DNA from: Candidatus Aquidulcis sp.
GTDB lineage: Bacteria > Chloroflexota > Anaerolineae > UBA4142
Direction of reading: 5' to 3'
Assembly (NCBI GenBank): GCA_020723345.1
Contig: DYJA01000019.1
Coordinates: 16,121 to 80,120, forward strand
Length of the DNA: 64,000 nucleotides
Shown here: positions 1-64,000 of the stretch, in pieces
How the letters are laid out: the number at the start of each line of letters is the position of its first letter
Position numbering within the stretch: the first letter of the stretch is position 1
Program-made: the position numbers and the translations under genes
Notes under the pieces: generated by a model
Seen by the model: only the letters and a program-made list of their open reading frames with translations
Database searches by the model: none
What the model was told of the DNA's origin: nothing

Positions 1-303
1 ATACGCCAGTTTCCGCAACATGCTGCCTTCCCACGCGCGATGTCCGTGCACCAACCCAACCGCGCGCCCGCCAAAAGTCAGGCGTTGATTTTCTTCCAGG
101 TATTGGCGCACCAGCGCGCTGTCGCGGTCGCCGTACACCGCAAAGGTTTGCGCGATCGGTTCCAACTGCTGCAGTACCGCGAGATCGGAAACATCCCCGG
201 CGTGCAAAATAATATCGACGCCGTTGAAAAGTTCGAGGACGCGCGCAGGCAAGCCGGGCAACATATCGGGAACATGAGTGTCAGCAAGGACGCCGATTTT
301 CAT
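1..303 (-). CDS. YfcE/MJ0936-type metallophosphoesterase, N-terminal part
   Basis: The gene runs off the left edge, so only about 101 N-terminal residues are visible. The protein starts MKIGVLADTHVPD and shows metallophosphoesterase motifs in order: ADTH (metal-binding Asp and His), HAGDVSD, YGDRDS and VHGHRAW. These place it in the small YfcE/MJ0936 phosphodiesterase family, cytoplasmic binuclear-metal enzymes acting on phosphodiester substrates. The third motif is normally GNxD but reads GDRD here, so a metal-ligand Asn appears replaced by Asp; activity may differ. It lies 5 bp downstream of a membrane protein gene on the same strand and is probably cotranscribed with it. The physiological substrate cannot be told from sequence. 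Confidence 0.85.
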   Translation of the reverse strand, partial: MKIGVLADTHVPDMLPGLPARVLELFNGVDIILHAGDVSDLAVLQQLEPIAQTFAVYGDRDSALVRQYLEENQRLTFGGRAVGLVHGHRAWEGSMLRKLAY

Positions 304-308
304 TTTTG

Positions 309-1196
309 CTAAAACCAGAGCGATATGCTCACGACGAGCATCGCTGCGAGAATGTACGATTGAACGCGTTGCGCGTACGCGCGCCCGTCGCGATCCATCC
401 GAAAACGCGTTTGCCACAAAATCTGAGCGAGCAGACCCAGGGCGACCAGCCCTGCGCCGACCGGCGTATTGCTCGCAAACAACACCAGCGCAATGACGAG
501 TTGCGGCGCGTTATTCCACGCCAGCCAGCGTTCCTGGCGCGCGCCGGTCAGCCCCAACAACGCGCGATAGATCAAAGTAAACAACAAAACGAAGAAGAGC
601 GACAACCACGAAAAATAGCCGAACGCGCTCTGCGCGATCAACCAGGGCAGCGCGATTTGGACGAGCGCGCACAGACTCGGCGCGTGCGCGTCGCCCACTT
701 CACCTTCGACGAGCGCGAGCAGCAGCGCGACGACGGTCAGCGCGAGCGCGGCAGGGCTGAGCAATGCCGCAATGCACACTGCGAGCGCGCCCGCGATCAG
801 CATACCGATAATTTCGGAATCGATGAGGGGCCAGATCACATTTCGCGCAAATGCGATCCGACGCGCGACCACGCGCCGCACGCGCGGCAAGAACGCGGTG
901 GGCGTATCATCTGGCAGCATCAGCCAGATTCGCGCGCTCGCGAGATTGCGCGGCAGCGCAACGCGCCAATCGGCGTGGAGCCACAGCGCGCGCCACGCGC
1001 CGAGGAGCGTATCGCACAACAAAATGACCAAGACAAGCACGACCACGGATTGACCGCGCGCGTCGAGCCCGCCGGAAGCAATCGCGCCGCACAACGCCGC
1101 CCACGCCGGACCGACGAAGGTCAATGGACGCGTCGGGCGCAAATCGAGCGTAATCAAACGACCCAGCACGGGTCGCGCCGGAAACGATTCTTCCAT
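309..1196 (-). CDS. Multi-pass membrane protein of unknown function
   Basis: A 295-residue protein dominated by hydrophobic stretches, about eight membrane segments by eye (for example around residues 25-45, 50-75, 115-160, 170-230, 235-270 and 278-295). I do not recognise a family. The C-terminus ends inside a membrane segment with no soluble tail. It follows the histidine kinase gene on the same strand and precedes the phosphoesterase with a 5-bp gap, so it is probably in that operon. It could be a transporter or a lipid or polyprenyl enzyme of the membrane; nothing in the sequence decides this. Confidence 0.7.
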   Translation of the reverse strand: MEESFPARPVLGRLITLDLRPTRPLTFVGPAWAALCGAIASGGLDARGQSVVVLVLVILLCDTLLGAWRALWLHADWRVALPRNLASARIWLMLPDDTPTAFLPRVRRVVARRIAFARNVIWPLIDSEIIGMLIAGALAVCIAALLSPAALALTVVALLLALVEGEVGDAHAPSLCALVQIALPWLIAQSAFGYFSWLSLFFVLLFTLIYRALLGLTGARQERWLAWNNAPQLVIALVLFASNTPVGAGLVALGLLAQILWQTRFRMDRDGRAYAQRVQSYILAAMLVVSISLWF

Positions 1197-1250
1197 CGTT
1201 TGCTATGATACCACAACGATTGGAAAATGACAAACAAGTCACACAAGAAG

Positions 1251-1288
1251 AAAGAACACAGACGACGATTTTTCAGTCTGTGTTCTTT
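1251..1288. terminator. Perfect 13-bp inverted repeat at the 3' end of the histidine kinase gene
   Basis: AAAGAACACAGAC at 1251-1263 pairs with GTCTGTGTTCTTT at 1276-1288, with a 12-nt loop. The kinase stop codon (1273-1275) lies in the loop, so the last codons are encoded by one arm. It could act as a terminator or attenuator between the kinase and the membrane protein gene; there is no long T-tract, so termination is uncertain. Confidence 0.55.
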
Positions 1289-2727
1289 CGCCCTTCATCT
1301 CTCTTCTGTTCCACTGGCAACCACACGGTGAACGTGCTCCCCTTGCCCACTTGACTCTGCACTTGGATTCGTCCACCGTGCGCGTCCACAATTGATTTGC
1401 AGATCGCAAGCCCCAAACCCGTGCCGCCCCCTGAGTTTATCGAAGGGTCGCGCGAGCGCGCCTTGTCCACGCGATAAAAGCGGTCGAAAATTCGCGGCAG
1501 ATCGGTCGCGGGAATTCCGACGCCGGTGTCGGCGATGGCGACGCGCACCCCATCTGCTTCACGCGCGAACGACAGCGTCACTTCGCCGCCGCTCGCCGTG
1601 TACTTGATCGCATTATCCATCAAATTCAGAAACAACTGCTTCAAGCGATCGGCGTCGCCGATGACTTGGACTTGATCTTCGCTTCCCAATGCCACTTTGA
1701 CATTGCCCGCGTTCAGCCGCGCCTGGCGAAACACGTCGAGCAAGAGCGTATCCAATTCGACGACGCGTCTTTCGATGGGCGCACCCGCGTCCGCCTGCGC
1801 GAGCAAAAGCAAATCTTGCACGAGTCGCTGCATACGCGCGGTTTCCGCTTCGATTGCGCCCAGCGAGTCTTGCCGCGCCGCGACCTCATCCAACGCGCCG
1901 CGACGCAAAAGATCGAGATTGCCGCGAATCGCGGTGAGCGGCGAACGCAATTCGTGCGATACATCGGCGACAAAACGCTGCTGCACGCGGAACAATTCTT
2001 CGATGCGCCCGAGCATTTCGTTGAACGTCGCCGCCAGCCGCCCGACTTCGTCGCGCGTCGGCTTGGCTTCGATGCGCCGCGTCAGATCGTTCGAGCGCGC
2101 GATGGTGTGCGCGGTTTGCGTGATCCGATCGATCGGCGCGAGCGCGTTGTACGCCAGCACCGCGCCGACGACGAACGCAAACGCGAGTCCCGCGACGATC
2201 CCGCCGACGAGCAGCGCGGCGAGCCGGCGCAACGTGCTGTTCACGCCTTGCAGCGATTCCGCGACGACAATCGCGGCGATCACTTGCCCGCGCACAGTCA
2301 GCGGCGCGATATAAACGCGTAGCGGCACTTGCTCGCGCGACAAATTGGCGTAGACCGTTTCGCCGCGCGTGACCTGGCTTAACGCGGCGGACGAAACCAC
2401 GAGCGTCTGCGCGCCTAAATTCTCGGAACGCGTCAGCGCGACGCCGTCCAACGTCGAAACTTGAACAAAGACGCCTGGCTCGGCGAACGTATCCGCCGTC
2501 GGCAGCGCCAGGCGTCCGCCGCGCAAAATAAAAACGCGCGGATCGCTTTGCAGTTCCAGCGCGGTCGACAAACTATTTTGCACGTCCGCCGCGCGAATTT
2601 GCAGGCGGCGATCCACTTCGGTGAAAAGACTGAACGAGAGCACGGCGTACAACGCGCCCGCAAACGCGAGGAGGATCACCGCGAGGACGAGGACGTACCA
2701 GAGGGTAAGCCGGAGACGGATGGACAT
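1273..2727 (-). CDS. Sensor histidine kinase with HAMP domain
   Basis: 484 residues: membrane segment at about 8-30, extracytoplasmic sensor region to about 165, second membrane segment about 168-195, HAMP linker, H-box SHELRSPLTAIRG near residue 257, N-box NLMDNAIKYT, and G-boxes DTGVGIP and [11 protein letters not shown]. It is an EnvZ/PhoR-type kinase that should autophosphorylate on His and pass phosphate to the response regulator encoded just upstream (2851-3525). Between the F and G2 boxes the residues DPSINSGGG are encoded by a short CTGAG/CGAAGG-type palindromic repeat at about 1428-1450 that seems to have inserted in frame in a flexible loop. The regulator and kinase genes are separated by a heptad-repeat hairpin. 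The signal sensed is unknown. Confidence 0.95.
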   Translation of the reverse strand: MSIRLRLTLWYVLVLAVILLAFAGALYAVLSFSLFTEVDRRLQIRAADVQNSLSTALELQSDPRVFILRGGRLALPTADTFAEPGVFVQVSTLDGVALTRSENLGAQTLVVSSAALSQVTRGETVYANLSREQVPLRVYIAPLTVRGQVIAAIVVAESLQGVNSTLRRLAALLVGGIVAGLAFAFVVGAVLAYNALAPIDRITQTAHTIARSNDLTRRIEAKPTRDEVGRLAATFNEMLGRIEELFRVQQRFVADVSHELRSPLTAIRGNLDLLRRGALDEVAARQDSLGAIEAETARMQRLVQDLLLLAQADAGAPIERRVVELDTLLLDVFRQARLNAGNVKVALGSEDQVQVIGDADRLKQLFLNLMDNAIKYTASGGEVTLSFAREADGVRVAIADTGVGIPATDLPRIFDRFYRVDKARSRDPSINSGGGTGLGLAICKSIVDAHGGRIQVQSQVGKGSTFTVWLPVEQKRDEGRKNTD

Positions 2728-2731
2728 GCTC

Positions 2732-2847
2732 AGTCAACAGTAACCAGTGAACAGTGAACAGTGAACAGTATGCAGTTTTCAGTATTCAGTATTCAGTGTT
2801 CAGTGTTCAGTCTACTGTTGACTGCTGACTGTTCACTGTTCACTGTC
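2732..2847. repeat. Heptad repeat hairpin (CAGTGTT/AACAGTG family)
   Basis: Successive 7-bp units (AACAGTG on the left, CAGTATT/CAGTGTT in the middle, GTTCACT on the right) fill the gap between response regulator and kinase. The outer arms are reverse complements (AACAGTGAACAGTGAACAG and its partner), so the RNA would form a long hairpin. Related arrays occur at 22363, 24062, 28378, 29283 and 39490. Confidence 0.85.
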
Positions 2848-2850
2848 CTA

Positions 2851-3525
2851 CTAGTCTTCGCGCAACGCGTAGCCGACGCCGCGCACGGTTTGAATCAGGC
2901 GCGGTTCGTTGTTCTGTTCCAATTTCGTTCTTAGGTAACGAATGTACACTTCGAGAATGTTCGATTCGCCGCCAAAATCATAGCCCCAAATGCGGTCGTA
3001 GATCAATTCGCGCGTCAGCACCTGGCGCGGGTGGCGCATGAAAAAGTACAGCAAGTCGAATTCTTTCGTCGTCAAATCGATTTTGCGCTTGCCGCGCGTC
3101 ACCTCGCGCGTCGTGACGTTGAGCGTCAGATCGGCAAAGTGGGCGACCGTTTCTTCAGAGGTGCGGGTGCGACGCAAGAGCGCGCGCACCCGTGCGATCA
3201 ATTCCTCGAACGCAAAGGGCTTGGTCACGTAATCGTCCGCGCCGGTCTCAAAACCTTTGACACGATCCGCCACCGCGTCCCTCGCGGTCAGCATCAAGAT
3301 CGGCACCGCGCCTCCCGCGCGCAAGCGCCGGCACACTTCCCAGCCATCCAAGCCCGGCAGCATCACGTCGAGAATCACGAGATCGGGCGGATTGTCGCGC
3401 GCGGCTTTCAAGCCGGACTCGCCGTCCAAGCGCACTTCGATCGCGAAACCTTCGTACGTCAAACCGCGCCGCAAAAAATCGGCAATCTTTTGTTCGTCTT
3501 CGATAACAAGAATTCGTTCAGCCAT
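2851..3525 (-). CDS. OmpR/PhoB-family response regulator
   Basis: 224 residues from the start chosen at [12 protein letters not shown]; an upstream in-frame Met at 3543 would add six residues. Receiver domain residues are present: acidic pair in IEDEQ, phosphoacceptor Asp in VILDVMLPG, Thr in MLTARD and Lys in VTKPFAF. The C-terminal half is a winged-helix DNA-binding domain ending [13 protein letters not shown], typical of the family. It should be phosphorylated by the kinase encoded at 1273-2727 and act as a cytoplasmic transcription factor. Targets are not evident. Confidence 0.95.
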
Positions 3526-3584
3526 AGTGGAGTAATCAGCCAATCAATCAATCAGGCAACCAGTTGACCGATTGACCCGCTAAC

Positions 3585-4433
3585 TCAATGCCACACAAAA
3601 CGCCACGTCTCGCTCGGCGGAGAAAGCGGCTGTTCGCCGCGCTTGACCTGGACGTTCCATTGAAACGCGTCCTCTTTGGATTGATGCCACACTTCTTGAC
3701 CCGAGCCGCGCAAAATATCCCACATCGTCAGGTAGTTGTTTTGCGTCCCGCCGCCGACGAACCGGGTCGCGCCCGTTGTTTTGTCGACGAACGAAACCGT
3801 GATCACGAAACGATCCTCGGGGCCCAATCGGCATTGCGCGCAGTCCCACGTCCATTGAAAATTCAAATCGTTGCGCGCGCGATCAAATCCTGTGACGACG
3901 ACGCCGTTGGGAATGGGGCCCGCAATCTTTGGCGCGGGAAAGGCATACACGATGGTCGCCGTCGCAGGCGGCGCGGGCGGCAACGCCGGTCGCGTCGCGG
4001 TGCGGATCACCATCGGCGTAACCGGAACGTTCGTGGCAAAGATCGTTTCCGTCGGACGCGGCGGCGGCAGAGTAAGCGTTGGGATGCTCGTATTCGTCGG
4101 CAGAACGAGCGGGGCAAGCGTCGCGGTCGCGCCGCGCAGAATCACCGGACCGCCTGATGGAACAATCGGCGCGAGAACTCCGATGACTAACGTCACCGCA
4201 ACAATCGCGACAAAAAAGATCGCCATCACCAAAAGCGCGCGATAGGTTTGCTCCGAAGCGCGTTCTTGTTCAAGCGAAAAAAGCGTGGTGCGCGACAATC
4301 GCTGCGCATCCACGAGCATCTTGATCGCAAAGAGGATCCCAAACCCGCACAGAAGATAAATCCATACCGCGAAAGTTTGGACGAAGGAAACAAAGGCGGT
4401 CAAGGCAAAATACCCAGGGAAACAAGTAAACAA
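3585..4433 (-). CDS. Membrane-anchored protein with Thr/Pro-rich linker and exported C-terminal domain
   Basis: 282 residues. Two N-terminal membrane segments (about 7-38 and 68-92) flank a short charged region with the sequence RTTLFSLEQERASEQTYR. A stretch of roughly 70 residues rich in Thr, Pro and Ala follows, then a globular C-terminal domain of about 110 residues with a Cys pair in WDCAQCRLG. The layout suggests an envelope protein whose C-terminal domain sits outside the membrane on a flexible linker. A beta-sandwich (fibronectin or carbohydrate-binding like) is possible but not shown by a clear motif. It lies between the response regulator and the DksA-like gene. Confidence 0.65.
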   Translation of the reverse strand: MFTCFPGYFALTAFVSFVQTFAVWIYLLCGFGILFAIKMLVDAQRLSRTTLFSLEQERASEQTYRALLVMAIFFVAIVAVTLVIGVLAPIVPSGGPVILRGATATLAPLVLPTNTSIPTLTLPPPRPTETIFATNVPVTPMVIRTATRPALPPAPPATATIVYAFPAPKIAGPIPNGVVVTGFDRARNDLNFQWTWDCAQCRLGPEDRFVITVSFVDKTTGATRFVGGGTQNNYLTMWDILRGSGQEVWHQSKEDAFQWNVQVKRGEQPLSPPSETWRFVWH

Positions 4434-4474
4434 GTAAACAGGGATCCTTGTCTACCTGTCTACGTGTCTACTTT

Positions 4475-4804
4475 CTACTTGCGTTTCTTTTCCAACTTGG
4501 ACTGACACTCAATACACAACGTCGCGTGAGGTTTGGCTTCCAAACGTTCCGGCGAGATGGGCTTGCCGCAATTGTCGCACACGCCGTACTTGCCTGCCGC
4601 GATGCGCGCGAGCACTTTGTCGATTTCCGCCAGCCGCTGTTTTTGATCTTTCTCCAGCCACTGGGCTTGTTCGCGCGCTTGGTGCATCGCCGCCATATCC
4701 GCCTCGTCCCCTTTCGCGGGTTCGGGTTCCGGAATGGCGCGCGCGAGTAATTGAGCACGTTCTTCTTCTAGTTTTGCGCGTAACGCTTCGAGGTCTAAAG
4801 CCAT
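4475..4804 (-). CDS. DksA/TraR-type zinc finger protein
   Basis: 109 residues: an N-terminal coiled-coil (RAKLEEERAQLLAR onward), then a helical segment and a C-terminal four-Cys zinc finger CDNCGKPI ... TLCIECQ, the hallmark of the DksA/TraR family. Members bind the RNA polymerase secondary channel and adjust initiation, often with ppGpp. The coiled-coil tip carries acidic residues (KGDEADMAAM) but not the exact proteobacterial DxxDxA motif, so activity like DksA is not assured. A heptad hairpin follows upstream at 4818-4884. Confidence 0.88.
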   Translation of the reverse strand: MALDLEALRAKLEEERAQLLARAIPEPEPAKGDEADMAAMHQAREQAQWLEKDQKQRLAEIDKVLARIAAGKYGVCDNCGKPISPERLEAKPHATLCIECQSKLEKKRK

Positions 4805-4817
4805 CTCGACAAACCTT

Positions 4818-4884
4818 GAGATTAGAGATTGGAGATTGGAGATTCAACTTTCGATCCCTATGCTCTAATCTCTACTCTCCAATT
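4818..4884. repeat. Heptad repeat hairpin (GAGATTG family)
   Basis: GAGATTAGAGATTGGAGATTG on the left is mirrored by CTAATCTCTACTCTCC on the right, with a short loop. The unit is 7 bp. It fills the whole gap between the ATP-grasp gene and the DksA-like gene. Same family at 6003, 31829, 33025 and 42790. Confidence 0.8.
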
Positions 4885-5987
4885 TAGATCATTCCATGTC
4901 GCTGCAACGCCGCGTCGAGAATGCCGTTGATCAACGCGACAAAACTCACGCCGTCGGCTTCACCCGCCATCACGATATCGCTGATCCCTTCCTGCAGACC
5001 AGCCAGCGGATTGATTTCGAGGATCGTCGGTTCGCCGGTGTCCTGGCGCAGCCGAAAATCGACGCGCGCGAAATCGGTACATTCGAGCGCGGCGAACGCG
5101 CCCGCCGCGAGTTTTTCCATCTGCGCCCACAAGCGTTTCGAGATCGGCGCGGGACACGGGTACTTGGGCACATCGTACAATTGACTCTTGATGACCGACG
5201 TGTACAGCCCGGCTTGCTCCGGTGGACACGGCGAGAGATCGACTTCCAGCGGCGGAAAGACGCGCAGCGTTTGCGGCACTTGCGTTTTGATCTGTTTCGG
5301 CTTGGCGCCTTTCAACGCGGCAATCGGTTCCGGCGGCTTGCCATCCGCACGCGGTTCGATCGCCCAAGGCAGATTGCCCAACATTCCGAGCGTAAACTCG
5401 CGTCCTTCGATGTACTCTTCGACGAGCGCAGGCTGGCGGTACGTTTCGATGCACCACGCGACTTGGGCGCGCAGTTCGCGCGCGTTGCGGCAGACCGATT
5501 GCGCGGTGATGCCGATGCCGGAGCCCTCGCGGCTCGGTTTCACAAACAATGGAAACTTGAGTTTCGGATTCAGGCGTTCGTCGCCGGTGGCGAACGTCTG
5601 AAACAACGGTGTCGCCAAACCATGATACATCATCACGCGCTTTGCCATCGGCTTGTCGAGCGCGACGCAGAGCGGCATCACACCGGAACCAGTGTACGGA
5701 ATCCGCAGCGCGTCCAGTAACGCGGGTACTTGCGCTTCGCGCGAGAGACCAAAATGTCCTTCGCACGTATTGAACGCGATGTCGATTTGATAGTGCGACA
5801 ATTTCTGCGGCAGATTGACATCGCCTTCCATGCCGATTACTTCATGCCCGCCCGCGCGCAAGGCGCGTTCCAAGTTGGCGACGGTTTTCTCGTTATCCAG
5901 TTCGTTCCACGCGTCCCAGGGATCGCCTTCGCGGTGCGGCGCGTTCTGTTTCAAATTGTAAAGCAAGGCAACGGTGAATTTGCTCAT
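4884..5987 (-). CDS. D-alanine-D-alanine ligase-like ATP-grasp enzyme
   Basis: 367 residues from MSKFTVALLYN; the upstream in-frame Met at 6041 lies in repeat DNA and is less likely. ATP-grasp signatures: LDKPMAKRVMMYHGL, FPLFVKPSREGSGIGI (ATP-binding Lys and Gly loop), EEYIEGREFT and the metal-binding end ILEINPLAGLQEGISD. The family joins two amino acids or similar acids through an acyl-phosphate intermediate. The ending differs from true Ddl (usually EVNTLPGLT), so the substrate may not be D-Ala. The next gene upstream is lysine 2,3-aminomutase, separated by an 85-bp gap with a heptad hairpin; a role in using beta-lysine is a hypothesis only. Confidence 0.85.
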   Translation of the reverse strand: MSKFTVALLYNLKQNAPHREGDPWDAWNELDNEKTVANLERALRAGGHEVIGMEGDVNLPQKLSHYQIDIAFNTCEGHFGLSREAQVPALLDALRIPYTGSGVMPLCVALDKPMAKRVMMYHGLATPLFQTFATGDERLNPKLKFPLFVKPSREGSGIGITAQSVCRNARELRAQVAWCIETYRQPALVEEYIEGREFTLGMLGNLPWAIEPRADGKPPEPIAALKGAKPKQIKTQVPQTLRVFPPLEVDLSPCPPEQAGLYTSVIKSQLYDVPKYPCPAPISKRLWAQMEKLAAGAFAALECTDFARVDFRLRQDTGEPTILEINPLAGLQEGISDIVMAGEADGVSFVALINGILDAALQRHGMI

Positions 5988-6002
5988 TCGATTTTTCCAA
6001 AG

Positions 6003-6067
6003 GAGAGCTTGGAGAATTGAGATTGGAGATTGTCTTTCCAATCTCCAACCTCTATTTCTCCAAGCTC
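6003..6067. repeat. Heptad repeat hairpin (GAGATTG family)
   Basis: GAGCTTGGAGAATTGAGATTGGAGATTG is followed after a short loop by CAATCTCCAACCTC and CTCCAAGCTC, giving a nearly perfect hairpin between the ATP-grasp gene and kamA. It may separate their transcripts. Confidence 0.8.
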
Positions 6068-6072
6068 TATCT

Positions 6073-7626
6073 TCACCGTGCCTTTGCGCTCATCACTTGC
6101 GCCGAGCCATTGCCATTCTGAGCGTTAGTCGAAGAACCGTTACCGCGCGCTCTGCGCGGCGCGACCGGGCTCGGCATCAACGATGCCAGCGGCAAGAGAT
6201 CGGGAGCCGCGACCGGCTTGACCGGCAAGCGAATTTGCTGCTTGCGTTTGGTCTTGCGTTCGGCGTCGAGTTTCTTGACGCGGCGCTGTTTGCGGCGCAA
6301 GCCATCCGGTTCCAAAACGACCGCGTCGCCCGCGAGCAATTTCGCGACGCCTTCTTTCGGCGCGGCGCGACGGCAGTACTCGCAGTTGTCGGCGGCGTGA
6401 TGATCGTAGTGATCGGGTTCGGCGTACGTCGCGATCACGCCTTCAAAGTTGCGGACGATGACCTTGCGGTCGCTCATCGAAATCAGATAGTTGGGCATGA
6501 TCGGCACTTTGCCGCCGCCGCCGGGCGCATCGATGCAAAACGTCGGCACCGCGAAACCGGTCGTGTGACCGCGCAGCGCTTCGATGATCGAGAGACCGAC
6601 GCTGACCGGCGTGCGGAAATGCCCGATCCCTTGCGACAAATCGCACTGGTACAGATAGTACGGTCGCACGCGATTCTTGACCAACTCGTGAACCAACGCC
6701 TTCATCGTGTTCGCGCAATCGTTGACGCCCGCCATCAGCACCGTTTGCGCGCCGAGCGGAATGCCGGCGTCGGCAAGTTGCGCGAGCGCGGTACGAACTT
6801 CGGGCGTGATCTCTCTTGGATGATTGATGTGAATGTTCATCCAAACGGGATGATACTGGCGAATCGTCGCGATCATCGCAGCGGTGACACGTTGCGGCAA
6901 AAAGATTGGGATGCGCGTGCCGAGGCGGAGAATCTCGACGGACTTGACCGCGCGAAAACGGCTCAGCGTGTAATCGAGCATCTCGTCCGACAGGAAGAGC
7001 CCGTCGCCGCCGGAAATCAAAACATCGCGCACTTCGGGATGGGCTTCCAAGTACTGCGCGATTGATTCGATGCGCGATTTGTGCGCGGGCATCGCGCCCG
7101 TGCCAACCCAGCGGCGACGCGTGCAGTGCCGACAATACGCGACGCACTGATCGGTAATGTCCACGAGCACGCGGTCGGGATAGCGATGCACCAAACCGGG
7201 CACCGGCATGTGCGCGTCTTCGCCGAGCGGGTCTTCGAGATCCGGATCGTCCAACACGAATTCCGCCATTGTCGGGACGACCTGGCGGCGAATCGGGCAA
7301 TTCGGATCGTCGGGATCCATCAGCGCGGCGAAATGCGGTGTGATCGCGACGCGTAATTCCGGTTTTAGGCGGACGGCTTGTTCTTCGTCCGGGGTCAGAT
7401 GAATCAGTTGCCGGAGTTGATCCAGCGAGGTCACGCGATTACGCATTTGCCAATGCCAGTCGCTCCATTGCTCCGGCGTGACATCTGCCCACAAACGACT
7501 GCGTTGACCTGGATGCAAGCCCTCACTGAGGCGCACTGCTGTTAATTGAACGCCAACGGGTACGTGAGGACTTGCGGGACTACCCGGCGGCTCCTTTTCA
7601 CTGTATTCAGTTGTCAGGGGTTCCAT
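6073..7626 (-). CDS. kamA: L-lysine 2,3-aminomutase (radical SAM, PLP-dependent)
   Basis: 517 residues from MEPLTTEYSE, chosen because AAGGAAGGTACC lies just upstream and the longer ORF start falls in a tandem repeat. The radical-SAM cluster motif is CVAYCRHCTRRRWVG (CxxxCxxC). The PLP-binding lysine is in APGGGGKVPI. The two Asp residues that bind the lysine side chain in clostridial KamA are kept (QCDLSQG and FCIDAPGG), which favours lysine over glutamate as substrate. The C-terminal Cys residues NCEYCRR match the family zinc site. A basic C-terminal tail of about 75 residues (RRKQRRVKKLDAERKTKRKQ, then Ser/Asn/Gly-rich) is longer than usual. The product would be L-beta-lysine; no ablB acetyltransferase is nearby, so the osmolyte route is not supported here. 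Confidence 0.93.
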   Translation of the reverse strand: MEPLTTEYSEKEPPGSPASPHVPVGVQLTAVRLSEGLHPGQRSRLWADVTPEQWSDWHWQMRNRVTSLDQLRQLIHLTPDEEQAVRLKPELRVAITPHFAALMDPDDPNCPIRRQVVPTMAEFVLDDPDLEDPLGEDAHMPVPGLVHRYPDRVLVDITDQCVAYCRHCTRRRWVGTGAMPAHKSRIESIAQYLEAHPEVRDVLISGGDGLFLSDEMLDYTLSRFRAVKSVEILRLGTRIPIFLPQRVTAAMIATIRQYHPVWMNIHINHPREITPEVRTALAQLADAGIPLGAQTVLMAGVNDCANTMKALVHELVKNRVRPYYLYQCDLSQGIGHFRTPVSVGLSIIEALRGHTTGFAVPTFCIDAPGGGGKVPIMPNYLISMSDRKVIVRNFEGVIATYAEPDHYDHHAADNCEYCRRAAPKEGVAKLLAGDAVVLEPDGLRRKQRRVKKLDAERKTKRKQQIRLPVKPVAAPDLLPLASLMPSPVAPRRARGNGSSTNAQNGNGSAQVMSAKAR

Positions 7627-7655
7627 TTGTTTATAGGTACCTTCCTTTTGGAATT

Positions 7656-7751
7656 GTGGGGCAAATTGTAAATTTGCCCTACGCACTGTGGGGCAAATTG
7701 TAAATTTGCCCTACGCACTGTTGGGCAAGTTGGAAATTTGCCCTACGCACT
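7656..7751. repeat. Three tandem 32-bp units with internal palindrome
   Basis: Three head-to-tail copies (7656-7687, 7688-7719, 7720-7751). Each has the core GGGCAAATTGTAAATTTGCCC and ends TACGCACT; the third differs at three positions. Related single hairpins with a GGACAAATTT core occur at 17071 and 17419. They lie upstream of kamA on its transcribed side. Confidence 0.9.
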
Positions 7752-7815
7752 TGGCAGAAAGCAAGCCATTGGCTCAGCCGACTGGCGTCCTTGGGCGATC
7801 ACTTCCACGCTCGCA

Positions 7816-7893
7816 CCCCCTTACCCCTATCCCCTTCCCCCGTTCCCGGTGAACTTCATTGGGAACGGGGGAAGGGGAACGGGGATGGGGGTA
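7816..7893. repeat. C-rich/G-rich long inverted repeat
   Basis: CCCCCTTACCCCTATCCCC on the left is mirrored by GGGGAACGGGGATGGGGG on the right, around GTTCCCGGTGAACTTCATTGGGAAC. The right arm has four or more runs of four or five G in about 35 nt, so a G-quadruplex is possible. The rest of 7627-7961 has no gene that I can see. Confidence 0.75.
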
Positions 7894-7961
7894 GCCGCAC
7901 TGCGCGAATTTCGACCGCGCGCGATCACGCTCCTTTCGATATTGTTTGGTATATTTTGAAT

Positions 7962-8630
7962 TTATTTCTGCGTTTCGCCGGAAAAGATTTTTTCCAGCAC
8001 ATCTTCTTTAGCAATCGTCGTTACCGCGACGACCTCATCGCCGACAACGAGTTCCGTTTCGCCGTGCGGCACGATCCCACTGCCTTGCCGGATAATCAGC
8101 GGAATGACACAATCGTCCGGCACGCCCAGACTTCGCAGCGGTTTGCCCACGACCGGCGAATCGGCGGGCACTTTGGCTTCGACAAACGATACTCCGGCTT
8201 CGCGCAGCGTCAACAAGTGTACCAGCGAATGCGCCGGGATTTCGCGCTCGATTTGCGCGAGAATCAAGTCCGTCACCGAGACGACATTGTCAATGCCGAG
8301 CAATTTGAAGATCCGCTCGTTCTTCGGATTGTTGATCCGGGCAATCGCGCGTTTGACGGCGAATTTCTTTTTTGCCATCTGGCAAATCATCAAATTGTCT
8401 TCGTCGTCGCCCGTGACCGCAATCGCCAAATCCGCGCGCGCCATTCCGGCTTCTTCCATTACAATCGAATCGGTGCCGTCGCCGCGCAAGATGACCGCGC
8501 CCAAATCCGTCGAAATAATATCGCCTTTGCGTTTGTCTTTTTCGATGATCAGAACTTCGTGTTCGTCCTGCAATAATGTCTTGGCAAGATAATAGCCGAC
8601 TTTGCCGCCGCCGACAATGATGATGTACAT
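7962..8630 (-). CDS. trkA: TrkA-family potassium channel/transporter regulator (N and C domains)
   Basis: 222 residues. A Rossmann NAD-binding (RCK-N) domain starts MYIIIVGGGKVGYYLAK with the GxGxxG-type loop; Asp and Glu residues of LIIEKDKR bind the nucleotide ribose. After about residue 140 a TrkA-C (RCK-C) domain follows with FVEAKVPADSPVVGKPL and HGETELVVGDEVVAV. These cytoplasmic proteins gate potassium transporters in response to nucleotides. It is the last gene of a codirectional set: KimA-like permease, Usp protein, small TrkA, this TrkA. Confidence 0.93.
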   Translation of the reverse strand: MYIIIVGGGKVGYYLAKTLLQDEHEVLIIEKDKRKGDIISTDLGAVILRGDGTDSIVMEEAGMARADLAIAVTGDDEDNLMICQMAKKKFAVKRAIARINNPKNERIFKLLGIDNVVSVTDLILAQIEREIPAHSLVHLLTLREAGVSFVEAKVPADSPVVGKPLRSLGVPDDCVIPLIIRQGSGIVPHGETELVVGDEVVAVTTIAKEDVLEKIFSGETQK

Positions 8631-8641
8631 AGGGCTCCGCT

Positions 8642-9058
8642 CTATCGTTCCTGAGATTGACCCAGAACGATTTCATGAATTCTCTCCGACGCCATCACCG
8701 TGGGGCAAATCGTTTCCATCAATCCAAGTTGGTGATAGGTGTCCTCGCGCACCGGATCGTACAAGCGCGCGACGACGCGCGGAACCTTGAACACCAATTT
8801 GGCAATTTCGGCTGCCATCGCGTTCGTGTTATCGCCGTTGCTCACCGCGACAAACGCATCCGCCTTTTCGACGCCGGCGCGGCGCATCACGTCTTCGTCG
8901 ATTCCGGTTCCCAAAACCATCGTGCCGTGAAAATCGCTGCCGAGACGCGCAAAGGAATCGCTGTTACGATCGACGACCGTCACGTCATGCCCTTCCTGAT
9001 CCAAATGCCGCGCCAGGTACGCGCCCAGGCGACCGCAACCCATGATCACAATTCTCAT
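8642..9058 (-). CDS. TrkA-N (RCK-N) domain protein
   Basis: 138 residues from MRIVIMGCGRLGAYLARHL; a start at 9118 would add 20 unlikely residues. It carries only the RCK-N Rossmann domain: GCGRLGAYLA loop, VTVVDRN for ribose binding, GTGIDEDVMR and VAVSNGDNTN. It has no TrkA-C domain, unlike its neighbour 11 bp downstream, so the two probably act together as a split or heteromeric regulator. The genomic setting argues for regulation of potassium transport. Confidence 0.9.
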   Translation of the reverse strand: MRIVIMGCGRLGAYLARHLDQEGHDVTVVDRNSDSFARLGSDFHGTMVLGTGIDEDVMRRAGVEKADAFVAVSNGDNTNAMAAEIAKLVFKVPRVVARLYDPVREDTYHQLGLMETICPTVMASERIHEIVLGQSQER

Positions 9059-9124
9059 CAGTCCGTTCCTCCGCGCTAATATACCACGAAATTTGTCACA
9101 CGTAAAGAGGTTTTGCAAAATTCG

Positions 9125-9580
9125 TCATTTCGTTTTCGCCGCCGCCGGAGCGGTCGGGATCGCTTCGCGACACAACCAAACCGGACAGCGCGCGTTCTTC
9201 AGAATGTACTGCGTCGTCGTCCCCAATTGAAAATCGCCGAGTGGGCTGCGGTACGGAATGCCCAAGATGATCAAGTCGACCTGCCGTTCGACCGCTTCGT
9301 CAACCAACGCGACGCCCGCGGTGCGCGCTTGCAACAATTCTGTCTCCAACGTCCCGCGCGCCGCGTGCGCGACTTGTTCGGCGTGTTCCAACACCGTCTC
9401 GGCGCGCTGCATCTGCGTCACGTTTTCCGAATTCAACGGGAGATTGCGTTGAATCTCAATCACGTTGATCGCCGTGACGCGCGCCTTGTCCGGCTTGGCA
9501 ACCTGACATGCCAAGCGGATGGCGGTATCGTCCGCCGGTAAACCTTTGACCGGGACCAAGATATTCGAGTAGGGCATCAT
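9125..9580 (-). CDS. Universal stress protein (UspA family)
   Basis: 151 residues beginning MMPYSNILVPVKGLPADD, with the conserved LACQVAKPDKARVTAINV fold start and a C-terminal ATP-loop-like region LIILGIPYRSPLGDFQLGTTTQYILKNARCPVWL. The usual G2xG9G(S/T) ATP motif is imperfect, so nucleotide binding is uncertain. Its stop is 66 bp from the small TrkA gene and its start 3 bp from the permease stop. Usp domains often sit next to cation transporters and modulate them; that role is inferred here from context. Confidence 0.88.
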   Translation of the reverse strand: MMPYSNILVPVKGLPADDTAIRLACQVAKPDKARVTAINVIEIQRNLPLNSENVTQMQRAETVLEHAEQVAHAARGTLETELLQARTAGVALVDEAVERQVDLIILGIPYRSPLGDFQLGTTTQYILKNARCPVWLCREAIPTAPAAAKTK

Positions 9581-9583
9581 GAC

Positions 9584-11650
9584 TCACTTTTCTAGATGAT
9601 AAGGCACATCAATCACAACGGTATTTTTGCGGAAGAGCAATGCGGTTTTCAAACGAAACGCCGTTTGATTGTGCAAGAAATGTTCCCACCAATGCGCGGG
9701 AATGAATTCGGGCAAGACGACGGTAACGCACGCCGCCGGGTCTTGCCGGTGCAGTGCTTCGATGTACGCCAGCAGCGGTTCGTGAAAAGAACGATATGGC
9801 GATTCCAAGAAAACCAGCGCGGTATTCGTTCCCCACTGCGCCCATTCTTTCCGAAATTCCTCGACCTCGTATGATTCATAGAACAAGCGCACCGCCACCG
9901 GCGTAGGCGTAATCGAGCGCGCAAAATTCAGCGCGCGCAGCGACGCCTTGTTCAGATCGCCAATCGGCACGATGACGATCTGACGCGGCGGAGCCGCCGC
10001 CCGATCCTCGGCGGGCGTGAGATTGAGTTGCTCCGCCACATGGCGATAATGCCGGTGTACGCCATTGAACACGAACACCAACACGGGAATCATGACGAAC
10101 ACGATCCACGCGCCAAGTTGGAATTTGACCGTCCAGACGACCGCGAGAATAATCGCGGTCAAGATCGCGCCCGTGCCGTTGATCACCATGCTGCGCTGCC
10201 AACCCGATTCGCGCGTCTTCCACCAATGCCGCACCATGCCGGCTTGCGAGAGCGTAAACGAAAGGAAAACCCCGACCGCGTAGAGCGGGATCAACGCGTG
10301 CGTACTGCCGCCGAACGCGACGACCAAGGCGGCGGCGACGATGCCCAACATGACGACCCCATTGGTGAACGCCAAACGATCACCGCGAAACGTCAATTGA
10401 TGCGGCATGAACCCATCGCGCGCCATCACGTACGCCAGACGCGGAAAACCGGAAAAACTGGTATTGGCTGCCAGCACCAAAATCAACATCGTCGCCGCTT
10501 GAAAAATCCCGTACAAGACATTCGTGCCCAAAACGCGGCGTCCCAATTGCGAAATGACCGTCTCCGTTTCGTGCGGAACGATTCCAAATTGATGCGCGAG
10601 AAAAGTCACGCCGACAAAAAACACTCCCAGAATCACCGCCATCCAAGTCAGCGTCGTCGCCGCGTTTTTGGCTTCGGGCGGTTTGAACGAAGGGACGCCG
10701 TTCGCGATGGCTTCGGTGCCGCTCATCGCGACGCTCCCCGCCGCAAACGCGTGCAAGATCAGGAATAGAGTGACCGGTTCAAATTCATTCGATTCGAAAT
10801 GCGGCGTGCTTGCCGGTGAAATATCGCCGAGCCACAACCGGACTAGTCCGAGCGCGATCACGCCCGCCAAACTAACGATAAACAAATAGGTTGGCAGAGC
10901 AAAAATCGTTCCCGACTCGCGGATGCCGCGCAAGTTGATCAACGTGATAATCGCGATGAACGCCACGGAAATTTCGACGCGATAGTCGTAGAATTCTGGG
11001 AGCGCCGACGTAATTGCCGCCGTGCCCGCCGAGATCGAAACCGCAACCGTGAGCACGTAATCGATCAGCAGCGCCGCCGCCGCGATCAGTCCGGCTTGCG
11101 TCCCCAGGTTTTCGCGCGAGACGGTGTACGAACCGCCACCGGAAGGGTACGCATGAACCGTTTGCCGATATGAAAAAGAGACGATCGCGAGCAGGAGCGC
11201 AATCGCCAACGCCAGCGGAATCGAGTACGCCAAACCGACCGCGCCGGCAGCCACCATCACGATCAAGATTTCTTCGGTGGCGTACGCGCTCGACGAAATC
11301 GCGTCGGAAGAAAAAACCGCGAGCGCGCGAATCTTGTTGAGTCGCTCGACTTTTTCCGCTTCCGTGGGCAACGGCTTGCCGACCAAGACCTGCTTGAAGC
11401 GCGTGTACAGATGTCCGATCTTGCCATGCGGGCGCGAGACCAATTCCGACGCGCGCAACACGCCGGGCGCAACGCGTCGCAATGCCCCGGAACGAATCAC
11501 GCGCACGTATTTGTCGCCCTGATGCTTGCCGCGATGCACTTCGAGCGAAGTCAAATCCAGATGAACTGAATGTTCGTGATCGTTACGCCGCGATTCAATA
11601 GCTTGATCCGACTTTTTTACTTCGTGCTGAGATCTATCTACATCCGCCAC
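9584..11650 (-). CDS. kimA: KimA-like APC-superfamily potassium transporter
   Basis: 688 residues. After a hydrophilic N-terminal extension of about 85 residues, the protein reads VGKPLPTEAEKVERLNKIRA then ALAVFSSDAISSSAYATEE, VSFSYRQTVHAYPSGGGSY and LIDYVLTVAVSISAGT, very like Bacillus subtilis KimA (YdaO). About 12 membrane segments follow, then a cytoplasmic C-terminal domain ending TVVIDVPYHLEK, again as in KimA. KimA is a high-affinity proton/potassium symporter that is switched off by c-di-AMP. The adjacent Usp and TrkA genes support a potassium role. The long N-terminal extension is unusual; a start near the Met-less region around residue 85 cannot be excluded. An amino acid permease is the less likely alternative. 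Confidence 0.85.
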   Translation of the reverse strand: MADVDRSQHEVKKSDQAIESRRNDHEHSVHLDLTSLEVHRGKHQGDKYVRVIRSGALRRVAPGVLRASELVSRPHGKIGHLYTRFKQVLVGKPLPTEAEKVERLNKIRALAVFSSDAISSSAYATEEILIVMVAAGAVGLAYSIPLALAIALLLAIVSFSYRQTVHAYPSGGGSYTVSRENLGTQAGLIAAAALLIDYVLTVAVSISAGTAAITSALPEFYDYRVEISVAFIAIITLINLRGIRESGTIFALPTYLFIVSLAGVIALGLVRLWLGDISPASTPHFESNEFEPVTLFLILHAFAAGSVAMSGTEAIANGVPSFKPPEAKNAATTLTWMAVILGVFFVGVTFLAHQFGIVPHETETVISQLGRRVLGTNVLYGIFQAATMLILVLAANTSFSGFPRLAYVMARDGFMPHQLTFRGDRLAFTNGVVMLGIVAAALVVAFGGSTHALIPLYAVGVFLSFTLSQAGMVRHWWKTRESGWQRSMVINGTGAILTAIILAVVWTVKFQLGAWIVFVMIPVLVFVFNGVHRHYRHVAEQLNLTPAEDRAAAPPRQIVIVPIGDLNKASLRALNFARSITPTPVAVRLFYESYEVEEFRKEWAQWGTNTALVFLESPYRSFHEPLLAYIEALHRQDPAACVTVVLPEFIPAHWWEHFLHNQTAFRLKTALLFRKNTVVIDVPYHLEK

Positions 11651-11746
11651 AAATCATTCCTACAAACAACAAGCCAACGACCCCTGCCGTTGGCTTTACA
11701 TCGCGCCGGGTTTTGCTCCGAAATTGTACGCCGGATTGCGCCCGCG

Positions 11747-12610
11747 TCAATCCATCCGCGCCAACACACCTTTGATCAAGGCGGCAAGTTGCGGCACCGC
11801 GCGCTTGCCCGCCGCCAAAACTTCTTCGTGACTGACTTTATCGTGACCGTGCGCGAGTGAATTGGAAATCAAACTTAGTCCCAGTACGCGCATTCCCCCG
11901 TGCCGCGCGACGATCACCTCCGCCACCGTCGACATGCCCACCGCGTCCGCGCCAATCAATCGAATAAAGCGCACATCGGCGGGCGATTCAAACGATGGAC
12001 CCGCGAGCATCATGTAAACACCTTCGCGCAACGCGATGCCGGTTTCACGCGCGACCGCGCGCGCCAGATCGCACAGCGCGGGATCGTACGCGTGCGTCAT
12101 GTCCGGGAAACGCGGTCCCAGCGAATCGTCATTGGGACCGCGCAGCGGATTTGCGCCGGTCATGCCGACCAGATTGATGTGATCGGTCAGCAGCATCACC
12201 TCACCGGCGTGGAATTTTTCGTTCACGCCGCCCGCCGCATTCGTCACGATCACCGTACCGATGCCGAGCGCGCGCATCGCGCGAATTGGCAGCGTGACGC
12301 GTTGCATCGAATGACCTTCGTAGTAATGCACGCGTCCGCGCAGCGCCATGACCGTCTTGCCGCTCAACCCGCCGATGACGAGCGCGCCGGAATGTCCTTC
12401 GACTGTCGGAACCGGAAAGCCGGGAATGTCGCGAAAGGGAATCACGTCGGCGTGAGCGATCTCATCGGCAAGCAGATTGAGTCCTGAACCCAGCACCAGC
12501 CCGATCGTCGGTTTGTGCTTCGTCTTCGCCGCGATGAATTGCGCGGCGCGTTCATAGTCCGCGCGAGTCAGAAATTCGTCCGTCAAGTGTTCACCTACGA
12601 AATTCGTCAT
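11747..12610 (-). CDS. punA: Purine nucleoside phosphorylase (trimeric PNP family)
   Basis: 287 residues. Motifs: IGLVLGSGLN (phosphate loop), VPTVEGHSGALVIG, ALRGRVHYYEGHS, VTNAAGGVN (purine base site), GPSFESPADVRFIR and GADAVGMSTV. The enzyme splits purine (deoxy)nucleosides with phosphate, giving base and ribose-1-phosphate for salvage. The annotated ATG lies inside the terminal inverted repeat of a 120-bp palindromic element (12606-12725) and has no clear ribosome binding site; a TTG nine codons in (after AGGTGAACAC) is an alternative start. Confidence 0.93.
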   Translation of the reverse strand: MTNFVGEHLTDEFLTRADYERAAQFIAAKTKHKPTIGLVLGSGLNLLADEIAHADVIPFRDIPGFPVPTVEGHSGALVIGGLSGKTVMALRGRVHYYEGHSMQRVTLPIRAMRALGIGTVIVTNAAGGVNEKFHAGEVMLLTDHINLVGMTGANPLRGPNDDSLGPRFPDMTHAYDPALCDLARAVARETGIALREGVYMMLAGPSFESPADVRFIRLIGADAVGMSTVAEVIVARHGGMRVLGLSLISNSLAHGHDKVSHEEVLAAGKRAVPQLAALIKGVLARMD

Positions 12611-12725
12611 TTCGAGCGCGGCGAGAAATCTCCGGCTGCGAAAATGAGACGCTTCGCGCGTCGGCGTCCTGCGATCCCATCTCCGCTGCGCTCCGATTTC
12701 GCTCAGGACGCCTCCTCGAAATGAC
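12606..12725. repeat. 120-bp palindromic element with GTCATTTCGAG ends
   Basis: GTCATTTCGAG at 12606-12616 is the exact reverse complement of CTCGAAATGAC at 12715-12725. The interior holds further partial palindromes (GCTCAGGACGCC). A related copy is at 28289-28371. The left end contains the ATG of the PNP gene. Confidence 0.8.
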
Positions 12726-12730
12726 AGGGC

Positions 12731-13351
12731 TCACATTTTTGAAAGCAACTCGGCTTTCTTCTGTTGAAATTCCGCGTCGGTCAAAATACCGCGCTGCCGC
12801 AGCGCGTCCAAATCGGCAATCAGCGCGGGAATGTCGTCGCGCCTGCCGTCGCGCGCGGCGTAATGTTCGTCCATCCCCAGCGTTTCTTTCTGGTTGAGCA
12901 TTTCCGTTTTGAATTTTATCGGCGACGAGATTTTGTCGAGTTTGTTGACGCCGCCCTCGCTCGCCGTCAAAATTTCAATGTCGCCATAATCGAACATCCG
13001 CCCTAGAAACGATTGATCCAACACGACATCGTTGACTTTTTCCAACGACGAATCGATCACATGTTTGTTGATGATCCCTTCAGCTTGAATCACGCGGCGA
13101 TTCGTCACGAGATATTCTTCGTTCCACCATTGCAAATACGTTAACACGAATGCGCCAATCGGAAGGAGCGTCAAGATCGTCGCAGCGATTCCTAGCGGTC
13201 CCGCGAGCACCGTCGCCAAAACCGCCAGCACAACGATCCCGATCAGCAAAATCGCATTGACGAGGAATGATTTCGCCCACACGATCCAATGTTGTCGCGT
13301 CTGAACGACGATGACTTCATTCTCGGCGAGTAACGATTCGACGTATCCCAT
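12731..13351 (-). CDS. Membrane protein with bacterial PH domain and C-terminal SHOCT motif
   Basis: 206 residues. Two membrane segments at about 27-85 (NAILLIGIVVLAVLATVLAG and LTLLPIGAFVLTYLQWW), then a PH-like beta domain with EEYLVTNRRVIQAEGIINK, as in YdbS/bPH_2 proteins, and at the end a SHOCT motif, DLDALRQRGILTDAEFQQKK. The family is membrane-associated and of unclear function; SHOCT is an oligomerisation or short-helical binding motif. It starts 2 bp after the recombinase stop, so the two are probably cotranscribed. Confidence 0.85.
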   Translation of the reverse strand: MGYVESLLAENEVIVVQTRQHWIVWAKSFLVNAILLIGIVVLAVLATVLAGPLGIAATILTLLPIGAFVLTYLQWWNEEYLVTNRRVIQAEGIINKHVIDSSLEKVNDVVLDQSFLGRMFDYGDIEILTASEGGVNKLDKISSPIKFKTEMLNQKETLGMDEHYAARDGRRDDIPALIADLDALRQRGILTDAEFQQKKAELLSKM

Positions 13352-13353
13352 CG

Positions 13354-14238
13354 CTAGTCATTCCTCCCATCCGGCGCCGCTTCGGTCGTTTCGACGAGTC
13401 GCGCGTACAACTGCGTCGTCGAGAGATTCGCGTGTCCGAGCAATCGCTGGACGGCTTGCACATCCGCGCCGTCGTTCAGCAAATGCACCGCGAAGGAATG
13501 GCGCAGCGTTTGCGGCGTCACCGGCGTCGTGATCCCGGATTCGCGCACGTATTCCTTGATGATGAGCCACAACCCTTGCCGCGTCAAACGTCCGCCGTGC
13601 GGATTGACGAACAAGGCGCGCTCGGTGGCGCGCGGCGTGAGTTCGGGGCGCGCCTGCTTGAGATAATCGGCTAATGCGGCGACGGCGCGTTCTTGAATCG
13701 GCACGACGCGCCGCTTGCCTTCGCGCCCCACATGGACGACTTGCGTCTGCAAACTCACATCGTCCACATCGAGCAATGTCAATTCCGTGACGCGTACGCC
13801 GCTGGCGTACAACAATTCGAGGATCGCGCGGTCGCGCAGACCTTTGGGCGTGTTATTCTTGCCGGGCGCCGCGATCAAACGCGCGATTTCATCGGCGGGG
13901 AGTATCTGGGGCAAACGCTTCTCGACTTTGGGCGAACCCAAGGTCGCCGTCGGATCGTTGTCCACGCTTCTGCGTTCGGCGAGAAAGTGGAAAAAAGTCT
14001 TCAGGACCGCGATCTTGCGCGCGATACTTGACGGAGTATAGCCACGCTCTTTCAAGCGCATGACAAAGGTCAAGAGCAAGGGCTTGTCCACGCGATTCCA
14101 GTGCGCCGCGTTAGGGCGTTCGCTCTGCGCATAGTGCGCGAACTGGGTCAAGTCGTTGCGATACGCCTCGACCGTGTTGCGCGCATAGCCCTTGTCTTGT
14201 TCCAATGCTTCGAGAAATTCGCGAATAAATTCTTCCAC
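13354..14238 (-). CDS. xerC: Xer-type tyrosine recombinase
   Basis: 294 residues of the usual XerC/D length. N-terminal SAM-like core-binding domain (residues 1-90) and C-terminal catalytic domain: first Arg in ASGVRVTELTLLD, Lys in GREGKRRVV, second Arg in TLRHSFAVHLLNDGA, His in RLLGHANLSTT and Tyr in QLYARL. The HxxR motif normally begins with His, but here reads QTLR, so that His is Gln; some active recombinases tolerate this. It is probably the chromosome dimer resolvase or a close paralogue, with no phage genes nearby. Confidence 0.9.
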   Translation of the reverse strand: MEEFIREFLEALEQDKGYARNTVEAYRNDLTQFAHYAQSERPNAAHWNRVDKPLLLTFVMRLKERGYTPSSIARKIAVLKTFFHFLAERRSVDNDPTATLGSPKVEKRLPQILPADEIARLIAAPGKNNTPKGLRDRAILELLYASGVRVTELTLLDVDDVSLQTQVVHVGREGKRRVVPIQERAVAALADYLKQARPELTPRATERALFVNPHGGRLTRQGLWLIIKEYVRESGITTPVTPQTLRHSFAVHLLNDGADVQAVQRLLGHANLSTTQLYARLVETTEAAPDGRND

Positions 14239-14363
14239 GCGTGACCTGCCCGAACCCAGCCAAAGGCAATCCGTCGATTGTCCTTGCCGGGTTGTCCGGA
14301 TTCACGCCGGTATTGTAACACACTCTTGCCGCAAAACCAAATGGCAAATGGCGAATTCGAGAT

Positions 14364-14392
14364 TTGCAATTTGATTTGGGGCGTGCTATAAT
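14364..14392 (+). promoter_or_regulatory. Promoter of tRNA-Val
   Basis: TTGCAA at 14364-14369, a 17-nt spacer and a perfect TATAAT at 14387-14392. The tRNA begins 12 nt after the -10 box. Confidence 0.75.
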
Positions 14393-14404
14393 GCGCGACG
14401 TAAC

Positions 14405-14478
14405 GGGCGGTTGGCTCAGTTGGTTAGAGCGCGCGGTTCACATCCGCGAGGTCATAGGTTCGACTCCTATACCGCCCA
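14405..14478 (+). tRNA. tRNA-Val (CAC)
   Basis: 74-nt cloverleaf: acceptor GGGCGGT pairs with ACCGCCC at 14471-14477 with discriminator A. D-stem GCTC/GAGC, anticodon stem CGCGG/CCGCG with loop TTCACAT, so the anticodon is CAC (codon GUG, Val). The T-loop is GGTTCGACTCC-like. CCA is not encoded. A Rho-independent terminator follows. Confidence 0.96.
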
Positions 14479-14483
14479 CTGGT

Positions 14484-14511
14484 AACCGCGGTCGGTCTCA
14501 CCGCGGTTTTT
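14484..14511 (+). terminator. Rho-independent terminator after tRNA-Val
   Basis: AACCGCGG (14484-14491) pairs with CCGCGGTT (14501-14508), followed by a T run. Confidence 0.9.
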
Positions 14512-14532
14512 CAGTAAGCAAGGAGGTTAGGC

Positions 14533-16293
14533 GTGAGTCAGTCCTTCCAGACCGTCACGGCGACGCCGATGGTACGTATGGACAATTTGCTCTTCCGCCT
14601 ACGCTGGGTACTTTTGCTCCTCGTACCGCCAGTCGTTTGGTTCGATCGCGGCGCAGTCACGTTGCCGATCCAATTACTGCTCTGGTTAGCCGCGGGCGTG
14701 ATCCTCAATGTGTTCGTCGGCATTCTGCTCCAGTTTTCCCAAACTGCGCGCCTTTTGCCGATTCCAACTCTGTGTGCGGATGTCTTCCTCTTTGGGATTC
14801 TGCCGTACATCGTCATCTCCGATACGAACATACTCGCCTATTTTTCGATTTTTCCTGCGATCGTCGCGGCAATTCGATTCGGAATGCCAGGAGGTTTGAT
14901 CACCGCCATCCTCTTTTCGATTTCGATGGGCATTCACTTTTTTCTGCCCTTGAACACTACCAGTCCGCGGACGCTCCTTTCGACGGCCCTGCCGATCATT
15001 ACTCTGGACGCGATCATCTTGCTCGTCGGGTACTTGACCCAACGCGAGAAAGAAGTCGCGATCACTCAAGCCGCCGGAGAACTCAACGACCTGCGCGGCG
15101 CCGTCGCCGGCGCGCACCTCTTGTATCAGACGAGCGATTGGCTCAATCTGTCCGCCAACTACAAACCGGTGCTGGAATCCATGCTCCAAGCCGGCGTCAG
15201 CGGATTGCCTCAATCGCGCCGCGAAGACGGTCCGCCCGTCGGGATGGCATTGTTCTTCGACGATCAAGATCCCGACATGCGCCTGCGCGTCTTTGGTTCG
15301 CGCGGCATCGACGCGCACGACGAAAAAGTCCGCGTCGAAGGCAAACGCGGCATTATCGCCAAAGCATTAGGGACCGGCGAAGCCGTGGTGTTTGATCGCG
15401 CGGATCAAGACCCGGAACTGGCATTGTTTCGCGCGATGCAAATCTGTCGCAGCGGCGTGTGTTATCCGCTGCGCGCCGGGATGGAACTGTACGGGGCGGT
15501 CATTTTGGCAACCGGCGCGCCGCGCCGCCCGTCGCAGCAACACCTCGAACTGATGCGCGCATTTACCAGCCAAGCCGGCATCGCGTTTCAAAATGCCAAG
15601 TTGTACCAACAATCGCGGCAGGAACAAGACCGGATTATCCACGACGACGTCGAGATGCGCCAAAAGCTCGCGCGCGATCTGCACGACGGTCCCACGCAAA
15701 AAATCTCCGGGCTGGCAATGCAACTTGACTATATCATCAAACTGATCGATCAGGATCCCCGCGAAGCAAAAAACGAATTGCAAAAAGCGCGCGCGACCGC
15801 GCAGCAGACCGCCAAAGAAATTCGCAACGCGCTCTTCATCCTCCGCCCGCTATCGCTGGAATCGCAAGGACTTTCGGCGGCGCTGGAACAACTCGGGCAG
15901 CGCCTGCGCGAAGTGGAAAACGTCCCGATTCAAGTCGTGCCGGGAGAGTTCGGCACCGACCTCGATCAAAAGATCGCGACGACGGTTTTTGCGATCATCG
16001 AAGAAGCCATCGGCAACGCGCGCAAACACGGCAAAGGCGCGCCGATCCAAGTCAGTCTGCAACGCAACGAAAATTCGCTCATCGCGATCGTGCAAGATCA
16101 GGGACCCGGGTTCGACGTGGAGCAGGTCGAACGATCGTACGACAAACGCACAAGTCTCGGCATCCAAAATATGCGCGAGCGCGCGCGGCTGATCGACGGC
16201 AACCTGGCAATTCTCTCCGCGTTCGGTCATGGCACCCGCATCACCCTCGCCGTACCGTTACCCTTGAACAGCCCGAGCGGCAAACGTAAATGA
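14533..16293 (+). CDS. GAF-domain histidine kinase, NarL/DesK-type (HisKA_3)
   Basis: 586 residues with GTG start at 14533 behind a strong AAGGAGGT site. The N-terminal ~180 residues hold about six membrane segments (MASE-like). A GAF domain lies at about 205-360. The dimerisation/phosphoacceptor helix is RQKLARDLHDGPTQKISG (His in LHDG), and the ATPase domain shows EEAIGNARKHG (N-box), DQGPGFD and GIQNMRERARLI. It should phosphorylate a LuxR/NarL-type regulator, but none is encoded in the window, so it is an orphan kinase here. The next gene overlaps its stop by 4 bp (ATGA). Confidence 0.93.
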   Translation: MSQSFQTVTATPMVRMDNLLFRLRWVLLLLVPPVVWFDRGAVTLPIQLLLWLAAGVILNVFVGILLQFSQTARLLPIPTLCADVFLFGILPYIVISDTNILAYFSIFPAIVAAIRFGMPGGLITAILFSISMGIHFFLPLNTTSPRTLLSTALPIITLDAIILLVGYLTQREKEVAITQAAGELNDLRGAVAGAHLLYQTSDWLNLSANYKPVLESMLQAGVSGLPQSRREDGPPVGMALFFDDQDPDMRLRVFGSRGIDAHDEKVRVEGKRGIIAKALGTGEAVVFDRADQDPELALFRAMQICRSGVCYPLRAGMELYGAVILATGAPRRPSQQHLELMRAFTSQAGIAFQNAKLYQQSRQEQDRIIHDDVEMRQKLARDLHDGPTQKISGLAMQLDYIIKLIDQDPREAKNELQKARATAQQTAKEIRNALFILRPLSLESQGLSAALEQLGQRLREVENVPIQVVPGEFGTDLDQKIATTVFAIIEEAIGNARKHGKGAPIQVSLQRNENSLIAIVQDQGPGFDVEQVERSYDKRTSLGIQNMRERARLIDGNLAILSAFGHGTRITLAVPLPLNSPSGKRK

Positions 16294-17024
16294 CGCTCTT
16301 GGAATTTCTCACCGCGCTCGAACCGCGCGGCGCGCTCGCCGTCGCCATCGGCGCGTCCATCGTCTTGTACACGCTCAGCGCGAATATCGCGTGGGCGCAG
16401 CGCAGACCTCGCGGCGGACGCCTGGGACGTTTGATCGCGTGGTGGCACACGCACTGGGTTGGTCGCGCCGTCGGCGAACTCGCGCGCTGGGTTTACTATC
16501 TCGCGCTCCCCTGGACAACCTTGATGCTGGGGTACAGCACGATGCGCGCGCTCGGCGTGTGGGGAATGGATTGGCTCGCGCCCGCTTGGCTGTTCGGCTT
16601 GCTCGCGCTTGGCGCGGCGGCGACGATCATCTGGGTCTGGCGACCATACGCGCGCGCGGAACATCCGCACGCGGTCGACGAAAGCGGCTGGAACTGGGCG
16701 CGGCACATTATCGAGATTTTGTACCAAGAAGCGCACTGGGCGTTCTACCGCTGCGGTCCGATCTTGTGGCTGGACGATTTTTATTGGGGAAGTTTCTTTG
16801 GATTGCTGCTCGCGCTGCTCGAGGGCTGGAGTAATCCGACCGTGCGCGCGAACGCGCAGGACATTACCCGCGCCGATGCGCCGTTGTGGAGCGGGAGCAT
16901 CGCGATCATCAGCGCGATCATTTTCATCTTCACGCAAAACGCGTGGTACTGCCTGATCGTACACCTCCTACTCGATCAGGGGCTGCGCGGCGTAATCGGT
17001 TTTCCGCGCGGACACACCACATAG
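16290..17024 (+). CDS. Integral membrane protein of unknown function
   Basis: 244 residues. About five hydrophobic segments (near residues 13-30, 68-90, 95-115, 165-185 and 205-228) with Trp-rich loops (WAQRRPRGG, WGMDWLAPAW, WLDDFYWGSFFG). No known motif is seen. The start codon overlaps the stop of the histidine kinase gene, so translation is coupled and the protein may be a partner of that sensor. Confidence 0.75.
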   Translation: MTLLEFLTALEPRGALAVAIGASIVLYTLSANIAWAQRRPRGGRLGRLIAWWHTHWVGRAVGELARWVYYLALPWTTLMLGYSTMRALGVWGMDWLAPAWLFGLLALGAAATIIWVWRPYARAEHPHAVDESGWNWARHIIEILYQEAHWAFYRCGPILWLDDFYWGSFFGLLLALLEGWSNPTVRANAQDITRADAPLWSGSIAIISAIIFIFTQNAWYCLIVHLLLDQGLRGVIGFPRGHTT

Positions 17025-17025
17025 C

Positions 17026-17062
17026 AAAACCAGGTTTCTCCCTGCGGGGAAACCTGGTTTTT
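17026..17062 (+). terminator. Rho-independent terminator
   Basis: AAAACCAGGTTTC pairs with GAAACCTGGTTTT around the loop TCCCTGCGGG, followed by T residues. It ends the 14533-17024 transcription unit. Confidence 0.9.
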
Positions 17063-17070
17063 GATTTTCT

Positions 17071-17097
17071 GTAGGACAAATTTGAAATTTGTCCTAC
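17071..17097. repeat. Hairpin repeat GTAGGACAAATTT / AAATTTGTCCTAC
   Basis: Perfect palindrome between convergent genes that includes the stop codon of the 88-residue protein gene. A second copy (17419-17446) sits at that gene's other side and contains the sortase stop codon. Confidence 0.85.
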
Positions 17098-17360
17098 TTG
17101 ATCACAAACGACAGCACAATCAAGACGGCGAAAAAGAATCCCGCGAACAACGCGATCCGTTTCAGATCGCCATAGATGTGCGTGTAATCAAAGGTCAACG
17201 GCGTCGCCGGACGCGCGCTCGAAAACAAAACACGCGCGGGCGCAACCGCTTCGCGGTTGGACGCGCCGCCTTCCTCAATTTCGTTTTCCTCCGGCTGGCT
17301 CGCCGCGACACTACGGCGCATTGCCGCGCGCTGCTTCATCTTACGAGTTTTCTTGGGCAT
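17094..17360 (-). CDS. Small single-span membrane protein
   Basis: 88 residues: a basic, Lys/Arg-rich N-terminus (MPKKTRKMKQRAAMRRS), an acidic/Ala linker, then one C-terminal membrane segment LKRIALFAGFFFAVLIVLSF. GGAGATTTTCC lies upstream of the ATG. Family unknown; the tail-anchored layout suggests a small envelope or translocase-associated protein. It is flanked on both sides by the GGACAAATTT hairpin repeat. Confidence 0.6.
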   Translation of the reverse strand: MPKKTRKMKQRAAMRRSVAASQPEENEIEEGGASNREAVAPARVLFSSARPATPLTFDYTHIYGDLKRIALFAGFFFAVLIVLSFVIK

Positions 17361-17418
17361 GGAAAATCTCCTTCAATTATTATTCCAGGACTGCGCGCAT
17401 TATAGCCGAAATGTGGTA

Positions 17419-17446
17419 GTAGGACAAATTTGCAAATTTGTCTTAC
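17419..17446. repeat. Hairpin repeat GTAGGACAAATTT, second copy
   Basis: GTAGGACAAATTTGCAAATTTGTCTTAC-type palindrome (one mismatch). It overlaps the sortase stop codon and may serve as a terminator. Confidence 0.8.
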
Positions 17447-18324
17447 GGCGCGAGTTCTCCAATCACAATCAAGCGATGCGTGTCCACGCGATACGGCGTA
17501 CACGTAATCAGTGTGACGATGGGCGTTTTCGACGACGCGAGCGGAGTCAGATCCGTCGGCGCGACGACGCGCTTGGTTTTGACGATGTAGCGGAACGAAG
17601 TTGCGCCGGCGTAGATCAGAATATCTTTGCCGACTTCCAGTTTCTCCAAATCGCGGAACGGTTCGCCGTACACGTCGTTATGACCCGACAAGATCAGATT
17701 GCCGCGCTCGCCAGGATTCACTGAGCCGACGCGATGTCCGATCCCTTGTTTCAACTCTTCCCAACTATCGCCTTGCACGATGGGCCAATCCACGTTGATC
17801 CCGGCAATCACAATGCGCGTCGGCGAGCGCGGACCCGGCGTCGGCACCGGCAGCGCGGCAATCGCGCGGAGTTGCACGCCGAGCGCGGGCGGCGCGGACT
17901 CGGGCGCGAACGAGCTGCCCGGCAACTCCGCCAGCGGATTCGACGGCGGGAACGACGAGCCGGGCAATTCCTGTCCGCCGGAATTCGCGCTGAGCGTTGC
18001 GTTCGGCGTCGTCGTGCGCGCCTGTACCACTTCTTCGTTCAGCGATTGCAAATTCGCCAGCGAACTCACGATGATCAGCAACAAGCCCAGGACCGCGAGC
18101 GCTTCGATCACAAAGAGCAAGCGATCGCGAAACGACGCGCGTTTTTTGGGTCGCGCCGCGGACGCCGGTTGCGCTTGCTCGGTCGGCATGACCGTCACTG
18201 GACGAAATCGCCGACCATCCTCTTTCTCAGCAAATTGTTTGGCGCGGGCGATCCGTCGCTTGTGTTCGATGAGCGATTCGAGTTCTTGGAGCGAGAGTTC
18301 GTCGGCAGAACGTTTGTCGGACAT
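17443..18324 (-). CDS. Sortase (class D-like)
   Basis: 293 residues from MSDKRSADELSLQ. A cytoplasmic N-terminus of about 75 residues, one membrane anchor (LLFVIEALAVLGLLLIIVSS), a Ser/Pro-rich spacer with two copies of LPGSSF, then the sortase domain: catalytic His in LSGHNDVYG, Cys in TLITCTPYR and Arg in VDTHRLIV. Sortases cleave sorting signals or join surface proteins outside the membrane. No LPxTG-type substrate is encoded nearby. The LPGSSF repeats in its own linker are odd; they may be ordinary low-complexity sequence. Confidence 0.93.
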   Translation of the reverse strand: MSDKRSADELSLQELESLIEHKRRIARAKQFAEKEDGRRFRPVTVMPTEQAQPASAARPKKRASFRDRLLFVIEALAVLGLLLIIVSSLANLQSLNEEVVQARTTTPNATLSANSGGQELPGSSFPPSNPLAELPGSSFAPESAPPALGVQLRAIAALPVPTPGPRSPTRIVIAGINVDWPIVQGDSWEELKQGIGHRVGSVNPGERGNLILSGHNDVYGEPFRDLEKLEVGKDILIYAGATSFRYIVKTKRVVAPTDLTPLASSKTPIVTLITCTPYRVDTHRLIVIGELAP

Positions 18325-18332
18325 ATTCAAGA

Positions 18333-18758
18333 TCAATCTTTCGGCGGATGCCAACCCGCCATCACCCATGCTTGGCGCGCTTTGACCAGGGCTGGGCGAT
18401 TCAGATTCAGCGCGACAACCGTCGCGCGTCCGATCGCCGTCAGACCGACTATACGATCACCTTCGCCAGTCCATGCAAAATGCTCGCTCCAACTTTGGCG
18501 ACGCGGATTGAACAATGGCACGATCTGATCGGTCAGCACGTCAAGCCCAACAATTCGATTGCCTTTATGCTCGTTGCAGAGAGAACAAGCAAGCCAGAGA
18601 TTTTCTTCCTCCGTCAAGCCGCCTAGCGAACGCGGCACGATATGATCGATCTCCATCGGCGCGCCCACAATCGCCGCCGAGGTCAGGCAGTATCCGCAAC
18701 GATGTCTGGCTGGCGCGGCAACGCGCTCGCGCATTGCTTTGGGAACGTACTCGTTCAT
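18333..18758 (-). CDS. HNH endonuclease domain protein
   Basis: 141 residues. The HNH fold shows two CxxC zinc pairs, CGYC and CSLC, the catalytic EIDHIVPRSLGG and NLWLACSLCNEHKGNRI. It is a small nuclease of the McrA-like HNH type. Its ATG overlaps the stop of the 139-residue DNA-binding-like gene by 4 bp. This two-gene pairing looks like a toxin/antitoxin or standalone defence or mobile nuclease unit, though the function is unproven. Confidence 0.9.
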   Translation of the reverse strand: MNEYVPKAMRERVAAPARHRCGYCLTSAAIVGAPMEIDHIVPRSLGGLTEEENLWLACSLCNEHKGNRIVGLDVLTDQIVPLFNPRRQSWSEHFAWTGEGDRIVGLTAIGRATVVALNLNRPALVKARQAWVMAGWHPPKD

Positions 18759-19174
18759 GCCGGTTGATTCGCAACCAAGTCAGAAACATCGTGACCACGT
18801 TGCACCAGCAATGCCATCGCTTGAGCGCGAATCAACATTGTGCGTTCATACTGCCGCGTTAGTTCAGTCGCTCGTTGCGTCTCACTTTCGGTTAATCCCA
18901 CATCTTGGCGCTTGAAATGCAACACTTGCAATTCAGCCGCCTGCTCCTGTGAGAAATGACTTTCCGCCGCGCGGCGCAAGGTTGCATCATCCAACAACGC
19001 AAGAGAAGCAACCGCCTCGGTCAAATCATCGGGCAATTCATCCGTCGCTGGCACTGCCGTTGCCACCGCTTCAAGCAATTCTGTTTCGACCGAACGATGC
19101 GATTTTTCAGCGCGCCGCTTGACTCGATCATATAGCAAACTTGGCAAATCCAGTGTCACCGTTTGAACTGTCAT
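18755..19174 (-). CDS. Small helical protein, antitoxin-like partner of the HNH gene
   Basis: 139 residues from MTVQTVTLDLPSLLYDR, placed behind GGAGGTGAAACA. The N-terminus resembles ribbon-helix-helix proteins (TVTLDLPSLLYDRVKRRAEK), and the rest is predicted helical with an acidic middle. Its ATG overlaps the PepF stop codon and its stop overlaps the HNH start, so three genes are translationally coupled. The longer ORF reaching 19516 is a PepF shadow. Confidence 0.75.
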   Translation of the reverse strand: MTVQTVTLDLPSLLYDRVKRRAEKSHRSVETELLEAVATAVPATDELPDDLTEAVASLALLDDATLRRAAESHFSQEQAAELQVLHFKRQDVGLTESETQRATELTRQYERTMLIRAQAMALLVQRGHDVSDLVANQPA

Positions 19175-20877
19175 TGTTTCACCTCCAACTCCCCGATCAC
19201 GCGTTCCATCAAACTCACCGCGTCGCGCAGCGTCGCGGCATCGAACGCGAATTTCACGCCCGCCGTCGCGTAGAGTTGTGGAAGCGACACGGTGCCGCCC
19301 AGCGCGAGCGCGCGGCGATAATTCGCGACCGCGCCGGCTTGATCGCGCAGCGCGTTGCCCCAAACTTGCACCGCGCCCAGCTGCGCAAGTCCGTACTCGA
19401 CATAGTAGAACGGGACTTCGTGGATGTGCAATTTGCGATGCCAGCCCGTCAGCATTTCCTGCTCGAATCCGCTCCAGTCCACGCCGACCATGAACCGCCG
19501 CCACTGCCGCGTCCACTCCGCATCACAATTCGACGCGTCCAGCGCCGCGTCAGGATTTTCGTACACCCAATGCTGGAACGCGTCGACGACTGCCATATAG
19601 GGCCAAAATAGAATCTCGCTTTCGAGATGTTCGATCCGCGCGCGCGCCGCGTCCGCGTCGGAATAAACGCCGCCCTGGTTTTGCGCGAGGTACGGCGACG
19701 CGAGCAATTCCATCGCCATCGACGCGACCTCGGCGAATTCCATGCCGACCATTCGTTGCGGCGCGTATGGCAGCGCATAGCGTTCGAAATTGTGGAAGGC
19801 GTGACCGCTTTCGTGCAAAATCGTTTGCAAATCGTTGTGCAAGCCGACCGCGTTCTCAAAGATAAACGGCTGTTTCGACATCGGAAAATTCGTGCAGTAC
19901 GCGCCGGGCGCTTTGTTTTTGCGATTCTCCAAATCCAACAACGACTCGCGCGCCATCGTTCCGAAGTACTCGCCCAGTTTCGGATCGACGCGCTTGAAAA
20001 TCGACGCGGCAATCGCTTTCAATTCGTCGCCCGTGCTGAACGGTTTGAGCGGCGCGCGTCCGAACACATCCACATCCAAATCCCATGGTCGCAACGACGA
20101 CACACCGAGCCGTTCGCGCCGTCGTTCGTAAATGCGCCGCGCGGCGGGCACGACCGCTTGCTCAATCGCGCGATGGAACGTGCGGCAGTCGTCGGGCGTG
20201 TAATCGAAACGATGGAGTTGCTGCCACTTGTACGCGCGATAATCGGGCTTGTCCGCGTTCGCGGCGATCTTGCGGCGCAGCGACAAGAATTCTTTCCAGA
20301 GATCGTTGATCGCCTGCCGATCCGCCAACTGCCGCGCCATCGAAGCGCGCCACGCACGGTCGCGCAGCGCGCGGTCGGCGCTTTGAAAGATGGGGCGCAG
20401 TTGCGCGATTGTCATTTCTTTGCCGTCCCACTGCACCGTCTGCGCGCCGATAATTTTCTGATACTGCGAAGCAAGTTTTTGTTCCTGGGTCAGCAAAGGC
20501 AAGTTTGCCTCACGGAAAATTTCCGCGCTCGCGCACATTCGCTTGAGCGGCATCTCGAAACCTTTGGGTTCGAGTCCACTTGCGAGCAATTTCTCGCGCA
20601 GTTTTTGGCGCGCGGCTTCCGCTTTGGGAAAAATGTTGTCGAGGAACGCGTCGAACGCCTGCTCCGCAGCTTTGTCCGCGGTGTTCTGCGTCTTGGCGAG
20701 ATTCAGGCGCGCGTACATTTCGCTGAGGCGTTCGTCGAGCGCGCTCCAGTCCGCGAGCCATTCGTTCACGTTTTGCGCGCTGAGATTGCGCGCGGCAAGA
20801 TCGTCGAAATGCGGTTCGATGTCTTGCCACGCCCATTTGAGTAAAGTAGGTGCAGTTTGGGGAAGAGGGGTGAGCAT
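19171..20877 (-). CDS. pepF: M3-family oligoendopeptidase (PepF-like)
   Basis: 568 residues. The zinc site is LHESGHAFHNFE (HExxH type: HESGH) with a downstream Glu in GMEFAEVASMAMELLASPY, as in thimet/oligoendopeptidase F enzymes. The N-terminal helical half (LNLAKTQNTADKAAEQAF) and the TNFPMSKQPF segment match the family. It cleaves short peptides in the cytoplasm. It begins a possible operon that continues through the small helical protein and HNH gene by ATGA overlaps. Confidence 0.95.
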   Translation of the reverse strand: MLTPLPQTAPTLLKWAWQDIEPHFDDLAARNLSAQNVNEWLADWSALDERLSEMYARLNLAKTQNTADKAAEQAFDAFLDNIFPKAEAARQKLREKLLASGLEPKGFEMPLKRMCASAEIFREANLPLLTQEQKLASQYQKIIGAQTVQWDGKEMTIAQLRPIFQSADRALRDRAWRASMARQLADRQAINDLWKEFLSLRRKIAANADKPDYRAYKWQQLHRFDYTPDDCRTFHRAIEQAVVPAARRIYERRRERLGVSSLRPWDLDVDVFGRAPLKPFSTGDELKAIAASIFKRVDPKLGEYFGTMARESLLDLENRKNKAPGAYCTNFPMSKQPFIFENAVGLHNDLQTILHESGHAFHNFERYALPYAPQRMVGMEFAEVASMAMELLASPYLAQNQGGVYSDADAARARIEHLESEILFWPYMAVVDAFQHWVYENPDAALDASNCDAEWTRQWRRFMVGVDWSGFEQEMLTGWHRKLHIHEVPFYYVEYGLAQLGAVQVWGNALRDQAGAVANYRRALALGGTVSLPQLYATAGVKFAFDAATLRDAVSLMERVIGELEVKQ

Positions 20878-20885
20878 TAGAACTC

Positions 20886-21272
20886 CTACTGGGTTTCTTT
20901 CAAGTATGTCCTGACATACTCGATCACAATGTCAATTTCGTTTCCAATATCACCGCGCATCGGCGATTCCTCGAAAACCCAACCTTCGCCAACGCGCTTT
21001 TGGAAATGATGCGGATAACTTTCTAGTTCTCGAAATTTCTCAACGCCCACATGAGGAAAATCGTCCCAGCCGAAAAGACGTTTATCACCTGAAAACTGAA
21101 GATTTTGATCGATCAGCGCGTATGAATAACTCGAATTGGCAGGGTCGTAATGAATGTCGAGAAATCTTGGCGCGTCTATCGTCGCGCGAACTTTCCCGCC
21201 GACCAACTCGACGCGCACAAAAAGCTGCGAGTCCTGCAACTTGGTAAGCACGCTGCGATGCCACACAATCAC
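20886..21272 (-). CDS. DUF6516-like protein, putative toxin
   Basis: 128 residues. Features resemble the DUF6516 group: an N-terminal VELVGGKVRATIDAPRFLD strand pair, SSYSYALIDQNLQFSGDKRLFGWDDFPHVG, a His-His in SYPHHFQK and an acidic C-terminus. Such proteins are found as the second gene of toxin-antitoxin-like pairs. The ATG overlaps the stop of the 96-residue gene upstream. Function is not established; a nuclease or nucleotide-modifying role is only inferred. Confidence 0.65.
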   Translation of the reverse strand: MIVWHRSVLTKLQDSQLFVRVELVGGKVRATIDAPRFLDIHYDPANSSYSYALIDQNLQFSGDKRLFGWDDFPHVGVEKFRELESYPHHFQKRVGEGWVFEESPMRGDIGNEIDIVIEYVRTYLKETQ

Positions 21273-21559
21273 ATCGCTCCGAGAATCGCAAAGAGTTCGC
21301 GCATTTCATTTTCGATCGCGCGCCATTCCATCAAATCTGTATAAAGTGTGTGATCATCAGGCGAAACGCCTTCGCGTTTGACTCGTTCTTGTAGCGCATC
21401 AAGCGAAGTGTATTTCTGCTGTAACCGTGCCACCGATTTTTTCAACTCGACGATCCGCTCAGTTACTTCTCCAGCAATACCGCGCACGATGAGATCTTCT
21501 TTCGTCACAGGCAAAGCCATCATTGTCCGCTCCAAAACTTGTTCAAGCGTAGTCGCCAT
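21269..21559 (-). CDS. Small coiled-coil protein, putative antitoxin
   Basis: 96 residues, predicted almost entirely helical (ERIVELKKSVARLQQKYTSLDALQERVKREG). Short acidic helical partners of this kind precede DUF6516 genes, and the 4-bp ATGA overlap with 20886-21272 supports coupled expression. GGGAGGTCGAA lies upstream of its start. Confidence 0.65.
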   Translation of the reverse strand: MATTLEQVLERTMMALPVTKEDLIVRGIAGEVTERIVELKKSVARLQQKYTSLDALQERVKREGVSPDDHTLYTDLMEWRAIENEMRELFAILGAM

Positions 21560-21716
21560 TTCGACCTCCCTACGTCAATGATTATACCCTCATCGTCGCG
21601 CACGCGCAAGCACCATCTCCCACACGCGCGCCGCTTCGCGCACGCGCAATACCGAACCGCGTCAACGAATGTCCAACGAATAAACGAATGTCACTCGGTT
21701 GTGCGCTTGGATTCGT

Positions 21717-23348
21717 TTATTCGTTGCGCGAAGCGATTCGTTGACGCCGAACCCGCGCAAGCACCATCTCCCCCATGCGCGCCGCCTCGCGCACGCGCAA
21801 CAACCACAACAGCGCGATGTACACCGCGCCCGCCGCGACAGCCGACGCGAGCACTTGCAGCAGAATCGAATCGAACGCGCGCGCGACGAAAAACGCGACC
21901 GCGCCCATTGCCGCCGATGCGACGATCACTTTGCTCGTCATCGCGATCACGCCCTGCCGCCCGAATCCGCCGAGTCGCGCGTGCAACAACCACAGCATAA
22001 TCAACGCGTGTCCCGTCAGCATCGCGGAATTTGCAATCACCAAGCCGATCATGCCGAGCGGCTGCACGAGCGCGAGCGCGACGACGAGATAAATCGCGAC
22101 CGCGACGAACTGCACGAGATTCGGCAGAAGAGTATTTTTGCGCGCGTAGAACGCAAACACGAGCGGCTGATCTATCGCCGCAAACGGCAAGCCGAACAAA
22201 TAGAATTGCAACGCGCGCGCCGTCCATTCCGTATCGTTCGGCGTGAACGCGCCATGCTCAAACAGCAGCGCGACAATCGGACGCGCGAGCACAAACAAGC
22301 CGATGGTCGCGGGGAGAATGAGGAGGAGGACAAGTTTTAGTCCAAACGCCAGAGTTGACTGGAAGTGTTCAGTGTTCAGTGTTCGGTGTTCAGTCGTCTG
22401 AATACTGGATACTGAATACTGACTACTGAGTTCAGGCAGAATCGCAAACGAAATCGCGGTGGCGACTAAGCCGAGCGGAAACTGTACCAGCACCGTCGCG
22501 TTTTGCATCCATGCGAGCGACTGCGCGCCTGTGTGCGACGCGAGATTGCGATCAATCACAACGCTGACAACGCTGATGCTCAAGCCCGCGACGACGGGCG
22601 CGTACAATTTCAAGATTCGGCGGAGCGCGGGGTGCGAAAAATCAATTGCGAAACGATACTGCATGTCGCGCAGCGCGGGCAATTGCAAAACGACTTGCGC
22701 GGCAGAGCCGACGAGAATGCCGACGATCAAACTGGTGATACCAAAAATCGGCGTGAGCGCGAACGCGACGACGACGATGCCCGCGTTGTACGCGGCAGTC
22801 GTGAACGCGGGATACGTGAATCGCTTGAGCGAATAGAGCAAACCCGTGACGATGCCCGACATGCCGAGGAAGAACACCGCAGGCAAAACGAGCCGCAGCA
22901 TTTCGACGGCGGCGCGCTGCAATTCTTCATCGTAGCCGCTGCCGAGGAGCCACACCAGTTGCGGCGCAAAAATTTCGAGGACGAGGATCGCGAGCGCAAG
23001 AAAAATCGCGAGGACGTTCAAAACGATGCTCGCGACGCGCCACAATTCAGCACGATTTTCGCGCGACGCGAAATCAGAAAAGACGGGGACGAGCGCCGCG
23101 CTCACCATCCCGCCGACGAGGAAATCGTACAGCGTTTGGATGATCGTCGCGGCAACGCGAAAAACGCTGACCAAGCCCGTCGCGCCAAAGAGATACGCGA
23201 TGACCGTCTCGCGCACGAGTCCCAGCACGCGGCTCGCGATGTTTCCCGCCGCGATGATCGCCGCCGCGCCGACGAGTCCTGATTGCGGATTGCCGATTTC
23301 AGATTGTGGATTTTCAGTTGCGAATTGTGAATTGCGAATTGCGACCAC
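21717..23348 (-). CDS. murJ: Lipid II flippase MurJ/MviN
   Basis: 543 residues with about 14 membrane segments. Conserved stretches: ASRVLGLVRETVIAYLFGAT near the N-terminus, DFLVGGMVSAALVPVFSDF and YDEELQRAAVEMLRLVLPAV. MurJ moves lipid-linked peptidoglycan precursors across the inner membrane. Two oddities: the first ~25 residues (NSQFATENPQSEIGNPQSG) are encoded by the heptad repeat at 23285-23345, so the true start may be nearer GLVGAAAIIAAG. The segment YSVSSIQTTEHRTLNTEHFQ is encoded by a heptad hairpin inserted in frame at 22363-22437 in a loop between membrane segments. Confidence 0.93.
   Translation of the reverse strand: MVAIRNSQFATENPQSEIGNPQSGLVGAAAIIAAGNIASRVLGLVRETVIAYLFGATGLVSVFRVAATIIQTLYDFLVGGMVSAALVPVFSDFASRENRAELWRVASIVLNVLAIFLALAILVLEIFAPQLVWLLGSGYDEELQRAAVEMLRLVLPAVFFLGMSGIVTGLLYSLKRFTYPAFTTAAYNAGIVVVAFALTPIFGITSLIVGILVGSAAQVVLQLPALRDMQYRFAIDFSHPALRRILKLYAPVVAGLSISVVSVVIDRNLASHTGAQSLAWMQNATVLVQFPLGLVATAISFAILPELSSQYSVSSIQTTEHRTLNTEHFQSTLAFGLKLVLLLILPATIGLFVLARPIVALLFEHGAFTPNDTEWTARALQFYLFGLPFAAIDQPLVFAFYARKNTLLPNLVQFVAVAIYLVVALALVQPLGMIGLVIANSAMLTGHALIMLWLLHARLGGFGRQGVIAMTSKVIVASAAMGAVAFFVARAFDSILLQVLASAVAAGAVYIALLWLLRVREAARMGEMVLARVRRQRIASRNE
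22363..22437. repeat. Heptad repeat hairpin inside murJ
   Basis: CAGTGTTCAGTGTTCGGTGTTCAG on one arm and CTGAATACTGGATACTGAAT on the other. It stays in frame with murJ and codes about 25 residues in a loop. Confidence 0.85.
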
Positions 23349-23396
23349 CTGACCACGCGACTATACGACTATTCGACTACGCGACTAACATCCCAC
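23285..23396. repeat. Heptad repeats at murJ start / ttuA end
   Basis: Units GCGGATT, TTGCGAA and CGACTAT in succession. The array gives the murJ N-terminus and the last codons of ttuA (SRVVE), so it overlaps both genes. Confidence 0.75.
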
Positions 23397-24400
23397 ATCC
23401 GACAAAACGCGCAGCGCCCCGGCGCGCTCGTCGGCTGACCACACACTTCGCACGCGTGCAACTCTTCGACCCGGTTGAATTGCTCGAACGCGCCTTCGCC
23501 GCGCGCGCGGAGAAATTCCAGATAGAAGGAGAGTTTCGCGCCAGGTGATTCGGTTTCGAGTTGGTTGAGCAAGGTCTTGTAAAAATTGGTGAGATTGCCG
23601 CCCGCGTGCGGACATTCGTCGTAGATGTAATCAATGCCGCGCACGAGCGCGTACGTCGCCGTCTCGCGTTCGTACATTCGGCAGAACGGTTTCACTTTTT
23701 TGACGAGTCCTTCGCGCGACGCGGGCAACACGGGCGCTTGTCGTGCGAGATAGCCCGTCTGCCAGCGCAACGTGTTCTGGAACAGCACCGCGATTTCGTC
23801 GTCGAGATTGTGTCCGGTCGCCAACACCGCGTACCCTTTGTCGAGCGCGAGCCGATTCATCACATAGCGCTTGGTCAAACCGCACGCCGCGCACGGTCGC
23901 CCCTGTCCGCGCATTTTCGCGCGCGCGATTTCGGGAATCGTTTTGCCGTAGGTTTGCGCGATGTCAATGACGTGCAAGGTCGGCGTGAAACGTGATGCGT
24001 CCTGAGCGGAGCGCAGTGGAGTCGAAGGATGCGTGATGCGTGTTGCGTGTTGCGTATCGTCGCCAGTTCTGAATACTGAATACTGAATACTGAATTCTAG
24101 GAATTTCCGCGTCTTCTCCAACGACGCATCCGAGTACGGCAGCGGATCGTTGATGCCGAGTCCGATGTACAGCCCATCGGCTTGGTAACCGAGGCGCAGC
24201 AACACATCCCACAGCGCGAGCGAATCCTTGCCGCCGCTCACCGCGACCAGCACGCGCTCATCGCGCGTGAACATTTTATATTTTTCAATCGCGCGGTCGG
24301 TCTGCGCCAGCACCCACTCCACGTAATGCTCGCCGCACAACGCGAGTTTGTGATGGCGCATGTTGATGACCGCGGTCGTACCGCACTTTCTACATCGCAT
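23369..24400 (-). CDS. ttuA: TtuA/Ncs6-type tRNA 2-thiolation enzyme
   Basis: 343 residues from MRCRKCGTTAVIN; codons before this come from heptad repeats. N-terminal zinc ribbon (CRKC ... LCGEHY), PP-loop VAVSGGKDSLALW, iron-sulfur Cys residues in GRPCAACGLTKR and YDECPHAGG, and a C-terminal zinc finger CEVCGQPT ... CAFCRMW. TtuA adenylates and thiolates U54 of tRNA (2-thioribothymidine), using TtuB as sulfur donor, and the ttuB-like gene is 57 bp away. Residues about 110-150 (SIQYSVFRTGDDTQ, ITHPSTPLRSAQDA) are encoded by heptad and palindromic repeats inserted in frame between the PP-loop strands, lengthening the enzyme by some 40 residues. Confidence 0.92.
   Translation of the reverse strand: MRCRKCGTTAVINMRHHKLALCGEHYVEWVLAQTDRAIEKYKMFTRDERVLVAVSGGKDSLALWDVLLRLGYQADGLYIGLGINDPLPYSDASLEKTRKFLEFSIQYSVFRTGDDTQHATRITHPSTPLRSAQDASRFTPTLHVIDIAQTYGKTIPEIARAKMRGQGRPCAACGLTKRYVMNRLALDKGYAVLATGHNLDDEIAVLFQNTLRWQTGYLARQAPVLPASREGLVKKVKPFCRMYERETATYALVRGIDYIYDECPHAGGNLTNFYKTLLNQLETESPGAKLSFYLEFLRARGEGAFEQFNRVEELHACEVCGQPTSAPGRCAFCRMWDVSRVVE
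24000..24100. repeat. Composite palindromic plus heptad insertion inside ttuA
   Basis: CGTCCTGAGCGGAGCGCAGT and GTCGAAGGATGCGTG (CTGAGC/CGAAGG family), then GATGCGTGTTGCGTGTTGCG and AATACTGAATACTGAATACTG heptads. The block preserves the reading frame. Confidence 0.8.
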
Positions 24401-24412
24401 CTTCGTCGCCCG

Positions 24413-24471
24413 TGAAACGTGATGCGTGATGCGTGATACGTGTCCACGTTTCACGTTTCACGTTTCACGCC
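24413..24471. repeat. Heptad repeat (CACGTTT / GATGCGT) between ttuA and ttuB
   Basis: CGTGATGCGTGATGCGTG units followed by CACGTTTCACGTTTCACG. It extends into the ttuB 3' end and supplies its last codons and stop. Confidence 0.8.
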
Positions 24472-24655
24472 CTCCCGACACCACCGCAACCAACTTGACC
24501 TCGTCGCCTTCGCGCAGCACGACATCGTCCGTCACGAGTTTGCCGTTGACGACGACAAGCACGCTTTCAGGATCGAGTCCGATTTTTTTGAGCGCGTCGC
24601 GCGCGGTGATGTTCGGTTTCGTTTCGTACTGTTTATCGCGGAAGGTGATTTGCAT
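24458..24655 (-). CDS. ttuB: ThiS/MoaD-like sulfur carrier (TtuB-like)
   Basis: 65 residues with the beta-grasp ubiquitin-like fold: ITFRDKQYETKPN, ALKKIGLDPESVLVVVNGKL, VVLREGDEVKLVAVVSGG. Carriers of this type are adenylated and thiocarboxylated at a C-terminal GlyGly and pass sulfur to TtuA. Here GlyGly is followed by three residues, RET, encoded by the first unit of a CGTGAAA heptad repeat that also provides the stop codon. The carrier would need trimming, or the tail blocks activity. It overlaps the 62-residue gene upstream by 23 bp. Confidence 0.88.
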   Translation of the reverse strand: MQITFRDKQYETKPNITARDALKKIGLDPESVLVVVNGKLVTDDVVLREGDEVKLVAVVSGGRET

Positions 24656-24821
24656 CCGAACCTACGTTTTTCTTGCGCAACGCCTTGACGATGTAATAAT
24701 CGTGGTTGACTGAAAGGTCGCCTTTGCCCGAGCGTCCCAGTCCAATGATTTTCAACGTCGGGTCATTTTCAATCTTCTGTTTGTTCTGTCGCCGCATCAA
24801 TCGTTTGCGTCGTGTTTTCAT
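24633..24821 (-). CDS. Small basic conserved-looking protein upstream of ttuB
   Basis: 62 residues from MKTRRKRLMRRQNK, behind GAGGTGCGT. The N-terminus is highly basic, and the middle reads LKIIGLGRSGKGDLSVNHDY. It overlaps the ttuB start, so it is probably coexpressed with the thiolation genes. RNA binding is plausible from its charge but not shown. Confidence 0.55.
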   Translation of the reverse strand: MKTRRKRLMRRQNKQKIENDPTLKIIGLGRSGKGDLSVNHDYYIVKALRKKNVGSDANHLPR

Positions 24822-25035
24822 ACGCACCTCGCTTTGTCGTGGACGCATTATAGTTTAAGCCGTAGAGATTCGCAAGCAGACCGCCGAATGAAATTCGGCG
24901 TCCAAGCAGGTAGAAAACTTGCCCTGAGCAAAGCCGAAGGGTCGGCTCAAGCCGATTGAACACCCAACCCGATTCATCGGGTTTCCACCTCGTTAGCCGT
25001 GCCGATTTATCGCGCGGCGTTCGCGCGGCGTTCGC

Positions 25036-25065
25036 TTTGCGTCTCCCGCGCATTCACGGTATAAT
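25036..25065 (+). promoter_or_regulatory. Probable promoter of the TIR gene
   Basis: Perfect TATAAT at 25060-25065; the best -35 match is the weak TTTGCG at 25036-25041 (18-nt spacer). The ATG is 68 bp downstream. The gap 24849-25035 holds small palindromes (GCCGAATGAAATTCGGCG, AACCCGATTCATCGGGTT) and one CTGAGC/CGAAGG-type copy. Confidence 0.5.
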
Positions 25066-25132
25066 GTCGTCGAACGTTCGCGCGACAATCGGGTTTCGCT
25101 TTTGCTTTTTGCTTTGCAACGAGGCGGCAACG

Positions 25133-25681
25133 ATGAAAGATTTCTTCATCAGTTACACGAGCGCGGATCGAGCATGGGCAGAATGGATCGCGTGGCAATT
25201 GGAAAACGCGGGCTATGCCGTCGTGATTCAGGCGTGGGATTTTCGTCCTGGGTCGAATTTTGTCGCGGAGATGCACGCGGGTCTTATCGCGGCGGAACGC
25301 GTGCTGGCGATTTTGTCGCCGCGCTATTTCGCGTCGCGCTTTGGCGCGATGGAATGGCAAGCCATGCTCGCGGACAAATCCGCCGACAAACTTCTCCCCG
25401 TGCGAATCGAAGCGTGCGACGTCGAAGGATTGCTGCGCGGCATCGTTTACATTGACCTCGTTGACGCGGAAGAAGCAACCGCGAAACGATGTTTGCTCGA
25501 CGGCGTCACGCGCGGACGCGCCAAGCCCACAACCGCGCCGGCATTTCCGCGTCAATCGGGCGAGCCAGCGGCTCGCCCCTACGATTCCCTGGCACCCTCC
25601 CGCGCGTCTGGAACGTCCCGCATCGCAATCCCAATTTCACGGGGCGCGAAGTCGAACTCGCGCAAGTGCGCGACGCGCTGA
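25133..25681 (+). CDS. TIR-domain protein (5' half of a split TIR-NB-ARC-TPR gene)
   Basis: 182 residues from MKDFFISYTSADRAWAEW. The TIR fold is complete: FISYTSADRAWA (box 1), AILSPRYFASRFGAMEWQAM with the likely catalytic Glu, and LLRGIVYIDLVDAEEA. Bacterial TIR domains hydrolyse NAD+ or make signalling nucleotides in antiphage defence. After about residue 140 the linker (KPTTAPAFP) loses frame: the last 40 residues and stop come from a palindromic repeat and the wrong frame, while the NB-ARC half resumes in frame +2. Homologous proteins join these parts, so this is a disrupted or frameshift-dependent gene. Confidence 0.85.
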   Translation: MKDFFISYTSADRAWAEWIAWQLENAGYAVVIQAWDFRPGSNFVAEMHAGLIAAERVLAILSPRYFASRFGAMEWQAMLADKSADKLLPVRIEACDVEGLLRGIVYIDLVDAEEATAKRCLLDGVTRGRAKPTTAPAFPRQSGEPAARPYDSLAPSRASGTSRIAIPISRGAKSNSRKCATR

Positions 25682-27993
25682 AAACAAATCGCGCCGCCGC
25701 GCTGACCGCGCTCCACGGCTTGGGCGGCATCGGCAAGACGCAACTGGCGATGGAGTACGCGCATCGTCACGCGAGCGAGTACGACATCGTTTGGTGGATG
25801 CACTCCGAAAATCCCGCGACGCTCGCGGCGGATTTCGCGCGGCTCGCGCAATCGCTGAACCTGGTCGAGAAGGACGCGCAAGACCAGCGCATCGTCATCG
25901 AAGCGGTGAAACGCGCGCTGCAACAGAGCGCCCCCTACCTGTTGATTTTCGACAATGCGACGAGTCAGGACGAGGTGTATCCGTTTCTGCCCGAAGGCGG
26001 ACACATCCTCATCACCTCGCGCCAGACCGCGTGGCGCGGCATCGCCAATCCGCTCGCGGTGACCAAGTTGCCGCGCGCGGAGGCGGTTGCGTTTTTGCTC
26101 AAGCGCACGCGCGGACAGACTTCAAAAGTCTCGCAGACTTTAGAAGTCTACGGTGACGCCGACAAACTCGCGGACGCGCTGGGTGATTTGCCGCTCGCGC
26201 TCGAACAAGCGGGCGCGTACTGCGACGCGTGCGGCGCGTCGCTCGCGGAATATCTGGCGTTGTTCGCCGCGCGGCGATTGGAACTGCTCAAGGATTTCAA
26301 ACCGCTGGATTATCCCGACACGGTCTTGACGACGTGGAACTTGGCGTTTGAACAAATCGCGCGCGATGCTAATGCCGCGTCGCTCCTCAACCTCTGCGCG
26401 TTCTTCGCGCCCGATGATATTCCGCGCGATTTGCTCGTGGGTCCTTCGACTTCGCTGCGCTCCGCTCAGGATGTACCTTCGACTTCGCTGCGCTCCGCTC
26501 AGGATGCTCCGCCTCTGCCGAAAGACGATTTGGAATTCAACGCTGCGCTCATTGCCCTGCGCCGCTATTCGTTTATTCGTTCCGACAATTCGTTGACGCT
26601 TTCCGTCCACCGCCTGGTGCAAGCCGTGACGCGCGACCGAATGAGCGACGACGACCGCAAACGCTTTGCCGCATCCGCCACGAGGATTGTGGACGCTGCG
26701 TTTCCGTCTGGAAATTTCCAAGACGACCCTGCAACCTGGGATACGTGCGCGCGATTGCTCCCGCACGCGCTTGCCGCCGCTGATTATGCCGCCGCGCTTG
26801 AAGTTGCACCAGAAGCAACTGCGCGACAGTTCATACGAGTTGGCGTTTACCATCAAGTCCGCGCGCAATTCGCCGATGCCAAGCGACTGTTTGAACGCGC
26901 GATTGCGATTGACGAATCCGCATACGGAGAAAATCGCCCTGAAGTCGCAATTGACATCAACAACCTCGGCTCGGTGCTGCAAGACCTCGGCGACCTCAAC
27001 GGCGCACGCGAGTGCTTCGAGCGCGCACTCAAGATTGACGAAGCAACCTTCGGTCCCAACCATCCCGACGTCGCACGCGACGTCAACAACCTCGGCGCGG
27101 TGCTGCAAGCCCTCGGCGACCTCAACGGCGCACGCCAGTGCTTCGAGCGCGCACTCAAGATTGACGAAGCCGCCTTCGTTCCCAACCATCCCAACGTTGC
27201 CATCCGCGTCAACAACCTCGGCGCGGTGCTGCAAGACCTCGGTGACCTCAGCGGCGCACACGAGTGCTTCGAGCGCGCACTCAAGATTTGGGAATCCAAC
27301 CTGGGCGCAAATCATCCGCAAGTTGCCATCGGCGTCAACAACCTCGGCTTGGTGCTGAAAGACCTCGGCGACCTCAACGGCGCACGCGAGCACTACGAGC
27401 GCGCACTCAAGATTTTCGAAGCCACCTTTGGTGCAAATCATCCGAACGTCGCCAGCAGCGTCAACAACCTCGGCAGAGTAATGCAAGACCTCGGCGACCT
27501 CAACGGCGCACGCGAGTGCTTCGAACGCGCACTCAAGATTTGGGAATCCAACTTGGGTGCGAATCATCCGCAAGTTGCTATCGGCGTCAACAACCTCGGC
27601 GAAGTTCTGCGCAACCTCGGTGACTTCGATGGCGCACGCCACTGCTATGAGCGCGCACTCAAGATTTGGGAATCCAACCTGGGCGCAAATCATCCGCAAG
27701 TTGCTATCGGCGTCAACAACCTCGGCTTGGTTCTGCAAGCCCTCGGCGACCTCAACCGCGCACGCGAGTGCTTCGAGCGCGCACTCAAGATTTGGGAATC
27801 CAACTTGGGCGCGAATCATCCAAACGTCGCCAGCAGCGTCAACAACCTCGGCGGGGTACTGCATGCCCTCGGCGACCTCAACGGCGCGCGCGAGCACTTC
27901 GAGCGCGCGTTGAAAATCTTGACGCAGTTCTTGCCAGAGAATCATCCGAACATCAAGAGGGTGCGGGGGAATTTGGAGGAGTTGGGGAAGTAG
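25489..27993 (+). CDS. NB-ARC ATPase with TPR repeats (3' half of split TIR-NB-ARC-TPR gene)
   Basis: 834 codons open from an ATG inside the TIR gene. Real homology begins near residue 34 (FPGTLPRVWNVPHRNPNFTG). NB-ARC motifs: P-loop GLGGIGKTQLAMEYA, Walker B YLLIFDNATS, RNBS-B-like ILITSRQTAW and LPLALEQAGAY. A winged-helix region follows, then nine TPR-like units of 42 residues (ALGDLNGARECFERALKI / NHPxVAxxVNNLG), the last degenerate. STAND NTPases of this plan sense an invader through the TPRs and activate the effector domain, here the TIR. The units are nearly identical in DNA. Two tandem in-frame copies of the CTGAGC/CGAAGG repeat at 26447-26509 encode PSTSLRSAQD twice. Translation start after the frameshift is uncertain. 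Confidence 0.85.
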   Translation: MFARRRHARTRQAHNRAGISASIGRASGSPLRFPGTLPRVWNVPHRNPNFTGREVELAQVRDALKTNRAAALTALHGLGGIGKTQLAMEYAHRHASEYDIVWWMHSENPATLAADFARLAQSLNLVEKDAQDQRIVIEAVKRALQQSAPYLLIFDNATSQDEVYPFLPEGGHILITSRQTAWRGIANPLAVTKLPRAEAVAFLLKRTRGQTSKVSQTLEVYGDADKLADALGDLPLALEQAGAYCDACGASLAEYLALFAARRLELLKDFKPLDYPDTVLTTWNLAFEQIARDANAASLLNLCAFFAPDDIPRDLLVGPSTSLRSAQDVPSTSLRSAQDAPPLPKDDLEFNAALIALRRYSFIRSDNSLTLSVHRLVQAVTRDRMSDDDRKRFAASATRIVDAAFPSGNFQDDPATWDTCARLLPHALAAADYAAALEVAPEATARQFIRVGVYHQVRAQFADAKRLFERAIAIDESAYGENRPEVAIDINNLGSVLQDLGDLNGARECFERALKIDEATFGPNHPDVARDVNNLGAVLQALGDLNGARQCFERALKIDEAAFVPNHPNVAIRVNNLGAVLQDLGDLSGAHECFERALKIWESNLGANHPQVAIGVNNLGLVLKDLGDLNGAREHYERALKIFEATFGANHPNVASSVNNLGRVMQDLGDLNGARECFERALKIWESNLGANHPQVAIGVNNLGEVLRNLGDFDGARHCYERALKIWESNLGANHPQVAIGVNNLGLVLQALGDLNRARECFERALKIWESNLGANHPNVASSVNNLGGVLHALGDLNGAREHFERALKILTQFLPENHPNIKRVRGNLEELGK
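25557..25583. repeat. GC-rich palindrome at the TIR/NB-ARC junction
   Basis: GGGCGAGCCAGCGGCTCGCCC followed by CTACG. It lies exactly where the reading frame changes, and related GGGCG...CGCCCCTAC palindromes are at 33541 and 59280-59378. Confidence 0.8.
26447..26509. repeat. Tandem CTGAGC/CGAAGG-type repeat inside NB-ARC gene
   Basis: Two 30-bp copies of CCTTCGACTTCGCTGCGCTC + CGCTCAGGATG, in frame. Confidence 0.9.
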
Positions 27994-28235
27994 GACAACG
28001 GACAAGTGCGGATTAAACGGACACGACAAGACCTGTCAGGTCGCTTGCGCGAAAACCTGACAGGTCTATTCATCGCGCGTCCGTTTAATTCGGTTTTGTC
28101 CGTTGTCATCGGGCGGGGAGATTACAACGGACAAGTGCGGATTAAACGGACAAGACAAGACCTGTCAGGTTTTTGGAAACCTGACAGGTCTGTCCCAGGT
28201 TCGTCCGTTCCTTTTCGGTTTTGTCCGTTGTAATC
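27994..28235. repeat. Tandem inverted-repeat element (ACAACGGAC family), two copies
   Basis: Each copy starts ACAACGGACAAGTGCGGATT and AAACGGACA, and ends GTCCGTTTAATTCGG-like then TTTTGTCCGTTGT, so it folds as a hairpin. Inside each is an AGACCTGTCAGGT palindrome (28029-28067, 28158-28191). The same family abuts the CRISPR array at 48251-48503. No gene is seen in 27994-28414. Confidence 0.85.
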
Positions 28236-28288
28236 ACCCCGCGCGCCAATCAAAAACGCGCGCCTCGTTCACGCGCGCGGTTTCCATT

Positions 28289-28371
28289 TGTCATTGCGAG
28301 GAGCGATTTATGCGACGAGAAATCTCGTTTCCGCAGTTACAACGAGATTTCTCGCTCCGCTCGAAATGACA
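28289..28371. repeat. Palindromic element TGTCATTGCGAG ... CTCGAAATGACA
   Basis: Terminal inverted repeats with inner GAGAAATCTCGTTT / AACGAGATTTCTC arms. Related to 12606-12725. Confidence 0.8.
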
Positions 28372-28414
28372 CTGCCCCACTGTTCACCGTTCACCGTTCA
28401 CTGTTGACTGTTCA

Positions 28415-29278
28415 CTACGCGACCGCGATCAGCATCAACCCCACCACCATCAGCGCCGCGGCAAAGACGCGCAGCGCGCCCAGTTGCTCTTTCAGCAGCA
28501 GCCAGCCCAACAGCGCGCCCATCACCACGCTCGACGCGCGCACCGACCCGACGTAACTCGCCGCGGTCATCTGCAAGCCCATCAGCGCGAAGAGATAACT
28601 CGCCACCGTCGCGAAACTGCCCAGGATGATGCGCCGCCAGTTCGCTCGCCACTCGCGCCGCGTGCTGTCGCGATTCATGCGCGACCACGCGATCGGCGCG
28701 TAGCCGATCGCGATGCCGGTGTACATCCACCAGTTATACACCAGCGGCGAGGCGTACTGCATCCCCACTTTGTCGAGCAAGGTGTACGCCGTCACGCACA
28801 GCGCGGCAAGCAACGCGATCTGCGTCGGACGATGCGCCAGCGCGCGCAGCGGCTTGAGTACCTCGCCAGACGACGGAACACTGGCGAGGTAAATCCCCAG
28901 CACCAGCACGCCAATGCCGACGTAACCCAGCAGCGGCAAGCGCTCGCCGAGAAAAACCGCGCCGAGCGCGGCGATCAACAGCGGCGGCGTGCCGCGCGCG
29001 ATCGGGTACACTTGCGAGAGATCGCCGTTCGCGTAACCGAGCGTAATCAAGCGCGCGTACGCCACTTCGACCGCGATGCTGGGAATGATGATGAGCCACG
29101 CGTTCAGTTGCATCGCCAGCGACGATTGCGCGGCGACAAACACGCCGTACCATATCGCGCCCACGGCGATTGCCCACCACAAAAACGCGGACGAATCGCG
29201 TCCGCTCTTGAAGAACAGATTCGAAATCGCGTGCAGAATGGCGGCGATGAGAACGACGATGAGAGCAAGTAAGGGCAT
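28415..29278 (-). CDS. EamA/DMT-family transporter
   Basis: 287 residues, ten membrane segments in two EamA halves (first half about 1-135, second about 150-287; the second ends LLGWLLLKEQLGALRVFAAALMVVG in family style). The drug/metabolite transporter superfamily exports or imports small metabolites; the substrate is not predictable. Heptad repeat hairpins flank it on both sides (28378, 29283). It is one of three EamA genes in the window. Confidence 0.9.
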   Translation of the reverse strand: MPLLALIVVLIAAILHAISNLFFKSGRDSSAFLWWAIAVGAIWYGVFVAAQSSLAMQLNAWLIIIPSIAVEVAYARLITLGYANGDLSQVYPIARGTPPLLIAALGAVFLGERLPLLGYVGIGVLVLGIYLASVPSSGEVLKPLRALAHRPTQIALLAALCVTAYTLLDKVGMQYASPLVYNWWMYTGIAIGYAPIAWSRMNRDSTRREWRANWRRIILGSFATVASYLFALMGLQMTAASYVGSVRASSVVMGALLGWLLLKEQLGALRVFAAALMVVGLMLIAVA

Positions 29279-29282
29279 AGTC

Positions 29283-29356
29283 CAGTGTTCAGTCTTCAGT
29301 CTTCAGTGTTCAGTATCTTGACAACTGAATACTGGACACTGAATACTGATTACTGC
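29283..29356. repeat. Heptad repeat hairpin (CAGTGTT family)
   Basis: CAGTGTTCAGTCTTCAGTCTTC on one arm, AACTGAATACTGGACACTG on the other, between EamA and the acyl-CoA ligase gene; it slightly overlaps the ligase 3' end. Confidence 0.8.
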
Positions 29357-31815
29357 TTTTCCTCCAACTTTCGTTTGAACACTTTGCCCACAAACGTCTT
29401 GGGTAACTGTTCGCGGAACTCGACGAGACGCGGCACCGCCGATTCGCTCAAACGCATTCGACAAAACTCCATAAATTCTTCGGGCGTCGCGACTTCGCCT
29501 TTGCGCAAGACGACGTACGCTTTGACGAATTGTTGCCCGCCGTCGGGCGGCACGCCCGCGACCGCGGCTTCCAACACTTTGGGATTTTCGTACAACACTT
29601 CTTCGACATCGCGCGGATAAACGTTGAACGCGCCCGCGAGAATCATATCTTTTTTGCGGTCGATGATTTGAAAATAGCCGTCTTCGTCCATCCGCGCGAG
29701 ATCACCGGTGAACAGCCAACCATCACGCAATGCCTGCGCGGTTTCGTCGGGACGATTCCAGTACCCACACATCACTTGCGGTCCGCGCACTGCGAGTTCG
29801 CCGATTGCGCCGACCGGCGCGTCCTGTCCTGTTTCCAAGTCAACAATTTTCGCGTCGGTGTCGGGGAACGGCACGCCGATAGTTCCCGTTTTGCGCGGAC
29901 CGTAGATCGGATTCGCGTGCGTCACGGGACTTGCTTCCGTCAAGCCGTACCCTTCGACGAGTTTGCCGCGCGTCAGTTTTTCAAATTCCTCTTGCACTTC
30001 GACGGGCAGCGGCGCCGCGCCGCTTACGCACGCGCGGATAGATTTCAAGCCGTACTTGCGGACGTTCGGAAAATGATTGATCGCGACGTACATCGTCGGC
30101 ACGCCGGGGAACAGCGTTGGGCGATAGCGCGCGATGACGTTCAGCACTTCGCGCGTCGAGAACGTCGGCAGAAGAATCAGCGTCGCGGCAATCGAAATAC
30201 CCAGGTTCATCGCGGTCGTCATGCCGTAAATGTGCGAGAACGGCAGCGCGCACAACAATCGTTCTGCGCCTTCGTCGATGTCGGTGATCCAGTGCCGCAC
30301 TTGCGCGGTGTTCGCGACGATGTTCGCGTGCGACAGCATCACGCCTTTCGACACGTCGGTCGTGCCGCTCGAATATTGGATCAACGCGAGATCATCGGGC
30401 GCGACCTCGACCGTCGGCTGCGCGTTCGACGCGCGCGCGAGCAAATCTTGGAATGCGAACGCGTCGCGCTCGCCGCGCAGATCAATCCGATGTCCCTCGC
30501 GCGACTCGCGCACGATCTCAAACAGCGCGCGGCGCAACGGCGAAAAATATTCCTTGATGTTCGTGACGATGACGCGTTTGAGCGGTGTACCGGCTTTGAC
30601 AATTTTGATGAGCGGATAAAAGAGACTGAGCGCGACAATCGTCTCCGCGTCCGAATCGTTGAGTTGATGCCCCAGTTCGTCCGCCGTCGAAAGCGGATTC
30701 ATGCTCACCGCGATCGCGCCCGCCTTGAGCGCGGCGTAGTACGCGATCACCATCTGCGGCGAGTTCGGCAACAACAGCGCGACGCGGTCACCTTTCTTGA
30801 CGCCAAGTTGGATCAGCGCGTTCGCGAAGCGATTGACCGCGTCGTTCAATTCGCGGTACGTCAGCGCGCGGTCGTAGAAAATCAGCGCGCGCGTGCGCGG
30901 ATGATGCCGCGCCGCCGTGTCCAAAAATCGAAACAACGGCTGCGACGGATACGCGAGCGTGAACGGCACGTCGGGTTCGTAGTGCTTGAGCCACGGACGC
31001 CGCTTGACCAGATCGGCTTTTTCGCGTTCGCGTCCTTCGCGCCACGAGACCGCGCTCGCGCCGATAAAACGCGTCACCGCGCGATTCACCGCGTCGGGTC
31101 GTTCGAGCATGACGAGATGCGCCGAGACGGGAATCTTGGCGATCTGCGCGCCGGGAATCAAATCGGGCACCGCGTCGTACGCCGATTGCTTGAAGACAAT
31201 GTCGCGATGACCGATCACGACGAGCGACAGCGCGCGCACGCGCGGAAAATAATCCTGCCCGCGCCATTTCGACAGCGTGCTATGAAACATCGCTTTCAAG
31301 ACGAACGCGGGCGCGGCGAGCGCTTTGGGAAACATCGCGCGGATCGGTTCGGCGATCACGAGCGGCAAATGAAACGCGAGTTTCAAGAGCGGGCTGAGGA
31401 CGAAATCGACGGATGTACTGACGAAGACGACGCGCTCGACGCGTTCGGGATGTTTCGCCGCGTACGTCGCGGCAATCGCGCCGCCGAACGAATGCCCGAA
31501 CAAAATAAATTTCGGCGGCAAGTTCAGCGCGCTCACGACGCGTTCGACGTCGCCGACGAGATCGTCCATCGCGTATCCCGTCGCCGGACGATCCGACAAG
31601 CCGTGTCCGCGCAAATCCACCGCGACGACGCGGCTTTTGTCGGCAAATTCGACGAGTTGATGCTCCCATTGCATCGCGAATCCGCCAAAGCCGTGCAGGA
31701 ACAGCAGCGTGCGTTCCGCAGGCGACCGTCCCGCGTCGATCACGCTCAAGCGGATCAGCGGCTCGGTCGAAACCGTCACTTCTTTGCGATAGAGTTCGAG
31801 ATCGAGTAGAGGCAT
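29350..31815 (-). CDS. Fusion of alpha/beta hydrolase and long-chain acyl-CoA ligase
   Basis: 821 residues. Residues about 20-265 are an alpha/beta hydrolase: LLFLHGFGGFAMQWE (oxyanion loop), nucleophile Ser in LFGHSFGGAIAA, Asp in GHRDIVFK and His in SAHLVMLERP. From about 295 an acyl-adenylate ligase follows: ALTYRELNDAVNRFANAL, ATP loop YSSGTTDVSKGVMLSH, GYGLTEASPVTH, GWLFTGDLARMDEDGYF and the C-terminal PKTFVGKVFKRKL lysine. The ligase activates fatty acids to acyl-CoA; the hydrolase could release them from an ester or lipid first, coupling lipolysis to activation. Both active sites look intact. No frameshift or linker stop is seen, so it is a true fusion. Confidence 0.9.
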   Translation of the reverse strand: MPLLDLELYRKEVTVSTEPLIRLSVIDAGRSPAERTLLFLHGFGGFAMQWEHQLVEFADKSRVVAVDLRGHGLSDRPATGYAMDDLVGDVERVVSALNLPPKFILFGHSFGGAIAATYAAKHPERVERVVFVSTSVDFVLSPLLKLAFHLPLVIAEPIRAMFPKALAAPAFVLKAMFHSTLSKWRGQDYFPRVRALSLVVIGHRDIVFKQSAYDAVPDLIPGAQIAKIPVSAHLVMLERPDAVNRAVTRFIGASAVSWREGREREKADLVKRRPWLKHYEPDVPFTLAYPSQPLFRFLDTAARHHPRTRALIFYDRALTYRELNDAVNRFANALIQLGVKKGDRVALLLPNSPQMVIAYYAALKAGAIAVSMNPLSTADELGHQLNDSDAETIVALSLFYPLIKIVKAGTPLKRVIVTNIKEYFSPLRRALFEIVRESREGHRIDLRGERDAFAFQDLLARASNAQPTVEVAPDDLALIQYSSGTTDVSKGVMLSHANIVANTAQVRHWITDIDEGAERLLCALPFSHIYGMTTAMNLGISIAATLILLPTFSTREVLNVIARYRPTLFPGVPTMYVAINHFPNVRKYGLKSIRACVSGAAPLPVEVQEEFEKLTRGKLVEGYGLTEASPVTHANPIYGPRKTGTIGVPFPDTDAKIVDLETGQDAPVGAIGELAVRGPQVMCGYWNRPDETAQALRDGWLFTGDLARMDEDGYFQIIDRKKDMILAGAFNVYPRDVEEVLYENPKVLEAAVAGVPPDGGQQFVKAYVVLRKGEVATPEEFMEFCRMRLSESAVPRLVEFREQLPKTFVGKVFKRKLEEKQ

Positions 31816-31828
31816 TCGTCACCTCGGG

Positions 31829-31912
31829 GAAATTGGAGATTAGGGATTGGAGATTGGAGATTGGGAATTTGTGATCTTCGATTTTCGATTTAGGATTTTT
31901 GATTTCTCAACA
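31829..31912. repeat. Heptad repeats (GAGATTG and CGATTTT families)
   Basis: GGAGATTAGGGATTGGAGATTG then CTTCGATTTTCGATTTAGG. The right part encodes the last codons of the nucleotidyltransferase-like gene (LRNQKS). Confidence 0.75.
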
Positions 31913-32375
31913 CGAGCAACGCTTCGAGTTCGGGCAACGCGTTCAAGTCTTTGGGACGACCTGCGGCTTTTTTGGAGTGGATCAGCCCTTCCAGCGAGAG
32001 AACCCAAACGGCGAATCCAAAGAGTTCCATTTTTTCCGACGCCGCGACAACCTGATCGAATTTTCCCAGACCTGACACTTCACCGAGCAAATCCAGATCT
32101 CCGAGATCGGTAACCAATGTAAAATTCAGACCCGCAATGACTGTGGGCGGGTCAAAGCGAAATGGCAAACCAGTCGGCGCGCCACGCAGATAGGGATGGA
32201 ATGGCTCAAGCGCGTTACAAAGACGTTGAATATTGTCAGGAGTCCGTTCGTAACAGACATCCACATCAAACGTCAACTGCGCCGAACCGCGCGCGTTCGC
32301 CGCCAAGCCGCCAATCAAAACAAAAGCAACTCGTTTCTCGCTGAGCACCGCAATGAGTTCCTCAATTTGCGTCAT
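31890..32375 (-). CDS. Nucleotidyltransferase-like protein (AbiEii/DUF6036-type), putative toxin
   Basis: 161 residues. The N-terminus reads LSEKRVAFVLIGGLAANARG then TFDVDVCYERT, matching nucleotidyltransferase-fold proteins (GGxA...DxD) of the AbiEii/MNT type. The acidic pair DVD is kept. Such genes often form two-gene toxin-antitoxin-like modules; a 73-residue partner overlaps upstream by 14 bp. C-terminal KKAAGRPKDLNALPELEAL is also family-like. Confidence 0.8.
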   Translation of the reverse strand: MTQIEELIAVLSEKRVAFVLIGGLAANARGSAQLTFDVDVCYERTPDNIQRLCNALEPFHPYLRGAPTGLPFRFDPPTVIAGLNFTLVTDLGDLDLLGEVSGLGKFDQVVAASEKMELFGFAVWVLSLEGLIHSKKAAGRPKDLNALPELEALLVLRNQKS

Positions 32376-32583
32376 GCTTTTGCTTTGCCTCCCGCGTCAT
32401 CTGAAACGACTTGACCTCCGCCCGAAATGCAAGGACAGATTCCAACACGCGTTGAGCTTTGCGAAGACGTTCCGTCGGCGTGAGTTTCAAGTTTTCCATG
32501 AGCAACGTAATATCAACGCCGTACTTCTGCGCGCGTTGAATCGCATTGGATTGCGGAAATTGTTCTATCTGACGCGTCTCCAT
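32362..32583 (-). CDS. Small partner of the nucleotidyltransferase-like gene, putative antitoxin
   Basis: 73 residues, mostly helical (NAIQRAQKYGVDITLLMENLKL, then TPTERLRKAQRVLESVL). It overlaps the next gene by 14 bp, the arrangement seen for pairs of this kind. GGGAAAAGCAA is the only weak ribosome site. Confidence 0.65.
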   Translation of the reverse strand: METRQIEQFPQSNAIQRAQKYGVDITLLMENLKLTPTERLRKAQRVLESVLAFRAEVKSFQMTREAKQKHDAN

Positions 32584-32630
32584 TTGCTTTTCCCTCGCTG
32601 AACCACGAATTCAAAAAACCGCTACCCTTG

Positions 32631-32954
32631 TCAGGAATAGCGGCGCTGATTCAGGCAGTTTTTTTTTCGTTTTGCAGGAGCGCGAACAGTGCGTAACTGT
32701 CGAGCACGTATCCTGGCTTCTTCACGTCCGCGATCGCGGGCGCGTTCGGCGAGGAGGACTTTGGTGAAGGAGGGATATTTGGCATATTCGTTTTGCATCT
32801 CCTGAATCAACGCGCGAACATCAGTCACGCCTGATTTCGGTGCAGTTTCCACCTGCGCGGGCTGACCTTGCACGATTTTTTCCAACGCCTCCACGCGTTT
32901 GACCAACGCCTGATATTCCGTCACGGTTACCTGCGCCATCGGTTGATCCGTCAT
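32631..32954 (-). CDS. Coiled-coil protein, putative antitoxin of a decayed PIN pair
   Basis: 107 residues from MTDQPMAQVTVTEYQALVKR (AGGTGATCGCT upstream); the earlier Met at 33020 is unlikely. It has a coiled-coil (LVKRVEALEKIVQG) and a charged C-terminal helix. Its 3' end overlaps, in another frame, the first codons of a PIN toxin fragment (32651-32725). The last ~25 residues (RTVRAPAKRKKNCLNQRR) are probably not native. Confidence 0.55.
   Translation of the reverse strand: MTDQPMAQVTVTEYQALVKRVEALEKIVQGQPAQVETAPKSGVTDVRALIQEMQNEYAKYPSFTKVLLAERARDRGREEARIRARQLRTVRAPAKRKKNCLNQRRYS
32651..32725 (-). pseudogene. Truncated PIN-domain (VapC-like) toxin
   Basis: A GTG-started frame reads VKKPGYVLDSYALFALLQNE then KKTA and a stop, only 24 residues. 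This is the first beta strand of a PIN domain with the catalytic Asp in VLDSYAL. The remaining ~105 residues of a VapC toxin are absent; the fragment ends in a nine-A tract. The toxin is therefore dead, leaving its partner gene behind. Confidence 0.7.
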
Positions 32955-33023
32955 AGCGATCACCTTTCTTTTCGAACCGCCACCATCATACCACAAGAGC
33001 CACAGGCAGACAACTGCCAATCT

Positions 33024-33746
33024 TCAATCCCAATCTCCAATCTGCGTCAAGCACCACGCGACGCGCGCGGGAATCCATTCCGCGAGCGCGCGCCAGGGCA
33101 CGAGCATTTCGCACGTGATGGGCATTCGCTTTGAAAAGTTCCACGACGGCGTAAACGCGCGTTGCTTGAGGTACGCCGTCACGCGCGCGTCGTTTTCCGG
33201 CGTCTTGGGAAACATTCCGCGAAACAAGCCGTTATCCAGCACGCCGTCCTTGCCCGCGTCGCGTCCTGCTTCTTGCTCCGCCCATTCGCGGATTTCGTTG
33301 AACGGCTCGATGCTCGCCGCTAACGCGTGCTTGCCGGGCTGCGCGAGCAAAATCGGGTGCGCGCCGTCGAGCACGGGCTTGCCGCCGACTTCGGCGATTC
33401 CGTACATGCCGTGCCAACTCGCTTCGACGGCGACAACCGCGCCGTCCGCGCCGACGAACGTCCACGCGTGTTCGAGTTCGTACAGATGCCCGATGTCCCA
33501 ATCCCACCACAGCGCGTACTCAATCGCGCGCGTCGCGAGATTGTACGGGCGGGGTGACCCCGCCCCTACCTCGACGCGGCGTTTGGGAAACGAGAGCGAC
33601 GCGTCCGCGTGATCGAAAATCGTGTAACCGACCGCGACAATCGCGAACGGTTCGCGTTCGTCCGCGAGAATGATCGGCGCGTAGCGCGCGGCAAGATCGC
33701 GCGCCTTTTCGTCTTGGGTAACTTGAGGCAATTGGCTGCCGTCCAT
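33024..33746 (-). CDS. Protein of unknown function
   Basis: 240 residues, soluble, Trp-rich (ALWWDWDIGHLYELEHAW, EASWHGMYGIAEVGGK). I do not recognise a family; AARYAPIILADEREPF vaguely recalls Vps62-like proteins. The residues VGAGSPRPYN are encoded by an inserted GGGGCGGGGTCACCCCGCCC-type palindrome at about 33541-33572. The start abuts the stop of the diguanylate cyclase gene, so it is the last gene of the signalling operon. Confidence 0.6.
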   Translation of the reverse strand: MDGSQLPQVTQDEKARDLAARYAPIILADEREPFAIVAVGYTIFDHADASLSFPKRRVEVGAGSPRPYNLATRAIEYALWWDWDIGHLYELEHAWTFVGADGAVVAVEASWHGMYGIAEVGGKPVLDGAHPILLAQPGKHALAASIEPFNEIREWAEQEAGRDAGKDGVLDNGLFRGMFPKTPENDARVTAYLKQRAFTPSWNFSKRMPITCEMLVPWRALAEWIPARVAWCLTQIGDWD

Positions 33747-34682
33747 TTACGCTCCCGCCACCCTCACACAATTCCGTCCGTCTTGCTTGGCGCGATACAT
33801 CGCGTCGTCCGCGCGCTTGATCCAGAGATGCGTCGCTTCGTAGTCGCACGGCTCCAACGTCGCCACGCCCGCGCTAATCGTAATAACGCCGGGAGGCGAC
33901 TTGGATTGATGCGGCAGAGCAAGCGCCTCGATACTCTTGCGGAACCGCTCCGCCGCGATGGCGGCATTTTCGGCTGTTTGCTCCGGCAAAATCAACAAGA
34001 ATTCCTCGCCGCCGTAACGATACGCGGCATCGCCCTCGCGGCAACCTTTGGCGAGCGTTTGCGCGAGCACGCGCAGAATTTCATCGCCTGCGAGATGACC
34101 ATAGAAATCGTTGTACGATTTGAAATTGTCGACGTCGCACATCACCGCGCAATAACGTTTGGCGTACCGCTCGGCTTGTCCGATGAGCAAGACCAGGTCC
34201 TCTTTCAAACGCAACCGATTGCTCAATTGCGTCAGCGGATCGCGGCGACCTTGTTCGAAGAGTTCTTTGTTCAAGCGACGCAGTTCAACCTGTTGCTCAT
34301 GCAGTTGCCGGTGCAGTTCGGTCACACGCGCGGCGACGAGCAAGCGCGCGCGTAGATCGTCGGGGTCGAAGGGCTTTGCCAGATAATCGTCCGCACCCGC
34401 TTGCAAGCCCGCCAACGCTTCCTCGCGTTCACCCAGCGCCGACAAAAAGATAAAATAGGTGTATCCCGGCTTGAAAGCAGCGCGAATCCGTTTGCACAAT
34501 TCCACCCCGTCCATCCCCGGCATCACGCGATCGCTGATCACGACATTTACGGAGGCAGTTTGGTACATATCCCACGCCTGCGCGCCGTCTTCGGCGACCA
34601 GACATTCGTGACCGAATTTCTCGACCGCGATTTTCAAAATCATCCGTGGTATCGCATCGTCTTCGGCGATTAGAACTCTCAT
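33747..34682 (-). CDS. Response regulator with GGDEF domain (diguanylate cyclase)
   Basis: 311 residues from [14 protein letters not shown]; the ATG overlaps the hybrid-kinase stop (ATGA). Receiver domain with Asp in VVISDRVMPGMDG and Lys in DYLAKPFDPDD; coiled-coil linker; GGDEF domain with YRYGGEEFLLILPE, so the active-site GGEEF is intact. It should make c-di-GMP when phosphorylated, very probably by the hybrid kinase encoded next to it. No EAL or HD-GYP gene is in the window. Confidence 0.95.
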   Translation of the reverse strand: MRVLIAEDDAIPRMILKIAVEKFGHECLVAEDGAQAWDMYQTASVNVVISDRVMPGMDGVELCKRIRAAFKPGYTYFIFLSALGEREEALAGLQAGADDYLAKPFDPDDLRARLLVAARVTELHRQLHEQQVELRRLNKELFEQGRRDPLTQLSNRLRLKEDLVLLIGQAERYAKRYCAVMCDVDNFKSYNDFYGHLAGDEILRVLAQTLAKGCREGDAAYRYGGEEFLLILPEQTAENAAIAAERFRKSIEALALPHQSKSPPGVITISAGVATLEPCDYEATHLWIKRADDAMYRAKQDGRNCVRVAGA

Positions 34683-37600
34683 CGTGCGTCCCCTCTCTCT
34701 TTGATCAGCGCATCCCGCGCGCTGGTAATTTCTTTTTCCAATTGCGCGACCAAATCCGTCGCCCTGGTGAGATCGTCCGCCTTGCCGCAGCGTTCCAACT
34801 CTAAACACACGCGCGCGGCGCGCCGCGCGCCCATATTCGCGCTGCTGCCCTTTAACGTGTGCGCCGCTTTTGCCAAGCGCGCGGCATCGCGGTTTTCGAC
34901 GGCTTGGCGCACTGCCGTCAACCGGTCGGGCAATTCATTCAAATACAGATCGATCAATTGCGCGATAATGTCCGGTTCGCCGGGCTCCTGCAATTTGCGA
35001 AATGTGTCCAACACCCGCGGATCGAGAATTGCTTCTTCCTCGGATGTGGGCGGCGGTGGCGCGGCAGGCGGCGGCTCGGTCGCCGGGGACAAAGTCTCGG
35101 CAGAGGCGGGCGCGGTCGCACGCGGCAACCATCGGCGCAATGTCGCGTAGAGCACATCCGGCACAATCGGCTTGGCGATGTAATCGTCCATCCCTGCCGC
35201 GATACATCGTTCGCGCTCGCCGCGCAACGCGTGCGCGGTCAACGCGATAATCGGCGTGTGCCGCGCGGAACCTTCGCGCTGGCGAATTTGCGCCGTCGCC
35301 TCAAAGCCGTCCATTTCGGGCATCTGGCAATCCATCAAGATGAGATCGTACGCCGCGCGCGCCAATCCATCTAGCGCTTCGCTGCCATTGCCGACCACGT
35401 CGACCTGGTAACCGCGCGCTTGCAGCATGAACACGGCAACCTGCTGATTCACGACGTTGTCTTCCGCGAGCAGCACGCGAACACCCTTGCCTTCTTCCTT
35501 CGTCGCGCGCGGCGCTGCTTGAATCGCCGCGCCGACATCCGTCGCCGCGACTCCCAATACGGTGATAAGACAATTGTACAATTCGGATTGACGAACCGGC
35601 TTGACGAGTGCGGCGTCCAAACCCAGTTTCTGCACCGCGTCGTCGCCGCCGATTCTGCCCACCGAAGTCAGCAAAATCAGTTTGACCGCGTGCCGCGCGG
35701 GATCGGATCGAAGCGCGCGCGCCAAGCCCACGCCGTCCATGCCCGGCATTTCCATATCGAGCAGCGCGATATCGAACGGTTCGCGCGCCGACGCCGCGCG
35801 TAATTTTTCCAACGCTTCTGCCGCGTTCGACGCGCTGCTTGGCAACATGCCCCACGCGATAACTTGATGGTGCAGGACGGTCCGATTCGTCGCGTTGTCG
35901 TCGACGATCAAAACGCGCACGCCTTGCAAGTCCGCCGCGATCACGGGGTGCTTGAGCGCGTCCGGCGATCCCTTTTCCAACGCCACGGTAAACCAGAACG
36001 TGCTGCCCTGCCCTGCTTGACTATCGATCGCGATGTGCCCGCCCATAATTTCGATCAGGCGCTGCGAGATCGCGAGTCCCAAGCCCGTACCGCCGTACCT
36101 GCGCGTCGTCGACGTATCGGCTTGCGAGAACGGCTTGAAGAGGCGCGCTTGTTGTTCGGGCGAAATGCCGATGCCGGTGTCGCGCACCGCGAAACGCATA
36201 GTCACGCGTTGATCGTCCACTTCGATCAATTTGACGTTGACGGTGACTTCGCCGCGTTCGGTAAACTTGAGCGCGTTGCCGACCAAATTCGTCAGTACTT
36301 GCCCCAACCGGAACGGATCGCCGCGCAATGCCATCGGCACATTCGGATCCACGGAGGCGATCAGTTCCAGCCCTTTTTGATACGCGCGCTCGGCGAACAG
36401 CGCGCCGATGCTTTCGACCACCTGACGCAGATCGAAATCGGTCATCTCCAATTCCATTCTGCCCGCTTCGATTTTGGAGAAATCGAGAATGTCGTTGATG
36501 ATCGTCAGCAAGTTCTCGCCCGAAAAACGAATCGTCTCGGCGAATTGTCTTTGCTGCGCGTTGAGCGGTGTATCAAGCAAAAGTCCGGTCATGCCGATCA
36601 CCCCATTGAGCGGCGTGCGAATCTCGTGGCTCATCGCGGCGAGGAATGCCGATTTGGCGCGGTCGGCGGCTTCGGCTTGTTCGCGCGCCTGCACCAGATC
36701 GGTGATGTCGTGATATATTCCCAGCACGCCGACTTGCTGCCCTGCTACGATCACAGGAACGCCAAAAATCTCCACATCCACTAGCGTGCCGTCTTTGCGA
36801 CGCCGCCGACCCACCCCGTGCACCATTCCTCCCTGGGTCACTTGCTGAGTGTAGGCGTTCGCCTCGGCGCGCGTCTCTGGGCTCGTCACCAACGCGTCGA
36901 GTTCGCATCCGATCACTTGATCCTGCGTGTAACCAAACAGTTTTTCGAACGCCGGATTGCACGAGGTAATCAACTGATTGGGATCAAGCGTGACAATGGC
37001 AACCGGGCTATTCACGAACAATGATTCGAAGAATTGTTTGCGCCGCGCGACTTCTTCTTCCGCTTGCTTGCGCTTGGTAATGTCCCGCGAGATGCCGAGC
37101 AACCCGATGATTTTTCCAGAATCATCGCGCAAAGGTACCTTGGTGGTCAAGTTCCACACTGCTTGTCCGGTCCACGGTACGACTGCCTGCTCCTCGCGGC
37201 TAATGAGCGGCTGACCAAACTGCATGACGGTCTGATCATCCGCGCGAAAATTTTCGGCAAGTTCTGCCGGGTAAAAGTCCAACAGCGTTTTGCCGATCAC
37301 CGCTTCGAGTGAAGCCACGCCCAGAAAAGCCATGTGCGCCGGATTGCTCAAGACATAACGGCTCTCGGTATCTTTGACGTAGACCAAATCGGGCAGATTA
37401 TCGATCAGGGTGCGCAAGAGATTGCGTTCTTTTGCCAATGTCTCTTCGATCTGTTTGCGCTCGGCGATATCTTTTTCCAGCCGCTTGTTCGCGTCCACCA
37501 GCGCGAAGGTACGCTCGACGAATTGCTCGTCCAGTTCCCGGATGCTCGCGCCGGCTTGATCACGCTGTCTGCCGGCGAGGAAAGCGAACAATCCGAGGAA

Positions 37601-37813
37601 AAGCGGCGCGGTGTCAATCAACCAATGCAAATACTCGGTAGCTTGCAGGTACAGCACACTGGACAAAGTCCACGGCAATTGTCGACGGACCAGATCGCAT
37701 AGAGTCGCGGCGATAGGGAAACACAGTCCAAACAGCGCCCCAAACAAAGTATAGCGAATCGTGTAATAGCGGCGACGATCCAAAGCGTGGTCTGACTCGT
37801 GCTCTTGCATCAT
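34679..37813 (-). CDS. Hybrid sensor histidine kinase (PAS-PAS-HisKA-REC-REC-Hpt)
   Basis: 1044 residues from [15 protein letters not shown]. Two membrane segments (about 22-45 and 62-85), a coiled-coil, PAS domains at about 125-255 and 265-385 ([27 protein letters not shown]), His[17 protein letters not shown], ATPase [13 protein letters not shown] and [13 protein letters not shown], receiver 1 ([13 protein letters not shown]), receiver 2 ([15 protein letters not shown]) and a C-terminal Hpt domain ([14 protein letters not shown]). This is a BarA-like phosphorelay kinase. The downstream REC-GGDEF protein is the natural output. It begins 4 bp after the HAD gene. Confidence 0.95.
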
Positions 37814-37817
37814 CCAC

Positions 37818-38348
37818 CTACTTGTCCGTCCAATCGTTTTCGACGCGCGCGAGCAACTCGACCAACTCGCGCGCGGTTCGCACATGATACGTCGGCTGGT
37901 CGTCACAAGCGCGATCGCGCACCGCGTAGCGCGCGTTCCAGTGAAACCACACCGACCGCAAGCCGAGGTTGTTCGCGCCGCGCACATCGCGGTACAGCCG
38001 ATTGCCGACCATCAGCACGCGCGCGTAATCGCGCGGCGCGATCTGGAGCGCGGCGAGCGCGGCTTGAAAGATCCGCGGATCGGGTTTTTCGCAGCCGACC
38101 TCTTCGGAGATCGCGAACGCGTCGAAGAGATCGTACAAGCCGTGCTGGCGCAACACGTTCCACGCGGTTTTGGGGCGCGTGTCGGCGACGAGCGCGAGGC
38201 GATGCCCGCGCGCTTTGAAGGCGCGCAACGCGTCGTCCATCCCCGGCACGAGTTCCGCGCGAAGGGTGTTCCGTTCGGCGTCCTTGATCTCGGTTTCTTC
38301 TTGCATGATCACATCGCCGAGGTCGAAGAAAAGCGCGGCGATGTTCAT
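37818..38348 (-). CDS. HAD-superfamily hydrolase (subfamily IA-like)
   Basis: 176 residues from MNIAALFFDLGDVIMQ; longer frames upstream are shadows of the methyltransferase. Motif I is FFDLGDV (nucleophile Asp; as in YihX-like FDLGNV), motif II LALVADTRP, motif III Lys in CEKPDPRIF and motif IV VGNRLYRDVRGA. It is a small phosphatase or related hydrolase of unknown substrate. Its ATG overlaps the methyltransferase stop, and the kinase gene follows 4 bp later. Confidence 0.88.
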   Translation of the reverse strand: MNIAALFFDLGDVIMQEETEIKDAERNTLRAELVPGMDDALRAFKARGHRLALVADTRPKTAWNVLRQHGLYDLFDAFAISEEVGCEKPDPRIFQAALAALQIAPRDYARVLMVGNRLYRDVRGANNLGLRSVWFHWNARYAVRDRACDDQPTYHVRTARELVELLARVENDWTDK

Positions 38349-39403
38349 GGCTTGTCGTTTTTCGGTGGTGGCGTTTCGATCCGGCGCGCGCTGATCAAAC
38401 CCCAATCGTCTTTGTGGCTCGTCACTTCGGAAAAGCCGACGGCTTCCAACATGCCGCGATATTCGGCAAGCGTGTAAATGTCGCCGTCGTGGCTGAACAG
38501 CAACATCTCGATCCCCACCATCGGCACTTCGCCGGGACCTTTGTGATCTTCGTCCGCGCTTGGCGCGGCGATGACGATGCGCCCTTCCTTCGCGAGCGCT
38601 TCGTACGCTTTGCGGAACATGCCGACGTTCTGTTCGGGACTCGCATAGCCGGTGATGTTGCCGAACAAGACGAGATCGAACGCGCCTGCGCGCACTTCGA
38701 GATTGAGCGCGTCGCCGACGACCGTCGTGACTTGGGACGCAACGCCCATCGCTTCGGCGATTTGTTTGGTGTACGGCAAAACCATCGCACGATCGATCGC
38801 GGTGACGCGCACGCTCGGATGCCGCTTCGCCAACGCGAACGCCAAAATACCCGCGCCGCACGCGACATCGAGCACGCGCAATCCTTTCGCGTTTTCGGGC
38901 GTGATGCCAAGTTTGTCCCACAGCGCGCTCGCGCTTTCGGCTTGCTTTTGCCAATCCACCAGCGCGGACGCGGCGATGCCCGCCCAGATCGGTTCGAACG
39001 CGTCGATGAACGCGGTGGGTTGAATCGCTTTGCCGCTGCGGATGATTTTGCTCAACTGACCACGCGCGTCCCACGCGAAATCGCCGAGGGTCGCGTCGCC
39101 AAAGTACGAGGGCTTGCCTTTCACGAGGAACACTTCGGCGGTCGGCGCAAGACCATACTCGGTGCGTTGCTTGGTCAACATACCGATAAAACAAAGCGCG
39201 TCGAGGAGAACGCGCGTGCCGCGCTCGGTCATTCCGCCGAGCCGCGCGAGCGCGGGCACCGTGCGATGCCCTTCCGCGATGCGCGTAAAAATCTCCAGTT
39301 CAATCGCCGCTTTCAAAATCGCGGCTTTGGAAAGACCGAAGGAAATATCGTCCAGAACATCTCGATTGGGAACGTCGTCAACGCGAGTGGCACGTCGAGG
39401 CAT
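38345..39403 (-). CDS. Class I SAM-dependent O-methyltransferase-like protein
   Basis: 352 residues. The N-terminal winged-helix dimerisation domain (FGLSKAAILKAAIELEIF, ALARLGGMTERGTRVLLDAL) and the C-terminal Rossmann domain with LRVLDVACGAGILAFALA and VTAIDRA are typical of the acetylserotonin/polyketide O-methyltransferase family. It is the first gene of a tightly packed run (methyltransferase, HAD, hybrid kinase, diguanylate cyclase, unknown). The substrate is unknown; its link to signalling is only by position. Confidence 0.88.
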   Translation of the reverse strand: MPRRATRVDDVPNRDVLDDISFGLSKAAILKAAIELEIFTRIAEGHRTVPALARLGGMTERGTRVLLDALCFIGMLTKQRTEYGLAPTAEVFLVKGKPSYFGDATLGDFAWDARGQLSKIIRSGKAIQPTAFIDAFEPIWAGIAASALVDWQKQAESASALWDKLGITPENAKGLRVLDVACGAGILAFALAKRHPSVRVTAIDRAMVLPYTKQIAEAMGVASQVTTVVGDALNLEVRAGAFDLVLFGNITGYASPEQNVGMFRKAYEALAKEGRIVIAAPSADEDHKGPGEVPMVGIEMLLFSHDGDIYTLAEYRGMLEAVGFSEVTSHKDDWGLISARRIETPPPKNDKP

Positions 39404-39410
39404 AGGTTAC

Positions 39411-39533
39411 TCCGTGTTGCGTGTTGCGTGTTGCGTGATGTGTGAAACGTGAGGCGTGCTGCGTGTTGCGTATTGCGTGATGCGCGATACCAACCACTGA
39501 ATACTGAATACTGAAAACTGAACTGCTCACTGT
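39411..39533. repeat. Heptad repeats (CGTGTTG, then CTGAATA/CAGTGTT family)
   Basis: GTGTTGCGTGTTGCGTGTTG, CGTGAAAC/GTGTTGCG units and AATACTGAATACTGAAAACTG fill the gap between two genes and touch the crotonase stop. Confidence 0.8.
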
Positions 39534-40321
39534 CCATTAAAACGCGGCGCGCGCTTTTCGATGAATGCGCGGACACCTTCGCGGTGATCTTCGGTCCGCC
39601 CCGCGATTTCTTGCAGCGCGGCTTCGTATTCGAGCGCGGTTTCCAGATCGCAGGTGAGCGCGCGGTTGAACGCGCGTTTGGTCAAGCCAATCGCGCGCGT
39701 CGGCGCGTGCGCGAGGTGTTGCGCGAATTCGCGCGTCTTGGGCATCAACTCGTCTGCGCTGAACACGCGATTGACCAAACCGTAGCGCAACGCGGTTTCC
39801 GCGTCGAGCGGCGCGTTCGTGATCGCCATTTCCAGCGCGCGCCCCCAGCCGATGAGGCGCGGCAAGAGGAACGAAGTCGCCGAATCGGGCGCGAGCGCGA
39901 TGCCGACGAACGCCATGCGAAATTTCGCGTTGTCCGCCGCGTGGCGCAGATCGCACGCGCACGCGATTCCAAAACCCGCGCCCGCCGCCGCGCCGTTGAT
40001 CGCGGCGATGAACGGTTTTTCAATCGTGCGAATTTTCGTGACGATGACATTGTAACTCTTGCGAACGTGCTCGCCAAACGGAATCGCGCCCGACGATTGA
40101 TAGTACTGCATCAGCGGCGACAAATCTTGTCCCGCGCAGAAATTTTTGCCCGCACCCGTGAGGACGACCGCGCGCACTTGCGCGTCGCGCTCGACGTCTT
40201 TCAGCGCGTCAATCGTCTCCGCAATCATCGTATCGTCGAACGCGTTGCTTTTGTCCGGACGATTGAACGTGATCGTCGCGACGCCGTCGGATGCTTCGTA
40301 CAGCAAGGTGGAATACGCCAT
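39527..40321 (-). CDS. Enoyl-CoA hydratase/isomerase (crotonase family, PaaG-like)
   Basis: 264 residues from MAYSTLLYEASDG; the longer ORF start is not supported. Crotonase motifs: TITFNRPDKSNAF, GAGKNFCAGQDL (oxyanion hole) and INGAAAGAGFGIACACDLR (second oxyanion glycine region). The position of the hydratase Glu in GRALEMAITNAPLDA is Glu-like but the second acid region differs from classic crotonase, so isomerase (PaaG/PaaB-like) or hydratase are both possible. Acts in fatty or aromatic acid degradation. Confidence 0.92.
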   Translation of the reverse strand: MAYSTLLYEASDGVATITFNRPDKSNAFDDTMIAETIDALKDVERDAQVRAVVLTGAGKNFCAGQDLSPLMQYYQSSGAIPFGEHVRKSYNVIVTKIRTIEKPFIAAINGAAAGAGFGIACACDLRHAADNAKFRMAFVGIALAPDSATSFLLPRLIGWGRALEMAITNAPLDAETALRYGLVNRVFSADELMPKTREFAQHLAHAPTRAIGLTKRAFNRALTCDLETALEYEAALQEIAGRTEDHREGVRAFIEKRAPRFNGQ

Positions 40322-40349
40322 TGGATTACCTCGTAGTTTGCTGAGCGCG

Positions 40350-40649
40350 TCAAACTTTGCGCTGCTCCAACCATCGCTTGAACGAACGTTGACTTTCTCC
40401 CGAGGGTTTGCCCAAGATAAGACTCTCGACGCTAATATCTTCATCAAGATCGAGCCAATGGATGCCCTCGCCTTCGCCAATCAGTCGCCAGTTGTTGCGT
40501 TCACTGGGCGTACCATGCAAAAGTCGCGGATACCAAGCGAGCGGCGCCGAAATCGTGCGACCATCAGAAAGATCAACCTGGAGCGCGTCGTCCGTCACCG
40601 AAACTGACTGGGCTATGGCTAATCGCATTTCAATCGCTAAAGAACTCAT
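40350..40649 (-). CDS. DUF2442 protein, putative antitoxin/partner
   Basis: 99 residues with the DUF2442 pattern: ALQVDLSDGRTISAPLAWYP then GIHWLDLDEDISVESLILG. Small proteins of this family are encoded next to DUF4160 genes, as here: the DUF4160 gene upstream overlaps by 20 bp. The pair is regarded as toxin-antitoxin-like; function is unproven. Confidence 0.85.
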   Translation of the reverse strand: MSSLAIEMRLAIAQSVSVTDDALQVDLSDGRTISAPLAWYPRLLHGTPSERNNWRLIGEGEGIHWLDLDEDISVESLILGKPSGESQRSFKRWLEQRKV

Positions 40650-40875
40650 TCCACTCCTTCACAAAGCGTTCGCGGTTCTCCTCCACGATCCGTTGAATCC
40701 GATTGATTTCGCTCTGACCAAAGCCACTGCTGTACGAAAAGCGAACAGGATCGAGCCAGAATTTCGCTTTGGATTTCTCTCGCTCGACATGGACATGCGG
40801 AGGTTCATCACGATCGCTTGAATAGAAAAAGAACCTGTATGGTCCAAGGGTGTCAATTGTTGGCATGATCTTCAC
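40630..40875 (-). CDS. DUF4160 protein, toxin-like partner
   Basis: 81 residues matching DUF4160: YRFFFYSSDRDEPPHVHVE and KAKFWLDPVRF, SGFGQSEINRI. A start at MPTIDTL, three residues later, is equally likely. Its start overlaps the stop of the 122-residue gene upstream by 4 bp. Confidence 0.85.
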   Translation of the reverse strand: MKIMPTIDTLGPYRFFFYSSDRDEPPHVHVEREKSKAKFWLDPVRFSYSSGFGQSEINRIQRIVEENRERFVKEWNEFFSD

Positions 40876-41240
40876 GCCTCTGTCGGACCTGAATCATCGC
40901 GTCCGGGATTCATCATCGTCGCGTTGATCGGTTGGCGCACCCAGAAATTCAAAACGTCGATCCCTTCGATTTTTTCCAGGCGCGCGCCGATGATTTCGAC
41001 TTGGCGGCGCAAGCCGTCCATCTGCCGATAGTCCAACAAAATCGGACGATGCGTGCTCCACGCGCGCTGACAGCGTTCCAGCAATTCGTCGCCTTTGAAC
41101 GAACGCACCTGGCACGCGGCGGGCAAAAACGGCGTCGCGCCTTCAAGAATCGAAAATGCCCACGGATCGGCGACGAAATGAAATTCAGGCGTCGGTCCTT
41201 CGACAATCGTAATCAGTTCTGGCTCAACCGTTTCAGACAC
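40872..41240 (-). CDS. Protein of unknown function
   Basis: 122 residues, acidic N-terminus (MSETVEPELITIVEG), then PEFHFVADPWAFSILEGAT and LLDYRQMDGLRRQVEIIGAR. No motif is recognised. It starts 3 bp after the crotonase stop at 41244, which suggests cotranscription with that fatty-acid gene, and its stop overlaps the DUF4160 start. Confidence 0.6.
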   Translation of the reverse strand: MSETVEPELITIVEGPTPEFHFVADPWAFSILEGATPFLPAACQVRSFKGDELLERCQRAWSTHRPILLDYRQMDGLRRQVEIIGARLEKIEGIDVLNFWVRQPINATMMNPGRDDSGPTEA

Positions 41241-41243
41241 GAA

Positions 41244-42017
41244 CTATTTTCCTTTCCATTCCGCTTTGCGTTTTGCCAAAAAGGCGTCCATTCCTTCGCG
41301 CTGATCCTCTGTCGCAAAGAGGAAATAGAAATGCCGCCGCTCGTAATCGAGTCCTTCACCCAGCGGCAACTCGTACACTTTGTTGACGCACTCTTTCGCG
41401 AACTGAACGGCGACCGGCGCTTTCGCCGCGATCTCGCGCGCGAGCGCTTTCGCCTCGTCGAGGTACGTCTCGACCGGGACGACGCGCGACACCAAGCCGC
41501 GCTGTAACGCTTCGTCCGCTTTTATGAATTTGCCGGTGAGCGCCATTTCCATCGCGCGCGATTTGCCGATGGCGCGCGGCAGCCGCTGCGTGCCGCCCGC
41601 GCCGGGAATGACGCCGATGTTGATCTCGGGCTGACCGAACTGCGCGGTTTCGGACGCGATGATGATGTCGCACGCCATCGCGAGTTCGCAGCCGCCGCCG
41701 AGCGCGTAACCGCTCACCGCCGCGATGACCGGCTTGATCATTTTGCGCGGACGGTCCCACGCGGCGACCCAATTGCCTTTGAGCATTTCGACCGGCGTCG
41801 CGTTCTTCATCGCGTCGATGTCCGCGCCCGCGCTGAACGCGCGCGCGCTGCCATACAGGACGACGCAGCGCACCGCGTCGTTCGCTTCGAATTCGTCGAA
41901 CGCCTGACCCAGTTCCGTCATCACTTGACTGTTGAGCGCGTTCATCACTTTGGGGCGATTCAGTTGAAGCAAGCCAACCGCATCTTCGATGGTGACAAGA
42001 ATATTTTCGTACGCCAT
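41244..42017 (-). CDS. Enoyl-CoA hydratase (crotonase family)
   Basis: 257 residues from MAYENILVTIEDAVG. Motifs: LLQLNRPKVMNALNS, GSARAFSAGADI (oxyanion hole), AVSGYALGGGCELAMACD with the catalytic Glu (CELA) and FGQPEINIGVIPGAGGTQRL with the second Glu. Both catalytic glutamates of hydratase-type crotonases are present, so 2-enoyl-CoA hydration in beta-oxidation is likely. Confidence 0.94.
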   Translation of the reverse strand: MAYENILVTIEDAVGLLQLNRPKVMNALNSQVMTELGQAFDEFEANDAVRCVVLYGSARAFSAGADIDAMKNATPVEMLKGNWVAAWDRPRKMIKPVIAAVSGYALGGGCELAMACDIIIASETAQFGQPEINIGVIPGAGGTQRLPRAIGKSRAMEMALTGKFIKADEALQRGLVSRVVPVETYLDEAKALAREIAAKAPVAVQFAKECVNKVYELPLGEGLDYERRHFYFLFATEDQREGMDAFLAKRKAEWKGK

Positions 42018-42087
42018 TTTTCTCATCTCCGTTGATGAATTCTTGAAAAAGGAATTGCGAATCTTCGCAATTCCCAATTCGCAATTC

Positions 42088-42636
42088 TTAACTCGCTCGC
42101 ACCACTTTCACTTCGCCCAACCCGACGCGCGCTTCGAGAGCGAGTTTGCGCGGCGCGGTGGCGTAATCGTCGGACTGAAAATCGACGGCGGGCGCGATCC
42201 CTTCGTGCTTTTTGGCAAAGACCGACACATCGCCTAGCCCCGCGCTCGCTTTGACGCGCACGGCGAGATCGCGCGGAACGATCACCTTTAAATCGCCAAA
42301 GCCGAGCGACGCGCGCACCGAACTCGCGCCATCGGGAATCGTCGCGCGCGACAGATCGAGATCGAAATCGCCAAAGCCGTGCGAGAAATTTTCGTCGTGA
42401 ATTGCTTTGCCCGCGAGGTCGGGCTCATAATCGCCCCAGCCATACGCCGCGCCGCCGACGTAGCGCGCGGGCTGGAACGCGCGCCAGACCAGCCACACGC
42501 CAAAGAGGATGAGCACGAGGGGCCACACCATATTCCAATTGAAAGCCAGCCAACCCAGATTGCCTGCCAGCAGCAGCGCGCCGATGAGAATAAGACCGAG
42601 CGCGAAAAATACCTCGCCAGAATTTAGTCGCGTCAT
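42088..42636 (-). CDS. LiaF/LiaI-like membrane protein
   Basis: 182 residues. Two N-terminal membrane segments (FFALGLILIGALLLAGNLGW, WPLVLILFGVWLVWRAF) like the LiaI/LiaF transmembrane region, then a beta-rich domain with repeated GFGDLKVIVP, GLGDVSVFAKK and GLGEVKVV units typical of the cell-wall-active-antibiotics response domain. Related proteins modulate envelope-stress two-component systems; no such system is adjacent. Confidence 0.85.
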   Translation of the reverse strand: MTRLNSGEVFFALGLILIGALLLAGNLGWLAFNWNMVWPLVLILFGVWLVWRAFQPARYVGGAAYGWGDYEPDLAGKAIHDENFSHGFGDFDLDLSRATIPDGASSVRASLGFGDLKVIVPRDLAVRVKASAGLGDVSVFAKKHEGIAPAVDFQSDDYATAPRKLALEARVGLGEVKVVRAS

Positions 42637-42754
42637 CGTGACGACCTCCTCGTCATCCGTTCAACTGTTTCAGCAAACTCTTTTCGCGCGCGTATCCGAT
42701 CTGCGCGATGTGTTCGAGCGTGATGCGCCGCTATTATAACCGCGCTAACAAAGA

Positions 42755-42820
42755 AATGGCAAATAGCGTATGGCGAATAGCAAATTGCGAATCTCTAATC
42801 TCCAATCTCCAATCACTTCG
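42755..42820. repeat. Heptad-like repeats downstream of the lipoprotein gene
   Basis: GGCAAATAGCGTATGGCGAATAG then CTCTAATCTCCAATCTCCAATC; the second part is the GAGATTG family in reverse. Confidence 0.7.
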
Positions 42821-43817
42821 CCATCGGCGTCGCGCGCGTCGGATCGAGGACGAACGCGGTTCCGCTCCAGCGATACACGTCGCGATACGCGCGGCGGCGC
42901 GTCTCGCGATCCGTGTCGGCGAGTCCTTGCGCGTCGCGCGCGTAATCGATTCGCACGCGGTCGACGATGATCTCGTCCATCCCATCGCCGTCGATGTCGG
43001 CAAAACGAATTTCGGATTCGACGGCGTAATACTCGGATTGGTTGAGCGCGCTCGTGTTGTCTTCGGCAAGCGTCGCCGACCAGAGCGGAACGAATGCCTG
43101 ACCATCCCACGCGTACAAAAACGCCGCCGCAGTCGAAATGCCAAGCGTTTCAGAAAGCGTCGCGATCAACAACTCATCTTGACCATCGCGATCAAAATCG
43201 GTGACGCGATCGATGTGCGCTTCGAACGCCTGCGGCGAAATCTGCGTGGGGAAAAGGAACGCGCGCTGAACGACTTGCCACTTGTTGTCGCGCCGCTGAA
43301 AAATCGCGAGGAACGAGCCGAGCGGCGCGTACCGTTGGGCTTGCTCCGCCGAAAGACGCGGCGCGTCGTTCGCGATAATCGCGGCGAGTTCGGGAGAATC
43401 GTCTTGGGTGAAACGTCCTTCCGCGCGCGCGGCGATCCACATCATCCAAGCGGGATCATCGTTCACGCGAAACGCGTCGGCATCGGGAGTAAATTTCAAA
43501 TCGGGGAAAAGTGCGGCTAAAAGCGCGCGCGCGTCCACATCGTCGAATTGGCGCGGACGCGGCGTGGGCAGCGGCGCGGCGGGCGGCATCGGCGTAGCCG
43601 TCGCGCGGCGCGGCGTGGGCGAAGGAGGGATCGGCGATAACGTCGGTGTGGCTGGCAGCGGCGGCGGCGCGGCGGTGATCGTCGCGGTCGGGGTCGGCGT
43701 CCTTCGTCCTTCGACTTCGCTCAGGATGCTCAGGGTTGGCGGCGCGGCGCACGCGGCAAACGCGAACACCAACGCAATGCCGATCAAGAAACTGGACGCG
43801 CGCGCGATTCGAGCCAC
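42813..43817 (-). CDS. Lipoprotein with FG-GAP/VCBS-like motifs
   Basis: 334 residues. Signal peptide with lipobox FAFAACAAP, a Pro/Thr-rich linker of about 60 residues, then a globular part containing two calcium-loop-like segments, DFDRDGQDELL and DIDGDGMDEIIVD, as in FG-GAP beta-propeller repeats. It is probably an extracellular lipid-anchored protein. The residues LSILSEVEGRR just after the lipobox are encoded by an in-frame CTGAGC/CGAAGG-type repeat at about 43705-43735. Confidence 0.8.
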   Translation of the reverse strand: MARIARASSFLIGIALVFAFAACAAPPTLSILSEVEGRRTPTPTATITAAPPPLPATPTLSPIPPSPTPRRATATPMPPAAPLPTPRPRQFDDVDARALLAALFPDLKFTPDADAFRVNDDPAWMMWIAARAEGRFTQDDSPELAAIIANDAPRLSAEQAQRYAPLGSFLAIFQRRDNKWQVVQRAFLFPTQISPQAFEAHIDRVTDFDRDGQDELLIATLSETLGISTAAAFLYAWDGQAFVPLWSATLAEDNTSALNQSEYYAVESEIRFADIDGDGMDEIIVDRVRIDYARDAQGLADTDRETRRRAYRDVYRWSGTAFVLDPTRATPMAK

Positions 43818-43825
43818 CGATCACC

Positions 43826-44029
43826 TCAAAGATCAATTTTCGATTTTCGATTGACGCTCACGCGCAGGACGGGAAGAAACACGCCGAAAAACGCGACGAA
43901 AGCGATGGCGATAACCAACAGGCGCGTCTCTTGCAATGACAAGCGCAACCACACTGCGAGCGCGAGCGCGCCGACAAGCGCGAGCAGCCACAGCGCAAAC
44001 GCTCCGGCGAGCACCAAGAGTTTTCGCAT
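43826..44029 (-). CDS. Small two-span membrane protein
   Basis: 67 residues from MRKLLVLAGAFALW. Two hydrophobic segments (LLVLAGAFALWLLALVGALALAV shape, and LLVIAIAFVAFFGVFLPVL). The last residues (NRKSKIDL) come from a CGATTTT heptad repeat. Family unknown; its stop is 8 bp before the lipoprotein start. Confidence 0.5.
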   Translation of the reverse strand: MRKLLVLAGAFALWLLALVGALALAVWLRLSLQETRLLVIAIAFVAFFGVFLPVLRVSVNRKSKIDL

Positions 44030-44164
44030 CACGTATCCGTTTCCGCGCGTTCGTAGTGAGGCACGCCGCGATGTTCGCAGAGTGCCGTCTCCGCTTGCGC
44101 GTGACGCGACTCCGCCAACTGCGCTTCGTCGCATACTACGAACACGCCCGCGCGTTTTGTCGCA

Positions 44165-44569
44165 TCACGTTTCCGTTTCGTAGTGCACGCGCGGCAAATC
44201 GGCAATTTCGATTTCGGCGATGCGATCCGCGCCGAGCGCTTCCACGCGCGTCAGCACGCGCGTCGCTTCGTCAATCAGCCGCGCAACGTCCACGCCCATG
44301 CAGCGCGGCGCGTACGGTCGCAGGTAATTGATGCCGCGCGCCAACACCTTGGTCGTGCCGTTGAAATTACGCCGCGTTAAATGATGCAAGCCGACGCCGA
44401 CCTGGAGAATCCCTTTGTAGAAATTCCGCATCGTCACGTCCGCCTCGGCGCGCCAAATTGCTTCGAGCGTTTCGTGCTGATGCCAGTACTCGCCGCGATT
44501 GAATTGCTCGCACGCGCGAATCATTTGCGCGGTGGGGTGCTCGCGGCAGCGAGAATTATCTATTCGCAT
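44165..44569 (-). CDS. DUF309 family protein
   Basis: 134 residues (a start at MIRACEQF, 15 residues later, is also possible). The DUF309 signature is clear: EQFNRGEYWHQHETLEAIW, NFYKGILQVGVGLHHLTRRN and GTTKVLARGINYLRPY. These are small all-helical proteins of unknown biochemical role, common in bacteria and archaea. Confidence 0.9.
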   Translation of the reverse strand: MRIDNSRCREHPTAQMIRACEQFNRGEYWHQHETLEAIWRAEADVTMRNFYKGILQVGVGLHHLTRRNFNGTTKVLARGINYLRPYAPRCMGVDVARLIDEATRVLTRVEALGADRIAEIEIADLPRVHYETET

Positions 44570-44609
44570 CGTGTACTACTACAACAAAGAATGCTCCGCC
44601 AGCAGATCT

Positions 44610-44777
44610 TCAACGCGCGACAGAAATTTGAGCAATGGTTTCGGTTCCAGACTCTCGCATCACAAGACGCAAGGAAAGAGTGTCGTCCGTGCGCTCAGTC
44701 TCCTCGACCGATTGCACAAACCACACTCTTTGCAGCGCCTCGTGGGCTTCCTGATAGAGTTCAGCTGCGCGTTGCAT
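44610..44777 (-). pseudogene. Remnant of a toxin-like partner gene
   Basis: 55 residues from MQRAAELYQEAHEALQR, overlapping the 108-residue gene by 17 bp. It begins like the second gene of a two-gene module (VWFVQSVEETERTDDTLSLRL) but stops after MRESGTETIAQISVAR, shorter than I would expect. No continuation is visible in another frame. I judge it truncated, with low certainty. Confidence 0.4.
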
Positions 44778-45087
44778 CCGATTCTCGTAATTCGCGGAGT
44801 CGGTGTTCCATCGTCTTGATTCCGCTGATCGCCGTTTCCCAATCCATTGCGTCGGTTTCAACATCGAAAGCAAAACCGCGCTGTGGAACGGTACGCCGCT
44901 CCGTAAATTCTTGGAAATTCATTCCATACTTTTGGCAAAGCGCGCGATCAGTATGCCGGTACGCCGCAAGTCGCCGCAAACATTCCGCTTCGAGCAATCG
45001 GCTCACTTTGGCATCGACATCCTGCTCGCCTGGAAAAGTATCCTCGAGCAATCGGTAGGTACGCTCACGCAATATCAATTCACTCAT
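44761..45087 (-). CDS. Small protein, antitoxin-like
   Basis: 108 residues, helical and charged (VDAKVSRLLEAECLRRLAAY; MDWETAISGIKTMEHRLREL). Its ATG overlaps the EamA stop by 4 bp and its end overlaps the 44610-44777 fragment, a layout seen for toxin-antitoxin-like pairs. No motif is recognised. Confidence 0.55.
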   Translation of the reverse strand: MSELILRERTYRLLEDTFPGEQDVDAKVSRLLEAECLRRLAAYRHTDRALCQKYGMNFQEFTERRTVPQRGFAFDVETDAMDWETAISGIKTMEHRLRELRESDATRS

Positions 45088-46025
45088 CGTTCCTCCATTG
45101 GCGCCTCTGTATCGTCTTCCATTCTACAATCACCCTTACGCTTTGTCAATCGGATTTGGACGATCACCGCGCCCGCGCTCGCCAAAATCATTCCGACGAT
45201 TTTGGGCGCGCTGAACGATTCACCCAGAAACAGCCACGCCAGAATCGCGATTTGCACGAGCATCGTGTTGTTGATGATCGCCGATTCGGTCGCGGACAAG
45301 ATTCGCAGAGTGTGATTCCACAACGTAAACGCGAACGCGGTGTTGACAACGGCGAGCCAACCGATGATCGCCCAATGTTGCCAAGTGAGCGGCGGCAGGT
45401 TTTCGATCTGCAGTCCCGTGAGCAATAACGCGCCTGCGCCGATCCCCATACTGACGAACGTGACGACGAGCGGCGGCAGATTCCAGCGATGATTGATCTG
45501 CCGACCCAGGATCGACGAGAGCGAGTTTGCCAGCACGCCAATCGACACGACGACGAACCCGAACACTTCGCCCGCGGGGATCGCGACCGGATAGAAAAAG
45601 ATCGCCGCGCCGAGGGTGAAGAGCGCGACGCCGCCCCATTGCAAGATCGTCGGACGCTCCGCTAACAGCGCGATGCCGAACAACGGCACGACGATCGCGG
45701 TGAGCGTCAGCAAGAAACTCACCGTCATCGCGGGCAAGTACGCCAAGCCGACGAAGACCGCGCCTTGTGTAACCGCGTAGTACAGCAAACCGAGCGCGAG
45801 CAAGCCGAGCCACTGCCGCGCGGACAAATCGCGCAGCGCGGCGCGCGCATCAACGCGCAATCCGAAGGGGAGCAAACACAGAAACGCGAGGGAATAGCGC
45901 AAACCCGCGAACGTAAGCGCGGGCAAATCGGTCAAACCGATCTTGATCAGCACCCAGGAGGTCGACCAGAGGAAGGTGACGAGGACGGCTTGGAGGACGG
46001 CGCGGGTGTGGGAGGAAAATTTCAT
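45084..46025 (-). CDS. EamA/DMT-family transporter
   Basis: 313 residues from MKFSSHTRAVLQAV; upstream codons come from repeat DNA. Ten membrane segments in two halves; WSTSWVLIKIGLTDLPALTF and LRYSLAFLCLLP are family-typical, and the second half ends LFLGESFSAPKIVGMILASAG. It is a metabolite exporter or importer with unknown substrate. The last residues overlap the following small gene. Confidence 0.9.
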   Translation of the reverse strand: MKFSSHTRAVLQAVLVTFLWSTSWVLIKIGLTDLPALTFAGLRYSLAFLCLLPFGLRVDARAALRDLSARQWLGLLALGLLYYAVTQGAVFVGLAYLPAMTVSFLLTLTAIVVPLFGIALLAERPTILQWGGVALFTLGAAIFFYPVAIPAGEVFGFVVVSIGVLANSLSSILGRQINHRWNLPPLVVTFVSMGIGAGALLLTGLQIENLPPLTWQHWAIIGWLAVVNTAFAFTLWNHTLRILSATESAIINNTMLVQIAILAWLFLGESFSAPKIVGMILASAGAVIVQIRLTKRKGDCRMEDDTEAPMEER

Positions 46026-46026
46026 T

Positions 46027-46157
46027 GGAAGCAATTTTCGATTTTCGATTGCCGATTTTCGATTGAAATAATGCCCGAAGATCAATCTTCGGGCTGAACA
46101 GACAAAGGACGCTAAAGCGTCCTTGAAACGCCCAGCCCTGTCGTTTACGACGGGCAA
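46027..46157. repeat. Heptads plus three small hairpins
   Basis: CGATTTTCGATTGCCGATTTTCG units, then palindromes GCCCGAAGATCAATCTTCGGGC, AAGGACGCTAAAGCGTCCTT and CCGTCGTAAACGAC-type. They fill the gap between the EamA and GH16-like genes. Confidence 0.75.
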
Positions 46158-46180
46158 TTTTCAAAAGAGCAACCGAAAAT

Positions 46181-47005
46181 TTAGAGCGGTTCGATTCTGA
46201 CGCGCGTCAACTCCATCCACTGCCGCTGCGGAACGGCGATGCGTTGGAAATCGAAATCGCGTCCGGGTCCCATCGTCGTCGCGTTGTTGTCCACCCACGC
46301 GACGAAACCGAGCGGCACGGTCGGCGGGTTCGGCGCGCGGAATACTTCGACATCGTCCACAAAAAAGATCGCCTCGCGCGGCAGCCAATCGAGGCGGTAC
46401 GTGTGCCAATCGGTCAGCGCGACGTCGTCCAGAATTTTTTCGTACGCGTGGATGCGCGTCTGCGCGAGATTGAAAACAAGTTTGCTCATCCCCGGCAATC
46501 GAAAAATCAGATTGCCGAGCGCCATCGTCACTTTGTCGGCGCGCCCGCCGTTCAACGTCGCGGCTTTCCAACCGTTGCCGCGCACGCCGCGCGCGAACGC
46601 CATATCGCTTTGCGGCGACGCGTAGAAAAACCAGAGCGCGTTCGGCGGTACGTCCACATTGCCGACCCAATCGAACGGATCGTTCCAAAAGCCAAAGCCC
46701 GCGGTGCCAAGCATTTGCCCCGCGTCCTGAGCGTCCTTCGACTCCGCTGCGCTCCGCTCAGGATGCTGCGCAGTCGAAGGATGGCTCATCCGCGCGCGCA
46801 CGGTCAATCGCAGCGGCGGCGTCCACGCGAGTTTGTGACGCGGCGCGGTGCGATGATCGTCCAACTCCGCGTCGGAGAGTTGCCCCGCTTGCGCGCCGTC
46901 GACGACAAAGCGAATCAACCCAGGTTCGTTTTCGATTTGCGCGTGCCCGATGCAAAAGCGCACCCAGGAGGGATGCGCGCCGTGTTCAAAGAAATCATCT
47001 ATCAT
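46181..47005 (-). CDS. GH16/concanavalin-like domain protein
   Basis: 274 residues. The second half matches laminarinase/GH16-like beta sandwiches: LTDWHTYRLDWLPREAIFF then VDDVEVFRAP and LGFVAWVDNN. GH16 enzymes have EIDxE; here the corresponding segment (GFGFWNDPFDW) lacks it, so it may be a non-catalytic sugar-binding relative. No signal peptide is evident. A CTGAGC/CGAAGG-type repeat at about 46724-46782 inserts HPERSAAESKDAQDAG in frame. Confidence 0.75.
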   Translation of the reverse strand: MIDDFFEHGAHPSWVRFCIGHAQIENEPGLIRFVVDGAQAGQLSDAELDDHRTAPRHKLAWTPPLRLTVRARMSHPSTAQHPERSAAESKDAQDAGQMLGTAGFGFWNDPFDWVGNVDVPPNALWFFYASPQSDMAFARGVRGNGWKAATLNGGRADKVTMALGNLIFRLPGMSKLVFNLAQTRIHAYEKILDDVALTDWHTYRLDWLPREAIFFVDDVEVFRAPNPPTVPLGFVAWVDNNATTMGPGRDFDFQRIAVPQRQWMELTRVRIEPL

Positions 47006-47009
47006 GTGA

Positions 47010-47140
47010 ACAGCAGAAGGGAGAAGATGGCATAAGAGGGCTCAAGAGGGCGAAGAGGGCAAAGAGGGCAAAGACGGCAGAGCGCGCGCGCCTTCTCGTC
47101 TTCTGCGCCTTCTCATGCCTTCTTCTGCCGTCTATCCGCC
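47010..47140. repeat. Purine-rich 9-bp units with mirrored pyrimidine arm
   Basis: AGAGGGCGAAGAGGGCAAAG on one side and GCCTTCTCATGCCTTCTTC on the other; a long imperfect hairpin between the GH16-like gene and cas6. Confidence 0.7.
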
Positions 47141-47144
47141 TTCT

Positions 47145-47978
47145 TCACCCTTCGACGCGTCTCGTCATCCCCATTCCCTGCGTTGTCTTATACCCCGTCC
47201 CGCAGAAAAACGCAAAATCGGCGAGGAGATTGAGGACGCGCCACAACGCGCGCTCGCGGCTGAAATAGTTGAACGTCGCGCGTCCGATCCAGCCCGCGGC
47301 GCGAAATTCGCCGAAATCGACGATCTGCGTTTTCAACGCGTAGCGGCTGAGCGCGACATCTTGTTCGACGCGCGCGATCAGATCGTCTTCGAACGCGGGT
47401 TGCGCGAACGCGTTCCACGCGCGGAGCCAGCCGCCCCACATCTGCGCGGGGAGCGGAAACAAAATGTTGCGATGGATTTGGCGGTGCGCGGTCAGCGTCG
47501 CGAATTCGAGCGTGACGCGGTCAGCGCGATTAGACCTGACAGGTTTCTGAAAACCTGTCAGGTCTTCGGCTTGAAACCACTTGTTCACCAATTCTTCCGC
47601 GCTCGCCGCGCCTGCCCAGGGATGCGCGGCGCGGTCGGTGAGCGGCGCGCCGACGGCGAACATCGCGCTACCGAGGCGAATTTCGCGCGGCAAGTTCGGC
47701 AGAATGGTTTGCGCGAGGAGTTGGGCGAGGCGCGGTTCGAAGGCGGTAACCCTTACCCCCACCCCCGTCCCCTCCCCCGTCCTTCGACTGCGCTCAGGAC
47801 AGGGGAGGGGGGCAACGGTGAACGGTTTGTCGCCGCGCGGTTCGTGGAGCGCTTGCGCGAGCGCGGGATCGGCGCGGCGCACGAGATCCAAAAAGAGCGC
47901 GTGCGCTTCGCGTCCGTAAAAGCGCGCAGCGGGCGCGGGCGCAAGAGGTGACAGTGGAATGACGGCGGAGAGGAACAT
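47145..47978 (-). CDS. cas6: CRISPR pre-crRNA endoribonuclease Cas6
   Basis: 277 residues from MFLSAVIPLSPLAPAP. RAMP ferredoxin folds with the Cas6 C-terminal glycine-rich loop CGTGYKTTQGMGMTRR, PREIRLGSAMFAVGAPL and a helix FAQPAFEDDLIARVEQDVAL. It should cut the array transcript within repeats, leaving an 8-nt 5' tag. It lies 526 bp from the decayed end of the array. Two repeats have inserted in frame: a GGGGGTAAGGGTT/CTGAGC-type block at 47745-47816 (LPCPERSRRTGEGTGVG) and an AGACCTGACAGG palindrome at 47532-47565 (EDLTGFQKPVRS). Whether the enzyme still works is open. Confidence 0.88.
   Translation of the reverse strand: MFLSAVIPLSPLAPAPAARFYGREAHALFLDLVRRADPALAQALHEPRGDKPFTVAPLPCPERSRRTGEGTGVGVRVTAFEPRLAQLLAQTILPNLPREIRLGSAMFAVGAPLTDRAAHPWAGAASAEELVNKWFQAEDLTGFQKPVRSNRADRVTLEFATLTAHRQIHRNILFPLPAQMWGGWLRAWNAFAQPAFEDDLIARVEQDVALSRYALKTQIVDFGEFRAAGWIGRATFNYFSRERALWRVLNLLADFAFFCGTGYKTTQGMGMTRRVEG
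47532..47565. repeat. AGACCTGACAGG palindrome inside cas6
   Basis: AGACCTGACAGGTTT pairs with AAACCTGTCAGGTCT. Other copies: 28029-28067, 28158-28191, 50440-50479, 60300-60333. Confidence 0.9.
47745..47816. repeat. C-rich/G-rich palindrome with CTGAGC core inside cas6
   Basis: TACCCCCACCCCCGTCCCC and GGGGAGGGGGGCAACGG arms around CTTCGACTGCGCTCAGGAC. Similar arms form the element at 7816-7893. Confidence 0.8.
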
Positions 47979-47991
47979 TTTTAGCGTGAGG

Positions 47992-48185
47992 TTATGCGGG
48001 GACGGATTCGGCAAGGATTTGTTCAAGCGTGATGCGTCCCTGCTTGAGCGCTTGTAGGACGCGCACCAAGTGAAGTTCAAACATCATATCGTCGTCGGGA
48101 TAATCTGCTTTGATGGCTCGCTCGATCTGCTCAAGACCTCGGCGGGTAAACCGCTCTGCTGCTTCAGATGCTTCAAATCAAACAT
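47992..48185 (-). pseudogene. Frameshifted small gene upstream of cas6
   Basis: An ATG at 48185 with GGAGGAACG before it reads MFDLKHLKQQ and stops after 33 codons. In the next frame a longer reading continues EASEAAERFTRRGLEQIERA, IKADYPDDDMMFELHLVRVL and ends ILAESVPA at 47992. Adding one G after MFDL joins them into a plausible 64-residue acidic protein, so a single-base deletion is likely. Its stop is 13 bp before the cas6 start. Function unknown. Confidence 0.5.
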
Positions 48186-48210
48186 CGTTCCTCCGCACTA
48201 TTCTTTCTGA

Positions 48211-48238
48211 ATTATTGTCAGAGCGCGACTTTTGTCAA
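48211..48238 (-). promoter_or_regulatory. Promoter for the frameshifted gene and cas6
   Basis: On the minus strand TTGACA (48238-48233), a 16-nt spacer and AATAAT (48216-48211), followed by GGAGGAACG and ATG. It probably drives cas6 too. Confidence 0.6.
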
Positions 48239-48250
48239 CCGCGTGATAAA

Positions 48251-48503
48251 GGATGACAACGGACAACAACGGATTAAACGGACAGACCGCGCGCGCGTCC
48301 GTTGAATCCCATCGCGTCCGTTGTCCAAGCGATTACAACGGACATCCTTCGACTTCGCTCAGGACCGAAAAGCAACGGACAAACCGCGCGCATCCGTTTG
48401 TTTTCGGTTTTGTCCGTTGTTATCTCTCTGCCCGATGACAACGGACTAAATTGGACTGAACGGACAGACCCCGCCCAGGCGTCCGTTTAATCCGATCTTG
48501 TCC
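48251..48503. repeat. ACAACGGAC inverted-repeat elements abutting the CRISPR array
   Basis: Three partial or full copies of the element also found at 27994-28235: ACAACGGAC ... GTCCGTTGTTATC. One holds a CTGAGC/CGAAGG-type unit (48350-48365). The last copy runs straight into the terminal, decayed CRISPR repeat. Confidence 0.8.
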
Positions 48504-50231
48504 GTTGTTATCTCTGTTAGAGCTTCACGTGCGTTGCAACTGTACTAACGACAGGGGGAGTAAGCCAGAATGGTCTGGTTTCAATCTCTGTTAGAGCTTC
48601 ACGTGCGTTGCAACGGGCGAAAGCATTCAACCAGTACTGGCCCACCGGCAAGTTTCAATCTCTGTTAGAGCTTCACGTGCGTTGCAACACGGCGACCCCG
48701 ATTCCGTCAGCAACGGTTAGTTTCAATCTCTGTTAGAGCTTCACGTGCGTTGCAACTTGGGAGATGTCAAATCATCGTCCTCAAAGCAAGTAAGTTTCAA
48801 TCTCTGTTAGAGCTTCACGTGCGTTGCAACTTGGGAGATGTCAAATCATCGTCCTCAAAGCAAGTAAGTTTCAATCTCTGTTAGAGCTTCACGTGCGTTG
48901 CAACTCGAAGATGAAATGTGTGTCGTTCCGTTACCCAAGTTTCAATCTCTGTTAGAGCTTCACGTGCGTTGCAACCTGGTTACCGGCACATGGGCAGCGT
49001 TGCCTACGGTGAGTTTCAATCTCTGTTAGAGCTTCACGTGCGTTGCAACGTTTTCTTGGTGTAATAACCATCAGGCTTAGTTTTGTTTCAATCTCTGTTA
49101 GAGCTTCACGTGCGTTGCAACCTTGACAAGCACGGCTACACCAACCCGCCTGCCGACGTGTTTCAATCTCTGTTAGAGCTTCACGTGCGTTGCAACTCGG
49201 CAAACTGTCGGGTGGCGCGTTTGAAAAGATTGAGTTTCAATCTCTGTTAGAGCTTCACGTGCGTTGCAACAGAGCCGCTGCCCTGTGTCGGCGGTGAGTT
49301 TAAGATCGAGTTTCAATCTCTGTTAGAGCTTCACGTGCGTTGCAACGCCGCCCGCGACGAATGTCACTATGGGTCGCAACCAAGTTTCAATCTCTGTTAG
49401 AGCTTCACGTGCGTTGCAACCAGAAAAAAACTTTAGGCCCTTTTAGGGCAAGCCAGCTCGTTTCAATCTCTGTTAGAGCTTCACGTGCGTTGCAACTTAC
49501 GGTGAACCAAAGCGGTAATCGCCGTGTCCGAGTTTCAATCTCTGTTAGAGCTTCACGTGCGTTGCAACTAGACTACCCAGCGAACCTGGCAGTGAACGAA
49601 GACGCGTTTCAATCTCTGTTAGAGCTTCACGTGCGTTGCAACTAAATCGAAAAAAAACTTCGCGTCAGAAAAAGGAGGTTTCAATCTCTGTTAGAGCTTC
49701 ACGTGCGTTGCAACAAACACAAACGCCAACTTCAACTCCATGGATCAATTTGTTTCAATCTCTGTTAGAGCTTCACGTGCGTTGCAACTTCCGGTTTTTA
49801 GGGAGCATCGGCATTATTTAGTCAAGTTTCAATCTCTGTTAGAGCTTCACGTGCGTTGCAACCTGGGACTCTGTTGACGACTACATCATGTACATGCGAC
49901 GTTTCAATCTCTGTTAGAGCTTCACGTGCGTTGCAACCGTTTGCTCTAAAGCTATGAAAGCTGGCGAGAAACAGGTTTCAATCTCTGTTAGAGCTTCACG
50001 TGCGTTGCAACACGAATTATTTGTATATTCCTTTATCGTCAAAGTCGAGTTTCAATCTCTGTTAGAGCTTCACGTGCGTTGCAACACGTCCCTGACCGCT
50101 AAGTGGGCTGCTGACCAGAGTTTCAATCTCTGTTAGAGCTTCACGTGCGTTGCAACAAACACCGTCGAGCAACAGAACATCATTGACAGGTTGAGTTTCA
50201 ATCTCTGTTAGAGCTTCACGTGCGTTGCAAC
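48504..50231 (-). CRISPR. CRISPR array, 24 repeats of 37 bp and 23 spacers
   Basis: On the plus strand repeats start GTTTCAATCTCTGTTAGAGC and end TTCACGTGCGTTGCAAC. Read on the minus strand they end in ATTGAAAC, the usual 8-nt crRNA 5' tag, so the array is transcribed on the minus strand. Spacers are 31-39 nt. The low-coordinate repeat (48504-48540) is altered at its 5' end (GTTGTTATCT in place of GTTTCAATCT), as expected of the leader-distal end; the high-coordinate repeat (50195-50231) is intact and next to the leader. Spacers 4 (48757-48793) and 5 (48831-48867) are identical. cas6 lies beyond the distal end; effector genes lie beyond the leader, on the same strand. Confidence 0.98.
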
Positions 50232-50439
50232 GGCATCATTAATCTATTTTCGCCTTGCCCCACTCCACACATCATTTTTCCCTCTTTTACCCAATTTTTG
50301 CCCCACTTTCGCTACTTCCGCATAGGTGAACGCGCGCCGCGCTCTCCCACCGCCAAAGCCGTCCGCAAACCTCCCGGACGTATGGTGAAAAACCTACCCG
50401 CTGACACATAGATTCGCAGAAAATTTAAGGACGCAGACC
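50232..50439 (-). promoter_or_regulatory. CRISPR leader
   Basis: On the minus strand the 65 bp next to the first repeat are A/G-rich (GGGTAAAAGAGGGAAAAATG, CGAAAATAGATTAATGATGC), unlike the surrounding coding DNA. Its position beside the undamaged repeat fits a leader holding the array promoter. No confident -10/-35 pair is assigned. Confidence 0.7.
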
Positions 50440-50479
50440 AGACCTGACAGGTTCGCTGCGCGGGAAACCTGTCAGGTCT
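50440..50479. repeat. AGACCTGACAGG palindrome between leader and cas7-like gene
   Basis: AGACCTGACAGGTTCGCTGC and GGAAACCTGTCAGGTCT form a hairpin 21 bp after the cas7-like stop codon; it could end the effector operon transcript. Confidence 0.85.
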
Positions 50480-50500
50480 CACTTGTGCGACGCCACCAAC

Positions 50501-51307
50501 CTACTTTTCGGTGACGGTGATTTTCACCTTGCCGCAATCTTTCGAGCGGAACCCGCCGATGACTTGAATGTTCTCCAGACACCCTTTGATCAGTTTTTCG
50601 TAGATCGTTTGCGCCGACCACGCGGGATCATCCAGCCAGCGATCCACTTTGCCTCTCGCTCCCAAGTTGCGCGCCTGTCCAAGCGTCCAGTGCCGCAGAT
50701 CGTCGCGTTGCAAAACCTGGAGCGTCCCTACGAATTTGATTTTCTCATTGACGACATACCACGAACGATTCGCCCCTTCGACGCCGGTCTCCGTCTCGCG
50801 ATCAATCCGCAACGAGTACAGTTCCTCGTCGGTGCGACCTTGCCCCTCCGCCAACTTGAGAAACGGCACACGCACAAAGCCAAGCAAGGTTTGCGCGCCC
50901 AGAAGATAGCACGCCGGGCAAATCGGATCGCCGTACTTGTTGTACGTGCAGGGTTCTTTGTACTCTCGGTATTCCCTGATCTCAACCCGCTTTTTCGCCT
51001 CGACCCATTGCTTGTCATTGAGGATTCTTTTCTCGTCGTCAGATGCGCGTCCGGGGATGCACGGCTGCACACCTGCCTTGCGCCATTCCTTTTTCGACGC
51101 GTCAAAGTACTCGCCAATCAAAAAGCGTTCGATCTGGTTTCGCCACGCGCCTTTGAGCGTTGTGGACGGCACGATGGCTTGGTTCTGCAAGCGCACAATC
51201 GAATTCTCGATCGATGTGAACACATCGCGCGTTGCGCCAATGTGCAACGGCGACAATGTTTCGAGCGTGACCGTGTACTCTTTCCATTGCGGTAAAAGCG
51301 CGCTCAT
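50501..51307 (-). CDS. cas7: Cas7-like RAMP protein (Csm3-like), type III effector backbone
   Basis: 268 residues. RAMP features: LETLSPLHIGATRDVF, the IVPSTTLKGAWRNQIE helix start (family SLKG motif), Cys pair CPACYLLGA as in Csm3 CxxCRLFG, and C-terminal glycine-rich VIGGFRSKDCGKVKI. In Csm3 the segment IDSPVIK holds the Asp that cuts target RNA; here the aligned segment reads IENSIVR, so Glu34 replaces Asp. Backbone binding of crRNA is likely, but target RNA cleavage may be lost or weakened. It is the only Cas7-like protein in the locus. Its ATG overlaps the small-subunit stop. Confidence 0.82.
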   Translation of the reverse strand: MSALLPQWKEYTVTLETLSPLHIGATRDVFTSIENSIVRLQNQAIVPSTTLKGAWRNQIERFLIGEYFDASKKEWRKAGVQPCIPGRASDDEKRILNDKQWVEAKKRVEIREYREYKEPCTYNKYGDPICPACYLLGAQTLLGFVRVPFLKLAEGQGRTDEELYSLRIDRETETGVEGANRSWYVVNEKIKFVGTLQVLQRDDLRHWTLGQARNLGARGKVDRWLDDPAWSAQTIYEKLIKGCLENIQVIGGFRSKDCGKVKITVTEK

Positions 51308-51675
51308 ACCTCTTCCTCCTTCAAAGTTTGCAAAGCAATTGCATCCAACTTGCGGATGAGAAATCCTTTGAGCGAAACTGGTTTATCGAGTCCATTCGCG
51401 CTCGCGACGAACTCGTAGAATTTGTCATAGATATCGGAACGCGCCACCTGCCTCTCTTGCCCTCCGATCCGGATTCGATCCAAGTAATTTTGTTCCGATT
51501 CCTTGCGGTCTTTGAGAATCGCTTGGACTTCGGGCAAGCCGTATCGCTCCAAGACCCGCCCCATCGTGTCAAGAAACCGGCTGGACAGCACAGTGTCTTT
51601 CCTGTCCAAGTACGCGCGCAATTCGGCGTCTTTTTCTGCCGCGCGGATAAATTCTTCAACAGTTCTAACTGACAT
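51304..51675 (-). CDS. Small effector subunit (Cas11-like)
   Basis: 123 residues, predicted all-helical (TVEEFIRAAEKDAELRAYLD, FLDTMGRVLERYGLPEVQAI, SDIYDKFYEFVASANG). Its size, helical content and place between the two RAMP genes are those of Csm2/Cmr5-type Cas11 subunits, which line the target strand groove. No sequence motif proves it. It overlaps the cas5-like gene by 11 bp and the cas7-like gene by 4 bp. Confidence 0.65.
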   Translation of the reverse strand: MSVRTVEEFIRAAEKDAELRAYLDRKDTVLSSRFLDTMGRVLERYGLPEVQAILKDRKESEQNYLDRIRIGGQERQVARSDIYDKFYEFVASANGLDKPVSLKGFLIRKLDAIALQTLKEEEV

Positions 51676-52351
51676 TGGCGTCTCCTTTCGTCACGAGAAA
51701 TGCAGGCGCGGTCACACGACTTGGCTCGAACCACGCCGGTTTGTACACGCCATCCGTTGGCGAAATGGCATCCAACAAATATCCATAGCGCAACCAGCCC
51801 GCCAGTTGTGCCGAAATTCCAAAGTGTTCCAAGCAATCAACCGGGATACGCGTTTTGAGCGTGCCCACCACGCGATCCTTTTCCAAATCCACATCGATCC
51901 GCTTTCGCACCGTGAGCGCACAATGACCAAACCCCTTGCTCTTGAACGCACCCAGTGATACCGGCACCGGAATCTTTTCTCCCAAGTTGGCGGTATGGTC
52001 GTTGATGAGAATAAAGACCGCGCCCTGAACACCCTTGTCTAAATATTCGACCGTGATCGGCAAGCGCGCCGTATCCAATTCGCGTTCGCGCGGCGCAAAT
52101 GTGAATCGGCGAATGAATCGCTCGACGTTGGGCGTTGTCCAAAAGCCCGCCGCGTGGAGAAATTTGGTAGGTGGATATCTTCCCTCTGCATCTAGGTCGC
52201 GATCAATGCCCAGCGCTTCGCGCAATGCGCCGCTGATCGCCGAGTACGGAATCGTCCGCACACATGGACGCCACGTCCCTTTTTTCTGCCGCTCGCCGAT
52301 ACAGACCGGCGACAGCACATCCAGTTGATATTGCCAGAAAGATTTGATCAT
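51665..52351 (-). CDS. cas5: Cas5-like RAMP protein (Csm4/Csx10-like)
   Basis: 228 residues. Starts MIKSFWQYQLDVLSPVCIGE, with PYSAISGALREALG in the place of the RAMP LKG helix and the glycine-rich loop LGAFKSKGFGHCALTV, as in Csm4/Cas5-group proteins that cap the crRNA 5' tag and contact Cas10. The gene follows cas10 by 6 bp. Assignment as Cas5 rather than a second Cas7 rests on position and the single G-rich loop. Confidence 0.75.
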   Translation of the reverse strand: MIKSFWQYQLDVLSPVCIGERQKKGTWRPCVRTIPYSAISGALREALGIDRDLDAEGRYPPTKFLHAAGFWTTPNVERFIRRFTFAPRERELDTARLPITVEYLDKGVQGAVFILINDHTANLGEKIPVPVSLGAFKSKGFGHCALTVRKRIDVDLEKDRVVGTLKTRIPVDCLEHFGISAQLAGWLRYGYLLDAISPTDGVYKPAWFEPSRVTAPAFLVTKGDANVS

Positions 52352-52357
52352 TGCGTC

Positions 52358-54652
52358 TCACCACCCGACGATTTTGTAGTAATCCAAGATTTGGCGTGCA
52401 GTCAACTGCCCGCTCCGAAACTCCCGCCACACGTCCTCAGGCAAGTGACGCGTCGCTCTATGCGCGCGCATTTCCTTTTCCTCTTTATGCCATGCTTCGA
52501 GCATCATCGCTTGCGGCAGCACCCGCGTGCCGGAAATCCTCTCTTGCTCGACCAGGTCGTGCAGAAAACGGCTCGAGGCAGTTCGCCCTGCGCCCAACTC
52601 GATCTTCTGCAGAGTCATCAACTGCCCTGCGCCAATCACCAAGCGCGCATTGCGCGTTGGCATTTGCAGATTGATCAGCGCGGCTGGCTTTTCGAGAAAC
52701 CGCCAGTGCTCGTTGTACGGATACTTGACGTTGGAGACGCTGATCGCCAATCGCACTGGCGCGGCGTCAGCGCATTTCGGAAAATACTTGGTCAGCAGTT
52801 CCTGAAATCGCTCGATGACGCGCCCTATTGCCGCGCCTTTTTCAACCCGCAGCACGTACAAATCTTTGAAAGGCGCGCCGTCCTCCAAACTCTCGACGTG
52901 CGACTTGGGAAACCATCCTCCGCCTTCATCCTGTTTCAACCAGGCGAAGAATTCATCCAGCAAAGCGCGATAGTCATTTGTGAAATCGGCGAGCAAAGCA
53001 AAGGTACGCAAGTTTTCTTTGACTTGCGCGCGCAACGCTTCATCGAGCGCGGCGAGCGGTCCCTGATCCACATACTGCTCAAACAAGTCGCGCACGATGC
53101 GTCCCAGCGTTTCATAGTCGGCGAGGAAAAAGCGCACCCATGCCACATCTACGCTTTGCTCCAGTTCGTCCCATTCACTCAAATTGGAAAAACTCTTCCC
53201 AGTTTTATCTCGCCCCATATTTCGCGCACTGAAACACTTGTCGCACACATCATCGCGCAAGTCCGTTTCTACGTCCGGCGGGGGCCAATGCGTCGTCGCC
53301 GGACGCATCTGGCACACTTCGCACAGCGGCGGCGCGATGACGGGCGCCAGATCTGAATGGAGCGAAGTTTCTATGCAATCTATAGTCAATGGCTTCTCGG
53401 GTAATTGCTTGAGCGCATTTCGCACGCGATCCAACTCGCTTTGGACCTTCTTTTGTTCCTCCTGCAATGCCACAAATGCCGGCTCTTTTCGCAACTGCAT
53501 TTCGATTGTTTTGTCGCCGCGCGCTGTCATTCCGATCCGTTTGTTCTCGCCTTTTAGCCGTTCGCGCAGTTGCCGATCTGTCTGCTCAAGGTCTGGCAAG
53601 AGCGCAAACGGTTCATTCAATTCGGCGCAATGCTGTTCGAGCAGTTTGCGCCCACGCGCTTCAAAGACCCCCGCGTCGAGCAACGCCAAAGCGGTCTCCG
53701 CGACTCGGCAATCAACGCCCAAGCCAGCCGCCAGGAATCTCTCAGCCAACGAACGCAGCGCAAGCGACTCTTCGGCGGGCAAAAAGAGCAAAGCCGTATC
53801 TGCCGTTCGCAACAACACGTTATCGCCACATTGCTGTTGTAACTCATCCATCAATTGCTGACGTTGGAGGAAGACATTCAGATCCACGGCGCGCACCAGC
53901 GTTTGCGGAAAATGGAACCGACATTCGATCACACGGTACCGCCATCTTAGTTCGGCTTGGGTAATCGTCTGGGCACTTTGATTTTGATAAATCGGCGCAA
54001 GCGCAGATAAATTTGTCCATGCGCCCCGCAGAGCGCGATAGAATTTGCCAACCAATTCAACGTGCGTGTGCAACGAGGTTACATTGCGCGGTGGTTTTTT
54101 GTCTTCCGGAGTCAGCGTTAGCCAATACGCATAATCACGCAAAAAACGCTCAGATGTTACATTGGGATCTTTAATCTGGTCGAGCAAAGTTGCAAGAGAC
54201 GGCTCGTCATCTGCCGCTGCCCACCCCCGCCGCTGCGGATTCTCCTTTTCGCGCATCGCGTAATAGCCCGGGTTCCACAGCCGATAAACTCCGTCGGTGT
54301 CAGCACGGACTTGCGCTGGGATGCGGTTAGTAATCGAGCGTGAGGTTGCCGCCGCCAGATGATCCGCTAGCAACAAGCAGAACAGATTTTGCTTACTTGC
54401 TGCGTCAGGCAACGGGTATCCTGTAATGTTCTGATTGTCTCCTATCTGATCGTGATGGTAACGAATACCCTGCCAGGTAGATGTGGCGGGTTCCGGATAT
54501 TTTGTTTTCCCCCAATCTATCCATTGGAAACAATGCCCTCCCTCTTCGCCTGACAAAGCGAACAGCGACTTGGAATCGGCGCCCATCGCTTTCAAGACTT
54601 TGTCTGTGTCAACTAGTTTGCCAATATCATGCATCTCTGGTATGAAATTCAT
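52358..54652 (-). CDS. cas10: Cas10-like large subunit with HD domain, GGDD motif absent
   Basis: 764 residues from MNFIPEMHDIGKLVDT; GGGAG lies upstream, and the longer frame to 54721 reads into the leader element. HD-domain residues: MHDIGK, GGHCFQW, IRYHHDQ and ADHLAAATSR, so the DNA-cleaving site looks complete. A zinc finger follows (CEVCQMRP ... CDKCFSAR), then the second Palm region begins VAWVRFFLADYETLGRIV. Where active Cas10 has GGDD the sequence reads DGAPFKDLYVLRVEKG, so cyclic-oligoadenylate synthesis is not expected. Loss of GGDD with an intact HD is reported for subtypes III-C and III-F. Confidence 0.85.
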   Translation of the reverse strand: MNFIPEMHDIGKLVDTDKVLKAMGADSKSLFALSGEEGGHCFQWIDWGKTKYPEPATSTWQGIRYHHDQIGDNQNITGYPLPDAASKQNLFCLLLADHLAAATSRSITNRIPAQVRADTDGVYRLWNPGYYAMREKENPQRRGWAAADDEPSLATLLDQIKDPNVTSERFLRDYAYWLTLTPEDKKPPRNVTSLHTHVELVGKFYRALRGAWTNLSALAPIYQNQSAQTITQAELRWRYRVIECRFHFPQTLVRAVDLNVFLQRQQLMDELQQQCGDNVLLRTADTALLFLPAEESLALRSLAERFLAAGLGVDCRVAETALALLDAGVFEARGRKLLEQHCAELNEPFALLPDLEQTDRQLRERLKGENKRIGMTARGDKTIEMQLRKEPAFVALQEEQKKVQSELDRVRNALKQLPEKPLTIDCIETSLHSDLAPVIAPPLCEVCQMRPATTHWPPPDVETDLRDDVCDKCFSARNMGRDKTGKSFSNLSEWDELEQSVDVAWVRFFLADYETLGRIVRDLFEQYVDQGPLAALDEALRAQVKENLRTFALLADFTNDYRALLDEFFAWLKQDEGGGWFPKSHVESLEDGAPFKDLYVLRVEKGAAIGRVIERFQELLTKYFPKCADAAPVRLAISVSNVKYPYNEHWRFLEKPAALINLQMPTRNARLVIGAGQLMTLQKIELGAGRTASSRFLHDLVEQERISGTRVLPQAMMLEAWHKEEKEMRAHRATRHLPEDVWREFRSGQLTARQILDYYKIVGW

Positions 54653-54667
54653 AGTCGTCGCCACTCC

Positions 54668-54850
54668 CAGAAAACAGAGACGCGCCATCAACGCGCGCAA
54701 GCATCCAATCGCTTGCCGCATCGCGGCGCGTCGTCCGCATCCTGCTCGATTGCCCGGGTCAAGTTCGCGTGCCGATGTCGTCCGCTCAACACTCTCTCCC
54801 GTGTGCTATTCTTCTATCGCTATTCTATCACATCTCCCGTAACCCACCAA
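54668..54850 (-). promoter_or_regulatory. Promoter and leader element A of the cas10 operon
   Basis: On the minus strand TTGGTG (54850-54845), 17-nt spacer, TAGAAT (54827-54822). The transcript leader then reads CACACGGGAGAGAGTG, GCGGACGAC, CACGCGAACTTGACCCGGG, CAGGATGCGGA and GGATGCTTGCGCGCG, ending just before the cas10 ribosome site. Element B at 56179-56359 is a near copy, with changes clustered in presumptive loops and the promoter kept. This looks like a shared regulated promoter with a structured leader. Confidence 0.7.
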
Positions 54851-54878
54851 ATTCATTTCTCGGAATTTGGGATTGGGT

Positions 54879-56072
54879 TCATTGGGATTGAGGTTTCTCG
54901 CGCAGATACCGATCCCACGACACGTACGTCTGCCGCGCGATGAAAAAAATCGTGAGTTGATCGTCGAGCCATTGGTGGATGCCGCGCGTGGCTTGAAAGA
55001 CCTGGCGCAAAACGAACGGCACCGGCACGGCAATCAGCGCAGTCCACAACAAATTGACGACCGTGACCCACTCGGAAACTTTTGCCTGTTTGGCATCCAA
55101 AAATTGCAGCACAATCGGCAGCGCGTACACCGTCAGGAAATAACCGACCGCCGCGAGGAGAATGAGCAAGAACACACTCACCGCCAGAATCGTACCGAAC
55201 AATCCCGCCCACCGTCCGATCCGAATCCATCTCATGTCCCATTTGCCCAGGAAAGTGGTCGCGTCGCGCCAACCGAACAACATGGCATCCCAGTTTTGCA
55301 TTTGCCGCGCGAGCGCGCGCTGGAGTTTGACTTCATCTTTTGGCTTGAGCGCGACCGGCTCGGGCGAACGCTTGCCAATCACGAGTTGTTCGCCCTGATA
55401 AAACAATTTCCCGCCGATGCTCCACTTTTTCAAGTGACGCTGAACCACCGGGACGGTATAGCGCGGCAAACCGGCTCGCAGGTTCTGGAGACGACTGCGC
55501 TCGGCTTCCAAACGCGATTCGGAAAGCAGGCGCCGCCAATCCTCCTGGCTCGCGCGCGCGGCTTTACCCTGCGAGCGCGGTTGCGGCGGGCGGAGATACC
55601 AAAACGTATCCGCGATGCTCATCCCCGCCGTAAACGCGCGCGCGCTTGCTGCGGATACGGCATCGAGCCGCGCCCAGACTTGCAAACTCCACGCGTTCAA
55701 CAGATCGCGCAGCGCGCGCGGTTCGTAGAAATGCGGCGACGCGCCCGACAACCAATCGCGCGTCTTGAGCGGCAAGGCGTAGATTTCCTTCGTCAACTCC
55801 GACGCCTTGTCGTCTGGCTCGAACCCCAATTCGCGATAGATTTGGACGACTCGCTGCGCGGCAAAGGCGAATGCCTCCGGCGCCTTTTCGACCGCGCCAT
55901 CCGAAACGACGAGACGCGGCGTATAGTCCGGCGGGCGCGCGACGGATTGCGACGGCGGACGCGTCCCCCGGCGCAAATGTCCCAGCGTTTCGGCAACCGA
56001 CCAGCCCAATAAAAATGCTGCGGTCACGCGCGTTTGCGCGGTCGAGTTTGAGGATTTTTGTTCTGCACTCAT
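54879..56072 (-). CDS. Unknown protein with two C-terminal membrane segments, upstream of cas10
   Basis: 397 residues from the ATG at 56072 (MSAEQKSSNSTAQTRV). The N-terminal ~290 residues are soluble, mostly helical, with FLLGWSVAETLGHLRRG, YRELGFEPDDKASELTKEIY and FYEPRALRDLLNAW. Two membrane segments follow (WAGLFGTILAVSVFLLILLA and WVTVVNLLWTALIAVPVPFV), then a short basic tail. I recognise no family. It lies directly upstream of the cas10 promoter on the same strand and shares a near-identical promoter/leader (element B), so it is a candidate membrane accessory of the type III system. Confidence 0.7.
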   Translation of the reverse strand: MSAEQKSSNSTAQTRVTAAFLLGWSVAETLGHLRRGTRPPSQSVARPPDYTPRLVVSDGAVEKAPEAFAFAAQRVVQIYRELGFEPDDKASELTKEIYALPLKTRDWLSGASPHFYEPRALRDLLNAWSLQVWARLDAVSAASARAFTAGMSIADTFWYLRPPQPRSQGKAARASQEDWRRLLSESRLEAERSRLQNLRAGLPRYTVPVVQRHLKKWSIGGKLFYQGEQLVIGKRSPEPVALKPKDEVKLQRALARQMQNWDAMLFGWRDATTFLGKWDMRWIRIGRWAGLFGTILAVSVFLLILLAAVGYFLTVYALPIVLQFLDAKQAKVSEWVTVVNLLWTALIAVPVPFVLRQVFQATRGIHQWLDDQLTIFFIARQTYVSWDRYLREKPQSQ

Positions 56073-56099
56073 TGACAAAACTCAAGAGCGTGTTATAAT
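56072..56099 (+). promoter_or_regulatory. Strong consensus promoter for a small RNA
   Basis: TTGACA at 56072-56077, a 16-nt spacer and TATAAT at 56094-56099. It overlaps the start codon of the minus-strand gene and points away from it. Confidence 0.8.
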
Positions 56100-56105
56100 A
56101 CGGTT

Positions 56106-56172
56106 GCTCGTTCGGTAGTGCTTGCACCTATGTCCGCTATGGATAAGGTCCATCGCTATCGGACGGGTTTTT
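56106..56172 (+). ncRNA. Predicted small RNA antisense to the leader of the upstream gene
   Basis: From about 7 nt after the -10 box to a Rho-independent terminator: GTCCG (56132-56136) pairs with CGGAC (56160-56164), ATGGA with TCCAT inside, then GGGTTTTT. About 67 nt; no ribosome site or convincing ORF. It is transcribed across the region that forms the 5' untranslated leader of the minus-strand gene (promoter at 56359, start codon at 56072), so it is fully antisense to that leader. Confidence 0.6.
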
Positions 56173-56178
56173 GTTTCG

Positions 56179-56359
56179 AGAAAACAACACGCGCTACACC
56201 CGCGCGCAAGCATCTTCCGCCTGCGCGTGGGTACGGCGCGTATTCCGCATCCTGTTCGATTACCCGGGTCAAGTTCGCGTGCCGAAGTCGTCCACTCAAC
56301 ACTCTCTCCCGCGTGCTATTCGTCTGCCGCTATTTTACCACAATTCCCGCAGTCATCAA
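56179..56359 (-). promoter_or_regulatory. Promoter and leader element B of the membrane gene
   Basis: On the minus strand TTGATG (56359-56354), 16-nt spacer, TAAAAT (56337-56332), then a leader nearly the same as element A: CACGCGGGAGAGAGTG, GTGGACGAC, CACGCGAACTTGACCCGGG, CAGGATGCGGA and GATGCTTGCGCGCGGG. The start codon is about 107 bp beyond the element. Confidence 0.7.
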
Positions 56360-56375
56360 AACGCGCGATTTTTCC

Positions 56376-56548
56376 GGGTGTAGTTCAGTTTGGGGGCGAA
56401 CAGCATCCTGAGCGGAACGAAGCGCAGCGGAGTGAAGTCGAAGGATGCGTCTTGGCACCGCAGGTGACGCTCCGCAAGCCTCCTTCGACTTCGTTGCACT
56501 CCGCTCAGGATGCTTGCTCCGCTTTTTGCCCCCAACTGAACTACACCC
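56376..56548. repeat. 173-bp inverted-repeat element (MITE-like)
   Basis: GGGTGTAGTTCAGTTTGGGG at the left end is mirrored by CCCCAACTGAACTACACCC at the right end. Nested inside are two inverted copies of the CTGAGCGGA...CGAAGGATGC repeat. No ORF of its own. It lies between the leader element and the oxidoreductase gene; no other gene is seen in 56360-56580. Confidence 0.85.
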
Positions 56549-56580
56549 ATTTTTCCCTCAGTTCCCTTATTTCCCTCTCC

Positions 56581-57609
56581 CTAAATCGTCATCACAATCT
56601 TCCCAAACTGCTCGCCGCTCGCCAGCCGCGCGTGCGCGTCTTGCGCGCGTTCGAGCGGCAGAACGCGGTCGATCACCGGCTTGAGTTCGCCGCGCAAAAC
56701 CAGTTTCATCACTTCACGGAACTCGCGTTGGTTCGACATCGTGGAACCCAGGATGTCAATCTGTTTCCAGAAAATCTGGCGAATTTCTTCCTGCGGATTC
56801 GGTCCCGTCGTCGCGCCAATCGTGACGAGCCGACCGCCGCGGCGCAGCGCGCGAATCGCCTTGAGCCACACCGCCGCGCCCACCGATTCGAACACGACGT
56901 CCACGCCGCGCTTGTTCGTCAATTTCCACACTTCCTTGTCCCATTCCTGGGTCGTGTAGTTGATGAGCATATCCGCGCCCAGTTCCTTTGCCTTTTGCAG
57001 TTTCGCGTCCGACGACGACGTGACGAAAACGCGCGCGCCCGCTTGCTTCGCGATTTGGATCGCGGCAGTCGACGCGCCGCCGCCCGCGCCAAGAATCAGC
57101 ACGTCTTGCCCTGCGCGGACTTGCGCGCGCGACATCAACGCGCGCCACGCGGTCAAAAAAACGAGCGGCGCGGCGGCGGCTTGCTCGAACGAAATATCGT
57201 CGGGGATCGGCAGAACATTCACCGCGGGCACGCGCACGAATTCCGCCGCCGTTCCCGCGCAGTGCTCGCCGAGGATTTTGAATTCGCCGCACAAACTTTG
57301 TTCGCCTGCCAGACAAAATTCGCACGCGCCGCACGACAAGCCCGGGTTGATCGTCACGCGTTGTCCCACGCGCAGATTGCGCACGTTCGCGCCGATTTCC
57401 GCGATCACGCCCGCGCCATCCGACCCAGGAACGTGCGGCAGCGGCAATTTCAAGCCGGGCAGTCCTTCGCGCACGAACAAATCCAGCCGATTGAGCGCGC
57501 TCGCTTTGACATTGATCAGCACATCATCCGCGCCAATCGCCGGCTTGGGCAGATCGGCGATTTGCAATTTCTCGATTCCGCCGTGTTCGTTGAATGTGAG
57601 TGCTTTCAT
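56581..57609 (-). CDS. Zinc-dependent alcohol dehydrogenase / quinone oxidoreductase family
   Basis: 342 residues. MDR-family signatures: MKALTFNEHGGIEKL, HVPGSDGAGVIAEIGANV, structural-zinc Cys cluster CGACEFCLAGEQSLCG, and the NAD(P) loop VLILGAGGGASTAAIQIAK. Catalytic-zinc ligand Cys is replaced (SALNRLDLFVR), as in NADPH:quinone reductases, while the structural zinc is kept. It reduces or oxidises quinones, enones or alcohols in the cytoplasm; the substrate is unknown. Confidence 0.92.
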   Translation of the reverse strand: MKALTFNEHGGIEKLQIADLPKPAIGADDVLINVKASALNRLDLFVREGLPGLKLPLPHVPGSDGAGVIAEIGANVRNLRVGQRVTINPGLSCGACEFCLAGEQSLCGEFKILGEHCAGTAAEFVRVPAVNVLPIPDDISFEQAAAAPLVFLTAWRALMSRAQVRAGQDVLILGAGGGASTAAIQIAKQAGARVFVTSSSDAKLQKAKELGADMLINYTTQEWDKEVWKLTNKRGVDVVFESVGAAVWLKAIRALRRGGRLVTIGATTGPNPQEEIRQIFWKQIDILGSTMSNQREFREVMKLVLRGELKPVIDRVLPLERAQDAHARLASGEQFGKIVMTI

Positions 57610-57624
57610 AACTCCTCCATTTCA

Positions 57625-57678
57625 CGTCTAGTTCGACATTCAGGGTTTCACGCAACACGCAATACGCATCACGTTTCA
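57625..57678. repeat. Heptad-like repeat (ACGCAAC / ACGCATC family)
   Basis: CACGCAACACGCAATACGCATCACG-type units; the right end encodes the last codons of the YbaK gene (SET). Confidence 0.6.
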
Positions 57679-58199
57679 CTCGTCGCTTTCACCACCTTCG
57701 CATTCGTCACCGCGATCAAGTCCTTCACTGCCAGTCGCAAATCGACGCCGCGCTCTCCCGCGCTGATGTGAATGTGCTCGAGCGCGCGCGCGGATTCGTC
57801 GAGCACGATTTCGAAGCCGCGATTGAGGAGCGCGAGCGCGCTGATGCCGCCGACTTGCAAGCCCGTGAGCGCTTCGGCTTCGCGCTGCGTCGCCATTCGT
57901 AATTTTTGTTTCGCGTCGCCGAGCGATTTTGCCAACACCTTCAAATCGACTTCGCGCGACGATGCGACCATCACGAGAATCGGCTTGCCCGATTTCGGCA
58001 CTCGCCCTGAGCCTCCTGAGCGATAGTCGAAGGACGAAGGGTCGCGCAAGACGACGAGCGTCTTGTACACTTGCTCAACCGGCGCGCCGATCAATTGCGC
58101 GGCTTGCGTCGCCGAGTGAAATTCGCGCGACGCGTCGTACTCGGTCGCGACGTACGGGATTTTGCGCGCGTCGAGCACGCGCATCGAATTGAGTTTCAT
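57669..58199 (-). CDS. ybaK: YbaK/EbsC-type aminoacyl-tRNA deacylase
   Basis: 176 residues. YbaK fold: LDARKIPYVATEYD, HSATQAAQLIGAPVEQVYKTLVV (with the Lys used for tRNA editing), ILVMVASSREVDLKVLAK and GLQVGGISALALL. The family hydrolyses mischarged Cys-tRNA(Pro) or similar. A CTGAGC/CGAAGG-type repeat at about 58003-58041 adds DPSSFDYRSGGSGRVP between two strands, lengthening the usual ~155-residue protein. Confidence 0.9.
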   Translation of the reverse strand: MKLNSMRVLDARKIPYVATEYDASREFHSATQAAQLIGAPVEQVYKTLVVLRDPSSFDYRSGGSGRVPKSGKPILVMVASSREVDLKVLAKSLGDAKQKLRMATQREAEALTGLQVGGISALALLNRGFEIVLDESARALEHIHISAGERGVDLRLAVKDLIAVTNAKVVKATSET

Positions 58200-58416
58200 A
58201 CCATTTTCGATTTCTGATTTAGGATTTATAGTATTCCTTCGCAGAAACTATCGCGACCACGAAGATTCTGGGGACACAGATGAACACAGATAAACACAGA
58301 TAGAAAAATCAGTGTTCATCAGTGTTTATCAGTGTCCAGAAGGTTTGGTTGTGGCTCTGCCGCGTTATGGTTTATGATTCACCACGCATCCAAATCATAA
58401 ATCGAAAATCATAAAT
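58200..58416. repeat. Mixed heptad hairpins, no gene
   Basis: GAACACAGATAAACACAGAT is mirrored by ATCAGTGTTTATCAGTGTCC (58277-58340), and CGATTT/AAATCG units lie at both ends. No gene is seen. Confidence 0.7.
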
Positions 58417-59322
58417 TCATAGCGCGTCCACCAATGCGTGCAGTACCGCCAGCGCCCACACATTCCGCGTGCGTTGGTACGCCAGCGCGAACACCGCGCC
58501 CATGCCCATTTGAAAAGTCAACAAGGTGATCCACGCCTCGCGCAGATTATTCGGCGCAAAGACGAAATAATTGATCGGCAGGTGCGTCAAGCCAAAGATG
58601 ATCGACGAACCGAGCACCGCCCACGCGGAATTGCGCCACCACGCTTCGAGCCGCGTAAACAAGAGCGCGCGAAAGAGCACTTCTTCCGGCAAGCCCGCGG
58701 CAAAAAAGAATTCGATAAAGCGCTGTCCGAAAGCGGGGAGCGCGTTCCAATGCGTGAACACACCGTATCCCGCGACGCCCACCAATGCCAGCGACGAAAT
58801 CCACCACGCGCGCAAATTCAAATCGAGTCCCTGCGCGCGCCAACGATAACCCAAGACAAACAAAACGACGAACGGGACGACGACTTGCTCGATCACCTTG
58901 GGAAGGATTTCAAATTCCCAATTCTTAAAGCAGACGAAATTGTCCGGCAGAAACGGAAGAAATTTTCCGCAGATACCGACGCGCCACCCGATCCACCCGA
59001 CAATCAGCGCGAACGCGAACAACGATTCCGCGCGCGGATATTTCACCGGCGGCGCGGCAACGCCGCCCGAGCGCGAAAGCCACCAGAACGCGAACGCGAG
59101 CGCGGCGATTTCGCCGCACGTCCACAGCCAGTTGAAATCATCGCGCAAAAAGATCAGCGCCCACCACGGCAAGATCAGCACGATCAACGCGGCGAGCGCG
59201 GCGCGGTCGCGCGCGACGCGGAGGAGCGCCGCGCGGCAATCGCGCAAAACCGAGCGCGCGTACGCGCGCGGCGATGCAAGGGCGAAGCATTTCTGAACCA
59301 GGTCGGTCAATCGCGCGGACAT
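58417..59322 (-). CDS. CPBP-family intramembrane metalloprotease
   Basis: 301 residues with about eight membrane segments. The CPBP (Abi) motifs are present: AAGLPEEVLFRALLFTRL (EExxxR), FGLTHLPINYF (FxxxH) and, later, the third histidine-like region FQMGMGAVFALAYQRTRN. These are Rce1-like membrane proteases. The start codon overlaps the EamA stop by one base, so they are cotranscribed. Confidence 0.92.
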   Translation of the reverse strand: MSARLTDLVQKCFALASPRAYARSVLRDCRAALLRVARDRAALAALIVLILPWWALIFLRDDFNWLWTCGEIAALAFAFWWLSRSGGVAAPPVKYPRAESLFAFALIVGWIGWRVGICGKFLPFLPDNFVCFKNWEFEILPKVIEQVVVPFVVLFVLGYRWRAQGLDLNLRAWWISSLALVGVAGYGVFTHWNALPAFGQRFIEFFFAAGLPEEVLFRALLFTRLEAWWRNSAWAVLGSSIIFGLTHLPINYFVFAPNNLREAWITLLTFQMGMGAVFALAYQRTRNVWALAVLHALVDAL

Positions 59323-60260
59323 TATCTGTCAGAACCTTTTCCATTGAACACGGGTTGTGGAAATGCTTCGCCCCTACCCGCTGAACGATTGACGAGGTAA
59401 ACGCCGAACAGAATCGTCAGACCGCCGAGAAAACTCATCAGCGTGAATTGCTCGTTCAGAGCGAACGCCGCGATAACGACGGTGACGAGCGGCTCGAGAT
59501 AGATGAACGCCGAAACTTGCGACGCATCAATGTGCGCGAGCGCGTCGTACCAGAAAATGTACGCGATGCCGGAACAAAAGAATCCGAGGAACGCGACGGC
59601 AAGCCAGCCGCCCATCGTCAAATTGCCGATAGCATTCCAGCCCTGTCCAATCGCGAAAAACGGCAAAATGAGGACCCAACCGATGAACATGAGATACGCC
59701 ATCATCAAGGTCGGCGGCAAGCGGCGCAGCATCGGTTTGCTGGCAACGGAAAAGATCGCCCAGTTCACCGCGCTCGCAAGCGCGAGCAGATCGCCGGTCG
59801 TGCTGGGCAAGTGTATCACATCGGGCGTGAACGCGCCGCGCGTGACGACGATGATCGCACCGGCAAACGCAATCGCCAGACCGATGATTTTCGCGACGCC
59901 GAATCTTTCGGAGAGGAACAGCCACGCGAGGATCGCGGTGAAAACCGGAATGAGCGCGACGAGCCACGCCATATTGCTCGCGGAGGTGAAGAGCAAGCCG
60001 GTTGCCTGCAAGCCCTGATGAATCGTGATCGCGCTGGCGCCGAGCAGCGCGAGCAGACCCAGGTCGCGCGCGGAGACCCACTGGAAAACGCGCCGATGCC
60101 ACACGGCGAATCCGATGACGAGAACGCCAATCGCAAAGCGCAGAACGATCAACGTCACCGGATCGATTTCGCGCAGCGCGGCTTTCGTCGCGACGAACGA
60201 CGCGCCCCAGACGACGACGGCGAACAATGCCTTGAGACGATTTTGGGTTGTGAGTGACAT
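59322..60260 (-). CDS. EamA/DMT-family transporter
   Basis: 312 residues from MSLTTQNRLKALFAVV; the open frame further upstream is repeat DNA and shadow. Ten membrane segments; WGASFVATKAALREIDPVTL, LGASAITIHQGLQATGLLFT and AWLFLSERFGVAKIIGL are family-typical. The C-terminus GRGEAFPQPVFNGK is encoded by a palindromic GGGGCGAAGCATTT-type repeat. Substrate unknown. Confidence 0.92.
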   Translation of the reverse strand: MSLTTQNRLKALFAVVVWGASFVATKAALREIDPVTLIVLRFAIGVLVIGFAVWHRRVFQWVSARDLGLLALLGASAITIHQGLQATGLLFTSASNMAWLVALIPVFTAILAWLFLSERFGVAKIIGLAIAFAGAIIVVTRGAFTPDVIHLPSTTGDLLALASAVNWAIFSVASKPMLRRLPPTLMMAYLMFIGWVLILPFFAIGQGWNAIGNLTMGGWLAVAFLGFFCSGIAYIFWYDALAHIDASQVSAFIYLEPLVTVVIAAFALNEQFTLMSFLGGLTILFGVYLVNRSAGRGEAFPQPVFNGKGSDR

Positions 60261-60299
60261 GGCGCGCATTATAGCACGGAAAGCGCGCCTGACAAACAA

Positions 60300-60333
60300 A
60301 GACCTGACAGGTTTCGGGAAACCTGTCAGGTCT
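60300..60333. repeat. AGACCTGACAGG palindrome
   Basis: AGACCTGACAGGTTTCGGG and AAACCTGTCAGGTCT between the TPR lipoprotein stop and the EamA start; may act as a terminator. Confidence 0.9.
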
Positions 60334-60384
60334 GGGTGAGGATGACCATGCGACGATGTGGCTGAATTTTTCCCAACATCTCTT

Positions 60385-61611
60385 TCACTTGCCCGCCTTG
60401 AGCCGGGCGATTTCGCTTTGCACCGCCGTCTTGTTCGACGCGTTCGGGTCGAGTCGCAGATAAATTTCGTACTCGGCGATGGCTTCGGCGTTCTTGCCCT
60501 GCTTGGAATATGCCCACCCCAAACTGAAATGCGCGGCGGCGTAGTTGGGCGCGAGTTCAATCGCTTTTTTGGCGGCATCCACCGCGTCGGTTAGTTTGTC
60601 GAGAAAAATGTACGCGAGCGATAGGTCGGCGTAGATTTCGCCGGAACGCGGATTCAATTGAATCGCCTGTTTGAACGCCGTCACCGCGTCGGCGTATTTT
60701 TTCTGCCTGGCGTACGCGCTCCCAAGATTGCGATACGCTTTCGAATTCTTTGGATCAATTTCAACAGTCTTGTTGAACTCGGCAATCGCTTCGTCCAATT
60801 TGCCTTGCTTGGCATACGCGTTGCCGAGATTATAGTGTCCCGCCGAATCGGTGGGCGCGAGTTCGGTTGCTTTTTTGGCGGCGTCCGCGGCTTCGGTGTG
60901 CTTACCCAGAAAGACGTACGCGGCGGCGAGATCGTAGTACGCCGCGCCGTAACGCGCGTTCAATTGCAACGCTTGTTTGAACGAAGCAACTGCGTCTTCG
61001 TACTTGCCGCTGTCCGAATAGGCGAGCCCCAGGTTGCGATGATTGTCCGGGTTGTTCGGTTCGAGCGCGACGGCTTGCTTGAATTCCGCAATCGCTTGAT
61101 CGAACTTGCCTTGTTGCGCGTACTGAATCCCCAACTGCCGATGCGCACTGGCGGAGTTTGTCGACGCGGCTGTCGGCGTCGCCAACTCGGCAGCGCGCTT
61201 GGTTGCCGTCGGTTGCGCTGATTTGTCGTGATCGCCCGTAAACATCCTGCTCATCTGATTCCCCTGCTTGCTCACATATCCGGAACATCTGGCAAACTTG
61301 TTGCCTTGAGCATCGCCCGCCTTGCTGTCGTCCACGAACACCGCGCAACTCACATCGCCACTCCCGGTCGAGTTGTTGGCGGTAATCTCAAACGAGAATT
61401 TGTCGCCGATGGAAAAAGTTTTTTCCCACGGCAGCCCGACCGTCGCTTTTTCCGTTTCGCCTTTGGCGTTGCGAAATTCAATCGCGACTTGCGAAGCGGT
61501 CCCCGTCACGCGATAGGTAAACTGCGCGCCGCCGCCGCAGCCGACAAGCGCAAGCCCCACGACTCCGAGCAAAACGAACAGCGCGATGGATGTTTTCGAT
61601 TTGGTGAACAT
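60385..61611 (-). CDS. TPR-repeat lipoprotein
   Basis: 408 residues from MFTKSKTSIALFVLLGV with lipobox LALVGCGGG. A beta-type domain of about 120 residues follows, then eight TPR units (AHRQLGIQYAQQGKFDQAIA, AYRNLGSAYARQKKYADAVT and similar), of alternating 34-residue length. The protein is probably lipid-anchored on the outer face and serves as a protein-interaction scaffold. It is followed upstream by a small hypothetical gene with a 1-bp gap. Confidence 0.88.
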   Translation of the reverse strand: MFTKSKTSIALFVLLGVVGLALVGCGGGAQFTYRVTGTASQVAIEFRNAKGETEKATVGLPWEKTFSIGDKFSFEITANNSTGSGDVSCAVFVDDSKAGDAQGNKFARCSGYVSKQGNQMSRMFTGDHDKSAQPTATKRAAELATPTAASTNSASAHRQLGIQYAQQGKFDQAIAEFKQAVALEPNNPDNHRNLGLAYSDSGKYEDAVASFKQALQLNARYGAAYYDLAAAYVFLGKHTEAADAAKKATELAPTDSAGHYNLGNAYAKQGKLDEAIAEFNKTVEIDPKNSKAYRNLGSAYARQKKYADAVTAFKQAIQLNPRSGEIYADLSLAYIFLDKLTDAVDAAKKAIELAPNYAAAHFSLGWAYSKQGKNAEAIAEYEIYLRLDPNASNKTAVQSEIARLKAGK

Positions 61612-61612
61612 T

Positions 61613-61873
61613 TCATTCCTCTTTGTTGTTTGGATTGTATTCTTCTTCTGAACCGGCGGACGCTTGACCACGCGTGCGTATCTCGATCTCAGGGTGCGCG
61701 GCGACGCTGGTCAGCGAATCGAGAAACGCAAAGAGATCCTTCAGGTTGGCAAACCCATGCCGTTCGCCGGTCAACGGCGATTCCAGCAAGGCGCGCCAAC
61801 GCGCGTCTTTGCCTTCGCCCGACTGCCACAGGCGCAGCAAGTAAGACACATAAGCCGGTGGTTGTTTCATCAT
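61613..61873 (-). CDS. Small protein of unknown function
   Basis: 86 residues from MMKQPPAYVSYLLRLWQSG. The middle RALLESPLTGERHGFANLKD then LFAFLDSLT resembles small hypothetical proteins common in Chloroflexota; no domain is named. Upstream (61909-61980) are AACCGCGAAGGGCGCAAAGG repeats. It is probably cotranscribed with the TPR lipoprotein. Confidence 0.6.
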   Translation of the reverse strand: MMKQPPAYVSYLLRLWQSGEGKDARWRALLESPLTGERHGFANLKDLFAFLDSLTSVAAHPEIEIRTRGQASAGSEEEYNPNNKEE

Positions 61874-61908
61874 TCGAGTGAAATCGTTGTGCCGGACAGC
61901 AAGAGTTC

Positions 61909-61980
61909 TGAACCGCGAAGGGCGCAAAGGGCGCGAAGATTCTATTTTCACTTTGCGGTCTTTGCGCCTTCGCGGTTCCA
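61909..61980. repeat. Purine-rich repeat hairpin (GCGAAGG/GCGCAAAG)
   Basis: GAACCGCGAAGGGCGCAAAG is mirrored by CTTTGCGCCTTCGCGGTTC, forming a long hairpin between two codirectional genes. Confidence 0.8.
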
Positions 61981-62002
61981 GATTAGTTTTGGCTTAACTG
62001 AA

Positions 62003-62890
62003 TTACGGAGTAGTGAAACGATAACATTGCCCCGCCGCAAAGTCCACGCGATCGTTGGAGAATTTATAATTCCCCTTGCCCGGAATCGTCAATGTCGCGG
62101 TGTACTTTCCCGGTGGAAATTGAATCGGCGTCGTGGACTTGGGCTCGAACCAATAATCGTGCGTACCCCATTCTCCCCCGCCGACAGTCAGCAACACTTT
62201 GAAATCGTACGTGTTGACGAAGAGAATTCCGGATTGCCCCGCTTGCAGGTTGCACAAATTTGCTGCGGTTGTCTTAGTCGCTGTCGGTTTCGTCGTCGCG
62301 GTCGCCGCCGCACGCGTCGCGGTGGGTGAAACGCGCGTCGCCGTCGGCGAGGCAATTGGCGTCGGCGCGATCACAGGTTCGCCGGACTGTTTTGTAAACA
62401 TAGTGACTTTGGCACTGAAAGTGGTCGGACGCGTTTGTCCCGGCGAGACCTCCTCAAGCCGAAATGTGTTGTCATCCGCGAATTCGATAATCGTCGCCAA
62501 CTTTTTGCCTTTCAGCCAATCGCCGTCCATGTCCAAACGGGCTGGGTTGAACGAAAAATCAACCGCGTATGTCCCTTGACCGGAAAGACCGCCCGAGGCG
62601 ATCATCAATTCTCCATTGCTCTTGAATCCCAGCGTTCCCATTTCGCCATTCGACGACTTGCCGTGCCATGTGCCGATGAGTTTTTCGCCCGGCGACGTTG
62701 CCGTCATCGGCTGCGGGGCGGCTTTCGTCGGCAGGGGCGGCTTGCTTGCCGGAGGGCGATCACCCGACGGAATCTTGGGCTGCCCGGCGAAAGCAGACAC
62801 GGTCGGAGTAGGTGTCGGCGTCGCGGTCGTGCAACTTGTCCCAACCAGGATCGCGAACGCGATCAGAATTGTGAATAGAACGTGTTTCAT
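62003..62890 (-). CDS. Thr/Pro-rich lipoprotein
   Basis: 295 residues from MKHVLFTILIAFAIL with lipobox LVGTSCTTA, behind AAAAAGGAGACAAAC. Two Thr/Pro/Ala-rich linkers (TATPTPTPTVS; TATRVSPTATRAAAT) flank a central beta domain, and a C-terminal domain begins AANLCNLQAGQSGILFVN. It is an exported protein of unknown binding partner. It is divergent from the SARP gene and shares a 146-bp intergenic region with it. Confidence 0.8.
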   Translation of the reverse strand: MKHVLFTILIAFAILVGTSCTTATPTPTPTVSAFAGQPKIPSGDRPPASKPPLPTKAAPQPMTATSPGEKLIGTWHGKSSNGEMGTLGFKSNGELMIASGGLSGQGTYAVDFSFNPARLDMDGDWLKGKKLATIIEFADDNTFRLEEVSPGQTRPTTFSAKVTMFTKQSGEPVIAPTPIASPTATRVSPTATRAAATATTKPTATKTTAANLCNLQAGQSGILFVNTYDFKVLLTVGGGEWGTHDYWFEPKSTTPIQFPPGKYTATLTIPGKGNYKFSNDRVDFAAGQCYRFTTP

Positions 62891-62956
62891 TTTGTTTGTC
62901 TCCTTTTTCAGCGACTTGCTCACAATTTGAACTTCGCCTACACCATAACACGCGAC

Positions 62957-62974
62957 TATCAGGAAACTATCAGG
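62957..62974. promoter_or_regulatory. Direct repeat TATCAGG x2, 11-bp spaced
   Basis: TATCAGG at 62957-62963 and 62968-62974, separated by 4 bp, end 6 bp before the -35 box of the SARP gene. SARP-family regulators bind heptamer direct repeats with 11-bp spacing, so this is a good operator candidate. Confidence 0.65.
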
Positions 62975-62980
62975 ACGATT

Positions 62981-63009
62981 TTGTCTCTTGTTCTCGACGC
63001 GTGTATAAT
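62981..63009 (+). promoter_or_regulatory. Promoter of the SARP gene
   Basis: TTGTCT (62981-62986), 17-nt spacer, TATAAT (63004-63009). ATG follows at 63037. Confidence 0.75.
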
Positions 63010-63036
63010 GGACTTGGCGCGTTCAGGCAGCAAATT

Positions 63037-64000
63037 ATGGCACACCTCCACATACACCTCTTGCCGTTTCACGTTACGCTCGATGACCAGCCGGTCGCCG
63101 CTTTCGAGTCCAACAAGGTGCGCGCGTTGCTCGCCTACCTCGCGCTCGAAACCGATCACCCCCCCCAGCCGCGATACGCTCGCCGCACTCCTCTGGCCCG
63201 ATCAGCCCGAGCGCGCCGCGCGGCGCAATCTGTCGCAAGCGCTCTTCAACCTGCGGCAAGCCATCCACGACGACCGGGTTTCCCCTCCCTTCCTCGACAT
63301 TACGCGCGGCGCCGTCCAGTTCAACGTGGCAAGCGATCACTGGCTCGACGCGCGCGCGTTCGGCGAACACATCGCCGCGACGAAAACACACGCGCATCCC
63401 AGTTTGGAAACGTGCGAGCCGTGCATCCAACATCTCGAGCAGGCGGCGCAACTATACCGCGGCGAATTCCTGGCAGGATTCTTGGTGGACGACAGCGCGC
63501 CCTTTAGCGAATGGGCGGCGATTTGGCGCGAACGCTTTCACCGCGACGTTCTGACCGCGCTCTGGTGTCTCGCCGAACATTACGAACACCGGCAAGATTA
63601 TGAACGCGCGCAGCACCACGCCCGGCGTCAAGTCGAATTGGAACCGTGGCGCGAAGAAGCGCACCAGCAGTTGATGCGTCTGCTCGCGCGCACCGGGCAG
63701 CGCAGCGCCGCGCTCGCGCAGTACGAAACTTGCCGCCGCGTGCTGGACGAAGAACTGGGCGCGGAGCCATCGCCCGAAACGATGTCGCTGTACGAACTCA
63801 TCCGCAATGCCGAGGGCGACATCAACGCGCGCTTGTCCATTCTCGCGCGCCGCCCGACCGCGCCGCTGCCGCCCTGCCCCTATCGCGGGCTGCGCGCTTT
63901 TCGCGAACAGGACGCGCCATTTTTCTTCGGGCGCGAAGAGTTTACGCAGCGCTTGGTCGCCGCGGCGCGCCGACAGTCGCTGGTCGCGGTGATCGGTCCG
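63037..64000 (+). CDS. SARP/BTAD-type transcriptional regulator with AAA-like domain, partial, frameshifted
   Basis: The first 42 residues (MAHLHIHLLPFHVTLDDQPV, KVRALLAYLALETDHP) are the start of a winged-helix SARP domain. At 63159-63166 a run of eight C puts the frame off by one; with seven C it continues SRDTLAALLWPDQPERAARR and NLSQALFNLRQAIHDDRV. A BTAD domain follows (HLEQAAQLYRGEFLAGFLVD, RLLARTGQRSAALAQYE), then YRGLRAFREQDAPFFFGREE and VVAVIGP-like sequence where a STAND/AAA ATPase begins and the window ends. Either a sequencing error or a homopolymer switch. Confidence 0.85.

Follow-up and report, generated by a model that had tools for sequence, protein, structure and literature searches.

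Leader RNAs that act as attenuators (riboswitches, T-boxes and similar) end in an intrinsic terminator, which lies between the promoter and the first gene of the operon. Among type III CRISPR systems, the III-F ones (Cas10f, Cas5f, Cas11f, Cas7f) generally possess, in the published dataset, an HD domain and neither cyclase motifs nor effectors (PMC11229360), and arrays are absent from most of their loci (PMC12669027). Other elements described in the vicinity of cas genes are the CreA RNAs, encoded by small RNA genes (PMC9458426), and, beside cas10, the membrane proteins Cam1, Csx23 and CorA, which have a soluble part (PMC10808066, PMC11014256, PMC10600005). The locus presented here can be compared with all of them. 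Its four effector genes match the PADLOC III-F models and its Cas10 has the HD and lacks the GGDD, as in the literature (PMC11229360); however, it differs from most III-F loci in having an array of 24 repeats, and also by a structured leader and, in two genomes, by an upstream gene for a membrane protein. This leader resembles the attenuators in its succession of promoter, structured RNA and GC hairpin with a T run before the first gene of the operon, but it matches no Rfam family, is tied to CRISPR operons and revealed no alternative, mutually exclusive antiterminator fold. As in the case of CreA, there is a small RNA gene beside cas genes, although without any repeat-like sequence above chance and without any spacer-like match. 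Finally, the membrane protein (397 residues) has, like Cam1, Csx23 and CorA, a soluble part and a gene beside cas10; unlike them, it carries no CARF or other signal-binding domain, and the neighbouring Cas10 has no cyclase motif.

The window, i.e., the whole stretch of 64,000 nucleotides that was analysed, belongs to a genome of 6.3 Mb (G000), and its relevant features are collected in the table. The CRISPR system is of type III-F, with one Cas7f only, together with Cas5f and Cas11f, according to PADLOC. The start of cas10f is best placed at the ATG at 54652, and the motif check (HD at residue 7, two CxxC, no GGDD or GGD[DE]) bears out the initial annotation, which had described a cas10 without GGDD next to an open reading frame of 397 residues. 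In the orientation in which it is transcribed with the cas genes, the array repeat reads GTTGCAACGCACGTGAAGCTCTAACAGAGATTGAAAC. Two adjacent spacers of the array are identical (48716-48863), the repeat-spacer unit being duplicated.

Table. Coordinates of the features in the window, with the basis of each call
Feature	Position	Strand	Basis or remarks
cas6	47145..48080	-	Pfam CRISPR_Cas6 E 4e-13
CRISPR array	48504..50231	-	24 repeats of 37 nt, 23 spacers
cas7f (RAMP)	50501..51307	-	PADLOC Cas7_IIIf E 2.5e-49; Pfam RAMPs
cas11f	51304..51675	-	PADLOC Cas11f E 1.6e-6
cas5f	51665..52351	-	PADLOC Cas5_IIIf E 4.9e-39
cas10f	52358..54652	-	PADLOC Cas10a/Cas10f E 2.6e-91; motif check
Leader copy B RNA	54671..54815	-	R1 match 130 bits; fold -70 kcal/mol
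Promoter, leader copy B	54822..54850	-	TTGGTG, 17 nt, TAGAAT; sequence and alignment
397-residue protein gene	54879..56072	-	ORF confirmed; no known family
Small-RNA unit	56072..56173	+	Promoter scan 12/12; conservation; covariation; model R2
Leader copy A RNA	56180..56325	-	Covariance model R1 match 149 bits; fold; pair counts
Promoter, leader copy A	56332..56359	-	TTGATG 56359-56354, 16 nt, TAAAAT 56337-56332; TG precedes
Palindromic dispersed repeat	56376..56548		Between alcohol-dehydrogenase gene and leader A

The leader is one element present twice, both times on the minus strand: as copy A (56180-56359), upstream, and as copy B (54671-54850). The near-identical stretches that had been reported before cas10 and before the 397-residue gene were recovered in a repeat search of the window (56234-56349 and 54724-54839, 88% identity over 116 nt), and the alignment of A and B runs from the -35 box through the terminator tail and its T run. 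Using a 160-nt copy as query, blast across the whole genome returned the second copy with an E of 3.6e-37, which rules out chance, and no third copy in the 6.3 Mb; the element is hence not shared by many unrelated genes genome-wide. Both copies begin with a promoter, continue as a structured RNA and close with a long GC hairpin and a T run, in the manner of an intrinsic terminator. The previously proposed hexamers (-35 TTGRTG, -10 TARAAT) hold for both: the promoter of copy A passes the promoter scan (9/12) and aligns with its counterparts in the relatives G001, G006 and G008, while that of copy B was identified by visual inspection of the sequence. The conserved core CACGCGGGAGAGAGTGTTGAG...GGCACGCGAACTTGACCCGGG...GAACAGGATGCGG lies in the roughly 90 nt of RNA that are 5' of the hairpin. 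The terminator hairpin of copy A (about 56241-56180) consists of ACGCGCC..GGGTGTAGCGCGT followed by TTGTTTTC, and the terminator-like hairpin of copy B lies at about 54731-54670, so placed that leader B ends 18 nt 5' of the cas10f ATG. These hairpins, as well as a convergent RNA unit at 56072-56173, had been missed in the first reading of the repeat. The palindromic element next to copy A has GGGTGTAGTTCAGTT as inverted ends and recurs, mostly in partial form, at 52 genomic sites.

With a promoter on its 5' side and, ahead of the gene, a hairpin and a T run, the leader has the arrangement of an attenuator. Its proposed helices were evaluated on five sequences, contributed by four genomes of a single family, in which standard pairs occupy 87% of the cells, against 29-53% when the helices are slid. 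The fold of the 5' domain is moderately supported by these comparisons, and only moderately because few pairs have changed on both sides. The best-supported part of the predicted structure is the terminator hairpin. The differences between A and B had been said to fall in loops: this is true of the 5' part, where most of them are in unpaired columns, but not of the terminator hairpin, where they affect both arms and the helix is retained. Neither the leader region nor the small RNA has a plausible match in Rfam, even at E up to 5; the miRNA matches that Rfam lists in the region correspond to the palindromic repeat. A degenerate CRISPR repeat of the CreA/CreR type in the leader was rejected, the similarity to the CRISPR repeat not being above that of shuffles (p 0.35-0.98, repeat strand). 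A search of the window with the spacers, as would be expected of self-regulation, gave chance matches of 11-15 nt only.

How is this element distributed? Blast against 60 relatives found it in two of them. In G006, it is directly 5' of cas10f-cas5f-cas7f-RT-cas1-cas2. In G001, a sister genome of the same genus, the only leader sits at the position of copy A in G000, adjoining the same ADH, YbaK, CPBP and EamA genes, and precedes a type III operon that differs from that of G000: an AlbA_2/HATPase_c_4/HD-zinc Cas10-like fusion comes first, with RAMPs (Csm3-like and Cas5-like) after it and then an array whose repeat departs from that of the window in two positions. The synteny between both genomes, made of the ADH-YbaK DNA (84%), the leader and the near-identical array repeats, documents what appears to be an unmistakable exchange of type III operons, in which the head element is conserved and the array repeats are nearly unchanged. 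A divergent homologue was found directly 5' of cas10f in G008; the alignment score of the whole element with each copy is above all 500 shuffles (0/500), and the 5' part alone reaches a p of at most 0.006. The three cas10f genes found in the bacterial family (G000, G006 and G008) all have a leader homologue just upstream. Its orientation is always that of the following cas operon, and from 18 to about 50 nt separate the terminator end from the first cas gene. The covariance model of the leader pair suggested in the initial annotation (R1) recognises both copies, and in 396 genomes of the class its strong matches are limited to G000 (two), G001 and G006. As for the weak matches that were followed up, those in G007 and G011 are inside open reading frames, that in G009 is away from cas genes, and the best extra one in G000 (C70, E 2.9e-4) appears within coding sequence. 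The leader core was not found in viral contigs, nor the leader in plasmids. Since it occurs before type III operons and not convincingly elsewhere in the 396 genomes, the leader is, judging from these comparisons, a head element of type III CRISPR operons in one Chloroflexota family. The type III operons of this family thereby gain a conserved RNA leader, whose terminator suggests that cas expression is gated through premature termination.

Two copies in one genome are found only in G000, a palindromic dispersed repeat adjoins copy A, and the similarity pattern is a mosaic, the 5' part of the G001 leader being nearer to copy B (77%) and its terminator nearer to copy A (70%). All this could be expected if the duplication were a by-product of recombination or insertion, functionless at both sites. 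Nonetheless, the element recurs ahead of type III operons in four genomes, its 5' part being 45-77% identical and a helix being kept as the sequence changes, and we regard a functionless by-product as most improbable. What the mosaic does suggest is that leader heads have recombined with each other, and therefore that the replacement history was not a clean one.

From the anatomy, conservation and positions of the leader, we infer an attenuator step, the orphan status of copy A and a history of operon replacement; a dedicated head and attenuator of type III operons, with copy A as an orphan and the 397-residue gene under its own promoter, is on balance the probable explanation. The hairpin of leader B would stop most transcripts as a short RNA, and the operon that this copy serves (cas10f-cas5f-cas11f-cas7f) would be made only through read-through past the hairpin, after a ligand, a protein or the ribosome had changed the leader fold. 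Copy A would be a head left behind when its operon was replaced or displaced. The former operon may have been as in G001 (AlbA_2/HATPase/HD-Cas10-like), and the displacing block would comprise the 397-residue gene, leader B and the III-F genes, the same arrangement being found in G008.

The same units, complete from promoter through RNA to terminator, might instead constitute a stand-alone noncoding RNA gene that is tied to type III loci and acts in trans, for instance on cas mRNA or together with the effector, the cas genes using other promoters. Copy A, which persists with no obvious target gene, is compatible with such a function, and so is a further -10-like box between the terminator and the gene in G001, due to which a stand-alone RNA fits better there than an attenuator. 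However, the 18 nt between the terminator and the cas10f ATG in G000 leave scant room for a second promoter, the element and the following cas operon always share their orientation, and neither similarity to the CRISPR repeat nor a spacer match links the RNA to the array, all of which makes a function in trans rather unlikely.

No support was found for copy A as the driver of the 397-residue gene. Between leader A and this gene lies a small RNA unit, convergent with the former and divergent from the latter, whose promoter (TTGACA-16-TATAAT, 56072-56099) matches the consensus in 12/12 positions of the scan and whose transcript, of about 70 nt, would form two nested helices before a T run (its own terminator). 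The terminators of the small RNA and of leader A are back to back (about 56173-56186). The small RNA is conserved, with compensatory changes, in G000, G008, G013 and G003 (homologues at L016 10129-10245, L015 12595-12713 and L017 6626-6742). Its covariance model (R2) gave strong matches in only these four of 298 genomes, plus one weak match (G042, E 0.002); precisely these four carry close members of the 397 family, from which the small RNA is always divergent. No leader precedes the orthologues of the 397-residue gene in G008, G013 and G003 (p 0.77, 0.89 and 0.07). Because of the small RNA in between, the terminators and these three orthologues, leader A probably does not serve the 397-residue gene as promoter, although read-through from it is possible. 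The duplicated element retains a regulatory character in being RNA-like and tied to type III operons, but not as the driver of this gene. In the preferred explanation, the gene would start at its own conserved promoter, back to back with the small RNA, which would terminate against leader A. The small RNA and the start of the gene have the -10 region in common. Given the near symmetry of this region (GTTATAAT/ATTATAAC), one site may initiate transcription both ways, by analogy with the bidirectional promoters described for bacteria (PMC12825309). Antisense or toxin-antitoxin-like control is a possible role of the small RNA.

The 397-residue protein has a helical soluble part (residues 1-270) and two hydrophobic segments (285-325 and 335-359). 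Searches in Pfam, NCBIfam and PADLOC gave no match, with no CARF/SAVED or other effector domain. For its AlphaFold model (pLDDT 75), Foldseek returned nothing with an E below 0.001, and the Z values of a structural aligner, at most 7.7, are in the range expected of unrelated helical proteins. The family is sparse, being present in 10/396 genomes of the class and at eight loci of the genome collection, every one of them from Chloroflexota or MAGs. In two of the ten genomes (G000 and G008) the gene is directly 5' of cas10f, and in G180 a distant member is directly 5' of a gene for a 796-residue HD/zinc Cas10-like protein (L068 1365-3752, +), so called because it matches two Cas10 models weakly but in the right order. 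This Cas10-like protein has no close relative in the 58 other genomes searched. For seven of the ten homologues no adjacency to cas genes is shown, and no such genes were found near those of G003, G025, G092, G281 and the LB3-type loci within the flanking DNA examined. In G013, an AlbA_2/HATPase gene, truncated by the contig end, adjoins the homologue.

The initial annotation had seen cas10 and the 397-residue gene as sharing their regulation through the two copies, and the protein as a strong candidate for an undescribed CRISPR accessory linked to the membrane; in this locus it would belong to the III-F system without cyclase. Such an accessory would fill a gap, since III-F systems have neither cyclase motifs nor known effectors (PMC11229360), and the homologue search near other cas10 genes did find the G008 and G180 cases; two independent adjacencies are improbable by chance. 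However, the conserved convergent small RNA and the terminators separate leader A from the gene, the three orthologues have no leader upstream, most homologues are not seen beside CRISPR loci (which, by the initial annotation's own standard, speaks in part against the idea), the gene occurs in G000 and G008 only where DNA upstream of cas10f is visible, and the protein has no effector domain. Co-regulation of an accessory is thus quite unlikely. The accessory idea taken by itself is weak because the gene seems to be equipped with a promoter of its own and to be closely linked to a small RNA, but possible because two of the ten members directly precede cas10f and a distant one precedes a Cas10-like gene. 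Even less probable, and no more than speculative, is a two-part RNA-regulated membrane arm of III-F, in which the leader would gate the cas genes, and the 397-residue protein, paired with its divergent small RNA, would be the effector replacing cyclic-oligoadenylate signalling. The leader is therefore the solid part of the result and the membrane accessory a lead with modest support. The analysis has also brought to light a small RNA whose gene is closely tied to that of a membrane protein.

A last observation concerns the G001 fusion gene (L013 5611-8808, +), which heads a minimal type III operon and encodes a protein of 1065 residues with a Schlafen/AlbA_2, a HATPase_c_4 and an HD/zinc Cas10-like part; with the last of these as query, the protein was found in one of the 60 relatives searched.

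Follow-up and report, generated by a model that had tools for sequence, protein, structure and literature searches.

In Candidatus Aquidulcis sp., a perfect consensus promoter and a predicted 67-nt hairpin RNA lie opposite the upstream region of a gene encoding a 397-residue membrane protein, and the comparison with related genomes supports both as conserved features that accompany this gene. We consider it probable that they form a cis-antisense RNA gene that represses the membrane gene through pairing with its leader and through head-on transcription; production of the RNA, repression and its route are all points that we infer from comparative sequence analysis. Positions below refer to the window, that is, the whole 64-kb stretch of DNA that was analysed, and the three central features are as follows.

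54879-56072, minus strand: membrane-protein gene, 397 aa, with two hydrophobic segments near the C-terminus and an ATG that overlaps the -35 box of the opposing promoter.
56072-56099, plus strand: antisense RNA promoter, with TTGACA at 56072-56077, a 16-nt spacer ending in TGT and TATAAT at 56094-56099.
56106-56172, plus strand: predicted hairpin RNA of 67 nt, delineated by its fold, strand comparison, pair counts and covariance model R1.

A preceding sequence-only reading had proposed TTGACA-N16-TATAAT on the plus strand, and this description turned out to be exact. The promoter matches the consensus at 12 of 12 positions, carries an extended -10 (TG) and is the only 12/12 promoter with 15-19-nt spacing in the window; the chance expectation, calculated from base composition for 16-18-nt spacing on both strands of the 64 kb, is 0.0056. 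Since the perfect extended promoter occurs in 21 copies in the 6.34-Mb genome and its reversed control pattern in none, this promoter type is real and used in this organism. The overlap of the -35 box with the membrane-gene start codon, also part of the original proposal, holds as well and amounts to one base, the A of the ATG (56072) pairing with the first T of TTGACA on the opposite strand; the overlap is kept in all four genomes that have the gene, where an invariant CATTGACA links start codon and -35 box. The idea that one -10 might serve a bidirectional promoter was considered and rejected, the reverse -10 being simply TATAAT read backwards; among the best five reverse candidates per genome, the RNA region contained a single weak site (score 7.4, in G007).

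With the 5' end of the RNA placed about 7 nt past the -10, the outer stem comprises 15 pairs (56106-56120 with 56154-56168) that close an inner hairpin, and a T-run follows at 56168-56172; the fold energy in the window is -33.0 kcal/mol (75-nt stretch folded). The suggestion of a 67-nt transcript ending in a Rho-independent terminator is borne out in that the long hairpin and the T-run were found, the terminator being predicted from fold and T-run. A simple terminator scan of the window did not list this hairpin, because the scan permits loops of 3-8 nt only. Stable hairpin and T-run are present in the window, G006 and G009; in G007 the T-run is more weakly placed and is the least canonical of the four. 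When both strands were folded for the four genomes, the plus strand gave -33.0, -38.7, -30.4 and -32.6 kcal/mol versus -15.8, -27.7, -25.8 and -22.9 kcal/mol for the minus strand. A better plus-strand fold is expected because the stem holds G-U pairs, and since the plus strand folds better in four of four genomes, the plus-strand RNA is most likely what selection acted on. In the four-sequence alignment 94.7% of 95 cells are paired, compared with 28-40% when the partners are slid, and four hairpin pairs carry changes on both sides; the structure was derived from the same alignment in which the pairs were counted. Shuffled controls reached the observed covariation score in 17 of 500 cases, and in 133 of 500 for further pair types, so that with four sequences the covariation support is modest. 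We rejected the idea that the RNA codes for a peptide, as inspection by eye of three frames in four genomes revealed no common one; the frames carry stops or shift with indels. A search of 56072-56172 against Rfam returned no family at the gathering score and none at E up to 5.

Close relatives of the membrane gene occur in 4 of 14 genomes of the family, its own included (the window, G006, G007 and G009), with protein identities to the window copy of 57% (G006), 51% (G007) and 50% (G009), and two hydrophobic regions near the C-terminus are seen in all four proteins. The check proposed at the outset, that the promoter might be absent from related strains keeping the gene, was run and left the claim standing: all four genomes with the gene have the hairpin at the same place, and in each of them the two boxes are kept at their distance from one another, with the -35 box overlapping the start codon. 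Conservation is distributed unevenly along this block. The pairwise identity over the four sequences is 1.00 in the -35 block, 0.29 in the spacer, 1.00 in the extended -10 and 0.39 in the discriminator, followed by 0.95 in the 5' stem, 0.60 in the next 11 columns, 0.78 in the inner hairpin segment, 0.45 in the next 10 columns and 0.74 in the 3' stem, and past the RNA terminator the alignment loses most of its similarity. As the RNA is retained in those related groundwater bacteria that retain the gene, it is probably a real, built-in regulator of the latter. Covariance model R1 of the RNA matched the same four genomes and none other among 199 relatives, a result that is informative only for absence elsewhere because R1 was built from those four sequences. 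The exact promoter/RNA pattern was likewise confined to these four among 396 genomes of the class; in GTDB genomes it was found on the groundwater Chloroflexi MAG contigs JACQYF010000108.1 and JACRPR010000034.1, which, judging by length, are the G006 and G009 contigs, and viral contigs gave 0 matches.

The protein itself matched no family in Pfam, NCBIfam or PADLOC, its AlphaFold model, with a pLDDT of 63.9, has low confidence and gave no Foldseek match at E≤0.001, and a related-locus search of the contig collection with the protein found no relative. Distant relatives were found in two of 400 genomes of the phylum besides its own (G335 and G304, from two other families), and a search for the RNA in these two genomes gave no match. 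The genes for the distant relatives lie at L024 5686-6858 (+) and L025 4710-6110 (+), with no cas genes nearby as judged by eye. In literature searches on antisense RNAs with cas operons, with Chloroflexi and on CreTA, none of the titles and abstract openings retrieved describes this RNA; on the basis of these searches and of Rfam, it appears to be an undescribed family of a known kind.

How far the RNA is antisense to the message depends on where sense transcription starts. We scanned the sense strand over 350 nt upstream of the ATG and compared the best sites with 1000 dinucleotide shuffles. In G006 a promoter TTGTCA-17-TGATAGAAT was predicted at -135 (1/1000 shuffles as good), in G009 TTGTCA-17-TGTTAGAAT at -121 (0/1000), and in the window TTGATG-16-TGGTAAAAT at -265 (6/1000), the last with TTGATG at 56359-56354, TAAAAT at 56337-56332 and an extended TG on the minus strand. 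In G007 the same region contained no clear sense promoter, its best site being equalled by 387/1000 shuffles; a gene of the same direction ends about 146 nt upstream of the membrane-gene ATG, and transcription by read-through from this gene is possible. In G006 and G009 the sense transcript is predicted to begin a little beyond the antisense terminator, so that it would overlap the RNA along its full length, and most of the 5' leader would have the RNA opposite it. The original claim that the RNA lies wholly opposite the leader is thus supported in three of four genomes, where the predicted sense promoter is outside the RNA; G007 has no clear one. The RNA spans about -34 to -100 from the ATG and leaves start codon and ribosome site uncovered, so that any direct block of translation would have to act at a distance.

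The membrane gene had also been described as CRISPR-linked, and in the window it adjoins a cas10 gene.

52358-54652, minus strand: cas10 of III-A/III-F type (PADLOC Cas10a|Cas10f, 1.8e-91, on the ORF from an upstream ATG at 54721).

Further cas genes of the window are Cas5_IIIf, Cas11f and Cas7_IIIf, which like Cas10a|Cas10f were named by PADLOC, and Cas6 (Pfam), and a CRISPR array with at least 21 repeats is located at 48720-50250; the first two spacers listed for it look identical. By motif scan, the Cas10 proteins of the window and G007 have an HD near the N-terminus and lack a GGDD-type cyclase motif at the usual place; a loose cyclase-motif scan picked up SGEE at residue 34 of the window Cas10 and AGED at residue 604 of the G003 Cas10. 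In a published survey, the III-F loci of the dataset generally have the HD, and all lack cyclase motifs and effectors (PMC11229360). The membrane gene adjoins cas10 in two of the four genomes (window and G007), which bears out the described linkage there; G009 contradicts it, as the neighbours of its membrane gene, read by eye, include none that is cas-like, and G006 is cut by the contig end. No relatives of this Cas10 were found in the G009 and G006 assemblies. At the G006 contig end stands an open gene that resembles part of a fusion protein of G012 (51% over 122 residues). The corresponding 1065-aa gene of G012 (L015 5611-8808, +) stands in place of an ordinary cas10; its N-terminal part matches Argonaute-system models (PADLOC) and a later part weakly resembles Cas10. 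The CRISPR linkage of the membrane gene is real, not obligatory, and since the linkage to cas10 is found in only two of four genomes, the RNA goes with the membrane gene and not with CRISPR. We also rejected pairing or resemblance between the RNA and the CRISPR repeat, neither of which exceeded shuffles: the best local match was equalled by 48/200 and 172/200 shuffles on the two strands, and the duplex energy was weaker than the shuffled mean in eight of eight tests.

Comparison of the upstream regions revealed that the sense promoter of the window belongs to a duplicated element.

56178-56339, minus strand: leader copy 1 (promoter -10, leader and terminator-like hairpin), upstream of the membrane gene, with its -35 TTGATG at 56359-56354.
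54669-54829, minus strand: leader copy 2, in the usual place before cas10 and 88% identical to copy 1 over 116 nt.

Every copy contains an extended -10 promoter and closes, ahead of the gene, with a GC hairpin and a T-rich tract. This element is also found in front of cas10 in G003 and, in G012, in front of the gene for an HD-Cas10-like fusion; the leader model R2 found, at E≤0.001, 3 of 149 relatives, which are those it was built from, and G007, a genome outside the model, gave a weak match immediately upstream of its cas10 (19.3 bits, E 0.0033). Leaders of about 155 nt were thus noted before cas10-type genes in four genomes, namely the window, L015 5418-5573 (+), L016 6655-6810 (-) and, as the weak match, L013 7496-7645 (-). 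A search of the window copies against Rfam gave no match, and the leader may be an attenuator or a small RNA that belongs to type III-F CRISPR. The promoter that had been assigned to the membrane gene at 56359 is therefore present, but as part of the duplicated type III-F leader and not as the gene's usual upstream region; in the window the usual sense promoter appears to have been replaced by the cas10 leader. In G012, which is of the same genus and lacks both membrane gene and RNA, an alcohol dehydrogenase gene is followed by the leader and then a cas gene; between dehydrogenase and cas10 the window has two leaders, one on either side of the block formed by RNA and membrane gene (Pfam named the dehydrogenase of the window, and that of G012 was recognised by its near-identical translation). 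From this difference in gene order, the membrane cassette seems to have reached the III-F locus along with the leader duplication, the cas leader becoming its sense promoter. Between leader copy and dehydrogenase gene lies a long, imperfectly palindromic stretch (56376-56548) bounded by inverted repeats of 20 nt that are 95% complementary, which makes it resemble a small mobile element without coding sequence. Rfam matches to microRNA precursors at about 56373-56550 were rejected, being far under gathering scores and due to this long palindrome.

In the cis-antisense reading that we favour, a strong promoter sharing one base with the start codon would produce a short, very stable, self-terminating hairpin RNA, whose end would fall just inside the predicted sense 5' end in G006 and G009 and well inside it in the window. 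The whole RNA would be complementary to the mRNA leader, part or most of which it would cover, and pairing could keep the membrane protein low either because translation is blocked or because the leader is opened to a double-strand RNase; head-on polymerase traffic through the leader may lower the protein further. The protein would be made once sense transcription outruns the antisense RNA.

The same observations were weighed against other accounts of the locus. The RNA might act away from the locus or as a structural partner, for example bound by the membrane protein or paired with other mRNAs, with the divergent layout only keeping the pair together. That the RNA accompanies the gene and not its neighbours or CRISPR, that its structure is kept on the plus strand and that the inner hairpin segment, at 78% identity, could reflect a role in trans all fit this account, which we nevertheless consider rather unlikely given that the sense promoters predicted for G006, G009 and the window are all located beyond the RNA, as if overlap were built in, and that the RNA shows neither complementarity nor notable similarity to the CRISPR repeat. 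More doubtful still is the idea that transcription alone matters, the promoter at the start codon blocking or colliding with sense polymerases and the RNA being a by-product with a stop. The promoter boxes are indeed the best conserved part and one of them touches the ATG in all four genomes, but pure interference would not need a 5' stem of 95% and an inner hairpin of 78% identity.

The conserved bases also belong to the predicted sense leader, and they could in principle form an attenuator or mRNA structure on that strand, the plus-strand promoter being fortuitous. We judge this very improbable, since G-U pairs of the stem become A-C mismatches in the sense RNA, the sense folds are weaker in four of four genomes and the boxes are fully kept around a spacer of 29% identity. 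Mere chance is hardly credible: consensus matches are common in a short scan at the 9-of-12 level (2 found, 1.5 expected), yet a 12/12 match with an expectation of 0.0056 and conservation in four of four genomes are of a different order. A bolder extension of the cis-antisense reading, which we regard as a long shot as a whole, is that membrane effector and antisense RNA lock constitute a mobile two-part module, comparable to type I toxin-antitoxin pairs but with a large protein, and that type III-F CRISPR, a subtype without messenger signalling or known effectors, has recruited it; loss of the RNA, for example after a phage or the CRISPR complex disturbs host transcription, would free the protein to stop the infected cell.

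Several known systems share parts of this arrangement, and in the reading that we favour the RNA would act in the manner of IstR-1, SymR and RNA-OUT. RNA-OUT of IS10 is a single stable hairpin of about 70 nt, transcribed from a strong promoter that points towards the sense promoter, and regulates the transposase by overlapping its ribosome site. The RNA described here has the stable single hairpin and the strong opposing promoter, but no transposase. The CreTA RNA guards are likewise small RNAs beside a CRISPR-Cas locus; CreA carries CRISPR-repeat-like sequence, unlike the RNA here. According to PMC4147584, IstR-1 of the E. coli type I toxin-antitoxin system IstR-1/tisB is divergent from a membrane-protein gene, with complementarity to the 5' leader of that gene at a site well upstream of the start codon, as in our case, whereas the complementarity is 21 nt there and the whole RNA here, and TisB is a toxin of 29 aa, compared with a 397-aa protein for which no toxicity is known. 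In SymR/symE, described in the same source, the antisense RNA faces the 5' part of the gene for a larger protein (SymE, 113 aa), and promoter mutation raised the protein (PMC4147584); SymR covers start codon and ribosome site, whereas the RNA here has its 5' end about 34 nt upstream of the membrane-gene ATG and extends away from that codon, and SymE, unlike the membrane protein, is not particularly hydrophobic (PMC4147584). Type I toxins are described as small and hydrophobic, typically <60 aa (PMC11264685). By position and complementarity only, our RNA resembles an antisense antitoxin to a toxin mRNA; the protein, at 397 aa with two C-terminal hydrophobic segments, far exceeds small-toxin size and its toxicity is only conjectured, and for these reasons we do not file the pair as a type I toxin-antitoxin system.

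Antisense RNAs predicted from a single sequence are often noise. The RNA described here survived a comparative test that was fixed in advance and is therefore well placed to be a genuine RNA gene of uncultured Chloroflexi from groundwater. The survey cited above found no effectors for type III-F (PMC11229360); if the RNA controls a membrane effector beside a type III-F CRISPR locus, it would provide a first lead on how this subtype may be backed up by a cell-stopping step.
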